Shown here piece after piece: positions 1-39,934 of a stretch of DNA of 39,934 nt (positions are counted from its first letter, which is position 1; each line of letters opens with the position of its first letter). The translations under genes and the position numbers were made by a program. The stretch covers positions 1 through 39,934 of IMG/VR virus record IMGVR_UViG_3300033388_003055. One strand, written 5' to 3'. This DNA is from a virus. The notes beneath the pieces are model-generated. The model was not told where the DNA came from and searched no databases. It saw only the letters and a list, made by a program, of their open reading frames with translations.

Positions 1-1878
1 GATGATGAAATAATTATTCAAAATGTTGTCGGTATGACACAATTAAACAATCAGCGCTTTCGGATAAAAACGGTGGTAGGCGCTAATGATGTGGAGTTAA
101 AGGATTTAGATGGAGTCGATGTTGATTCAACAGGGTTTAGTGCTTATATTTCTGGTGGTGATTCTAATAAAGTTGTAGAGATCACCGGATTACCGATATT
201 AGAAAGCCAATTATTTGATATACAGTTCTCTCAAACAGCAGATATTCTGTACCTTGTCCATCAGGATTTACCCACACAAAAACTTATTCGAATGAGCGAT
301 GTTGATTGGTCACTTTCCGAAGTCGCTTTTACCGGCGGCCCATTCCAGCCTGATAATTTAATTACTACATTAACAATGACACCATCCGCAACTACCGGTG
401 CTGGTATAACAGTTACGGCCAGTAGTACATTTTTCAATGCTGATATGGTTGGCGCGATTATGAAGATCGGGGGTGAAGTGTCCAGCGTTCAAGGATATGT
501 TGAGATTGTAGGATTTACTTCTGATACGATCGTAACCGCAGATGTTGTCGAAACATTAGACGGAGTAGGCGCTACGGATAGCTGGGCGATAGGATCGTTT
601 AGTGTTGATGCTGGATTCCCTCAAGCAGTAGGATTTCACGAACAAAGATTATGGTTAGGTGGAACAAAAGCGGAACCTCAAACATTATTTGGCTCTCAGT
701 CTTTAATATTTGAAAACTTTACAACTGGGCCGGATGATGCCGATTCTCTTAATTATGAAATAGCCACCGAACAGGTCAATGCTATAAGGTGGATCTCAGC
801 CGGTCGTGGTCTTGCTGTAGGAACAAGCGGCGGTATATTTATTATTTCTTCTGGTGCTGATTTTATCCCTCTCACTCCCACCAATTTATCCGTAAGGCGA
901 GAAACAACTTATGGTAGTGAATTAATTAAGCCAAAAGGAATAGGAAACTTTATTTATTATGTGCAACGAGGATCGAGGAAGTTGCGCGAGTTTGCGTATA
1001 ACTTTGATATTGATTCTCATAGAGCGTTAGATATGACACTACTAGCCGAACAGATAACTCAAAGTGGTGTTGTAGAGATGGACTTTCAGCAATCACCCGA
1101 TTCTGTTTTATATGTTGTAAGGAAGGATGGACTTTTAGCAACAATGACAAGACAAGTCGATCAAGAGGTTATTGCTTGGACAAAGCAAATTACAGGCGCT
1201 ACGGTCGCTGGTGCTGGTTCTTATGAAAGTGCGACAATAATTCCAAAGCCTGATGTCGAAGAAGATCAAGTTTGGTACTCTGTAAAGAGGATAGTAGATG
1301 GTGTAACACGAAGATTTATAGAATATCAATCGCCTTTTGATTTTAGCTCTGATATTGAAGAAGCATTTTTTGTTGATGCCGGTTTAAGTTATGATGGTGT
1401 TTCTACAAGTATACTTTCTAATCTTAATCACTTAGAGGGTGAGACTGTTAAGGTTTTAAATGAAGGTGCAGTCGAGCCGGATAAAGTAGTCACCAATGGA
1501 CAGATTACTTTAGATAATGCTACCACGCGCGCCCATGTCGGTTTGGGATATACGAGTAAGCTACAATCAATGAAACTTGAAGATGGTTCTCAATTAGGAA
1601 CAGCGCAAGGTAAAATAGCAAGAGTTGATACGGTTATATTTAGATTCTTTGAAACAGTAGGTGCTGAATTCGGTGTTGAGGGTGGAATTATAAATGAAAT
1701 ATTCTTCCGTAACACAAACGATCCTATGGACACAGCAACACCATTATTTACAGGAGATAAGCTTGAGACTTTCGTTCAAGGTTATACCAGAGAGCCAAGA
1801 GTATTCGTACAACAAACAGATCCATTACCTTTAACCCTTTTAGCGCTTATGACACAATATGAAGTGTATGAGAAATAA
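1..1878 (+). CDS. Tail tubular protein B-like nozzle protein, C-terminal part (5' truncated)
   Basis: The reading frame is open from base 1 (first codons D-D-E-I-I) to the stop at 1876-1878, so this is the last 625 residues of a longer protein and the ATG at 34 is internal. The protein matches the podovirus tail family that begins with NFTAGEWSPKLDGRVD; that N-terminus lies at 39762-39934. Family signatures seen here are the VGMTQLNNQRF stretch near the start, the block around FHEQRLWLGGTKAEPQT (about residues 212-226), QVNAIRW, and RRETTYGS. It probably forms the tail nozzle below tail tubular protein A and acts in DNA passage. It is followed after 9 bases by internal virion genes, the usual T7-like order. 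Confidence 0.85.
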   Translation, partial: DDEIIIQNVVGMTQLNNQRFRIKTVVGANDVELKDLDGVDVDSTGFSAYISGGDSNKVVEITGLPILESQLFDIQFSQTADILYLVHQDLPTQKLIRMSDVDWSLSEVAFTGGPFQPDNLITTLTMTPSATTGAGITVTASSTFFNADMVGAIMKIGGEVSSVQGYVEIVGFTSDTIVTADVVETLDGVGATDSWAIGSFSVDAGFPQAVGFHEQRLWLGGTKAEPQTLFGSQSLIFENFTTGPDDADSLNYEIATEQVNAIRWISAGRGLAVGTSGGIFIISSGADFIPLTPTNLSVRRETTYGSELIKPKGIGNFIYYVQRGSRKLREFAYNFDIDSHRALDMTLLAEQITQSGVVEMDFQQSPDSVLYVVRKDGLLATMTRQVDQEVIAWTKQITGATVAGAGSYESATIIPKPDVEEDQVWYSVKRIVDGVTRRFIEYQSPFDFSSDIEEAFFVDAGLSYDGVSTSILSNLNHLEGETVKVLNEGAVEPDKVVTNGQITLDNATTRAHVGLGYTSKLQSMKLEDGSQLGTAQGKIARVDTVIFRFFETVGAEFGVEGGIINEIFFRNTNDPMDTATPLFTGDKLETFVQGYTREPRVFVQQTDPLPLTLLALMTQYEVYEK

Positions 1879-1887
1879 GGAAAAAAT

Positions 1888-2442
1888 ATGTCAAAATTCG
1901 CATCTGGTAATTTTCTAGCATTAACGCAAATAGTCGGCGGCGCTTTACAGGCAAGCGCTCAACTTGATCAAGGTCGGATCGAAGCAGATGCTTTTGAATA
2001 TAATGCTTCTGTACTAAGGCGACAAGCAGATTTAATTAAACAAAAGTCTGATTTTGATACCAAGAGGCGCGCACAAAAAATAGCGAGAGATGTATCGACT
2101 CAGAAAGCAGCGTTTGCGGCTTCCGGTGTAAGATTCTCAGGTTCACCTTTAGAAGTTGTTGCAGAAACAATATCAGAAGGAATACTTGATATATCCGCAG
2201 ATATATTCAGCGCTAATATTGATATATTTTCTAAATTATCAGAGTCAGAATTTCAATTAAGAAAAGCGCAAATAGCAACGGATTCATCTTTTATAAAAGC
2301 CAGTTCTTCTTTGTTAAATACATTACCGGCTTTTGGAAAATTGAGTTTTAATAAATCGACTTCCGCATCTTCAACTTCAAATACAAAGCGATTAACTGGC
2401 GCGATCGGACCACAAAGGACTAATAGTTTTCTAGTGAGGTAA
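1888..2442 (+). CDS. Internal virion protein, T7 gp14-like position
   Basis: The 184-residue helical protein has an alanine-rich N-terminus and a central block around AAFAASGVRFSGSPLEVVAE (about residues 72-91). That block is characteristic of a family found right after the tail nozzle gene in many podoviruses, where such proteins belong to the internal core ejected with DNA. AAGGA lies 8 bases upstream of the ATG. The C-terminal 40 residues are Ser/Thr/Asn-rich and look flexible. The start follows the tail gene by 9 bases and the next gene begins 2 bases after its stop, so the three are probably co-translated. The family match is from motif recall; the ejection role is inferred from position. 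Confidence 0.7.
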   Translation: MSKFASGNFLALTQIVGGALQASAQLDQGRIEADAFEYNASVLRRQADLIKQKSDFDTKRRAQKIARDVSTQKAAFAASGVRFSGSPLEVVAETISEGILDISADIFSANIDIFSKLSESEFQLRKAQIATDSSFIKASSSLLNTLPAFGKLSFNKSTSASSTSNTKRLTGAIGPQRTNSFLVR

Positions 2443-2444
2443 CA

Positions 2445-4139
2445 ATGGTAAAAATAAAAAGATTTATTTCAGATCCTCAATTATCTACTAATGTTCCAGC
2501 TTTACAATCCGGCTCTGAATTTACAGGAGTCTCTAAGGCTCTTGAAAAAGCAAGTGTAGCTGTCCAGAATCAAGCAGTAGCTATGCAAGCGGTTAATGCT
2601 TTCAATCAAAATACTAAGGCGCGCGTTAGATATGCGACTAGAGTTTTTGAAAGAGAGCAATTATCTTTAGACGATCCGGAACACGCCACCAATGCCGAAA
2701 GAGCGATGGTAGATATGCAGCGGTTTATGGACGAAGAAGCGGCGACGATCGATGACCCAGAGCAAAGAAATAAATTCACACTAACAGCAACAACGCAAAG
2801 ACTTGAAGCTGGACGCAGAATTTCCAATAAGGCTGATACCAAGCTTGTAAGAGAGCAGAAAAATGACTATGAAGTATTTATGGATGTTTCGACCGAGAAG
2901 ATTCACGAATATAGATTTTTAGATCCGGACAGCATAGCGGCAAACGACTTAGCGGCAGAAGTTGTAAAAATGACTGCGGAAATGGAAGGAACAGGAGTAA
3001 TCTTTCCAGATGTTGCGACAGAGCGATTAAATACTTTCAAGGTGGCCATACAGGAAGGACAAGCAACTTATGACCTTGATCACGCGAATACACAAGACCA
3101 ATTCGACCTGATACGAGCAAGATTTGAAAGTGATTTTTATGGATTAGGACAAACTGAGAATGAAAAGAGATTAAAGCTTTTGGACTCTTTTGAGAAAAGG
3201 AAAGCGCAAGATGCGTTAGATGCACAAGAGCTTGGTTACCTTGAAAACTTTAGGGATGTACTTGATCGAATGACCCCAGAGGGTGAACAGATCCCCACCA
3301 CAAGAGCAGAGATTTTGAATAGAGCGGCCAACGGTGAGGGTAAACTTGAGGGGGGTATTCCACCGGAGTCAGCACAAGTCTTAATTGCTATTATTGATAA
3401 TGGGGATAAAACACAAAAAGAAATTATTGATCGGTTTGATGATATACAGACTTTTGCCGCGAACACAAGATTAACGACTCAGTATTACGATTTGAATATA
3501 AGCGATAATGCTAACAAGACCGGTGCAAATTTAGAAAAAGCAAGAATTGATGACCAGCCTTTAGGTGAGATAAAGAAATTTATCGCCCAAGTAGTTACTG
3601 ATTTAGATAATGACGAAATACCTCTTTCAGATGCCACTAAATATATCAATATGGTAATGAAAGAATTTTCTTTTAAATCTGATGTTCAAGCAAGGGATCA
3701 CAGAGACGCGAAAAGAGCCGCCTTTACTACATACAAACAATTTATGGGTATTAATATTCCATTTACCGGTGTGACGGATGAAACCGCGCAACAAAAGGCA
3801 ATCAATAATATTCGTTCTGAAATGGTCAATGAATTTTTTGGTGAAATGGAAAAGTCAGCAAAGACAGAGGAAGTACAAGGGATATTGACTAAACTGAAAG
3901 AGGCATATGCTTCAAAAACTAATCCATCCATTATCAATGTGCTAGGAACTCCTAATGGTGTAGGTTCTAAAGGCAAATCTGTAACTGAAATATTCGATGA
4001 AAAATCTGATGTAAAACCTGATCTAAAACTTAAAGCTTCTGAGGTTAATTTTAGGGATGGTACGGATGCAGATGGTAATAGGTTTAGATATTTCTTTAAC
4101 CGAGAAGGTCAGGCAATAAGGGCAGTACCAATAAAATAA
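2445..4139 (+). CDS. Internal virion protein, T7 gp15-like position
   Basis: A 564-residue, highly charged, almost entirely helical protein. An N-terminal stretch of about 60 residues that could be exposed is followed by long helices rich in Lys, Glu and Gln (about residues 60-330). There is no signal peptide, membrane segment or enzyme motif. Its place between the gp14-like and giant genes and its size match the second core/ejection protein (gp15 in T7, 747 residues), but sequence similarity to gp15 is not evident by eye. Its TAA shares one base with the next ATG (TAATG at 4137-4141), so translation of the giant protein is probably coupled to this gene. Confidence 0.6.
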   Translation: MVKIKRFISDPQLSTNVPALQSGSEFTGVSKALEKASVAVQNQAVAMQAVNAFNQNTKARVRYATRVFEREQLSLDDPEHATNAERAMVDMQRFMDEEAATIDDPEQRNKFTLTATTQRLEAGRRISNKADTKLVREQKNDYEVFMDVSTEKIHEYRFLDPDSIAANDLAAEVVKMTAEMEGTGVIFPDVATERLNTFKVAIQEGQATYDLDHANTQDQFDLIRARFESDFYGLGQTENEKRLKLLDSFEKRKAQDALDAQELGYLENFRDVLDRMTPEGEQIPTTRAEILNRAANGEGKLEGGIPPESAQVLIAIIDNGDKTQKEIIDRFDDIQTFAANTRLTTQYYDLNISDNANKTGANLEKARIDDQPLGEIKKFIAQVVTDLDNDEIPLSDATKYINMVMKEFSFKSDVQARDHRDAKRAAFTTYKQFMGINIPFTGVTDETAQQKAINNIRSEMVNEFFGEMEKSAKTEEVQGILTKLKEAYASKTNPSIINVLGTPNGVGSKGKSVTEIFDEKSDVKPDLKLKASEVNFRDGTDADGNRFRYFFNREGQAIRAVPIK

Positions 4140-7100
4140 TGGCTATCAATCTATCAGGTGTAAAATTCGATGATGAATTAGAGGAAGAAGAAAAAGATCC
4201 TCTAGTTGCTGATTTAATAACGGATAGTGTCGGTGATAAACCACCGGCTATTGATACTTCTGGTATTAAATTTGACGAACCGGAAGATAAAACATTTTAT
4301 CTTGAGGATGTTGATAAGACAGTTAGTGTTCCCGGAAGCGCCGATATAGACCAAGCTAATGAGTTGATTCAAACACAAGTTTACGGTGATAAAAAAGAGG
4401 AATATGTAGGTAGCGTGAAAGTGAGTGGTTGGAATCTTCTTAAAGGGGTTGGTCGGATGATAGCTGAATTACCACAAGTTGCCGGTGTTGGTATTCAAGA
4501 GTCGGGAGAATTAGGAGAGTTAAAAGCGCAAAGAAGAATTGCTCTACTCACAGATCAATTAATCCGTAGGCGCGAAATTGAAACGAAAATGAAAGAGAAT
4601 GATCCGAATCTCGGATTCTTCAAAGAATTCATTGAGGACTATAAACTTTTTAAAGAACTTAATAAACTTCCTAGAGAGAGTTTCCTTACAGATATTGAAT
4701 TAAAACAACAAGAGGCGAAAGTACAAATCGGTGGTGAATTTGCTGATGTTGGGCGAGAGATTAATCGTAGCAATATAGAATGGGTTAAAAATCATGGACT
4801 TACTCCGGATCCCGGAATAATTAATAAAGTTCTTTTTGATGTTGGGGGAGTAGGTGGCTCTGTATTGTTTTCTGTTGGACTTTCCGCTTTAATGAAAAAT
4901 AATTTTGTTACACCTATTGTTTTTGGTGCTATTCAAAAAGCACAGATATTTCAAGAAGCAGAAGGTAAAGGTATTGGTATTGAAAGACGAAAGGAAATAT
5001 CAGATCGCGCAGGAGCGATGGAAGCTTTAATTGAGTTTATTGGCCTTGAAATATTTTTTAAATATATGCGCGGTGCAAAGACTATTCAAAGAACATTAGT
5101 AAGAACAGGATCAAATGGACTTCAAGAAGTTGGACAACAAGGTTCCGAAGAATTTATCCGAAAGACAGAGGGATTAAGTAATGATAGTTGGGCTGATATG
5201 TTTCTAAGAATAGGATATTCTGGAATTCTTGGTTTAGTTGGTGGCTTTCCGACTTCCGCAATATTTACGGTTATGGAAAATAAAGGAGTTGTCGGAGATC
5301 TTCGTAGAGCCGGTTTTAATGATGTTGAAATTGGAACAATAGTCACTGCTGTAGGAGATAGTCAAAAAGAGCCAATAAAACAAGAAGTGAAAAAGATGCT
5401 GGAAAGGGAAGCAGAGAAACAAGCTACCGAAACACAGCCGGAAGTAAAAGCAACGGTCGAGAATTTAGAAAAGGTTACAGATGATTCAGAAGTTCCACCA
5501 GAAGATTTAGATCCGGCTGGACTTCCGGAGATACCTATCTTTGAAAATGCGAAACAAGCAAAGGAATTTGGAAGAAGTGAAAATCCATTAACTTCAAAAG
5601 CATTGGCATTAGTACAGGCGCGTTTAGGTAATACGATTATTCAGTTGCGCCAAGAGAATAGGGTGGATGAAGCAAAACAACTTGAAAAGAATGAATTAAA
5701 ATTTGTGACTATTGCTCTTGCAGAAGCAGAAAAACAAGATTTAAAAAGACGAATAGAATTAGATAAACAGAAGCAGCAAGGGGATTTATTTGATCAAGAG
5801 CAGAAAGAGGAAGCAGAACAAGAGGAACAGATCGCTGGTATTCTTCCCGGAACACCAACGGAAAGAATAGCACAAGTTAAAGATATTTCCAAAGCTACAG
5901 GGCAGAGTGTAAAAGAGGTACAAGAAATAATTGATGATTTGAGTGATAGCTTTATTACTGATGTCGGTGATTTATCCCCTGATCAAAAGCTTGTTGTTGA
6001 TGAAATTTCTAGGATAAGAGAAATATCAGTAGAAGATATTTTAGATCCACCAGAAGCAGCACCAGTTGAAATTAAAGTTGAAGATATTGAGGAATCTCAA
6101 AAAAGAGAAATTGCAAAACAAGCATTAAGCTTTTTGAATTCTCTTGAGAGGGAAGGTGGACAGCTTGTAAGAGACGAGGAAGGAAAGGTTATAAATCGTA
6201 CGACCGGAAGCGTGCCTGACTTTGTTGATGAAATAGGTGAGGACACTATGATTAATGTTTTGAATAAATTTATAGATGGGGATAAATTAACCGATAAACA
6301 ACAAGAGACTCTAGATCAAACTATATTAGCATTTGCCGGTATACCGCTTGGTGAATTATCACAGGAAGAATCAGAAGAAAAAGGCATCCCCACATTTGCA
6401 GAATGGTCTGAGACACCAGAATCTACACAAGTACCGGCTGGAAGTATTTTAACAGTACAACCAGATGAAATTACACAAGAATTCTTAGAGGGGAAAACCA
6501 ATTCTGAACTGGAAGCACTATCTATTGTCTTGGGTATTCCAAAAGCCGGTACGAAGAAGTTTAAGGTAGATCGTATTTTAGCGGTTCAAAGAGTCAAGGA
6601 ACAAGTTGATGATTTAGGAATTGATGGATTACAGCAATTATCCGGAAAAGAATTAAAATCTTTACTGAAATCTGTTAATCAAAAAGCCAGTGGTAATAAA
6701 AATACAATGGCCTTTGACTTATTCTCTTGGGTAGAGCAAATCAGGCGCAACGGACGGATCGATCTCCAAAGGGAAACATATAATACTTTCCTTTCAAAAC
6801 AAGGGGATGCCTCAATACGCGCAAGGTTAGAGATTTTTCTTTCGGACTTTGCTAATAGTGACAAGATTTTTCAAGAGGAAAGAACTAAGCGAGAAAAGCG
6901 CCGAAGGTTACTTGACGATACTAAAGAGGAAGAAATTGCTAAAGTTTTCAAAAAGGAATTAAAGACTATGGGTGTCAAGTTTGTTGGGGAAAAGGGATCT
7001 ATAACAGAAGGTCAGCCACTTACCATTATTGATATTATCCCATCAAGAGAGATACATCAGGGAATGAGAGTGTCAGTTATCGATATTACTAAAGATAAGC

Positions 7101-10100
7101 CAAAAGTTATTCGTCAAGGTGTTGTTACCAGCGTGCTTGTTGTTGCCGGACAGAATAAAATCCAAGTTACAGATAATAATGGTAAGGGTATATGGCATAC
7201 AGCCGAGATGATCGCACGACCGACCGGTGATATACCTAATATGACTATTGAATTGACTGATCCGGGAATTGATATTTTCGTGACTATTTCTGGAAAGCCT
7301 ACTGAAAAAGAAATAAAGCAAATTGTGAAAGTGGCGAATGATAATAAGGTCGGCATTGATATTATGATAGTTAATTCAGAAGATGAAAACATTTTTGAAG
7401 ATAATGTTCCTAATACAAAAGGTATGAATTTAGATTTTCGGGCAATTATTAATGATGAATTTGTTGATGTTTCAGAAGCCGGTGGCCAGTCTCAAGAGGG
7501 GGGTTTTGAAAGCGATAAAGATCCGGTTAAACCAGATCCGTTACATATCGCTCAGAAATTAGAGCCAATATCCCTTGTGAGAATACAAGCCAATAGCACA
7601 GCACAAACAGCATCCGGAAATTTCAATAAGCTTGAAGAAACAGCAAAGGATAAGGAATTTGATGATCTTTCCAAAGGTGATATTAAGGCTGGGTTAAGCA
7701 AAGATGGGGAATTGCTTATTAGTGGTGAATTGAATTATTCGAAAGCAGAGATTTTTGATGGTTTAGTATTTGGCGATAAAGTTAAGACAGTGGGGATAAA
7801 CGCAAAGAGTGGCAAAGGAACTTCCGCGCATAGAAAGATTACTTGGGATGATTTTGTTACTTATGAGGGTGTTGTTGAGTTTGAGGGTATTGATTATATG
7901 GCTTTCTCTTATCAAACTGATAATCTTAAAATGAATATTATGTTTAAGTTTACTACCGCTCATGGTGAATTATTTTTGGTAGATGAAAAGACTTTAAGTA
8001 TCGGCGTTTATAAAGCTTTCTTTGAATTAAGCGATGGTACTACCATTGACGGAAGAACGGATAAAGAAAAGGCAGATAATCCGGCAAAGAATCAGAAAAA
8101 GAAAAAAGTGGTAGAAGAAAATTTGGTAGAACTGGAAGAAGTAGAGGAAAGAGCGCCTACTGGCGATGAAATTCCATTCATTGAACTTAAAGGAAAACCA
8201 AAGGTCGGAGATAAGGTTACACATCTTGCAAAGCAAGGTAGAATTATTGCAGAGGTGACTAAAATAACCGCTGGTGGACTTACAGTTGATTTGAAATCTG
8301 ATGCTGGAACTTTCTCTTTTGTAAATATTGGTAATCTTGGAGAAGTGCCACAAGGCAAAGATATTGATGTTGAAGATATAGCAATAACTGATGAATCAAA
8401 AGTAGAAAAATCAGTATTAGCTTTTAAAGTATTACGGATATTCGGGAAAAATCGCGAAGTAATAAAGGTTATGTCTACTCAACAAATGCAAGATACTTAT
8501 GGTGTTGGTATGGGTGAATTATTCTTTGCGGATCCAGAAGCTATATTGAATGTTTTTAAAGAGGACTTTCCTGATGCTGTTGCTTGGGAAGTTTCACCGG
8601 AATTAATTAAGTCACAAGGAGAGCAAGATAGTGCTGATGAAATCCTTGAGAAGCTATCACCATCAGAAGAAATTGAAAAAAATCTTGAGGAAATTGGGAT
8701 TGAAGCTAACGAGACAGGAGCATTACCACCAATAACACCACCGACCCAAGAAGCTGGCGGTGCTGAAACACCACCTACACCACCACCCACAACGGAAGCG
8801 GCCGGCGATCAAGAGGGCGAACCAGAGCCAAAACCGACAATCGCCTTAGATGAATTCATTAGAAATAGATCAAAGAGGCCTATTACAGCAAAGGTAATTG
8901 ATCTTGGCGCAGATTTACTTGAGGATTTGGTCAGGCAGTCAGAGGATTTTTTAGGTGTATTATCCACAAGAGTCGGGAATATATCACCGGACTTAAAACG
9001 CAGATTAAGAAGATTTGACTTTCAGTTGCTTGCGGCAATCAGGACTGATACCAGAGGGGTCGTTACCTATCTTAAAGGCATCAATAAGATCCCGAAGAAC
9101 GATCGCTCAGATTTGGATTTGGCGCTTAAAAATGGAGATATTGCCACTATCAAGAGGATTGATAGAGAGAATGGACTTGAAGAAGCGCACGAAAGAGTAA
9201 GAGAAACTTTGAAAGGTTTGTATGCAAGAGCAGATGCCGCCGGAATTGAAGTACGGTATCTTGAGGGATTTTGGCCGCGTGTAATCAAAAACCCGAAAAA
9301 GCTTTTAGAGAAACTTCATGGCAGTAGAGCGTGGTCGCAGATTTCAGCGGCCTTGCAAGAAAAGGAAACCGAATTAGGTAGAGTCTTAGAAGATGATGAA
9401 AAGGCATATCTGGTAAATTCTTTGCTTAGAGGGTTTAATGTGGCACAGATCCGGTTATCTAAACCTAATGCTTTAAAAGAGCGCAGAATTGATGTTGTCA
9501 CAGCCGATCTAAATGTGTTTTATGCTGACTCCGAAGCTGCTTTAATCTCTTATATCACCACAGTCAATGAGGCCATCGAAGCTAACAAATTCTTTGGTAA
9601 AGGAAAGCTTGATAAATCAGAAAAACTTACACCTGAAGAAAGAAGGGAACTATCAGATAGTGAAAAAGCAAGGCTTAAACAGAAAAAGATTGATCTAAAG
9701 TTTGCGAACATTAAAGACTCAATAGGTGTATTTGTTATGGAAGAAGTGAGCAAGGGGAATATCAATGCCGCTGATGAAGCTGAGTTGTCAAAACTTTTGG
9801 ATGCAAGATTTATCAGGGGAAGAATATCTTTCTTTGTCGGGTTCCTCAAAGACACTTCATATATTACAATTCTCGGTAATCCCATTAATGCTCTCACCCA
9901 GCTTGGCGACCTTGCCTTTTCTGTCTACAAATCAGGGGTATGGCGAACAACAAAATCATTCTTTAATGCGGCCACTAAGCAATCCGCTATTACAAAAGAA
10001 TCTATCGGTATTGATAGGGTTGCGGCTGAATTTACATCTGGTGCAAGAAGAAGTGAAAAAGCTGTTAGATTAGCGTTTAAATTTTCCGGATTAAGTTTCT

Positions 10101-10987
10101 TGGATAATGTCGGTAAGGAAACAACGATCAATGCTGTTATTGATAAATACAGGAAAATAGCAAAAAAGCCGACACCGGCCTTTCTTGAAATGATGGATAG
10201 GGTATTGGGTGATGAAGCCGCGCAGACTATCAAGGATCTAAAAGAGGGTGCAATTACTGAGAATGTCAAATTTCTTGCCTTTAATGAACTGGCCGATGTC
10301 CAGCCGATCTCTCTCTCAGAGGTTCCGGTTAATTATTTAAAGGCTAAAAATGGAAAAATATTGTATGCTTTAAAGACCTACCAGATCAAATTACTTGATG
10401 TTTTTAGAAATGAGTCATTTGCAAAAATGAATACGGATCCAGTTGAAGGTATTACTAATTTTCTTAGGCTTATTTTCGCTCTGGTTTCTGTTAATGCCTC
10501 AGCAGATATGATTAAAAACTTTGTTATGGGTAGACCATTCGATGTAAGCGATTTACTTGCAAACAACATTTTAAAGATTATGGGATTCAACAGGTACACA
10601 ATATACAGGGTTAAAGCTGATGGGCCGGCTCGCGTTTTAGCAGAACAAATCTTGCCACCTACACAAATCCTTGATAATATATACAAGGATAGCGAAACAG
10701 CTTTTAGAATTGGGTCTACCCTGACCTTTCAAGATGTACCAGAACTCTTACTGAAAGCGCGATCAGTCCAAAACATTCCTTTAGGCGGCAAACTATTCTA
10801 CTGGTGGGTCGGTCGAGGTCGCGAATTATCAGCAAAAGAGAGAGAAAGACTTGAGAATAAAGAAGCCGAAATACGATTCCTCAAATCTCTTACACCGGAT
10901 CGCAGAAAGAAATTTCTTAAAATAGAGAAAAAACAAGAACAACAACGAGTCTTGGACAAAGCATTGGGTAGACAAGGAGATGAATAA
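4139..10987 (+). CDS. Giant multidomain internal virion / ejection-type protein (gp16 position)
   Basis: At 2282 residues this gene takes about 17% of the window. Visible parts in order: an acidic N-terminus with a repeated SGVKFD/SGIKFDE motif (residues 5-51); two hydrophobic segments (about 234-270 and 354-378) that could insert in a membrane; long charged coiled-coil-like stretches (400-760); a SAP-like helix-loop-helix (about 784-815, SELEALSIVLGIPKAG); two small beta modules with VSVIDI and GDKVTHLA starts (about 970-1022 and 1351-1406); a proline/threonine-rich linker (about 1527-1567); and a helical C-terminal third with NPINALTQLGDLAFSVYKSG near 1910 and a hydrophobic run near 2107-2132. 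Position and length match the large ejection protein gp16 of T7 (1318 residues), but no transglycosylase motif was found. The domain layout resembles the large polyvalent proteins of phages. Function is inferred. Confidence 0.7.
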   Translation: MAINLSGVKFDDELEEEEKDPLVADLITDSVGDKPPAIDTSGIKFDEPEDKTFYLEDVDKTVSVPGSADIDQANELIQTQVYGDKKEEYVGSVKVSGWNLLKGVGRMIAELPQVAGVGIQESGELGELKAQRRIALLTDQLIRRREIETKMKENDPNLGFFKEFIEDYKLFKELNKLPRESFLTDIELKQQEAKVQIGGEFADVGREINRSNIEWVKNHGLTPDPGIINKVLFDVGGVGGSVLFSVGLSALMKNNFVTPIVFGAIQKAQIFQEAEGKGIGIERRKEISDRAGAMEALIEFIGLEIFFKYMRGAKTIQRTLVRTGSNGLQEVGQQGSEEFIRKTEGLSNDSWADMFLRIGYSGILGLVGGFPTSAIFTVMENKGVVGDLRRAGFNDVEIGTIVTAVGDSQKEPIKQEVKKMLEREAEKQATETQPEVKATVENLEKVTDDSEVPPEDLDPAGLPEIPIFENAKQAKEFGRSENPLTSKALALVQARLGNTIIQLRQENRVDEAKQLEKNELKFVTIALAEAEKQDLKRRIELDKQKQQGDLFDQEQKEEAEQEEQIAGILPGTPTERIAQVKDISKATGQSVKEVQEIIDDLSDSFITDVGDLSPDQKLVVDEISRIREISVEDILDPPEAAPVEIKVEDIEESQKREIAKQALSFLNSLEREGGQLVRDEEGKVINRTTGSVPDFVDEIGEDTMINVLNKFIDGDKLTDKQQETLDQTILAFAGIPLGELSQEESEEKGIPTFAEWSETPESTQVPAGSILTVQPDEITQEFLEGKTNSELEALSIVLGIPKAGTKKFKVDRILAVQRVKEQVDDLGIDGLQQLSGKELKSLLKSVNQKASGNKNTMAFDLFSWVEQIRRNGRIDLQRETYNTFLSKQGDASIRARLEIFLSDFANSDKIFQEERTKREKRRRLLDDTKEEEIAKVFKKELKTMGVKFVGEKGSITEGQPLTIIDIIPSREIHQGMRVSVIDITKDKPKVIRQGVVTSVLVVAGQNKIQVTDNNGKGIWHTAEMIARPTGDIPNMTIELTDPGIDIFVTISGKPTEKEIKQIVKVANDNKVGIDIMIVNSEDENIFEDNVPNTKGMNLDFRAIINDEFVDVSEAGGQSQEGGFESDKDPVKPDPLHIAQKLEPISLVRIQANSTAQTASGNFNKLEETAKDKEFDDLSKGDIKAGLSKDGELLISGELNYSKAEIFDGLVFGDKVKTVGINAKSGKGTSAHRKITWDDFVTYEGVVEFEGIDYMAFSYQTDNLKMNIMFKFTTAHGELFLVDEKTLSIGVYKAFFELSDGTTIDGRTDKEKADNPAKNQKKKKVVEENLVELEEVEERAPTGDEIPFIELKGKPKVGDKVTHLAKQGRIIAEVTKITAGGLTVDLKSDAGTFSFVNIGNLGEVPQGKDIDVEDIAITDESKVEKSVLAFKVLRIFGKNREVIKVMSTQQMQDTYGVGMGELFFADPEAILNVFKEDFPDAVAWEVSPELIKSQGEQDSADEILEKLSPSEEIEKNLEEIGIEANETGALPPITPPTQEAGGAETPPTPPPTTEAAGDQEGEPEPKPTIALDEFIRNRSKRPITAKVIDLGADLLEDLVRQSEDFLGVLSTRVGNISPDLKRRLRRFDFQLLAAIRTDTRGVVTYLKGINKIPKNDRSDLDLALKNGDIATIKRIDRENGLEEAHERVRETLKGLYARADAAGIEVRYLEGFWPRVIKNPKKLLEKLHGSRAWSQISAALQEKETELGRVLEDDEKAYLVNSLLRGFNVAQIRLSKPNALKERRIDVVTADLNVFYADSEAALISYITTVNEAIEANKFFGKGKLDKSEKLTPEERRELSDSEKARLKQKKIDLKFANIKDSIGVFVMEEVSKGNINAADEAELSKLLDARFIRGRISFFVGFLKDTSYITILGNPINALTQLGDLAFSVYKSGVWRTTKSFFNAATKQSAITKESIGIDRVAAEFTSGARRSEKAVRLAFKFSGLSFLDNVGKETTINAVIDKYRKIAKKPTPAFLEMMDRVLGDEAAQTIKDLKEGAITENVKFLAFNELADVQPISLSEVPVNYLKAKNGKILYALKTYQIKLLDVFRNESFAKMNTDPVEGITNFLRLIFALVSVNASADMIKNFVMGRPFDVSDLLANNILKIMGFNRYTIYRVKADGPARVLAEQILPPTQILDNIYKDSETAFRIGSTLTFQDVPELLLKARSVQNIPLGGKLFYWWVGRGRELSAKERERLENKEAEIRFLKSLTPDRRKKFLKIEKKQEQQRVLDKALGRQGDE

Positions 10988-13900
10988 TGACAGTTACTAA
11001 TACAGATAATAAAGATATTTATTCCGGAGACGGTGTAACAGTAATTTTTGCATACACCTTTAAAGTTTTAGAGGCCAGCGATATGGGTGTCACTGTCACA
11101 GATACTTTGGGTGTAAACCCAACATTAACACTTGTTTTAAATACTGATTTCACTATTGATAATATCGGGAATGATGCTGGTGGTGATGTAACATTACTTC
11201 TTACCGGACAGTTATCGACAGCACCAATCGCAACGGACACTATCACACTTCTACGAACAGTACCGATCACACAAAATCTTGATCTTGTTACTAATGATGA
11301 TTTCCCCTCACAATCACAGGAAGATGCTTTTGATAAGCTTACTTTTATTGCACAGCAATTAGATGAAGTTGATGAAAGACAGCTAACATTACCGCCAAGT
11401 GTGACCGGTGTTGATAATGAGTTGCCTTTTCCTATTGCTAATAAGGCGCTTTTGTGGAACGCCACCGCTGATGCCATAATTAATAGCACAGATGATTTTG
11501 ATGATATTGTTACAGATGCTGCTGCTTCTGCGGCCGCTGCTGCTGCTAGTGAAACTAATGCCGCGACTTCTGCAAGTTCAGCCGCTTCTTCTGCAAGCGC
11601 CGCTTCCACTTCCGCAAGTGCCGCCGCCGCTAGTGCGGCCGCCGCCGCCGCAAGTGCCGCAAGTGTTAATTTACCGCCTGTTGCTTTTCCGGCTAATGAA
11701 GGACAAATACTTGTTGCAAGAGCCGCCGCTTCACCTTTTGATTATGCTCTTGAAGCAAATCTTGTTGCAACGATTGATCAATTTACAATTATAAATCCTA
11801 CTGGTAATCTTGAAGTAGCACCTTTCATGCTGGATAATATTGTTTTAAATGCTATGCGCATTTCTTCAAACAATGCTCTTACTGTCCAAAATCTTTCTGA
11901 TGGTGTGGAAGATACATATACTGATGAAACTGGTATTAATGCTACTCCTACCGTTAATGAAACCTTTGAAGGTGGAAGTTATCGGACACAAGTTGGAACA
12001 TTGGCGGAAAATACAAAACTAATCTTAAATTGGGATGATGCTTTTACTGGATCAACAGAATTTGTTGATAGTAGTGGGAATAATCATGTAATTACACAAG
12101 CCGGTAGCGCGGCTATTTTCTCTACACAGTTTAAGTTTGGCGATGGATCATTGTGCCTTGATGGTACAAGCCAATATCTCACTATTCCTAATTCTGCTGA
12201 TTTTGATGTTATAGCATCTTTAGTAGATAGTTGGACAATAGATATGTGGGTTTATCATAATATCGAAGCTAATGCGCCGGAGCATTGGGTTTCTCATGGG
12301 ATTAACAATAATCTTTGGGATTTTCTTCGTAGAGGAACCAATGGCCGAGTAATGTTTTCTGGATCTGTTGCTTCTATAAATATGTTTGCTCCGAGTACAA
12401 ATCTTCGTGGCGATGAAGTGAAACCTAATGGTTGGCATCATGTAGCGGTTTCAAAAGTTAATGATGTTTGGGGAATATATTTAGATGGTGTTCAAACAGG
12501 ACATAGAATACAAACAGCCGTATTAGACACAACAAGCACTCTTTTTATTGGATCAAGTGTTACTGTTACTCAATTAACGAATGGATATATTGATGATCTT
12601 CGTATTTCCAAAGCAGATGAATTTGGAGTTGTACCGATTGCAGTACCGGAAGGATGGTGGCCGCTTAAAGATAATGCGGTTAGTACAACAGTTGAAGATT
12701 GGTCAGGAAATACTAATACCGGAACATGTAATGTTAATACAGATACAATTCATTCCGCAGGGAAAGTTAGAAATTCTTTTGATTTTAATTCAATAAATCG
12801 TGTTGTTATAAATACTATCGTTTCAACAATAGAAAACGATACTAGCGGAACAGTAACAGCTTGGATAAATCCTACTTCAATAGCCGCATCACAAAGAGTA
12901 TTCGCAATATCTAATAGCGGCGCAAACACAAGATTAGATATATTTGTTGCTCTATCAACCGGAGTAGTTACGGTAGAACTTGTTGAAGCCGGTCTTACAA
13001 GTTGGACAATAGATAGTACTGGTGTAATAGCGGTAGATGTTTGGACACATATAGCAGTTGTGCAAGATGGAACATCGCCGGTTATATATATCAATGGTGT
13101 TGCAGATACAAATATCAATAACTCAAATAACATTACGCATTGGCTTAATAATTTAATAATACTTAATTCCGGTAGAATTGGTAACAGGATTTACAATGGA
13201 ACAGGGGAGCAAGATAACTTTTCTGGAAGAATAGAAGATGTGCGATACTATCAAAATGTTGCATTATCAGTAACAGAAATTAACTCAATTCGTGATGCCG
13301 GTATTGCTGGTGTTTATGGTGTTGGTGGGCCGAACCTTACTGTACCGACAGTAGCGCATACTGATAATGTAAACACTCATTTGTTAATGCACTTTGATTC
13401 AGCAACACAAGGCGAGGATCTTATTGATAGTTCTACCGGTGGGGTAGGATCACCACATACTGTAACTTCCGTTGCCGGTGCTGGTGTTAGCGGAAAGTTT
13501 GGTAATGGAGTTTTAAGATTAAATGGATCTACTGATCGTATATTTGCGCCAGATAGTGTTGATTGGGATATTGCCGGATCAACGGCTGATAGTTGGACAA
13601 TCGGTTGTTGGATAAGAAATGCTGATGTAGGAAATCAAGGTCAATTTATTGGGCAACAAGTTGATGGCACAAACTTTTGGGCATTTACATTAAATACAAC
13701 TAATGATTTAACATTTAGAGTTTTAACTACCGGGGATGGCGCATATATCACTATGACCGCTGGTTCAATAACCGATAACGATTGGCATTATGTAACAATG
13801 ATTAAAGTTGCAAATGATTGGGGAACATATCTTGACGGAGTGCAAATCGCTTTTGACACAGAAGCAGTAATTACCTCTACCTATACGGCATCACTAGAGA

Positions 13901-15060
13901 TTGGCGGCGCAACATTTTCTTCTCAATGGTTTGATGGAGAAATGGATGATGTGCATATTTCGCATGATAATCTATTATTCTCCGGCGCTCCGGTTGTTGG
14001 ATTGACGGACACAATAACCGTACCGACAGCCGTAACAGCGAATGTTGCTGGAACAGTATTGCATTTATTATTAAACAGTAATGATGAAAGTCCATTTAAT
14101 AATAAAATAGTTTTCATTGCGACAACATTATATGATAATGCAAATCCAAAATTTGGCGCTGGAGCCGTTGATTTCAACGGAACAACAGGTCGCATAACAA
14201 GTCCAGATTCTACTAATTGGGATATTGTTGGAGATCCTAAAGAGGATTGGACTATTGATCTTTGGGTTAAACATACCGATCATGCTTTATCGGAAGCTTA
14301 TATAGCACAACGAGAAGATGGTAATAATCGTTGGGCTATTCTTCATACTAATGCAACAGGAATAGAGTTCTTTTCAAGAAATACAGCCGGCATTATCGCA
14401 AGTATCGCGGCCAATGGGGAAATAACTGATACTTTATATCATCATATTGCTTTAATAAAAGTAGGGAGTGAAAATTCGGCCGGTTCTGAATATGGATTAT
14501 ATTTAGATGGTATACAAGTGGGTTATGTTCAAAGCGCCTTATTTGATACATTTACTGCGCCTTTAGTTATTGGATATGATGGTTCAGCAAACTTCTTTGA
14601 CGGACAAATGGATGGTATAAGAATAGCACAAACTAATGTGATATTTGCTGGCGCTCCAAATGTAGGTCTAACTGACACTATTACTATTCCAACATCAGCG
14701 CCATCACCTATAGGATCATCAGCACCGGATTTACTCTTACAATCAACGGCGGCCGCAGTTGTTGGAGTAGCACCGGACACTATACAAGCTTATTTTGATC
14801 TTGAAGATATTGATCCGACTGTTTTATTAAATACTGATATTACTTTGGAAGTATCAAGGGATGGTGGAACAACATTCACAGTTGGAACACTTGCGCTTTC
14901 CGGACAACAAGCTACTGCTGGCCGTAGATTAATAAGTGCAGTAGTTGATGTTTCGTTACAGCCAAATCCAGGAGTTGATCTTGCAACAATTGTTTATAAA
15001 GTTGAAAGTGCTAATGAAATACAGTTTAGATTACATGCAAGCACAAGAATATGGGGGTAA
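10987..15060 (+). CDS. Tail fibre with T7-type N-terminus and four LamG-like domains
   Basis: Residues 1-150 match the T7 gp17 N-terminal attachment domain (VFAYTFKVLEASDMGV-like start, TDTITLLRTVPITQ, SQSQEDAFDKLTFIAQQLDE). An Ala/Ser-rich coiled-coil-like rod follows (about 175-225). Four consecutive concanavalin/LamG-like beta-sandwiches occupy about 341-545, 553-771, 795-1013 and 1021-1235; three contain a DSWTIDMWV-type strand or close variant and a WHHVAV/YLDGVQ pair, while the second is more diverged (WTHIAVVQDG, YINGV). The last 120 residues form another beta-rich tip. The protein should bind to the tail through its N-terminus and recognise surface glycans through the LamG domains. 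No catalytic motif was seen. The start ATG overlaps the previous TAA by one base. Confidence 0.88.
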   Translation: MTVTNTDNKDIYSGDGVTVIFAYTFKVLEASDMGVTVTDTLGVNPTLTLVLNTDFTIDNIGNDAGGDVTLLLTGQLSTAPIATDTITLLRTVPITQNLDLVTNDDFPSQSQEDAFDKLTFIAQQLDEVDERQLTLPPSVTGVDNELPFPIANKALLWNATADAIINSTDDFDDIVTDAAASAAAAAASETNAATSASSAASSASAASTSASAAAASAAAAAASAASVNLPPVAFPANEGQILVARAAASPFDYALEANLVATIDQFTIINPTGNLEVAPFMLDNIVLNAMRISSNNALTVQNLSDGVEDTYTDETGINATPTVNETFEGGSYRTQVGTLAENTKLILNWDDAFTGSTEFVDSSGNNHVITQAGSAAIFSTQFKFGDGSLCLDGTSQYLTIPNSADFDVIASLVDSWTIDMWVYHNIEANAPEHWVSHGINNNLWDFLRRGTNGRVMFSGSVASINMFAPSTNLRGDEVKPNGWHHVAVSKVNDVWGIYLDGVQTGHRIQTAVLDTTSTLFIGSSVTVTQLTNGYIDDLRISKADEFGVVPIAVPEGWWPLKDNAVSTTVEDWSGNTNTGTCNVNTDTIHSAGKVRNSFDFNSINRVVINTIVSTIENDTSGTVTAWINPTSIAASQRVFAISNSGANTRLDIFVALSTGVVTVELVEAGLTSWTIDSTGVIAVDVWTHIAVVQDGTSPVIYINGVADTNINNSNNITHWLNNLIILNSGRIGNRIYNGTGEQDNFSGRIEDVRYYQNVALSVTEINSIRDAGIAGVYGVGGPNLTVPTVAHTDNVNTHLLMHFDSATQGEDLIDSSTGGVGSPHTVTSVAGAGVSGKFGNGVLRLNGSTDRIFAPDSVDWDIAGSTADSWTIGCWIRNADVGNQGQFIGQQVDGTNFWAFTLNTTNDLTFRVLTTGDGAYITMTAGSITDNDWHYVTMIKVANDWGTYLDGVQIAFDTEAVITSTYTASLEIGGATFSSQWFDGEMDDVHISHDNLLFSGAPVVGLTDTITVPTAVTANVAGTVLHLLLNSNDESPFNNKIVFIATTLYDNANPKFGAGAVDFNGTTGRITSPDSTNWDIVGDPKEDWTIDLWVKHTDHALSEAYIAQREDGNNRWAILHTNATGIEFFSRNTAGIIASIAANGEITDTLYHHIALIKVGSENSAGSEYGLYLDGIQVGYVQSALFDTFTAPLVIGYDGSANFFDGQMDGIRIAQTNVIFAGAPNVGLTDTITIPTSAPSPIGSSAPDLLLQSTAAAVVGVAPDTIQAYFDLEDIDPTVLLNTDITLEVSRDGGTTFTVGTLALSGQQATAGRRLISAVVDVSLQPNPGVDLATIVYKVESANEIQFRLHASTRIWG

Positions 15061-15063
15061 TGT

Positions 15064-15234
15064 ATGGCTTTAACAAAATTAACAACAGCTAAACAAAGAG
15101 AAGCTGATGCTTCGCGCCGAGCAATTAAAGCACAGAACAAGGGTAAGCCGCCTAATGTTTTAACACCACCGGAAAAAGATGAAATTATGCTTACTATGGC
15201 AGAAGCTTTAGGTTTTTATGATCCGACACCATAA
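15064..15234 (+). CDS. Small basic protein downstream of tail fibre
   Basis: A 56-residue protein begins MALTKLTTAKQREADASRRA and ends DPTP. The N-terminal half is a basic helix; the C-terminal half contains PPEKDEIMLTMAEALGFYD. It starts three bases after the tail-fibre stop and ends 13 bases before the next gene. I do not recognise it; small proteins here are often fibre assembly factors, but nothing in the sequence proves that. Confidence 0.6.
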   Translation: MALTKLTTAKQREADASRRAIKAQNKGKPPNVLTPPEKDEIMLTMAEALGFYDPTP

Positions 15235-15247
15235 TTAAAAGGGGGGA

Positions 15248-15691
15248 ATGATGGAAGAATTATTAAAAAAAGCGCAGGAACTTGTCGCTGGTCTTACTAA
15301 AGAAAAAGCATCATATGTTGAAAAGTCAAGAGATCAAGATGCTATGAGTTTCAAACTTGAGGGGGCGCAAGTTGAACTGGCCATTCGCGATCAAGAATTA
15401 AGAGTTAGAGAAGATGCTGTTAAAGGTGTCGAAAATGCAAAAGCTTTAGAGCAACAAGCGAGGGAAGTTTCTCTACAAAATCAAGCCGAAGAAGTTAGAT
15501 TACAGAAAGAAAGAGAGTCAATAGCGTCTGATCGAAAAGCTTTAAACGAGAGTAAAGCTGAAAATAGTAAAGCACAGGAATTAATTGATAAAGGAAATGA
15601 TCTCTTGAAAAAAGGTAACCAAGAATTAAAGGAAGCCAAAGAGAATTACAAGGAAGAAGTTTTAAAAAACCTTAAAAATGCGAGTGTTTAA
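15248..15691 (+). CDS. Coiled-coil protein
   Basis: The 147-residue protein is almost entirely heptad-like, rich in Glu, Lys and Gln, and has no Cys, Trp or Pro, so it should form one long coiled coil. A run of six G immediately upstream provides the ribosome-binding site. ATG codons at 15248 and 15251 are both possible; the second gives better spacing. Its last codon overlaps the next ATG (TAATG). It may act as an oligomerisation or assembly protein for the fibre or accessory virion proteins, inferred from place only. Confidence 0.7.
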   Translation: MMEELLKKAQELVAGLTKEKASYVEKSRDQDAMSFKLEGAQVELAIRDQELRVREDAVKGVENAKALEQQAREVSLQNQAEEVRLQKERESIASDRKALNESKAENSKAQELIDKGNDLLKKGNQELKEAKENYKEEVLKNLKNASV

Positions 15692-16038
15692 TGGCCTTTA
15701 CGCACGACCGTACAAGTCGGATGCTTACTATCGGCGATGGTGTGATCGATCTTCAAGAGTGGAATGTTGAGCGGCTTGCTGATTTTACTTTTGAGTATCA
15801 CGCATATATAGGGCATAATTACTCTGACTCACAAGTTATTAATACCACCAAAGGCGCTGTCTGGATGATTATGCGCCTTGCTGATCCGGGCCAAGTCAAT
15901 GAGACAATGCTTTATCGTATGGGGCGCACCGGACTTCCGGGATCTGGGAATGATATAATACAAACAGAATGGGATGCAAGGGCATCTAGTACATTCTTTA
16001 GGTTTGATCAAATGTTGGAAGAATTTTTTAATGGATAA
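15691..16038 (+). CDS. Hypothetical accessory virion protein
   Basis: 115 residues, mixed alpha/beta, with aromatic-rich stretches (FTFEYHAYIGHNY, STFFRFDQMLEEFF). It has no signal peptide, Cys or membrane segment. It begins on the stop of the coiled-coil gene and precedes a beta-rich protein by 5 bases. I do not recognise the family. It is one possible place for an unrecognised lysis or receptor-related activity, but no catalytic motif is visible. Confidence 0.65.
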   Translation: MAFTHDRTSRMLTIGDGVIDLQEWNVERLADFTFEYHAYIGHNYSDSQVINTTKGAVWMIMRLADPGQVNETMLYRMGRTGLPGSGNDIIQTEWDARASSTFFRFDQMLEEFFNG

Positions 16039-16043
16039 ATATA

Positions 16044-16457
16044 ATGGTAACAGCTTATCGAAATGTTCGCGGAAAACTTCAAGTAACCGGTACTGTAGAT
16101 GATCCAGTATTCGTTGTTGTTGAGGGAATTTCCGTCACGAATTTTAACACAAATGCGGCGGTTACAAATGTTGCTGATAGTACCAAGACTACGATATTAA
16201 CTCAAGTCTATGTTGGTGGTACTTTTGAAAATTTAGTAATGGTTTCGGTATCAGGAAGTTATTTTGCGAAATATTTTTTGACAGTAAACGGAGTGGATAT
16301 TGATATAAGACGAAGTTCCCCTGATCGGAATTTGCAGTATGATTTTACCGGCGCTCCCCTTGAGATTAATGTCGGTGATACCATTGATATAAAAGTAGAG
16401 CATTTTGATATTGGTGAACTACACGATTTTGAGGCAACAATATATGGGTATGATTAA
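16044..16457 (+). CDS. Beta-rich accessory virion protein
   Basis: 137 residues with alternating hydrophobic strands and no long helix, typical of a beta-sandwich. The segment KYFLTVNGVDIDIRR (about residues 75-89) resembles NYEVIIKVDGVEILRI in the protein at 17924-18436, which suggests a shared fold or paralogy. It is coupled to the next gene by TAATG at 16455-16459. Probably a virion surface or tail accessory protein, by context only. Confidence 0.65.
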   Translation: MVTAYRNVRGKLQVTGTVDDPVFVVVEGISVTNFNTNAAVTNVADSTKTTILTQVYVGGTFENLVMVSVSGSYFAKYFLTVNGVDIDIRRSSPDRNLQYDFTGAPLEINVGDTIDIKVEHFDIGELHDFEATIYGYD

Positions 16458-16717
16458 TGGCTGACTTACCAGTAGTACGAACAAGGAATGATTTAACTAA
16501 ACCTAATGTCAAGGTTTTAAAGCTTTTATTGGAACAGCAAATTGCTGAAAAAAAGGCAAGAGTTGAACGATTAAAGACTGATGCGTTTGAAATTATGGAA
16601 GGCCGGATAAAAGGACTACAAGCCGATATAATAATGGGTGAACGCGATATAGCTAAACTAATCATAGATCTTGACGATCTTGAAAGACACGACGATATGG
16701 AAATTATCGAAGTGTAA
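16457..16717 (+). CDS. Small coiled-coil protein
   Basis: 86 residues. An N-terminal MADLPVVRTRNDL segment is followed by one long amphipathic helix (about residues 18-80) ending in acidic residues. The MADLP start is shared with the protein at 17924, which hints at common N-terminal docking or duplication. It has no enzymatic motif. It sits inside the coupled run of accessory virion genes. Confidence 0.65.
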   Translation: MADLPVVRTRNDLTKPNVKVLKLLLEQQIAEKKARVERLKTDAFEIMEGRIKGLQADIIMGERDIAKLIIDLDDLERHDDMEIIEV

Positions 16718-16735
16718 AAATGAAAGGAGTTAAAA

Positions 16736-17692
16736 ATGGCTGATGGCATATTCCCAAGTGTAATCTCTAAAGATAGAGACGATAATGCTATCGCTAACCC
16801 TATTTTTGTTCAGATTTCTGACGGAGTAGAGATTATCGAAGTTAATGCCGATGGCAGTATTAATGTACTGCTTGGCGCAAATTCCGGAGTTGATATTGGT
16901 GATGTGGATGTCACCAGTGTAATTCCCGGAGTTGGAGCAACAAATTTAGGAAAAGCAGAGGATGCAGTACATTCTTCTGGTGATGTAGGTGTGGAAATTC
17001 TTGTAGTTAGAAATGATACACTTGCTACTTTAGTTGATACTGACGGTGATTATGCGCCGCTTCAAGTTGATGCTGACGGTGCTTTATATGTAACAGGATC
17101 ATTTGCGACAACTTCTGCGGAAGTTATTTTAGATGATTCGGCCTTTACACCGGCTGTTTCAAGTGTCGCTATGGTCGGCTTTTTCGTAGATGAAACAGCT
17201 ACCGATAGTGTAGACGAGGGTGATGGTGGTGCTGCTCGTATGACCGCCGATCGTAAGCAGTTAATGGTAATTACAGATGCGACTACGGATGCAAATAGAC
17301 TGACCGTAAATGCTGATGGTTCTGTAAATGTAAATCTTGTCAATGCAGTTGTGGCCGGTGAGATTCACGATTACGACACAGCCGCCGCAGTTGTTTCTGA
17401 TGCTACTGATAACCACGACTATTCTGTTGCAGTATCGACTTTTCTTTTGAAAAGCGTTATTGTTGCTGGTAGTGGTAATATCAAAGCTGAAATTCTAGCC
17501 GGTCCGATCGCTGGTCTTGTTGCGGTTGCTACGGTATTCCTCAATGGTAAAGAGGGTGATACTCAGCAAGTTTTCTTTGATCCACCTGTAGAAGTTCCTT
17601 TGGCAAGTTCCGGTACGGTTCGTGTTATCCGTACTAATCGTCAAGGTTCTGCTACTGATGTATATTCAACAATTATTGGAAGTCAATTATAA
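16736..17692 (+). CDS. Beta-repeat virion decoration or tail accessory protein
   Basis: 318 residues, acidic and beta-rich, with three copies of an ADG(S/A)-type strand motif: VNADGSINV (about residue 36), VDADGALYV (about 110) and VNADGSVNV (about 190). The central DETATDSVDEGDGGAARMTADRKQ-like region (shown here only in outline, about residues 150-175) belongs to a type common in marine and environmental phage structural proteins. A strong Shine-Dalgarno, AAAGGAG, lies 6 bases before the ATG, the best in this block, so it may be the most strongly made. Role as a surface or tail protein is inferred. Confidence 0.7.
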   Translation: MADGIFPSVISKDRDDNAIANPIFVQISDGVEIIEVNADGSINVLLGANSGVDIGDVDVTSVIPGVGATNLGKAEDAVHSSGDVGVEILVVRNDTLATLVDTDGDYAPLQVDADGALYVTGSFATTSAEVILDDSAFTPAVSSVAMVGFFVDETATDSVDEGDGGAARMTADRKQLMVITDATTDANRLTVNADGSVNVNLVNAVVAGEIHDYDTAAAVVSDATDNHDYSVAVSTFLLKSVIVAGSGNIKAEILAGPIAGLVAVATVFLNGKEGDTQQVFFDPPVEVPLASSGTVRVIRTNRQGSATDVYSTIIGSQL

Positions 17693-17715
17693 TAAATAAA
17701 TGAAAGGACAGGAAT

Positions 17716-17931
17716 ATGGCTGGAGATAAATCTAAACCAGATACGACAGGGAAAGCAGTCCGCGATATGAAAGGCTCAGAAGAAATTAAGCCGGAAGCGA
17801 CTGACCCAAAGGCTCAAAATCGAGTTCAGGTGCATCAAGGCAATATTCCTGTCCTCACGATCCAGTTTTTAAGTGAAATATCACAGAAGGTCGGACGGAT
17901 CGCCGATGCTTTAGAAAAAGCTAATGGCTGA
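17716..17931 (+). CDS. Small hydrophilic protein
   Basis: 71 residues. The first 40 are Lys/Asp/Glu-rich and probably disordered; the last 25 (LTIQFLSEISQKVGRIADAL) form an amphipathic helix. AAAGGACAGGAAT precedes the ATG, a strong ribosome-binding site. The end overlaps the next gene by 8 bases. Possibly a chaperone or a small structural connector; not recognised. Confidence 0.6.
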   Translation: MAGDKSKPDTTGKAVRDMKGSEEIKPEATDPKAQNRVQVHQGNIPVLTIQFLSEISQKVGRIADALEKANG

Positions 17932-18436
17932 TTTACCTATTGATGATACGATCGATGTTAATATTACCAATGATGCCGGTGATAAGAAAGTAACTGTAAC
18001 TACTGATGGCGCTAAAGAACGACTTGATGTAACTTTAGGCGATGAATTGTCTTTTCAGTTGCAAGCTTTTACACCAGAATTTCATTTTGATGTTGCCGGT
18101 GTAGCACTAAACACTTCAACAGATACTTCGCTGTATAGTGAAACAGGAGTAGGCAAGATTGATTTTGTTGCTATTGCTTCCGGTACTTCTAACTATGAAG
18201 TAATCATAAAAGTTGATGGTGTTGAGATACTTCGTATTGAAATGGGTGAATTAGGATCGGATATAGGTTTAGCCAATGCTACCAATGTACCTTTATGGGT
18301 AGAAACAGCTAACAAAAATTTTCGGTATAGTCCAAAACAGGGTGTTGATTTCACAACAAGCTTTGAAGTTTTAGCTAAAGCTACAACAGGAACACCGACT
18401 GTAACTTGGTTAATCAATGATAGGAAAGCGGCATAA
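17924..18436 (+). CDS. Beta-rich accessory virion protein
   Basis: 170 residues. A short N-terminal MADLPIDDTIDVNI segment is followed by a beta-sandwich-like body (about residues 45-168). The strand NYEVIIKVDGVEILRI resembles part of the protein at 16044-16457. It overlaps both neighbours (ATG inside the previous gene, TAATG with the next). No enzyme motif. Likely virion surface or receptor-binding accessory, inferred. Confidence 0.65.
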   Translation: MADLPIDDTIDVNITNDAGDKKVTVTTDGAKERLDVTLGDELSFQLQAFTPEFHFDVAGVALNTSTDTSLYSETGVGKIDFVAIASGTSNYEVIIKVDGVEILRIEMGELGSDIGLANATNVPLWVETANKNFRYSPKQGVDFTTSFEVLAKATTGTPTVTWLINDRKAA

Positions 18437-18771
18437 TGGCAACAGTAGATAAAGATCAAGTATTCACAGCAGAAGCGATCCGCGTTAATACGACTGTTAA
18501 TTCTTCCATCGCTGATACCGGTGAATTTCAAGCTGAAACAATCGTAATTTATAATGGCCTTGATCAATCGGTTGCTATTCAATTACAAGGATCTTTGGAT
18601 AATACTAATTGGATAGATATTGGTAATGCTTTTAATATTGCGGCCGGTGTAAAAGATTATGCTACAGTCACAGATTATTTTCCATGTTATCGTGTAACAG
18701 CTAAATGCGCAACAGCGCCGACAACAGGCGATCTTGATGCATGGATATTAAAAGCCGGTGCGGTGAACTAA
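18436..18771 (+). CDS. Beta-rich small virion protein
   Basis: 111 residues of alternating strands including VIYNGLDQSVAIQLQGS and WIDIGNAF, a pattern seen in small beta-sandwich structural proteins of phages. Two cysteines at the C-terminal third (CYRVTAKC) are only six residues apart. It is coupled to both neighbours by one-base stop/start overlaps. Function unknown. Confidence 0.65.
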   Translation: MATVDKDQVFTAEAIRVNTTVNSSIADTGEFQAETIVIYNGLDQSVAIQLQGSLDNTNWIDIGNAFNIAAGVKDYATVTDYFPCYRVTAKCATAPTTGDLDAWILKAGAVN

Positions 18772-18983
18772 TGAATGGATCATTAAATCAAACAGGAACA
18801 AGAGGTAAAGAAAAGTCAAAGATTTTGCGTATTGAATTGCCGCGATCTAATCCTAATATCAAGTCTGATATTGATACAGAATTAGATAATGGCTGGCATA
18901 TTGCTTCTTGTGTTTCTTTTATTAATCCACCGGACACTAAAACGACTTTACTTTACACTTTGACAAAGCCAAAAAGGAATTAA
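18771..18983 (+). CDS. Hypothetical protein
   Basis: 70 residues starting MNGSLNQTGTRGKEK. The ATG at 18771 overlaps the preceding TAA by one base, which favours it over an in-frame ATG at 18741 inside the previous gene. The C-terminal half (GWHIASCVSFINPPDTKTTLLYTL) looks like a small beta domain. Not recognised. Confidence 0.6.
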   Translation: MNGSLNQTGTRGKEKSKILRIELPRSNPNIKSDIDTELDNGWHIASCVSFINPPDTKTTLLYTLTKPKRN

Positions 18984-18987
18984 CTTA

Positions 18988-19230
18988 GTGAGAATTGGCC
19001 GCAAACTAAGGCGGCTTACATTGTCGATATTAATACCGATTGTTAAGTGGCTTACGGAAGATAAAATAAAGCCAGTTAAATTTAAAAGGCATCCTAAATA
19101 TTTTGATGATTATTCGGATTTTACTGAGGAACAGATTAGAACGCATAAATTATTAAGGCAAGTAATGAGAATGAAACTTGGAATTAAACCCGGAAAAATT
19201 ATTTATGTAGAAGGCTGGGGGTGGTTATAA
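18988..19230 (+). CDS. Small basic protein, GTG start
   Basis: 80 residues, strongly basic, with a hydrophobic stretch LTLSILIPIVKWL near the N-terminus that could be a short membrane or amphipathic helix. The GTG at 18988 follows the previous stop by 4 bases. It opens the lysis region, directly before a run of membrane proteins, so a membrane or lysis role is possible but unproven. Confidence 0.55.
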   Translation: MRIGRKLRRLTLSILIPIVKWLTEDKIKPVKFKRHPKYFDDYSDFTEEQIRTHKLLRQVMRMKLGIKPGKIIYVEGWGWL

Positions 19231-19403
19231 TGGGATTCGTCTCAACAGAGCAAACAGTAGCAATAATTGAAGCTGTAGGCGAGGCTATACCAGAACAGCC
19301 TATAAGATCAGAACCGAATATGGCTTTTTGGCCTCTATTATTATTGGCGATTATTCCGGTTGTTTTAGGGTGGTGGCTTAATAAGAGAAGGAAAAAGAAA
19401 TGA
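19230..19403 (+). CDS. Small single-span membrane protein, possible holin or lysis accessory
   Basis: 57 residues. The ATG at 19230 overlaps the previous TAA, so I chose it over an upstream in-frame GTG at 19221. A soluble N-terminal 30 residues is followed by one transmembrane segment (WPLLLLAIIPVVLGWWL, about 37-53) and a positive tail NKRRKKK, which predicts N-out/C-in topology. Size and topology suit a small holin or pinholin, but no family is recognised. It overlaps the next gene by 4 bases. Confidence 0.6.
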   Translation: MGFVSTEQTVAIIEAVGEAIPEQPIRSEPNMAFWPLLLLAIIPVVLGWWLNKRRKKK

Positions 19404-19684
19404 ATGAGTGGCAAACTATTCTTTGGGCCTTTACGATCGGTGGTGGTATCTTTGGCGGTATGTGGATAGTTTTACAAGATATTAAGAAATCTGCACACGC
19501 AAGAATTAGCCGACTTGAGAATGTAATGGATGAAATTGTTAGGGATTGTGGAACAAAAAAGGATAACTTTATCACAATGAAAGCTTTTGATCGCCTTGAG
19601 GTCAATATAACGAGGCGACTGGATGGAACAAATACGAGGATAGATGATCTTTTAATAACACTAAGAAATGGGGGGATGAAGTGA
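19400..19684 (+). CDS. Membrane-anchored coiled-coil protein, spanin- or holin-associated type
   Basis: 94 residues with an N-terminal transmembrane segment (ILWAFTIGGGIFGGMWIVL, about 7-25) followed by a charged helix with heptads. This is the layout of inner-membrane spanin subunits and XhlA-like holin partners. It overlaps both neighbours by 4 bases, so the lysis genes are translationally coupled. Identity is by topology only. Confidence 0.6.
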   Translation: MNEWQTILWAFTIGGGIFGGMWIVLQDIKKSAHARISRLENVMDEIVRDCGTKKDNFITMKAFDRLEVNITRRLDGTNTRIDDLLITLRNGGMK

Positions 19685-19992
19685 AGAAATTAATTATAAC
19701 AGTAGTATGTGGGTTGCTTATTGTTTGCGCTCATACAGCCTATGCTGGTGGTAGTAGTACCTCTTGTGAGGGGTATAAGGGGCAACTGCTGAACCGGTGC
19801 GTAGGACACCCAGACAACAGCAGAGACAATCCTTATGGTGTGGGGGCTGATGTACTTATTCACAGAACAGAGCATGTCGATCTGATCGCTGAATATAAGT
19901 ACGATATTAATAACGAGGAACATTCAATCTTTGGTGTATTTAAAACAACTACCTCAATAGTCGAGTTTGTAAGAGACTTTTTTGGTAAATAG
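19681..19992 (+). CDS. Secreted protein of unknown function in lysis region
   Basis: 103 residues from a GTG that overlaps the previous TGA. Residues 1-22 are a clear Sec signal peptide (basic MKK, hydrophobic core, AYA cleavage site). The mature 80-residue part has two cysteines (CEGYKGQLLNRC) that could form a disulphide in the periplasm and a beta-like DVLIHRTEHVDLIAEYKYDI stretch. It has no recognised peptidoglycan-hydrolase motif. Its place between membrane lysis genes suggests envelope action; it is one of the few candidates for the missing lysin function. Confidence 0.65.
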   Translation: MKKLIITVVCGLLIVCAHTAYAGGSSTSCEGYKGQLLNRCVGHPDNSRDNPYGVGADVLIHRTEHVDLIAEYKYDINNEEHSIFGVFKTTTSIVEFVRDFFGK

Positions 19993-20015
19993 TAAATCAA
20001 CTAAAGGAGAAAATT

Positions 20016-20231
20016 ATGGAAACCGATCCGAATTGGATTCAAGCATTATTGGGAAACGCATACTTTAGTATCGCTACTGCGATAATTGCTTTAGGTTCAG
20101 CAATATCTATGGCATTTCCTTCTAAGTTTGGCAAAGATACTTGGTTTGGAAAAGGAATTCAGTTGGTTCTTGATCTCGCCAATGCTGCCGGTCTTAACTT
20201 TGGTAAAGCAAAAAATGCGGATGATGCCTAA
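20016..20231 (+). CDS. Holin-like small membrane protein
   Basis: 71 residues with one hydrophobic helix (YFSIATAIIALGSAISMAFP, about 16-35) followed by an amphipathic helix and the ending LNFGKAKNADDA. That ending resembles small phage and gene-transfer-agent holin candidates with an NVGKAKN-type tail. AAAGGAG lies 8 bases before the ATG. It is followed by a TAATG overlap with the spanin-like gene. Assigned by composition, motif and context. Confidence 0.6.
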   Translation: METDPNWIQALLGNAYFSIATAIIALGSAISMAFPSKFGKDTWFGKGIQLVLDLANAAGLNFGKAKNADDA

Positions 20232-20428
20232 TGGGGTTCTTTATCGCATTAGGGCAATTATTAAAAATTATTGGTAAGGTTATTGATCTTTTTAGAGAAA
20301 CAAATAAGGTCAAGGCCGCCAAAAAGAAGGATAATCTCAATGATATTCTTGATGCGGCGAAAGAAACTAACAAAAAAATTCGCGCTAGTCGGCTTAATAT
20401 GGCTCTTGATGATACTAGCCGGTTGTAG
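20231..20428 (+). CDS. Small amphipathic protein, possible i-spanin-like partner
   Basis: 65 residues. The first 22 (MGFFIALGQLLKIIGKVIDL) are hydrophobic/amphipathic and the rest is a charged helix. The lipoprotein gene at 20340-20549 starts inside it in another frame, the Rz/Rz1-type nested layout. The N-terminal segment is weaker than a typical transmembrane anchor, so inner-spanin identity is tentative. Confidence 0.5.
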   Translation: MGFFIALGQLLKIIGKVIDLFRETNKVKAAKKKDNLNDILDAAKETNKKIRASRLNMALDDTSRL

Positions 20429-20549
20429 TTCGGCCATTCATCTGCACCCTATTGTTGATACCGACTTTTATGTTCGTGAAAATGGTGATGTTTGCTTTAG
20501 TGAGTCCTATTACCAGCACACACAAGCTACGATCATTGACGAGAAATAG
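20340..20549 (+). CDS. Nested small lipoprotein, Rz1-like (o-spanin candidate)
   Basis: 69 residues. The ATG at 20340 has AAGGA at 20327-20331, eight bases upstream; this is better than the ATG at 20352. A basic start (MRRKKLTKK) is followed by a hydrophobic core and the lipobox LAGC, giving a lipidated Cys29 and a 41-residue mature peptide beginning CSSAIHLHPI. It starts inside the preceding gene in the +1 frame. The outer-membrane spanin role fits size and layout. Its 3' end overlaps the convergent HNH gene by 17 bases. Confidence 0.65.
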   Translation: MIFLMRRKKLTKKFALVGLIWLLMILAGCSSAIHLHPIVDTDFYVRENGDVCFSESYYQHTQATIIDEK

Positions 20550-20808
20550 CAGTTAAATATTCTTCGTAAAGTTTGACAAGCCGCTCTGGTGGTTTCACCG
20601 GAAGCGGCTTTGTCATATGACAGTCGTGGCATATAGGAAAGAGGTTAAAGGGGGAGTGAATATATAGTGGAAATTTGCGCTTATTCACTTTTGTTTGCGG
20701 AATGATGTGGTGAGCATCGCAAGCCTCATTTGAGCATCTAGGCATAGCACAGAGCCAGCCATAAGCATCAAACAAGGCAATTTTCAAGTCAGAATTAAAT
20801 TGTTTCAC
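20533..20808 (-). CDS. HNH endonuclease
   Basis: 91 residues. Metal-binding Cys20/Cys25 and Cys60/Cys63 pairs frame the HNH core: DAHHIIP (31-37), Asn55 in HSPFNLFPI, and His64 in CHDCHMTK. This is a complete minimal HNH domain, expected to cut DNA using a divalent metal. Such phage enzymes act in homing, packaging or host DNA cleavage; the exact role here is unknown. The ATG overlaps the stop of the YegP-like gene (ATGA). It is the last gene of the leftward operon and contains a strong hairpin near its 3' end. Confidence 0.8.
   Translation of the reverse strand: MKQFNSDLKIALFDAYGWLCAMPRCSNEACDAHHIIPQTKVNKRKFPLYIHSPFNLFPICHDCHMTKPLPVKPPERLVKLYEEYLTAISRQ
20578..20610. terminator. Strong hairpin near convergent gene ends, candidate bidirectional terminator
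   Basis: The arms AAGCCGCT (20578-20585) and AGCGGCTT (20603-20610) are perfectly complementary, with an inner GGTG/CACC stem around a GTTT loop. It lies 29 bases after the last rightward gene and inside the 3' part of the leftward HNH gene, where the two transcription units meet. There is no long T-run on either side, so terminator strength is uncertain. Confidence 0.4.
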
Positions 20809-21044
20809 TTCTTGAATTTTCTCTGAATCTTATCGGTTTCACCAGTTAAATCCTCAAAGCTTGAAGATCCTTTTGTCCGGTAACGGATCTCTTGCTTTAC
20901 TGAATTAATCGCATTATGCTTTTGCGAGTAGTTTTCACTGGTCGATCGGATTTGTCCATTAGCGGCTACACAAACCCAATGATAAGGCTGTTTAGCTAGA
21001 GGATTTTTTAGTATTTTGTAATTGAATTCTATTTTATTGCTCAT
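20805..21044 (-). CDS. YegP/DUF1508-like small protein
   Basis: 79 residues. The core WVCVAANGQIRSTSENYSQK followed by AINSVKQEI matches the DUF1508/YegP pattern (aromatic-x-x-x-Ala-Asn-Gly-x-x-x-x-Ser-Glu-x-Tyr then Ala-x-x-x-Ile-x-x-V). The family has no settled biochemical role. It is linked by ATGA overlaps to the gene before and the HNH gene after, so the three are probably made together. Confidence 0.55.
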   Translation of the reverse strand: MSNKIEFNYKILKNPLAKQPYHWVCVAANGQIRSTSENYSQKHNAINSVKQEIRYRTKGSSSFEDLTGETDKIQRKFKK

Positions 21045-21424
21045 TCGATCACTTCCGCATTTGTTATTGTGTCCATAATCAAAATAACACTATTCGCAAT
21101 CTCAAGAGAGTTATTCCATTTATCCGCTTTGTTAAAGGCCGACTGAATGTATTTATAATCTTCTTCACCCAGTGTTATAAGGCCATCACCTTTTACTGAC
21201 TCTGCAAGCTTTTCCGATAGGGATTTGGTTCTTCGTAAAGATGCCATATTCCCGGTTGGGTGCGCTTGGTTGATCGCTTGTAATACGATATTGCTAAAAA
21301 ATGCTGATGCGGTCATTTCCCCGAATCCACCACCTTCTAATTGCTTTGACTTATCAATCAATAGGGGTTTGTGTACTGTTTCGAGGTTGATGTTCGTGTT
21401 TATTCGGTACAATTTTTCTGCCAT
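21041..21424 (-). CDS. Hypothetical protein
   Basis: 127 residues starting MAEKLYRINTNINLE. I chose the ATG at 21424 because GAAAGGAAA lies just upstream; the reading frame stays open to 21532 but those codons lack a ribosome-binding site. The sequence has a Gly-rich LEGGGFGEMTASAFF stretch and a helical C-terminal half. Not recognised. It is coupled to the YegP-like gene by ATGA. Confidence 0.65.
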   Translation of the reverse strand: MAEKLYRINTNINLETVHKPLLIDKSKQLEGGGFGEMTASAFFSNIVLQAINQAHPTGNMASLRRTKSLSEKLAESVKGDGLITLGEEDYKYIQSAFNKADKWNNSLEIANSVILIMDTITNAEVIE

Positions 21425-21542
21425 TTTTGTTTCCTTTCGGTTTGTTGTTAAAGAATACTTTTGACTTTTTTCTTCGGCCTTTGCCAAAGCGCCAATAATA
21501 TTCGTGCCGCCATTTATGAAGCTGATCATCAATTCCAGTCAT
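21354..21542 (-). CDS. Doubtful small basic ORF
   Basis: This 62-codon frame (MTGIDDQLHKWRHEYYWRFGK...) is the only candidate between 21425 and 21658, and its first 40 residues look protein-like and very basic. It overlaps the better-supported gene at 21041-21424 by 71 bases and has no clear ribosome-binding site. It may be a spurious frame; the 234-base gap could instead be a leader. Confidence 0.25.
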   Translation of the reverse strand: MTGIDDQLHKWRHEYYWRFGKGRRKKSKVFFNNKPKGNKNGRKIVPNKHEHQPRNSTQTPID

Positions 21543-21658
21543 TAGAAATAAAGGGTGACAAAATGTCTACCTTTAAGGAAGTCGCGCTTTCGCCAGTAGA
21601 TACTACTAACGCGACATTGTACGCATAGAATTCTACTGCGGTCGGTTGCGCCTATCCT

Positions 21659-21835
21659 TTAGTCTCCCATATAAGTTATACATTCAATATCGCGGCTTTG
21701 TTTATTCAGCCAGCATTTTTCTAGGATTATGTCATTAAAGGCGGCCTGACGGCCTCTGTGAAGGCCTAAAATAAAACAATTTAGACCAATTACCCCAATC
21801 GCTAGGAATATTGTTATAATTTTTCTAATCTTCAT
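21659..21835 (-). CDS. Small membrane-anchored protein
   Basis: 58 residues. A basic MKIRK start is followed by one transmembrane segment (IITIFLAIGVIGLNCFILGL, about 6-25) and a hydrophilic tail with two cysteines (Cys41 and Cys52). It overlaps the upstream gene by 11 bases. The anchor with short periplasmic tail suggests an envelope role, for example superinfection exclusion, but this is only inference. Confidence 0.6.
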   Translation of the reverse strand: MKIRKIITIFLAIGVIGLNCFILGLHRGRQAAFNDIILEKCWLNKQSRDIECITYMGD

Positions 21836-22013
21836 AATACCTACAGAATGATTGATACCAAGCGACCGTTAAAGGTTCTTCCGGAAATTTCTGAAACATT
21901 GAAAGCTTGAAAGCAGTACACATATTACGGAAAGACAGATTGTAGTCAAAGATCCGAATGGCCTTTGCTAATGACTCTGGTATTACAAGATTTTTCATAG
22001 TTTCCTTTGCCAT
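21825..22013 (-). CDS. Hypothetical small protein
   Basis: 62 residues (MAKETMKNLVIPESLAKAI start), predicted mostly helical, with several aromatics toward the C-terminus (WYQSFCRYYED). AAAGGAAAC-type ribosome-binding bases overlap its start region, and it overlaps the RusA-like gene upstream by 19 bases. Not recognised. Confidence 0.6.
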   Translation of the reverse strand: MAKETMKNLVIPESLAKAIRIFDYNLSFRNMCTAFKLSMFQKFPEEPLTVAWYQSFCRYYED

Positions 22014-22390
22014 ATTAATATCTCTGCTCTGGGGCTTCTCTTATCTACACCACCGGTTAGATATTTGGTTGAATTAATATATAAGTCGTTATCATCACCA
22101 ATGCAGCCATAATGCACAAGCGCATCACAAAAGTATTTTTCCACAATGCAAAGGATATTTGACCGATCAATTTTTCGTTTACTGGGCTTGTATAGAGTGA
22201 ATTCAAGATCAATGGCGTAATCAAAACAAAGACCGGCAAGCTGTTCTTCCATCGCTTGCCGGTATATTGTTTTTGCTAGGTTATTAACTATGTAATGCGC
22301 GTTGCGATAGATATTTATATTCAATGCCATTCGTTTGTCTTTCGACTTCACTCTTGGAAAGAATATATATATCGGACTAACAACTTTCAC
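21995..22390 (-). CDS. rusA: RusA-like Holliday junction resolvase
   Basis: 131 residues. The GTG at 22390 is chosen because the N-terminal strand PIYIFFPRVKSKDKRMALNI and the NIYRNAHYIVNN block are typical of phage RusA proteins. The catalytic acidic cluster follows the family spacing: Asp75 and Asn78 in KIDRSN, Asp89 in FCDAL, and Asp99/Asp100 in IGDDND. The enzyme should cut four-way DNA junctions as a dimer, resolving branches left by recombination before packaging. The gene overlaps the upstream one by 14 bases. Confidence 0.8.
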   Translation of the reverse strand: MKVVSPIYIFFPRVKSKDKRMALNINIYRNAHYIVNNLAKTIYRQAMEEQLAGLCFDYAIDLEFTLYKPSKRKIDRSNILCIVEKYFCDALVHYGCIGDDNDLYINSTKYLTGGVDKRSPRAEILIWQRKL

Positions 22391-22685
22391 TAAATAGTTT
22401 CTCCTGTTTTTCCTCTTTTGTTTCTGCTAGGTAAAGTGGAATTATAAGAATATATCCCTTTTTTCCAGCGAATAAAAATTCATTCGTGGCGATCGGTGGG
22501 GGATAGCGCTTTGAGTGTTCAATGGCTTTGGCAACATCAACAAATAACAAGCGCGGCCGGTTATGAATTCTAAAGCAATATTCTTTTAGGTCTTTAATAA
22601 CTTCCCATTTCACCCCGATAGACTCAGCTTTCGGTGGTATAAATTGGGTAGCTAAAAAGGTCTTTCTGACATTATGTATTTTCAT
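22377..22685 (-). CDS. Hypothetical protein in recombination block
   Basis: 102 residues, mixed alpha/beta (IHNRPRLLFVDVAKAIEHS, KGYILIIPLYL). It has no recognised motif. It lies between the SSB-like and RusA-like genes and overlaps both (ATGA upstream, 14 bases downstream), so it is probably made with them and may take part in DNA metabolism. Confidence 0.6.
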   Translation of the reverse strand: MKIHNVRKTFLATQFIPPKAESIGVKWEVIKDLKEYCFRIHNRPRLLFVDVAKAIEHSKRYPPPIATNEFLFAGKKGYILIIPLYLAETKEEKQEKLFSESC

Positions 22686-23359
22686 TCATTCCACCGGACG
22701 ATCGGTAATCCACAAGTCAAACAAGAATTTCCTTCTGTGTTTTCCTTGCGCTTTTCATCATCACATTTACATTCTTTTTCCAGATTTGCCTCACCTATCG
22801 GCGTTACTGGTTCGCTTGGCTGTTTGTGTCCGGTACATTCCACAGCATCATAAACAACTTTTTGATAAGGTGGAAGTGTCTTATCTTTCCTCATTTTATT
22901 GGCTAATTGTAGTTTAACCGGGAGTCCAGTTAAAGCATCAATGATCGCTTTCGGTGTTTCGACTTCGGCATCGTGTCCTAATGTATTATAGAGAAAAGTC
23001 GGTAGATGCGCCTTTTCCCCCAAACTTGCGCCTAATTGTAGCCAGCAGTTGCGCGGCTTTCCGTTTGGTAGCTGATAATCCTTTAGATCGAAGGTGAAAG
23101 AGAATTCTCGTCTTTCGATTTTTTCGCCATCATCATTTAGAATAGCGACCTCGACCTCTTTTCCCTCTGTTTCATCAAACTCTTTTTTGGTCATATACTG
23201 GACTTGTCCGTTAAACATACTTGTCCGGTATTCTACCCCTTTGATCGTGGCATTAAGCCATTCTCTTGTTGGTAACTGCTCTAGTGGTGGCAAATCTCCA
23301 CCCCCTTTTGATACTGGTTTTTCGAGTTCAGCTTGCGATACTGGTGGTCTTTCTGACAT
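22682..23359 (-). CDS. Possible single-strand DNA-binding-like protein with C-terminal zinc knuckle
   Basis: 225 residues. The core (about 34-165) has an OB-fold-like strand order, starting NATIKGVEYRTSMFNGQVQY, with FSFTFDLKDYQLPNGKPRN and WLQLGASLGEKAHLP. These blocks recur in an uncharacterised phage family found beside recombination genes. Near the C-terminus Cys197, Cys199, Cys213 and Cys216 form a knuckle or ribbon. GAAAGGAAAACCC gives a good ribosome-binding site. The neighbours (PD-(D/E)XK nuclease and RusA) support a DNA-binding role; OB fold and ssDNA binding are inference. Confidence 0.5.
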   Translation of the reverse strand: MSERPPVSQAELEKPVSKGGGDLPPLEQLPTREWLNATIKGVEYRTSMFNGQVQYMTKKEFDETEGKEVEVAILNDDGEKIERREFSFTFDLKDYQLPNGKPRNCWLQLGASLGEKAHLPTFLYNTLGHDAEVETPKAIIDALTGLPVKLQLANKMRKDKTLPPYQKVVYDAVECTGHKQPSEPVTPIGEANLEKECKCDDEKRKENTEGNSCLTCGLPIVRWNE

Positions 23360-23549
23360 TGGGTTTTCCTTTCTTTGTAAGGATTTTCACCGGTTGGTTC
23401 TTGACTCTACCGAAAGCGCCTTTTGCGTATTTTCGGCCTGTGAGAGTCGTTTTAAAGATCTTTTGGCGACCACAAACTGAGCAAATCTTACCTATTCCAT
23501 AGGCATCTACCCAAATATGGCGCTTTTTGTATTTACAATGGTTCATCAA
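23328..23549 (-). CDS. Small zinc-binding basic protein
   Basis: 73 residues, very basic. Candidate ligands are His4/Cys5, His11 and Cys23-x-x-Cys26 (KICSVCGRQK), followed by a Lys/Arg/Thr-rich tail. It probably binds nucleic acid. Start overlaps the upstream stop (ATGATG) and its end overlaps the SSB-like gene by 32 bases. Confidence 0.6.
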   Translation of the reverse strand: MMNHCKYKKRHIWVDAYGIGKICSVCGRQKIFKTTLTGRKYAKGAFGRVKNQPVKILTKKGKPNVRKTTSIAS

Positions 23550-23899
23550 GTCCTCTGCATTTGATTTTTAATTAGCGACTGGTTGAATGATATGGCGCTT
23601 TTTCGTGCCTCTAAGACTTGCTCTAATCCCTTAAAAGTTCCCTCATAAAAGATCAAGTTTTGCAGCGCTAATTTATAATCCTCGTTTTGCTCGGCCATTA
23701 TCAAATAAGCTTTATCTTCCGAGTGTTTCTTTTCAACATTTTCCCTCTGGTACTCTTGCGCTAAACCGACTTTGAGAATTTTCAAAGCTTTTGCATATTC
23801 CAGCCGCGCCTCTGCATAATCATCAGCGACCTCAAGAGTTTTCAGTTGAAATTTCCACATTGATTTTTCGTCCGTATGATCTATCTCATATTTTGGCAT
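23546..23899 (-). CDS. Coiled-coil hypothetical protein
   Basis: 117 residues from MPKYEIDHTDEK. This ATG has GGAG 9 bases upstream; an in-frame ATG at 23947 lies inside the preceding gene without such a site. The protein is helical and heptad-rich, with no Cys. Not recognised. It overlaps the upstream 57-residue gene by 14 bases. Confidence 0.6.
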   Translation of the reverse strand: MPKYEIDHTDEKSMWKFQLKTLEVADDYAEARLEYAKALKILKVGLAQEYQRENVEKKHSEDKAYLIMAEQNEDYKLALQNLIFYEGTFKGLEQVLEARKSAISFNQSLIKNQMQRT

Positions 23900-24059
23900 T
23901 TCGGTTTTTCTCCAATAGTTCCAAGCGCCTATCACATTCTTCAACAAATTTAAACATTTTTTTGATCGAGTTCTCTAGTACTACAATTTGTTTTTCAGCA
24001 TAATTTCTGAAGGTGATGATCGCTTGTTTCGTGGTTGGTATTTCTTCAAATTTACTCAT
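23886..24059 (-). CDS. Small helical protein
   Basis: 57 residues (MSKFEEIPTTKQAIITFRNY start), mostly one long helix with heptads. The ATG overlaps the stop of the upstream gene (ATGA), and the GGAG within its 3' end serves the next gene. Not recognised, but coding is supported by the tight coupling on both sides. Confidence 0.6.
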   Translation of the reverse strand: MSKFEEIPTTKQAIITFRNYAEKQIVVLENSIKKMFKFVEECDRRLELLEKNRNAKI

Positions 24060-24391
24060 TGAAACATACCCCTTAATACTTCCTTAACATTTTGCGCTAT
24101 TGGTGGCGCTTTCTTGTATTTTGAGTGTTGTTTGATTTGGTGATTTGCGTGCCATTCCCCTGACTTCTGTTGCAGTACCCTAATGAACCATAGATAATCG
24201 TTCCGGATTTTGGATAGATCGGTGAATCGTGTATATTCTTTACACACACCGATTATAACCTCTGGTGGAAAATTATCAACTCTTTTAAGTGTTTTCTTCG
24301 TCTTAGCAATAAACATATAAACATTCACTCCTTTTGAATATATTTCTTTCATCCGGTTTTCAGCTTCAACTTGTAAAGTTTGTTCGGACAT
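24056..24391 (-). CDS. Hypothetical protein
   Basis: 111 residues, basic, helical, with NDYLWFIRVLQQKSGEWHAN in the middle and a C-terminal RGMFQ. AAAGGAATAATT precedes the ATG. The layout resembles small phage DNA-metabolism helpers downstream of recombination nucleases, but I do not recognise a family. Confidence 0.6.
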   Translation of the reverse strand: MSEQTLQVEAENRMKEIYSKGVNVYMFIAKTKKTLKRVDNFPPEVIIGVCKEYTRFTDLSKIRNDYLWFIRVLQQKSGEWHANHQIKQHSKYKKAPPIAQNVKEVLRGMFQ

Positions 24392-24393
24392 AA

Positions 24394-24552
24394 TTATTCC
24401 TTTCTTTTATCGTCTTGCTCATTCCAAACTTTATCAATAGTTTTTTCTAAGTGTTTTCTGTACCACTGGTCTATTCTTTCGGCATCTTCAAAACACATAA
24501 ACCCATTTTTCGAAGTTAATCGAATACTCTGTAACCAAGCTATGTTTTTCAT
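24394..24552 (-). CDS. Small hypothetical protein
   Basis: 52 residues (MKNIAWLQSIRLTSKNGFMC start) with an acidic/basic helical C-terminus. The ATG overlaps the stop of the nuclease gene (ATGA), and the AAAGGA near its end serves the next gene. Likely co-translated with the nuclease; no function visible. Confidence 0.6.
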   Translation of the reverse strand: MKNIAWLQSIRLTSKNGFMCFEDAERIDQWYRKHLEKTIDKVWNEQDDKRKE

Positions 24553-25505
24553 AAGGCAACAAACCCCTCTAACTGACGGATCTTCGGCTTCAATGTTCCG
24601 AATTCACTATCCCAAACTTTCGCTATTGACCGATACCGATTATAGTATTCTGACAAGTCCAGCGCGTTAATTACAATCGCGCTAAACCCCTCAATTCCAT
24701 TTTTTGTTTTAGCTGATGTATGACCTATGATAGCGCCTTTTATTTGTTGCTCTGGTAAATCTATCATACGATTATCAATCATATAATTTATACACCCCCA
24801 GTAAGCGCCTAGTTGCATTTTTGCCTCGTTGCCAACATAGTTCCCGGTCTTAGCATCAAAAATATATAATCCTTTTTCAAGCTTAACGACCTTTGCGCCA
24901 TTGATGGCATATTCCCCTTCTTCAATACCAAATAGATTATCCATAGTTCCAGCATCACGATTTGCAATATCGAATATGGTGGCCTCTGACATTGAAAAAT
25001 AAGGTTTGATCGCCTGATGGAATTGGCGCAGTTTTAGGAAGTTCCACATTTCGTCCTGAGTATGCAAAAGAAAAAAGTGTCCGTTATGGCGCTTAATAAT
25101 TTCGTCCTTTTCCTCTTGATTATATAGTGGAGTCTTTGGGGGATCATAAATAACTACACCGGCCGTTACATAGGTTTCCCAAGCCCAATGTATGCGACTT
25201 CCTCTTTCGGCTTTTTCATTCATTTGTAATTTTGCCTCACGATTACCAAGATCGCCATACCATCTGGTAAGCATAGGTTTCGACAAAGCGCCTAATTTTG
25301 TGGTAACACTCGGCAAGTAATCTTCAATATCGACTTGTTGCTCATTGGTGTATTTGATTTTATAGAAACGATCATCAAACCAATCTATTCTTTTCAATTC
25401 AATATTCTTTTTGGTGAGTTTTTTCTCAGGAGTTTTTACTGGTGGTGGTGTCTTTTGAGCAGTTTTTGTTTCTTTCTTTGGCTTTTGCGTGTTCGTTTCC
25501 GGCAT
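24549..25505 (-). CDS. PD-(D/E)XK nuclease, RecB/Cas4-type exonuclease
   Basis: 318 residues. After a Lys/Pro-rich N-terminal 35 residues, the nuclease core shows RGSRIHWAWE (101-110, His106), GTMDN (186-190, Asp189), the active-site strand YIFDAKTGN with Asp217 and Lys219, and the Q-motif MQLGAYW (Gln231, Tyr235). This is the order expected of the PDDEXK_1 / RecB-like superfamily. No cysteine cluster typical of Cas4 is present. It should process DNA ends for recombination together with the SSB-like and RusA-like proteins encoded nearby. The ATG shares one base with the preceding TAA. Confidence 0.75.
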   Translation of the reverse strand: MPETNTQKPKKETKTAQKTPPPVKTPEKKLTKKNIELKRIDWFDDRFYKIKYTNEQQVDIEDYLPSVTTKLGALSKPMLTRWYGDLGNREAKLQMNEKAERGSRIHWAWETYVTAGVVIYDPPKTPLYNQEEKDEIIKRHNGHFFLLHTQDEMWNFLKLRQFHQAIKPYFSMSEATIFDIANRDAGTMDNLFGIEEGEYAINGAKVVKLEKGLYIFDAKTGNYVGNEAKMQLGAYWGCINYMIDNRMIDLPEQQIKGAIIGHTSAKTKNGIEGFSAIVINALDLSEYYNRYRSIAKVWDSEFGTLKPKIRQLEGFVAL

Positions 25506-25666
25506 TAGTTCCCCCCTATTTTGTTAAGTACCTTGATAATAAAAAATATTACTGCTGCTGAAAATCCTACAAAAATAAAAATACCGAAAATGTAATCTAA
25601 CAATTTCGGCTCGATCTGTAATTCTTCTTCTTCTTCGGGTGATGTTTGGTGGTCGTACCAGTTCAT
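25505..25666 (-). CDS. Small single-span membrane protein
   Basis: 53 residues from MNWYDHQTSPEEEEE. I prefer the ATG at 25666 (AAAGGC upstream) to an in-frame ATG at 25765 that lies within the preceding gene. An acidic N-terminus is followed by a transmembrane segment (YIFGIFIFVGFSAAVIFFII, about 25-45). Not recognised; early phage proteins of this type may act on the host envelope. The 76 bases upstream (25667-25742) hold no other gene that I can support. Confidence 0.55.
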   Translation of the reverse strand: MNWYDHQTSPEEEEELQIEPKLLDYIFGIFIFVGFSAAVIFFIIKVLNKIGGN

Positions 25667-25742
25667 TTTTGCCTTTCGATTTATTGGTGGCTCGGACGGA
25701 CGGAAATCTATCCGAATTAAGTACAAGGACACCACCGGATTT

Positions 25743-25967
25743 TTATTTTTCGCTATCTCTTTCACGATCTGCTAGTTCGTCTTGATCGGTATACTGGCAG
25801 TCCGACATTTCAATTTCCGTACAACTATCGTCAATTTCAAAGTCAAGGTCGCCCAGATCGTCAGCTAACCTCTCGCCAATTTTATCCACCAAATCGTCCT
25901 CGTGCTTTGACTCAATATCATATTTGAATTTGACTCTTGCCTCGCCTTTAACTTCGAATATCGCCAT
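25743..25967 (-). CDS. Acidic protein from internal start
   Basis: 74 residues starting MAIFEVKGEARVKFKYDIES, followed by a strongly acidic helix and three cysteines... the C-terminal part holds Asp/Glu-rich segments ending DRERDSEK. GAAAGGACGGACTG directly precedes the ATG, the same leader used by nine other genes of this operon, so an independent product is likely even though the frame is open upstream. Acidic small phage proteins sometimes mimic DNA or bind host proteins; nothing here proves that. Confidence 0.55.
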   Translation of the reverse strand: MAIFEVKGEARVKFKYDIESKHEDDLVDKIGERLADDLGDLDFEIDDSCTEIEMSDCQYTDQDELADRERDSEK

Positions 25968-26120
25968 CAGTCCGTCCTTTCTTGAGTTCTGCCATTTACC
26001 ACATCTCCAACATTTAAATCCTTTAATATATTCACAATAACCCCAATCACCATTTTCGGGTAAATCATAGCCGTGTATCTTTTGATAACTATGCCCGAAT
26101 ATCCAACACATAAACCTCAT
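25743..26120 (-). CDS. Zinc-ribbon protein read through into an acidic domain
   Basis: 125 residues if read from 26120. The first 45 form a small zinc-binding unit (Cys5, His10, Cys29, Cys37-x-x-Cys40; KCWRCGKW). The frame then runs through the 11-mer GAAAGGACGGA as RKDG and continues into an acidic 74-residue part that has its own good start at 25967. This looks like two neighbouring genes joined because the intergenic ribosome-binding site is read in frame without a stop. Both the long product and the short one may be made. Confidence 0.55.
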   Translation of the reverse strand: MRFMCWIFGHSYQKIHGYDLPENGDWGYCEYIKGFKCWRCGKWQNSRKDGLMAIFEVKGEARVKFKYDIESKHEDDLVDKIGERLADDLGDLDFEIDDSCTEIEMSDCQYTDQDELADRERDSEK

Positions 26121-26347
26121 TCCAGTCCTTTCTTGAGTTCTGCTATGCGTTCAGTTAAAACTTTGTCCACTTCATCTTCGTGGTAGTATTCATCGCTAAA
26201 ATCTGATTCTTCAAAACCTAACTTCTCCAACTCCTGAATCCTTGCCGAGATAACATACTGCTCTATGGCTTTGGCTAGTTCTTTCACGCACCCATCATTG
26301 TAACAAGCATACTCATTGATTATCTTCTCCAACGCTTTAAGCTCCAT
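26117..26347 (-). CDS. Small early protein with KAIEQYVI-ARIQELEK and AELKKG motifs
   Basis: 76 residues, helical and acidic. The middle segment LAKAIEQYVISARIQELEK resembles parts of the proteins at 26593-26829 and 26860-27006, so these are probably paralogues. The C-terminal RIAELKKGLE is encoded by a DNA repeat that also forms the ribosome-binding site of the next gene. It overlaps the next gene by 4 bases. Confidence 0.65.
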   Translation of the reverse strand: MELKALEKIINEYACYNDGCVKELAKAIEQYVISARIQELEKLGFEESDFSDEYYHEDEVDKVLTERIAELKKGLE

Positions 26348-26606
26348 TGTCTAGTCCTTTCTTTAGTTCTGCTGCTGACCTGCAACTCATTTCATAATCA
26401 TCTATTTCTAGTTTTTGTCTTTTCTGTGGCTTTATATAATACTCTATCCATGCCCCACAACTATCACACGAATCGTAAAATCTATCCACTTCCCAAAACT
26501 CAAGACTAGATAGCATACATACACCATCTTTGCTTTGGAAAGAATCTACAACACTTCCACATTCAGGACAATTAACTTGGTGATTGATATAATCAAACAT
26601 TCCCAT
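26337..26606 (-). CDS. Small zinc-ribbon early protein
   Basis: 89 residues beginning MGMFDYINHQ. Cys13-x-x-Cys16 (CPECG) and Cys47-x-x-Cys50 (CDSCG) form a four-cysteine ribbon in the pattern of a common small phage family. The C-terminus SAAELKKGLDNGA is again encoded by the junction repeat. AAAGGAATAGACG precedes the ATG. Function unknown; protein-protein or nucleic-acid binding is likely for a ribbon of this kind. Confidence 0.65.
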   Translation of the reverse strand: MGMFDYINHQVNCPECGSVVDSFQSKDGVCMLSSLEFWEVDRFYDSCDSCGAWIEYYIKPQKRQKLEIDDYEMSCRSAAELKKGLDNGA

Positions 26607-26829
26607 CGTCTATTCCTTTCTTTAGTTCTGCTATGCGTTTTAATACAGGCAACCAAGGCACATCTTCCATAGCACCACTATCTAAAACTTTATTCAACTC
26701 CTCTATCCTTGCCTTGATAACATACTGATTAAATGCCTTGAGTAATGCCTTTTTAGCACTCAATAAACCAAATGAACCTATGAGTTTAAGTTCCATGTCT
26801 ATCTTTTCTTCAATGTTCAATTCTTCCAT
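26593..26829 (-). CDS. Small early protein with NQYVIKARIEEL and AELKKG motifs
   Basis: 78 residues, helical. KAFNQYVIKARIEELNK aligns with the segment in the gene at 26117-26347, and both end in RIAELKKG followed by Leu/Ile and acidic residues. AAGGAGATAATGGGAA lies before the ATG. It overlaps the next gene by 14 bases. Paralogue of the downstream gene by motif; function unknown. Confidence 0.65.
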   Translation of the reverse strand: MEELNIEEKIDMELKLIGSFGLLSAKKALLKAFNQYVIKARIEELNKVLDSGAMEDVPWLPVLKRIAELKKGIDDGNV

Positions 26830-26859
26830 TTCCCATTATCTCCTTTCTTTCTAAAACTA

Positions 26860-27006
26860 TCAGCATGAGCCATGTGTTTCTTTCTTGGGTTTCCTAATGT
26901 ATCTCTTTTTGATAAACTGCTCAATAGCTTTGGCTAATCTATCTCTTTCTGGTAGAGATAAGTCTGAAAAGTATATCAATTCCTTTATCCTTTCGATCTC
27001 TGTCAT
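26860..27006 (-). CDS. Small early protein, shorter paralogue
   Basis: 48 residues (MTEIERIKELIYFSDLSLPE start). The segment RLAKAIEQFIKKRYI matches the KAIEQYVI motif of the two downstream genes, but the protein stops soon after and lacks AELKKG. GAAAGGACGGACTG precedes the ATG. It overlaps the membrane protein gene at 26939-27112 by 68 bases in another frame. Confidence 0.55.
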   Translation of the reverse strand: MTEIERIKELIYFSDLSLPERDRLAKAIEQFIKKRYIRKPKKETHGSC

Positions 27007-27112
27007 CAGTCCGTCCTTTCATTTTGTAATACCATTTCCAGTAATATCCAGCGCCTATCCACGAAACGACACAGATCGCTATTCCTACCAAAGCTGAAAT
27101 TAAATAATCCAT
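26939..27112 (-). CDS. Small membrane protein overlapping the next gene
   Basis: 57 residues with an N-terminal transmembrane segment (LISALVGIAICVVSWIGAGY, about 4-23). Its frame continues through the next gene's ribosome-binding site (KMKGRTDD) and 68 bases into that gene. The ATG shares one base with the previous TAA. The basic tail after the membrane segment may not be conserved. Confidence 0.5.
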   Translation of the reverse strand: MDYLISALVGIAICVVSWIGAGYYWKWYYKMKGRTDDRDRKDKGIDILFRLISTRKR

Positions 27113-27192
27113 TATCGTTTCACCTCTTTTTCCTTTTTCTTTTTTGCTCGATAAATCTGTTTCCTGATCCGTTGATATTCTCTTTCCGTCAT
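27112..27192 (-). CDS. Very small basic peptide
   Basis: 26 residues (MTEREYQRIRKQIYRAKKKK then EKEVKR). It has GAAAGGACGGA four bases before the ATG and ends in TAATG with the next gene; the RGG-like AAAGAGGTGA near its end is that gene's ribosome-binding site. Short, but start and stop context favours real translation, at least as a leader peptide. Confidence 0.45.
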   Translation of the reverse strand: MTEREYQRIRKQIYRAKKKKEKEVKR

Positions 27193-27205
27193 TTTTTCCG
27201 TCCTT

Positions 27206-27373
27206 TCAATAATTGTCGATCTCTTTCTTAAATCTCTTTTTATCGAATTTTGCTAGTTTCTCATTTAGGAATTCTTTTATATCGGTGTAGTACAATGCTG
27301 AGATTATTGCGTGGCGAGTGTCGGTGTCTAATCTTTCCCACCAAGACCATACTCTTTGATTAAGTTTTTTCAT
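27206..27373 (-). CDS. Small hypothetical protein
   Basis: 55 residues from MKKLNQRVWSWWERLD. I chose the ATG at 27373 because GAAAGGACGGAA is directly upstream; the frame is also open from an ATG at 27403 that falls in the promoter. The sequence is Trp-rich at the N-terminus and basic at the C-terminus. It is the first gene after the extended -10 promoter at 27402-27410. Confidence 0.6.
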   Translation of the reverse strand: MKKLNQRVWSWWERLDTDTRHAIISALYYTDIKEFLNEKLAKFDKKRFKKEIDNY

Positions 27374-27401
27374 TTCCGTCCTTTCGAGATAGGGGAATGT
27401 C

Positions 27402-27418
27402 ATTATAACACCCCCCCC
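27402..27418 (-). promoter_or_regulatory. Extended -10 promoter with an adjacent G8 tract
   Basis: On the minus strand the sequence TGTTATAAT (27402-27410) is a perfect extended -10 element (TG-n-TATAAT). It is preceded directly by eight G in a row (27411-27418). No clear -35 is seen. It would start transcription just before the gene at 27206-27373. The homopolymer sits where a -10/-35 spacer would be. Confidence 0.5.
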
Positions 27419-27429
27419 ATCTGAATTGG

Positions 27430-27924
27430 TTATTTTTTAACTAACAACAATTTGGGTTTTTCATTCACAATAGTTTCAACTTCTTTCCTATCATCTGAGA
27501 GCCAAAGTCTTTTTAACTTATTATCCCTTTGGTCTTTGATCGCTTGAATATCCAAGTTCCGAGCCATTTTCAAATAGAAAAAGCGACCGGCTGGGGTATT
27601 TTTATCGACCTCTTGCATACTGCTATGTTTCGCCCAAGTTTTAGTAAAACCAGAAGTCGTACCATTGTAGTTATTGATAAACCCTAGCTGAGTCCTTTTC
27701 TTTTCGAGCATAGCGATCTGCTCTCTTAATTGTTTAACTTGTTTCTCAATACAAGCTATTCCAAATTTCTTTTCAGCTTGTACGAGTATTTCGCCTTCGG
27801 TGAATTGCATTTCTTGTTGCGTGGTTTGAATTACCTCGTTGAATTGGTTTTCCATCAGCTTGGCAAGTTCGCGCTTTTCAATAGTTCCTATTTTACTAAC
27901 TGGTAACTTTGGTATGCTCGGCAT
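27430..27924 (-). CDS. Coiled-coil early protein
   Basis: 164 residues. A central coiled coil (about 50-90; EKQVKQLREQIAMLEKKRTQ) is followed by a segment with KNTPAGRFFYLKMARNLD, then a basic C-terminus. GAAAGGACGGAAAAAA precedes the ATG. It overlaps the 3' end of the small Cys protein upstream by 29 bases. Not recognised; a DNA-binding or host-interaction role is possible. Confidence 0.65.
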   Translation of the reverse strand: MPSIPKLPVSKIGTIEKRELAKLMENQFNEVIQTTQQEMQFTEGEILVQAEKKFGIACIEKQVKQLREQIAMLEKKRTQLGFINNYNGTTSGFTKTWAKHSSMQEVDKNTPAGRFFYLKMARNLDIQAIKDQRDNKLKRLWLSDDRKEVETIVNEKPKLLLVKK

Positions 27925-28063
27925 TTTTTTCCGTCCTTTCTTTTAGATCGTCCATTTTCGCGGCTATTTCCATAATAGGACAACTAGCGCAACCACCATA
28001 TCGGGTTACTGCGCCATTATCACAATTTGCGATTACTTTATTACATACTATACAGAGTAACAT
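27896..28063 (-). CDS. Small cysteine-rich zinc-binding protein
   Basis: 55 residues. Cys4-x-x-Cys7 (LCIVCNK), Cys14 and Cys25-x-x-Cys28 (CASC) make a zinc site. The frame runs through the next gene's ribosome-binding site as KERTEKN and stops 29 bases inside that gene. GAAAGGACGGAAA precedes the ATG. No family recognised. Confidence 0.6.
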   Translation of the reverse strand: MLLCIVCNKVIANCDNGAVTRYGGCASCPIMEIAAKMDDLKERTEKNAEHTKVTS

Positions 28064-28083
28064 TTTTCCGTCCTTTCGTAATT

Positions 28084-28143
28084 GGGGTATGCCTATCAGT
28101 TTATCCCCCTCATTTTCCCCTTATGGAAAGATAGACATACCCC
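28084..28143. repeat. Long inverted repeat between early genes
   Basis: GGGGTATGCCTATC (28084-28097) and GATAGACATACCCC (28130-28143) are complementary at 13 of 14 positions with a 32-base loop rich in pyrimidines on the plus strand. It fills the only sizeable gap inside this part of the operon and is followed, in the leftward direction, by a ribosome-binding site within 20 bases. There is no T-run, so it is more like an operator, processing site or attenuator than a simple terminator. Confidence 0.6.
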
Positions 28144-28157
28144 AGATTTAATTTACC

Positions 28158-28355
28158 TTAAAAGTGCATTGTACGAATTCCCCCCTTTCTTTCGTTTGCT
28201 CGGTTTAACTTCTTTTCAAATTTCTGCATCACATTTCTCAAAGCGATCAATTTCAAACCATTCCCATTGATACTATGAAACGAAATGGCCTTGTAAAGTT
28301 CCTCTTGAACGACATTAAATTCAAATTTATTTAGATTGAATTTTATACCTCGCAT
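28158..28355 (-). CDS. Small basic protein
   Basis: 65 residues, basic, helical (MRGIKFNLNKFEFNVVQEEL start). It overlaps the end of the 220-residue gene by 13 bases and is followed by the inverted repeat at 28084-28143. Not recognised. Confidence 0.6.
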   Translation of the reverse strand: MRGIKFNLNKFEFNVVQEELYKAISFHSINGNGLKLIALRNVMQKFEKKLNRANERKGGIRTMHF

Positions 28356-29005
28356 TTATCGACCTCTAGCGCTGAAAAGAATTCAAATTTCTCGCTTGTT
28401 GAATAAAGCTGATAATCGTTTTTCCAGTCACCACTGGAATACATTTTGAGATAAGTCCACGATCTAAAATTCTCAGCCAAGTGAATGGCGCAGTTCGACC
28501 ACTTCGGCTGATTTCTGTTGTTGCTATGTCGTCCGGAAATTGTACCGAATTGCTGAAAATTATTAGGATATATATTTATCTCAATAGTTTCCAAATTCGG
28601 CAAAGTGTGAAAATAACAGATTTTTGCGTGGTCGCTTGTGCAAGTTCTTAATTCTATCTTGATGGGATAGATCGGGGTTATGTCGGCTCTTGTGCTATCG
28701 GGTTCGGCATAAGGTCGAAACGAAACGCAACCATCTCGCCAAAAATACATTGGCGCTGGTGTTAGTTTCTCGATAATTTCCATCAGTTGCCAGTTATCAA
28801 TCCCTTTATCGTCATAACTTCGAAAGCTATCGCCAAAGCTAATGGACGCAGTAGAATTCCAAAGTTTACGAATATAAACACTTCTCGGCTTGATCTCTGT
28901 GGCTTGGCTAATGTGTTCTTTGATGGTCGCTTGTTTCTTGGCGCTTTCAATTCTTGCTTTTGCGTCAGTTTTAATTTTCTCTATTTCTTCGGTTAAATCT
29001 ACCAT
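28343..29005 (-). CDS. Hypothetical early protein
   Basis: 220 residues from MVDLTEEIEKIKTDAKARIE. I chose the ATG at 29005 because GAAAGGACGGA lies five bases upstream; an in-frame ATG at 29071 has no such site. A coiled-coil N-terminus (about 1-35) is followed by a mixed beta-rich domain (WRDGCVSFRPYAEPDS, then LETIEINIYPNN). I do not recognise it. Confidence 0.6.
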   Translation of the reverse strand: MVDLTEEIEKIKTDAKARIESAKKQATIKEHISQATEIKPRSVYIRKLWNSTASISFGDSFRSYDDKGIDNWQLMEIIEKLTPAPMYFWRDGCVSFRPYAEPDSTRADITPIYPIKIELRTCTSDHAKICYFHTLPNLETIEINIYPNNFQQFGTISGRHSNNRNQPKWSNCAIHLAENFRSWTYLKMYSSGDWKNDYQLYSTSEKFEFFSALEVDKCEV

Positions 29006-29074
29006 TTTTTTCCGTCCTTTCGTGTGGGGGGAAATCGACCGAATGACAAAGCCGACTTCCCCTTTTGGCATAAA

Positions 29075-29386
29075 TTATCCCTCGTTATATACTGCTAAAA
29101 CTACCTTTGTGATTTGCTCTCTTGACTCTGTTGTTAAACATCTTACGGAGTCATACCATTTTCTATCCTTCGCCTGTTCCTGTGGCATTGAAACAAAAAG
29201 TCCGTCCTTACCTTCCAAGACTTTTATTCCCTTAATTAAAAGTGCGTCATTAACAATAATATCAGCAAATGCTTTAAGAGGTCGATCACTCTCAAAGCGA
29301 TACATTCGCTGAACCTGAATTTCAAGATTACTCTCGACTTCCTCTTTTGGTGTTTCTGTATCTGGGGTTTGTGCTTTCGTTGTCAT
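29075..29386 (-). CDS. spoVG: SpoVG-family nucleic-acid-binding regulator
   Basis: 103 residues; the ATG at 29386 has GAAAGGACGGAAAC upstream. After a disordered Thr/Glu-rich N-terminus, the SpoVG fold is clear: PLKAFADIIVNDALLIKGIK (36-55), VLEGKDGLFVSMP (56-68), and TTESREQITKVVL (85-97). SpoVG proteins bind DNA and RNA and tune gene expression in bacteria; phage copies are found near early recombination genes. Here it lies near the promoter of the leftward operon, so it may regulate phage or host transcripts. The 88 bases upstream contain a small hairpin (29416-29435). Confidence 0.8.
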   Translation of the reverse strand: MTTKAQTPDTETPKEEVESNLEIQVQRMYRFESDRPLKAFADIIVNDALLIKGIKVLEGKDGLFVSMPQEQAKDRKWYDSVRCLTTESREQITKVVLAVYNEG

Positions 29387-29474
29387 TTTTGTTTCCGTCC
29401 TTTCGTTGCGAGGGTGTGTCGGTTTCGCCTGACACAATTACACCAAAGCGCCATATATTTGGAGACCTCTGTTT

Positions 29475-29810
29475 TCATTGGGTTTGTAATTCTCTTTTTT
29501 TGCAGTTCTCTTGTTTGAAGGTTCTCAAGGTGATATTGTTTTCGTTACAATAGCGCCAAAGTGGTTCATAACTTCCGTTGTCGTTTCTCTCGCCCACGAT
29601 ATAACCTTTTTTAATGAGGGTTTGATTTGCTATGTCGATATAATGTTCCCCATAACCATATTGAAAATTCAAGATGATCTCTTTCTCGTTGCGCTTTCCA
29701 TAGTTCAAGTGAATAGTGGCGCTGAAATAACTATTCCCATTCACTCGGTCAAACCATTCTCGACTGCGTATGTCTATCGTTTCGAGTTTGTATTTAGTAA
29801 GTGTTACCAT
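29475..29810 (-). CDS. Conserved-looking hypothetical early protein
   Basis: 111 residues. The blocks SREWFDRVNGNSYFSATIHL, YGYGEHYI and LWRYCNENNI, with a Lys-Arg-rich end, look like an uncharacterised family seen in environmental phage early regions (from recall, not tested). It is a compact alpha/beta domain without catalytic cluster. GAAAGGACGGAATTCTA precedes the ATG. Confidence 0.6.
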   Translation of the reverse strand: MVTLTKYKLETIDIRSREWFDRVNGNSYFSATIHLNYGKRNEKEIILNFQYGYGEHYIDIANQTLIKKGYIVGERNDNGSYEPLWRYCNENNITLRTFKQENCKKRELQTQ

Positions 29811-29826
29811 TAGAATTCCGTCCTTT

Positions 29827-29964
29827 CTATTGGTGAGCCATTGGAGTAAACTTTCCCCAGTATTTATTTATGCGATTGATTAACTTGAGTTTGCTCTTTG
29901 AGTGGAACACGATCTTCCCCCAGTGGTATGCGTACCATCTTTTCTTTTTCTTAATTACGAACAT
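29827..29964 (-). CDS. Small basic protein, first gene of leftward operon
   Basis: 45 residues, very basic and aromatic (MFVIKKKKRWYAYHWGKIVF start). GAAAGGACGGA lies seven bases before the ATG, and the leftward promoter at 30005-30032 is about 40 bases upstream, so this is likely the first early protein made. Small basic first-early proteins often act on host targets or nucleic acids; not recognised. Confidence 0.6.
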   Translation of the reverse strand: MFVIKKKKRWYAYHWGKIVFHSKSKLKLINRINKYWGKFTPMAHQ

Positions 29965-30004
29965 TGGCTTTTCCGTCCTTTCGTAGTGGGTTAGAATTAC
30001 CTTC

Positions 30005-30032
30005 ATTATAATACTATGATTATAAGAGTCAA
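30005..30032 (-). promoter_or_regulatory. Leftward sigma70-type early promoter
   Basis: On the minus strand TTGACT (30027-30032) is followed after 16 bases by a perfect TATAAT (30005-30010). Transcription would begin near 29998, about 35 bases before the first early gene. This is the best promoter-like sequence in the window and suggests that host RNA polymerase reads the early genes. Confidence 0.75.
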
Positions 30033-30169
30033 GCGATTTCCGGCACGATTTAAGTTGCTCGTAAAGTTGCTTGTCGTCTTAAAAGGCCGGTACAGGTAAA
30101 AAAACTTGCGTGAGGTTGCCCCCTGTTCAATGTTCTTCGGGTGGGTGGTGTGATGGTGTCCTGTTTTTT

Positions 30170-30232
30170 AGTAGACAAAAACATAGATCTATGCTAATTT
30201 GAGTCTACTTCGATTTACTTATCCAGCGCTGG
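30170..30232. promoter_or_regulatory. Palindrome cluster in the divergent control region
   Basis: A perfect 12-base palindrome CATAGATCTATG (30182-30193) lies inside a wider inverted repeat AGTAGAC (30170-30176) / GTCTACT (30203-30209). A second perfect palindrome CCAGCGCTGG follows at 30223-30232. A weak rightward promoter-like pair, TAGACA (30172-30177) and TAATTT (30195-30200) at 17-base spacing, encloses the first palindrome. Protein binding here could control rightward transcription; no regulator gene is recognised. Confidence 0.45.
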
Positions 30233-30285
30233 TTAGTAATAAGCGCAACTCACCCCTTTAAGCTTTCAAGACATTTCAAATCAAT

Positions 30286-30313
30286 CTTTCCGAAGGAAAG
30301 CGCCATCAGGCGC
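30286..30313. ncRNA. Two abutting hairpins, possible structured leader
   Basis: CTTTCC-GAA-GGAAAG (30286-30300) is followed directly by GCGCC-ATCA-GGCGC (30300-30313). The two stems share one base and could stack. They lie upstream of the rightward promoter at 30376, so they would be in an RNA only if transcription starts earlier. No T-run follows. The rest of 29965-30440 holds no gene that I can support. Confidence 0.35.
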
Positions 30314-30375
30314 AAAAGCAGAGAATTCCTGGAATATTCTTTTTCGCAGCACTTTGAAAATATCCCATCTTTCTT

Positions 30376-30405
30376 TTGACAAATCCCCAATATTCATATT
30401 ATACT
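30376..30405 (+). promoter_or_regulatory. Rightward sigma70-type promoter before terminase genes
   Basis: A perfect TTGACA (30376-30381) is followed after 18 bases by TATACT (30400-30405). Transcription would begin near 30412, about 30 bases before the small terminase gene. It could drive the whole packaging/structural arm. Confidence 0.65.
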
Positions 30406-30440
30406 TATAAGGCAGAGCAAACCGAAAGAGATCAAAGCTT

Positions 30441-31016
30441 ATGTCCGAACCCAAAGCGCCAAAATCCCCAGAGCAAGAAACACCCAAAGCAGAGCAAATC
30501 GCCCCAAAATCAAAACAAGCCACCACAAAGAACACCAGTTTCAAGCTTGGACGACCTTCAAAATATACCCCTCGTTTCTGTAAATCCATAATTGACTACT
30601 TCACCCAAGACCTCTATTACAATAGGGTAAAATCGCAAATCACCCAAAAGAATGGCTCTATTGTAAAGAATTACGAGCAAGTACCAAATCCCCCGAAATT
30701 TCTATCTGATTTCGCCTATTCCATTGGGGTTGATGTAAAGACTTTGAATAACTGGTCTAAACAATTCCCTGACTTTTTCCTTGCCTTTATGCGTGTGAAA
30801 CAAATGTCTCAAAATCATATCGTTGCGTTGGCTAATATGGGCTTATACAACTCAAACTTCGCCCAGTTCACTATGACTAATATATCGGATTGGCGCTTTA
30901 AAAAGGATATAGAGCTATCGGGCAAAGTGGACGCACAAGTTTTCTTTGAGTCTATGCTTATCAACTCGGCAGATGCTCTTGCAAATGAGAGGGCAGTTCT
31001 TTCTAATTTGAATTAG
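30441..31016 (+). CDS. terS: Terminase small subunit
   Basis: 191 residues. After a disordered Lys/Pro/Glu-rich 35 residues comes LGRPSKYTPRFCKSIIDYF, then PNPPKFLSDFAYSIGVDVKTL and NNWSKQFPDFFLAFMRVKQM, the helix-turn-helix region typical of a family of small terminases; NMGLYNSNFAQF lies further on. The protein should form a ring that recognises the packaging site and recruits the large terminase. The large subunit is 1.1 kb downstream, with four small genes between. Confidence 0.8.
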   Translation: MSEPKAPKSPEQETPKAEQIAPKSKQATTKNTSFKLGRPSKYTPRFCKSIIDYFTQDLYYNRVKSQITQKNGSIVKNYEQVPNPPKFLSDFAYSIGVDVKTLNNWSKQFPDFFLAFMRVKQMSQNHIVALANMGLYNSNFAQFTMTNISDWRFKKDIELSGKVDAQVFFESMLINSADALANERAVLSNLN

Positions 31017-31407
31017 ATCGCTTGGCTTGTGTCGGCTCAATGGCTCGGCCTGTGGCTTGGCTCGTCCGATTAGATCGCAGAGTTCAAGCGCCACCGGTCA
31101 GCGATCCCCCAGAGCCACCAGTGGAATTCAGCCGGACGGATTGGGGTTTCGGTCGGGGTGTTCGGCACGATCTTGGATAGCGCCAAAAATCGCACTCCAG
31201 AGAGAGAACGAAGTTCTTTCCTTTAGTCCAGTTATGCGAAGCATACCATTGATTTTTGTGGTTGTGGTCGTGTGTGAGATTTAAGATGGGGGTAGTACCA
31301 TCAGGAAGGGGGGGGTACTTAATCTCATATACTCTACCCCTCAATATATTTTTCAGAATAGGAGCAATTAGACCATTTTTATTTAAACCCACTTCGATAA
31401 AGGACTT
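31017..31407. other. Non-coding gap after terS, candidate packaging-site region
   Basis: No supportable gene was found in these 391 bases. The first 180 bases are richer in G and C than the neighbours and contain GGCTTG/GGCTCG repeats. The 10-mer ATTAGATCGC occurs at 31012-31021 and 31069-31078. Further on, GAGATTTAAG (31276-31285) and CTTAATCTC (31317-31325) form an imperfect inverted repeat around a G8 run (31308-31315). Small terminases often bind near their own gene, so this is a candidate pac region; an old decayed gene is the alternative. Confidence 0.35.
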
Positions 31408-31581
31408 ATGCAACTTAGAGTCTTAAAATTTATGGGTATGACTTGGCAAGGGGAACGAATTATAGCTGATAATCAGACTAAAACGAAGCTTATTATGACA
31501 AGGCCGCAAAAAAAATTTCGAGAAAAAGTACAAATTCAACCGGAAAAGCCAGTTGTCTTATCAGGGGGTTTACCGGAATGA
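31408..31581 (+). CDS. Small basic protein between terminase genes
   Basis: 57 residues (MQLRVLKFMGMTWQGERIIA start). AAAGGACTT precedes the ATG, giving a strong ribosome-binding site. The TGA overlaps the next ATG (ATGA). The C-terminal half is Lys/Gln/Pro-rich and probably flexible. Not recognised. Confidence 0.6.
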   Translation: MQLRVLKFMGMTWQGERIIADNQTKTKLIMTRPQKKFREKVQIQPEKPVVLSGGLPE

Positions 31582-31709
31582 GTTTTCTATGTAGAATCGG
31601 GTGGCATAAATGGGCGGTTAAATGGATGTTTATTACCGGTGATGCGGTGTGTACGCGGTGTCAAAAGACCGGGATTGCAACACCGGAAGGAGTTATAATT
31701 AATGGATGA
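31578..31709 (+). CDS. Small zinc-ribbon protein
   Basis: 43 residues. Cys5, His10 (CRIGWHKW) and Cys25-x-x-Cys28 (CTRCQKTG) make a zinc site like that in the early protein at 25743-26120, which also begins with Cys, GH and a later C-x-x-C. Coupled to the previous gene by ATGA and overlapping the next by 8 bases. Likely structural zinc and nucleic-acid or protein binding. Confidence 0.6.
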   Translation: MSFLCRIGWHKWAVKWMFITGDAVCTRCQKTGIATPEGVIING

Positions 31710-31800
31710 ATTTTGGATTTTTGATATAAATGATGATAAATACAAGCATATTTACATAATTGGTGATGATATTTATGTTGATGGAGCGCTTAATGTCTAA
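31702..31800 (+). CDS. Very small acidic protein
   Basis: 32 residues (MDEFWIFDINDDKYKHIYII start). GGAAGGAG at 31685-31692 lies about 9 bases before the ATG, a good ribosome-binding site. It is acidic and aromatic and could form a small beta hairpin. Coding is plausible rather than certain. Confidence 0.45.
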   Translation: MDEFWIFDINDDKYKHIYIIGDDIYVDGALNV

Positions 31801-31815
31801 AAAAGTGAACATATT

Positions 31816-32064
31816 ATGCTGATAGTCAAAGGTGAACCAGAATTACGCCATATACTCGCGCATTTGCATAATGCCATAGATGCCCTTGCTGATGGGTGCG
31901 TTCGTGTCTGTAAGGATGAACTGAGCAGCATAGAGGGCCTTATAATGTACGATGGGGAAACCAAAGAACAAGAGGAAGTTTTAAAATGGCTTGCAGAAAA
32001 AGAAAAGGGGGAAAGATGCACAAACCCCGAAAGAAACGGAAATAAGAATAAACTGAGATTTTAA
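31816..32064 (+). CDS. Small hypothetical protein upstream of terL
   Basis: 82 residues (MLIVKGEPELRHILAHLHNA start), helical and acidic, with a basic C-terminus (NPERNGNKNKLRF). The ribosome-binding site is weak. The 50 bases between it and terL hold a hairpin (CTGGTGG / CCTACCAG, 32084-32102). Not recognised. Confidence 0.55.
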   Translation: MLIVKGEPELRHILAHLHNAIDALADGCVRVCKDELSSIEGLIMYDGETKEQEEVLKWLAEKEKGERCTNPERNGNKNKLRF

Positions 32065-32114
32065 CCGGAGTGGAGCGGTCGATCTGGTGGTGTGCCTACC
32101 AGCGATAGGATTTG

Positions 32115-33599
32115 ATGGCAATAGACGAAAAGAAAATGCTGGAAATAATACGGATAGCAAAGCGGAATCTTGTTAATTTCCGTAGAACTTGCTTAGTTGT
32201 AGCAGAGGATGAAGTATTACCGGCTGTCTTTCATTTTGATTGGAGTGGCAAATTACTTGATGGTACGACTAATTACGCTATTGAGGCCTTTCGGGAATCG
32301 GCTAAGACACAATATGTATTACGCGCTTTTCCGCAGTATTGCCTGATGTTTCCGGAAGTTAAGCGTGATTATATTGTTTTGATCAAGAAAAACACCCGAT
32401 TAGCGCAAGGTAAATTAAAGGAAATTGAAAATGAATATGAGTCAAACCCGGCACTTATGTCAAACTGCATTAAGATTAGAGAAAAAAGCGCGGATGTTTT
32501 CTCGGTTGATGTCAAAGGCGCAGACGGAAAAAAGGTTAATATCCGCATTGAAGCGTATGGAAAAGGATCTGCAATCAGGGGATTGGCTAATTTGGACAGA
32601 CGACCGAAGATCGTTATATGCGATGATTTACAAGACTCCGACGAATCGAAGTCTGATACAGTTATGGACGACGACTGGAAATGGTTTCTCTCCGATGTTA
32701 AATTTCTTGGCCAAAAATGCCGGATTTTTATGATTGGAAATAATCTTGGTGAGAAGTGCATATTAGAGCAAATTGAGCGCAATAAGGATAGTGTCGGTTT
32801 TGAATTCTCAAGATTAGCTATTGTGGATGATAAAAATGAACCGGTTTGGCCCAGCAAATACAAGAAAGAGGAAATATTCAAAGAAAAAGCTGATTACGAC
32901 CGGATGGGAAGAATCGATATATGGTTGCGCGAGCGAATGTGTATTGCTGTTGGGGAAGAAAACAAGATATTCCACGAAGATGATTTCCGGTATTTCGTAT
33001 CGCCTACCGATCTTCGTAAGCCGCACGACCGTAACAGGTTTATTACTCTTGACCCGGCAAGTAGCAAGAATCCGGAGTCCTGTTATCGCGCACTTGTTAT
33101 GAATGAGATTGATGTTGATAATAACTGGTTTATACAGGAATGTCGCTATGGCCGGTGGGATAGTAAAGGATTGATCGATGAAATGTTTGATATGGTTGTT
33201 ATGTGGGGAGTCAAAGAAGTTGGTATTGAAATTGGTGAGTACAAGAATGTTATCCAGCCTTTCTTGCAAGATGAAATGAGAAAAAGAAATGTTTGGTTTG
33301 ACATTATACCAATGGAGCATGGCAAGATAGGATCCAAGCTTGAAAGAATTAAAATGTTACAGCCAAGATTTAAAGCGCATAGTATTTTCTTTCCCCAAAA
33401 TGCGGATTGGTTGCCGGAAATGAAAACTGAATTAAGTGGTGTTACAAAAGACGGGATTAAATCCCTGTTTATTGATTGTGTTGATGCCCTTGCTATGCAA
33501 ATGCAAATGGCGCGGAAACCCTTTAGACAGGAAAGTCAGCGTACTAACAAGAAATTGCCGCGTACTGCAAAGTCCGGTGATGTATTTTCGGGGGTGTAA
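32115..33599 (+). CDS. terL: Terminase large subunit
   Basis: 494 residues from the ATG at 32115 (AGGA upstream; a TTG just before is in frame). The ATPase part has an adenine-side FRESAKT Walker A variant (59-65, Ala for the usual Gly) and a Walker B strand KIVICDD (165-171). The nuclease part has the acidic strand FITLDPASSK (about 309-318) and a C-terminal IDCVDALAMQ (about 453-462). The enzyme pumps DNA into the prohead using ATP and cuts it. The AK(S/T) variant of Walker A is known in other phage terminases, so activity is expected. Confidence 0.9.
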   Translation: MAIDEKKMLEIIRIAKRNLVNFRRTCLVVAEDEVLPAVFHFDWSGKLLDGTTNYAIEAFRESAKTQYVLRAFPQYCLMFPEVKRDYIVLIKKNTRLAQGKLKEIENEYESNPALMSNCIKIREKSADVFSVDVKGADGKKVNIRIEAYGKGSAIRGLANLDRRPKIVICDDLQDSDESKSDTVMDDDWKWFLSDVKFLGQKCRIFMIGNNLGEKCILEQIERNKDSVGFEFSRLAIVDDKNEPVWPSKYKKEEIFKEKADYDRMGRIDIWLRERMCIAVGEENKIFHEDDFRYFVSPTDLRKPHDRNRFITLDPASSKNPESCYRALVMNEIDVDNNWFIQECRYGRWDSKGLIDEMFDMVVMWGVKEVGIEIGEYKNVIQPFLQDEMRKRNVWFDIIPMEHGKIGSKLERIKMLQPRFKAHSIFFPQNADWLPEMKTELSGVTKDGIKSLFIDCVDALAMQMQMARKPFRQESQRTNKKLPRTAKSGDVFSGV

Positions 33600-34100
33600 A
33601 TGGAAACTGAAACAATAGAAAAATTAGAATTCGGTAAAACAACTTTTAATAATGACCTAGCTGATGTTGTTGCGCTTTGTGGTAGCTGGTGGAAAGATAG
33701 TTTGTTTCATAAGCTATACAAAATAAAATACAATGTCGATATTTCTTTTTTTGAAGTAATTAATTCTGTTCAAGGATTAATTTATACCATTGGAAGAAAT
33801 GATAAAGGGGAATGTATTGCTTGTTATGTTGGATTTAAAGCGCCTTATATGTTTAATAAAGATGTTATATGTGCCAATGAGGTTGTGTGGTGTGTTGATA
33901 AAGAACATAGGAACATACGGAACTTAAAAGGTTTGCTCGACGCTGTAGATCAATTAATGCTCGACGAGAAAGTAGATTTATGGAACTTAAATGTCAGTAA
34001 CGAACCTAAGTATGACAGATTAGGTAATTTTTTAGAAAAATTAGGATACAATCTTATGGATAAGTGCTATTCTAATTACAAAGGAGATAAAGATGGGTAA
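33600..34100 (+). CDS. GNAT-fold protein, T7 gp13-like
   Basis: 166 residues. The middle (ECIACYVGFKAPYM then NEVVWCVDKEHRNIRN) and the end (NEPKYDRLGNFLEKLGYNLM) follow the GNAT acetyltransferase fold order, including the beta strand and the G-Y-x-L end. T7 gp13, an assembly protein found near portal genes, has this fold; its catalytic activity is not established. The ATG follows the terL stop directly and the next gene overlaps by 8 bases. Confidence 0.6.
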   Translation: METETIEKLEFGKTTFNNDLADVVALCGSWWKDSLFHKLYKIKYNVDISFFEVINSVQGLIYTIGRNDKGECIACYVGFKAPYMFNKDVICANEVVWCVDKEHRNIRNLKGLLDAVDQLMLDEKVDLWNLNVSNEPKYDRLGNFLEKLGYNLMDKCYSNYKGDKDG

Positions 34101-34455
34101 ATTTGCAGCAATAGGTTTTGCTTTAGGTGTTGGAACTGCGGCAGTAGGAACGACAGCAGCAATAGGTGCAACAGCCGCAGCAATAACTGGTATTGGTGCG
34201 GTTGCTTTAGGTGGATTAACGGTTGCAAAACTTGGTAAATCCGTTTTTGGTAGTACTCCCGGATCTTCACCAGCAGCTTCTTCAATAGGAGCGACACCAT
34301 CAGCACCATCAGCAGAAGCGGCGAAAGCAGCCGGCTTTGAACTTGCAAAAGATCAAAAGCGAAGATCATCTAAGAGAGTATTTACTTCAAGAAGTGATCA
34401 AGCTAATTTATTAGCAACACCAAGTACAACACAACAAAGTTTACTAGGGGGTTAA
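34093..34455 (+). CDS. Gly/Ala-rich small virion protein, gp7.3/6.7-like
   Basis: 120 residues. Residues 1-50 are hydrophobic and Gly/Ala-rich (IGFALGVGTAAVGTTAAIGA). The middle is Ser/Ala/Pro-rich. The C-terminus has RVFTSRSDQANLL and ends QQSLLGG, similar to small podovirus virion proteins that end in LLG near the portal gene. The hydrophobic part could insert in a membrane during ejection. The T7 gp7.3/6.7 comparison rests on composition and position. Confidence 0.55.
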   Translation: MGKFAAIGFALGVGTAAVGTTAAIGATAAAITGIGAVALGGLTVAKLGKSVFGSTPGSSPAASSIGATPSAPSAEAAKAAGFELAKDQKRRSSKRVFTSRSDQANLLATPSTTQQSLLGG

Positions 34456-34456
34456 T

Positions 34457-36142
34457 TTGGCAGATCGAGGTGATAATCCAATTAGTGTTGGTAAAGACGG
34501 ATTTATTGCAAATCCGACAGCTTCCAGAAAAGCACAAGATGTTTTTGCGCGCTGGAAATCTCTAAAGAATAAACGGAGTAACTGGGAGTGGCAGTGGCAA
34601 GATTCTCTACCATACACCGTACCGCATAAAGCTTTTGTTACAAGACAGAGATCTATTCAAGGTGAGCAATTAGATACAAAGATTTTTGACTCCACCGCTA
34701 GGATTGCTAATCAGTTAATGGCAAGTGGCTTTCAAGGTAACCTAACAAACCCAGCGACACGATGGTTTAATTTACGACTACAAAATAAAAACCTTAATGA
34801 TTTTAAAGAAGTAAAACTTTGGTTAGCTGAAGCGCAAGATATAATGTTTGATGTGTTTTCAAATAGTAATTTTGATGCACAGATACACGAATGTTATATA
34901 GATCTTGGTTCAGCCGGTACGAGTATATTGTTTGAAACGGAAGATGATAAAGATATTATCAGGTTCAGATGTTTGCCGGTTAGTGAAGTTGCTATTGGTG
35001 AGGATTCAAACGAGCGAGTGGTAGAAGTTTTCCGTCAGTTTACATTGACAGCAGTACAGGCTCATATGAAGTGGGGCAAAAATGCCGGCCAAGCTGTTGC
35101 AGACAAAATGAAAGCGAAAAAGTGGGATGACAATATTAATTTCTTGCACGCAGTCCATCCAAGAGTCATCAGAGACATTGGAAGTTCAACAAGTAATAAT
35201 CTTGAATGGGCCGAAATCTTTATGGAATTGGAAGGACAGCACATCGTTCAAGAGAGCGGTTTCTTTGAAAATCCTTTTATGGTCACTAGGTTTTTTAAAG
35301 TTAGTGGGGATCCTTATGGCTATTCTCCCGGTATTATTGTGTTGCCTGATATTAAGATGCTACAAGCTGTTACAAAGACCATTATTGAAGCAGCACAAAA
35401 AATTACTTCACCACCTTTAATCCTTCCTCACGATGGTTTTCTCTTACCATTAAATACCGAACCAAATGGTATTAATTACCGAATGAGTGGAAATCCTAAT
35501 GACAAAATAGAATTTCTGCAAACGGGAGCGAACATTCCTGTAGGTCGTGAGGAACAATTAGATTTAAGAGACACGATCAATAAGGCGTACTTTGTTGATT
35601 TATTTATGACTTTGGCTGATAGACGCAATATGACTGCTACCGAAGTTATGGAACGAGTACAAGAAAAAATGATAATGCTGGGGCCGGTGTTAGGACGCTT
35701 ACAAACTGAAATGCTAGACCCAATTATTGAGCGTACATTTAATATCTTGTTACGCAAGGGAATCATACCGCCACCACCCCCAGTCCTTGATAATGCTGGA
35801 ATAACAGTTGAATATATTTCACCTTTGGCTAATGCACAAAGATCCGCAAGGGTCAGTAGTATTACAAATATTCTTACACTTACCGGACAAATAGCTGGGT
35901 TTGTACCGGAAGTTATTGATAAAATTGATACCGACAAAGCTGTAGATCAAGCCGCCGATGTATTTGGTGTTAATCCAAATCTTATTAGGAACAGCGAACA
36001 AGTCGGTCAAATAAGAGCGGCTAGAGCAGAACAGGCAAAACAGGCTCAAGAAATAGAAGCTGCAAAAATTGGAAGTGAAGTTGCAAAAGATGCTTCTGAA
36101 GCTGAGAAAAATTTACAAGAGGCAGAGGCTCTAACTAAATAA
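34457..36142 (+). CDS. Portal (head-tail connector) protein, T7 gp8-like
   Basis: 561 residues from a TTG at 34457, preceded by AGGGGG. The head-to-tail connector family is supported by NKRSNWEWQWQDSLPYTVPH near the N-terminus, FDSTARIANQLMASGFQGNL (about 74-93), YSPGIIVLPDIKML and the long C-terminal helix rich in Ala, Glu and Gln. T7 gp8 is 536 residues, close to this length. It should form the dodecameric ring through which terminase pumps DNA and to which tail tubular protein A binds. Confidence 0.88.
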   Translation: MADRGDNPISVGKDGFIANPTASRKAQDVFARWKSLKNKRSNWEWQWQDSLPYTVPHKAFVTRQRSIQGEQLDTKIFDSTARIANQLMASGFQGNLTNPATRWFNLRLQNKNLNDFKEVKLWLAEAQDIMFDVFSNSNFDAQIHECYIDLGSAGTSILFETEDDKDIIRFRCLPVSEVAIGEDSNERVVEVFRQFTLTAVQAHMKWGKNAGQAVADKMKAKKWDDNINFLHAVHPRVIRDIGSSTSNNLEWAEIFMELEGQHIVQESGFFENPFMVTRFFKVSGDPYGYSPGIIVLPDIKMLQAVTKTIIEAAQKITSPPLILPHDGFLLPLNTEPNGINYRMSGNPNDKIEFLQTGANIPVGREEQLDLRDTINKAYFVDLFMTLADRRNMTATEVMERVQEKMIMLGPVLGRLQTEMLDPIIERTFNILLRKGIIPPPPPVLDNAGITVEYISPLANAQRSARVSSITNILTLTGQIAGFVPEVIDKIDTDKAVDQAADVFGVNPNLIRNSEQVGQIRAARAEQAKQAQEIEAAKIGSEVAKDASEAEKNLQEAEALTK

Positions 36143-36158
36143 AATAAAGGAGAAAGAA

Positions 36159-36377
36159 ATGCCAGTACATCAGCCAAAGTTGGAAGAAACAAAAAAGTAT
36201 TACACCAAAAAAGATTTTGAAGATGGAAAATGCGATGAAAATGGTAATCCAGTAATTCCGGGTCTTGCAACAGCATCAGCACCGCCGCCTGAACCTGAAA
36301 AAGTTGATGATGCACCAGAAGAACCTGTTGATGATAGTGAGAATGTTGAAGATGATCCTAAAGAGGAGAAAGAATAA
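36159..36377 (+). CDS. Small acidic disordered protein
   Basis: 72 residues. An N-terminal KKYYTKKDFEDGKCDENGNP segment is followed by a Pro/Glu/Asp-rich tail. AAAGGAGAAAGAA precedes the ATG. Its place between portal and scaffold suggests an assembly helper. Stop overlaps the next ATG (TAATG). Confidence 0.6.
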   Translation: MPVHQPKLEETKKYYTKKDFEDGKCDENGNPVIPGLATASAPPPEPEKVDDAPEEPVDDSENVEDDPKEEKE

Positions 36378-36514
36378 TGGCTGTAACAGTTACAGATATT
36401 GATGATTTGGATGTTACCGGTTATCCCGGAAAAGTACAAACGAATACTTTAACGATCGGAACAATGACGATTGAAACCGGACAATCCGGTGGTCAAACGA
36501 ATGGTGATCGTTAG
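36377..36514 (+). CDS. Small Thr-rich protein
   Basis: 45 residues (MAVTVTDIDDLDVTGYPGKV start), Thr/Gly-rich, with a beta-like middle (TNTLTIGTMTIETG). It starts on the previous stop and ends on the next GTG. Not recognised. Confidence 0.5.
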   Translation: MAVTVTDIDDLDVTGYPGKVQTNTLTIGTMTIETGQSGGQTNGDR

Positions 36515-36582
36515 TGCCTAAGCATACAGTAAGGGCAAAAAGAGCATCAAGAAAAGGCAAAGTTATTCGTGGTAAACGCTAG
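36514..36582 (+). CDS. Very small basic peptide, GTG start
   Basis: 22 residues, strongly basic (PKHTVRAKRASRKGKVIRGK). The GTG overlaps the previous TAG and the end overlaps the next gene by 14 bases. Similar short Lys/Arg-rich peptides occur near phage capsid genes, but coding is uncertain. Confidence 0.35.
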   Translation: MPKHTVRAKRASRKGKVIRGKR

Positions 36583-36805
36583 TGAATTAGAAGAACTCCA
36601 AAAGGCCTATAACAAAACTTTTTCTAATCAAGAGGGAAAGCTTGTTTTAGCGGACTTGAGACAAAGATGTTTTGCTTATGCGCCTACTAATGTACCCGGT
36701 GACCCTTATGGTACGCACATTAACGAGGGGATGCGGAATGTACTTTTACATATAGAGACTAAAATGAAAATGGCATTACTAACACAGAAAAAGGAGAATC
36801 AATAA
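36569..36805 (+). CDS. Bbp19-like phage protein
   Basis: 78 residues from GTG. The core KLVLADLRQRCFAY then VPGDPYGTHINEGMRNVLLH matches the Bbp19-like family (VLADLxxxC, PGDP, NEGxRxVxLHI), small proteins coded beside portal and scaffold in many podoviruses. Role unknown, probably in head assembly. Stop overlaps the scaffold ATG (TAATG). Confidence 0.7.
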   Translation: MVNASELEELQKAYNKTFSNQEGKLVLADLRQRCFAYAPTNVPGDPYGTHINEGMRNVLLHIETKMKMALLTQKKENQ

Positions 36806-37647
36806 TGGTGGACAACCCAGCAGTAGCGGATCCAGCCGCAGACCCAGAAGCTAGTTCTCTAACACCGACACCAGATTGGAAGGATGGTCTAGGTCCGGAT
36901 TTAAAGGAACACCCAGCATTTACTAATTTTAAGAATGTTGAGGAATTGGCACAGAGTCATTTAAACGCGCAAGAGAAAATTGGTAAAAAAGGAATCCCTT
37001 TACCGAATAAAGAATCATTGATGGACAGTCCGGAATGGGGAGAAGTATTTGATCAACTTGGACGACCGGCAGAAGCAAAAGCATATGAAGATCCAAAAAT
37101 AGAGATGCCGGCCGGACACGAACCGCCTGATGAAAAGCTTGTTGGTGAGTTTAAAACATTAGCGCATAGCATTGGTTTATTACCGCATCAATATCAAGCG
37201 CTAATGAAGTATGATTTTGAAAAGAATTCAGCTTTAGGACAACAAGCCGAAGCAGCGCAAGATGAACAATTAAAAACTACCGAAACAGTTTTACGAAAAA
37301 AACTGGGTAAAGCTTATGATGGAAAGCTTGTAAAAGCACAAGGTTTAATTACTAAATTCGGTGGCGAGGGTGGAGTTGCTACTAAAATCGCAAATAGTGG
37401 ATTAGGTAGAGACCCAGAATTTATTGAATTTTTGATGGATGTTGCATCAAATTTTGGAGAGGGTGGAGAGTTGGTAGGTGAATCTGTTAATGCAAGTATC
37501 TTATCACCGGAACAAGCTGGTAAGAGGATTAAGCAAATTCAAGGTGACAAAGACCATCCATTCCATAAGAGAGATCATCCGGAACACAAAGAGGCTATGA
37601 CAGAAATGACTGGCCTTTTCCAGATGGCAAACCCAGAACAGGCATAA
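36805..37647 (+). CDS. Capsid scaffolding protein
   Basis: 280 residues, acidic and helical. DWKDGLGPDLKEHPAF and FKNVEELAQSHLNAQEKIGK near the N-terminus, then LPNKES, are typical of phage scaffolds coded directly before the major capsid gene. The C-terminal HPFHKRDHPEHKEAM is the basic/charged end that would contact the capsid protein. It is needed for prohead assembly and should leave or be lost before packaging. Confidence 0.8.
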   Translation: MVDNPAVADPAADPEASSLTPTPDWKDGLGPDLKEHPAFTNFKNVEELAQSHLNAQEKIGKKGIPLPNKESLMDSPEWGEVFDQLGRPAEAKAYEDPKIEMPAGHEPPDEKLVGEFKTLAHSIGLLPHQYQALMKYDFEKNSALGQQAEAAQDEQLKTTETVLRKKLGKAYDGKLVKAQGLITKFGGEGGVATKIANSGLGRDPEFIEFLMDVASNFGEGGELVGESVNASILSPEQAGKRIKQIQGDKDHPFHKRDHPEHKEAMTEMTGLFQMANPEQA

Positions 37648-37649
37648 AA

Positions 37650-37740
37650 GGACAATCCGAAAGGATCCTGATGGCTTGGTAAATCGGACAACCGCGTAAG
37701 CGATCCAAACACTACCTGATTTTGTAGATCCGTAAGGACA
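37650..37740 (+). ncRNA. Structured capsid-gene leader with three GNRA hairpins
   Basis: Three small hairpins with GNRA loops are seen: ATCC-GAAA-GGAT (37655-37666), CGC-GTAA-GCG (37693-37702) and TCC-GTAA-GGA (37729-37738). Each belongs to a repeated unit with GGACAA and GATCC: units start GGACAATCCGAAAGGATCC and GGACAACCGCGTAAGCGATC. No protein is encoded in 37648-37779. The capsid ribosome-binding site AGGGAGA follows about 30 bases later. Possible roles are mRNA stability or processing for high capsid output, or capsid/RNA binding; none is proven. Confidence 0.55.
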
Positions 37741-37779
37741 ACCTATAATTGATGGATAACTACAATAGGGAGAAATAAA

Positions 37780-38640
37780 ATGGCAGCTATAGATACAGCG
37801 TTTGTACGCCAGTTTGGATCGACGATCGAGTTGTTAGTTCAACAGATGGGATCTAAATTGCGTAGTGCTGTGCGGATGGAAAGCGGAGTTGTCGGCGAAC
37901 AAGCATTTTTTGATCAAATCGCCGCAACAAATGCAGTCCTACGCACAACTCGTAATGCTGATACTCCACTGGTCAAGACAGATAATCGTCGCCGATCAGT
38001 TGTGCTATTAGATTATGAATGGGCTGACCTTATTGACGACCAAGATCAATTAAAAATGATCGTGGATCCCAATAATCCGTATGCTCGAAATGCCGCTAAT
38101 GCTTTAGGCAGAACGATTGATGACAACATTATCACTGCTTTTAACGCATCAGCTTTAACGGACAAAACCGGTTCAACTTCAACACCACTTCCATCTTCTC
38201 AAGTTATCTTGAATGGTGGTACTGGCTTGACGATTGGAAAATTACGAAGTGCAAAGCAAATCCTTGATCTTCAAGATGTACCTGAAAATGAGAGATTTAT
38301 TTGTATTTCACCGATTGGATTGACCGACCTTTTAGAAACTGCTGAAGTCACAAGTTCCGACTTCAATACGATCCGCGCGCTTGTCGCCGGTGAGTTAAGC
38401 CAGTTCTTAGGTTTTACTTTTATCACTTCAACTCGACTACCAATAACCGGAAATATTAGAAGTTGTTTCGCTTGGCGCAGAGATGGTGTACTTTTAGCGC
38501 TTGCAAAAGAGATCAGCACACGAATCGAAGAAAGAGCAGATAAGAGTTTCGCGACTCAAGTTTACCTTTCAATGAGTGTCGGTTCTACTCGTATGCAAGA
38601 GTTCGAAGTTGTCCAAATCGACATCGACGAAACAGCATAA
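37780..38640 (+). CDS. Major capsid protein
   Basis: 286 residues. TAFVRQFGSTIELLVQQMGS, a beta hinge around TRNADTPLVKTDNRRR, IDDQDQLKMIVDPNNPYARN, and near the C-terminus FLGFTFITSTRLPI with ATQVYLSMSVGSTRMQE are the usual blocks of an HK97-fold podovirus capsid family. Its position right after the scaffold and its length fit. It forms the head shell. GGGAGAAATAAA precedes the ATG, after the structured leader. Confidence 0.88.
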   Translation: MAAIDTAFVRQFGSTIELLVQQMGSKLRSAVRMESGVVGEQAFFDQIAATNAVLRTTRNADTPLVKTDNRRRSVVLLDYEWADLIDDQDQLKMIVDPNNPYARNAANALGRTIDDNIITAFNASALTDKTGSTSTPLPSSQVILNGGTGLTIGKLRSAKQILDLQDVPENERFICISPIGLTDLLETAEVTSSDFNTIRALVAGELSQFLGFTFITSTRLPITGNIRSCFAWRRDGVLLALAKEISTRIEERADKSFATQVYLSMSVGSTRMQEFEVVQIDIDETA

Positions 38641-38657
38641 ACTAAGGAGAAATTACA

Positions 38658-39086
38658 ATGGCTACACAAAACGGAACAAATTATGCGAAAAGCATCAATC
38701 CGTCTTTGAGTAATCGTAATGCTCCCGGTTCAGTTGGTGGGAGAATACGATCCTTGACGGAACAATTTACCTTTGCTGGCGAAGCGGCTGGTGAAGTAAT
38801 TAGGCTTGGTAAAGACTTACAAGCTGGCGCAATTATTCACAACATAATTATTGATAATGCCGCTCTCGGTGCTACTGTTACCCTTGATGTTGGTGATAGT
38901 GATACTGTTGATCGGTATGTTAATGGTTATGATGCTAATGGAAGTACCAACAGTGATGTAATACTCATTGGCGGTGTCCATTATGTTATCGGTACAAATA
39001 CCGGTGATGAAACTATCCTTCTTACAACAGGGGTAGCTGCGGCAACTGGTGAAGTCAAAGTTACCATTCTTTATTCGGAAGATTAA
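38658..39086 (+). CDS. Head decoration or minor head protein
   Basis: 142 residues, beta-rich with a disordered first 35 residues (SINPSLSNRNAPGSVGGRIR). GATVTLDVGDSDTVDRY and GEVKVTILYSED are beta strands of a small sandwich. AAGGAGAAAT precedes the ATG. Small beta proteins directly downstream of the capsid gene often decorate the head; exact role not shown. A terminator-like hairpin follows. Confidence 0.6.
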   Translation: MATQNGTNYAKSINPSLSNRNAPGSVGGRIRSLTEQFTFAGEAAGEVIRLGKDLQAGAIIHNIIIDNAALGATVTLDVGDSDTVDRYVNGYDANGSTNSDVILIGGVHYVIGTNTGDETILLTTGVAAATGEVKVTILYSED

Positions 39087-39094
39087 AGAGAACT

Positions 39095-39127
39095 TTGGGG
39101 GGAGAGGTTAAACTTTCCCCCCAATTT
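39095..39127 (+). terminator. Rho-independent terminator-like hairpin after head genes
   Basis: TTGGGGGGA (39095-39103) and TCCCCCCAA (39116-39124) form a perfect 9-base-pair stem with a 12-base loop, followed by TTT. The short T-run suggests partial termination, which would lower tail-gene transcription relative to capsid. Confidence 0.65.
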
Positions 39128-39141
39128 AAAAGGAGTATTTT

Positions 39142-39762
39142 ATGCCTAGTATATCCAATGAGACAGCTATAGCTAATTTGGCACTTACTCGTCTAGGCGC
39201 GGCAAGAATTACTAATATTGATACAGAGCAATCCGAAAATGCTGCGAAAATAAGAGCAATTTTTGATTTATCAAGGGATGATATATTAAGATCGCATACT
39301 TGGAACTTTGCGACTTTGCGTGTCAATTTTAATAAATTAGTTACCACGCCTCTTTACGGATTTGCAAATGAATTCCAGATTCCCGGAAATGTATTAAGAA
39401 TTCTTCCCCCATCTACCGGAAATAACTCAAATTTAGCAAGTGAATATAAAATAGAGGGAGATAAGGTTTTAACAGATGATGCAACCTTCCAAGCAAGATG
39501 TATTATAAGAATAGAAGATACAACAAAATGGGATGCTTCGTTTGTTGATCTTTTTGCTTTACTATTACAGGCCGAATTAGCCTATGCTATTGTTAATAAT
39601 CGCGCGTTGGCCGCTGACCTATTTAATATCTTTACAGCAAAAATGAGAATAGTTAAAGCGACCGATGCTATGGAAGATACACCCGATAGGGTTAGCGCTA
39701 ATACTTGGCTTTTATCTCGCTCTGCCGGAAGTTTTGCACCATCCAGTAGCCTGACTAGCTAA
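39142..39762 (+). CDS. Tail tubular protein A, T7 gp11-like
   Basis: 206 residues (gp11 of T7 is 196). The start SNETAIANLALTRLGAARIT, then RDDILRSHTWNFATLR and YGFANEFQIPGNVLRIL are diagnostic blocks of the gp11/TTPA family, as is LLQAELAYAI. It forms the ring that joins portal to nozzle. AAGGAG lies 8 bases before the ATG. Stop shares one base with the next ATG. Confidence 0.88.
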   Translation: MPSISNETAIANLALTRLGAARITNIDTEQSENAAKIRAIFDLSRDDILRSHTWNFATLRVNFNKLVTTPLYGFANEFQIPGNVLRILPPSTGNNSNLASEYKIEGDKVLTDDATFQARCIIRIEDTTKWDASFVDLFALLLQAELAYAIVNNRALAADLFNIFTAKMRIVKATDAMEDTPDRVSANTWLLSRSAGSFAPSSSLTS

Positions 39763-39934
39763 TGGCAAAAGTAACACCAATTCAAACTAATTTTACGGCT
39801 GGGGAATGGTCACCAAAACTCGATGGGCGCGTTGATGTTTCCAGATACAAGAATTCAGCCGCTAAGATCGAGAATTTTATTGTTGCTCCTTTTGGTGGTA
39901 TAGATCGTCGTCCGGGATCTGTCTGGGTAGCACC
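39762..39934 (+). CDS. Tail tubular protein B-like nozzle protein, N-terminal part (3' truncated)
   Basis: The first 57 residues of the nozzle protein: MAKVTPIQTNFTAGEWSPKL, DGRVDVSRYKNSAAKIENF and GGIDRRPGSVWVAP are the standard family N-terminus. The frame runs off the window end. The rest of the protein begins in 1-1878, with about 100-130 residues missing between the two parts by family comparison. Joining the two window ends directly breaks the frame, so bases are missing. Confidence 0.85.
   Translation, partial: MAKVTPIQTNFTAGEWSPKLDGRVDVSRYKNSAAKIENFIVAPFGGIDRRPGSVWVA

Follow-up and report, generated by a model that had tools for sequence, protein, structure and literature searches.

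Why should the same 11 nucleotides stand, without a single difference, just ahead of one start codon after another along a single phage operon, and what, if anything, reads them? The window (the whole stretch of viral DNA analysed, 39,934 nt) offers ten such leaders. Their copy number, conservation, pairing with the ribosome, distribution and surroundings are considered here in turn.

The genome and the operon that carries the leaders

The record is a nearly complete phage genome, circular or circularly permuted. A contig from a different metagenome (L009) is 100% identical to it over 13,230 nt. It is the only other copy found, and it bridges window ends 1 and 39934 via 195 nt absent from the window. 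The phage is short-tailed: its terminase, portal, capsid and tail tube are encoded in the right half of the genome, the portal and capsid being closest to those of the HTVC010P-group Pelagibacter phages (~40% and 47-55% identity). A tail protein of 1357 aa, encoded at 10987-15060 (+), contains four laminin-G-like lectin stretches.

The leaders belong to a leftward operon encoding small proteins, a weakly SSB-like protein, a SpoVG-family protein and, further down, exonuclease-like and RusA-like proteins. Gene content and orientation suggest that this operon is early. Its putative sigma-70-like promoter (TTGACT-16-TATAAT, 30005..30032, minus strand) was assigned by match to the consensus only.

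Ten exact copies ahead of gene starts

The 11-mer GAAAGGACGGA is the commonest in the 40-kb window. All ten exact copies are minus-strand sequences within 25971-29982 (Table 1), and the structural half of the genome has none, leaders being confined to non-structural genes. Simple arithmetic predicts ~0.02 copies for the whole window. With ≤1 mismatch allowed, 100 dinucleotide shuffles gave a mean of 0.67 matches and never as many as 11. The first-pass annotation had described ten exact 11-mers on one strand, 1-7 nt ahead of an ATG, as beyond chance, and these counts bear it out.

Table 1. Leaders, stem-loops and the SpoVG-family gene in the leftward operon
Feature	Coordinates	Strand	Distance to ATG (nt)	Gene start or context
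Leader 1	29972..29982	-	7	45-aa ORF 29964-29827, first gene of the operon
Leader 2	29817..29827	-	6	ORF 29810-29475 (111 aa; phrog_6246, weak SSB-like match)
Leader 3	29394..29404	-	7	spoVG-like ORF 29386-29075 (103 aa)
Leader 4	29011..29021	-	5	ORF 29005-28343 (220 aa; no family match)
Leader 5	28067..28077	-	3	ORF 28063-27896 (55 aa)
Leader 6	27930..27940	-	5	ORF 27924-27430 (164 aa); leader within upstream ORF
Leader 7	27375..27385	-	1	ORF 27373-27206 (55 aa)
Leader 8	27197..27207	-	4	26-aa ORF 27192-27112; leader overlaps upstream TGA stop codon
Leader 9	27010..27020	-	3	ORF 27006-26860 (48 aa); leader within overlapping ORF 27112-26939
Leader 10	25971..25981	-	3	In-frame ATG (25967) within ORF 26120-25743
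SpoVG-family protein	29075..29386	-		PF04026, E 7e-19; itself behind leader 3
Stem-loop	29415..29436	-		Gap ahead of leader 3
Stem-loop, 13 bp	29028..29062	-		Gap ahead of leader 4
Stem-loop, 15-nt arms, 93% complementary	28083..28144	-		Gap ahead of leader 5
Stem-loop with TGTTATAAT inside	27387..27422	-		Gap ahead of leader 7

Clear gene starts, each opening a separate ORF, follow nine of the ten copies. The start behind leader 10 is uncertain because its ATG sits in frame inside a longer ORF; it may reflect internal initiation, a gene fusion or a relic. That ORF consists of a small N-terminal part containing Cys and a part of 74 aa, the latter with a leader and in-frame ATG of its own. Leader 2 overlaps the preceding TAG stop codon by one base, its first G. 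A one-mismatch copy, GTAAGGACGGA, lies within the spoVG gene (29201-29211) with no gene start behind it. Two variants with a one-base insertion, GAAAGGACAGGA at 17716 (+) and GAAAGGACTGGA at 26120 (-), are found ahead of two other starts.

Conservation is limited to the 11-mer

When aligned, the ten copies are identical at 110/110 motif positions. Information in their flanks is at background on both sides, except for A-richness 3' of the motif. Three leaders lie inside upstream ORFs and are read there in three different frames (27940, GAA AGG ACG GA; 27020, ..G AAA GGA CGG A; 25981,.GA AAG GAC GGA), so that conservation acts on the nucleotides and not on a peptide.

These observations bear on the earlier suggestion of a recombination boundary, in which small genes would have spread as copied cassettes with the leader as the seam of homology. 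The leaders do fall exactly at the borders of small, often unrelated ORFs. However, homology stops at 11 nt on both sides, the spacers vary from 1 to 7 nt and the three leaders within upstream ORFs are not at seams. Only the 11-mer has been kept while the flanks diverged; without selection, leaders simply carried along on cassettes would be expected to have decayed too. As the flanks show no likeness beyond the 11-mer, this origin is not favoured and appears quite improbable.

A Shine-Dalgarno core with a CGGA extension

The GAAAGGA part of the leader is a perfect 7-nt complement to the canonical 16S tail. The CGGA that follows ranks 76th by duplex energy among the 256 possible four-base extensions, assuming this canonical tail, which may not be that of the host. 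With the same tail, the core plus CGGA reaches -11.8 kcal/mol (bulged C), against -18.9 for the best extension and -8.7 for the core alone. The claim that CGGA is not explained by normal 16S pairing is thus upheld for a canonical tail: it is not what optimal pairing would select. Nevertheless, CGG can pair with the 16S tail if a bulge is allowed, which adds about 3 kcal/mol, and some of the extension may thus be ordinary Shine-Dalgarno (SD) sequence. Most late genes of the phage have AAAGGAG-type sites instead. The ribosome therefore appears canonical and the extension a property of the leader operon, which argues against the extended, host-specific ribosome-binding site (RBS) considered previously.

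A simpler explanation is that the leaders are plain strong RBSs, each a good SD for the host and all kept uniform for high and equal expression, with no dedicated reader of CGGA. The perfect 7-nt core and the extra pairing of GG across the C bulge are in its favor, as are the near variants GAAAGGACTGGA and GAAAGGACAGGA in the present genome and the single GAAAGGACGGA-ATG sites that serve as ordinary RBSs in unrelated phages. It does not readily account for an identity of 10/10 when 75 other extensions pair as well or better, nor for the late genes of the phage, which lack the leader. We consider it possible but rather unlikely.

Comparison with Start-Associated Sequences

The closest described elements are the Start-Associated Sequences (SAS), first reported in 2011 in Cluster K mycobacteriophages (PMC3203893), whose role is still not established in the literature, including papers of 2024 and 2025. 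The Cluster K SAS, GGGATAGGAGCCC, is a 13-nt asymmetric repeat with 11-19 copies per phage (Pope et al. 2011, PMC3203893). It stands 3-7 nt ahead of mostly ATG starts, in one orientation and at non-structural genes, and joins an SD core to conserved flanking bases unable to pair with 16S (PMC3203893). About half of the Cluster K SAS have an upstream inverted repeat, called ESAS (PMC3203893), and in Adephagia the ESAS hold putative promoters besides the conserved inverted repeat (PMC11373665). Cluster EF Microbacterium phages, represented by AnnaSerena, carry the SAS GGGAAAGGACCCC (PMC7302621). Both were found again with the method used here: 10 sites at ≤2 mismatches in 24.8 kb of TM4, and ten copies of GGGAAAGGACCCC before starts in AnnaSerena.

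As in TM4, about ten near-identical short asymmetric copies share one orientation and lie a few nucleotides ahead of an ATG. As in Cluster K generally, an SD core is joined to conserved bases beyond 16S pairing (the canonical tail being assumed here) and only non-structural genes are concerned. However, the leader does not match GGGATAGGAGCCC within 2 mismatches. Cluster K phages are temperate siphoviruses of actinobacteria whereas the present phage is short-tailed. SAS prefer upstream gaps >50 bp whereas just 4/10 leaders lie in gaps >50 nt. The ESAS is a conserved 17-bp inverted repeat with a putative promoter, upstream of a subset of SAS, unlike the stem-loops found here, which have no common sequence. 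With AnnaSerena the resemblance extends to sequence, the 8-mer GAAAGGAC being common to both elements, and strong hairpins directly precede at least two AnnaSerena SAS sites just as stem-loops precede four of the leaders. The extension differs (CGGA here, CCCC there), and the 5' GG of the AnnaSerena element is absent. Moreover, AnnaSerena is a phage of an actinobacterial host with an unrelated genome, and its SAS sites are spread over a longer part of that genome. Since the leader has the main architecture but lacks the known SAS sequence, the bias towards large gaps and the ESAS, we regard GAAAGGACGGA as SAS-like, a variant carried by a short-tailed phage unrelated to the SAS phages, and not as SAS proper; its mechanism is inferred.

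The stoperators of Cluster A mycobacteriophages such as L5 (PMC3203893, PMC4351075) are also short, repeated, asymmetric and oriented with transcription. By analogy, the leaders could be DNA operators, bound by a repressor and overlapping RBSs by chance, and their asymmetry, single orientation and short gaps would fit (PMC3203893, PMC4351075). But stoperators act on transcription and are not tied to an SD position, while every leader contains a perfect SD at the spacing from ATG expected for one, something a transcription roadblock would not need. In addition, neither an integrase nor an HTH_3-family repressor was found in the phage, and no copies occur elsewhere in the genome. A DNA operator is therefore improbable.

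Repeated start leaders in other phages and genomes

The number of genes sharing a start-proximal 9-mer was counted with one procedure at 149 loci, a non-random set mostly assembled for other purposes, many of the loci being included for holding one motif copy. TM4 scored 11, AnnaSerena 9, the present phage 7, L045 6, L091 5 and T7 4; at the remaining loci, the present phage's own aside, no more than three genes share such a 9-mer. The score of 7 for the present phage, against 10 by eye, arises because the caller assigns each ORF a single start and ignores ORFs <40 aa. By this count the phage falls with the published SAS phages TM4 and AnnaSerena and apart from nearly all other contigs, where no more than 3-4 genes have such a 9-mer in common, the exceptions being L045 and L091. 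An 11-mer common to ≥3 starts occurs in 3/59 contigs with ≥3 AAGGA-SD genes, namely the present window, AnnaSerena and L091, a rarity that is a further argument against plain RBSs. Ordinary phage contigs tested reach at most 3 starts by the 11-mer count.

In L091 (IMGVR 3300028914_000647), GGAAACGGA is found at or just ahead of five starts (8064, 8519, 9616, 10129 and 10342, minus strand, reverse-complement coordinates), at three of them as GAAAGGAAACGGA, and it also ends in CGGA. This is apparently a second, undescribed SAS-like repeat. The six gene starts of L045 have in common an ordinary-looking CAGAAAGGA, perhaps merely a uniform SD.

Searches of viral contigs with the portal, SpoVG, exonuclease and 220-aa proteins yielded no relative carrying the operon. 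Apart from the identical L009, they matched just four short contigs, with a portal at 72%, none of which extends to the operon. Among phage records, matches were limited to structural genes (HTVC010P group), SpoVG or the SSB-like protein. An Rfam search matched nothing.

A host-wide use of the leader as SD was also considered. A search of 84,980 species genomes for two exact GAAAGGACGGA copies 144-174 nt apart returned 24 matches. No leader clusters before genes were seen among the inspected loci (the actinobacterial matches and L135, L148, L151 and L157), which proved to be tandem repeats or low-complexity arrays with only isolated chance ATGs, and the host-wide SD was rejected as an explanation of these matches. 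Whole-genome GAAAGGACGGA counts are near the reversed control in most matched genomes, the two largest outliers being repeat arrays. Seven Actinomycetota MAGs (L134, L138, L139, L141, L145, L155 and L156) carry tandem arrays with a unit of ~159-169 nt that includes GAAAGGACGGACTGAGC-like sequence, away from gene starts.

Stem-loops in the longer gaps

Each of the four operon gaps >50 nt contains a leader and folds upstream of it, the stem-loop ending 1 to ~10 nt before the leader. Their z values are -1.4, -4.0, -4.3 and -2.8 (mean -3.1). They have no common sequence and TATAAT is present in just one. Neither leader 1 nor the leaders inside ORFs have a stem-loop of note. Stem-loops also tend to precede SAS sites in TM4 (mean z -2.7) and AnnaSerena (mean z -1.3).

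A hairpin and leader forming a single module would fit these four gaps. This was rejected, as an equally strong G-run/C-run stem-loop (39095-39124, plus strand, z -4.1) occupies the late gap 39087-39129, ahead of a tail tubular gene with an ordinary SD and no leader. Stem-loops therefore mark gaps in general and not leaders.

The same gap bears on RNA processing. T4 RegB cuts GGAG in early SDs, and the leaders might similarly be cleavage sites on early mRNA for a phage or host RNase. An identical sequence at the SDs of co-transcribed genes, with stem-loops nearby in the longer gaps, would be expected of such sites, but a stem-loop is present also in the late gap that lacks a leader. Processing is, in our view, highly improbable.

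Candidate readers of the extension

The shared translational operator proposed by the first-pass annotation combined two ideas that fared differently. A start-associated element common to the operon is the best reading, while SpoVG as its ligand is not supported. The SpoVG family (PF04026) binds RNA or DNA, and a member is encoded in the operon behind a leader. Listeria SpoVG bound several RNAs, its DNA binding being non-specific (PMC4959528). However, neither TM4 nor AnnaSerena, which carry published SAS, has SpoVG, and four phage contigs that do encode it show no repeated leader at their gene starts.

The leader contains two ANGGA words, which invites comparison with CsrA/Rsm-type recognition; CsrA is not encoded by the phage. 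An RNA reader was also considered. TTTCCGTCC, at 25706 (25687-25708, minus strand) on the same operon transcript, has a 9-nt complement to GGACGGAAA of the leaders. Such an anti-leader RNA could act on them, but the match is within chance for the sequence searched and the candidate was dropped.

Proposed function and significance

We favor the view that GAAAGGACGGA is an SAS-type start-associated element of translation initiation and a group signal for the operon, and on balance consider this probable. The GAAAGGA core would recruit the ribosome on the polycistronic mRNA, and the invariant CGGA would be read by one common partner, be it a protein or RNA of the phage or its host, or a specific ribosomal contact. 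The small genes of the operon might in this way be translated, or switched, as a set. The stem-loops of the long gaps would probably serve to insulate or stabilise the start regions that follow them.

More speculatively, such leaders could be a widespread device, evolved convergently in phages, that places the translation of gene groups under the control of a common reader of the extension. The present phage and L091 would then be new cases outside clusters K and EF, with CGGA as a recurring recognition word. This broader proposal is tentative, and we hold it doubtful at present. The comparison nevertheless suggests that shared start signals may be more widespread than so far reported.

The present phage has the GAAAGGAC core of the Microbacterium phage SAS with another extension, and so separates what is constant (the SD core and its position) from what is variable (the extension). 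This separation allows a direct test for a phage or host factor reading the extension. The leader itself would be a compact tool for putting several genes under one translational signal.
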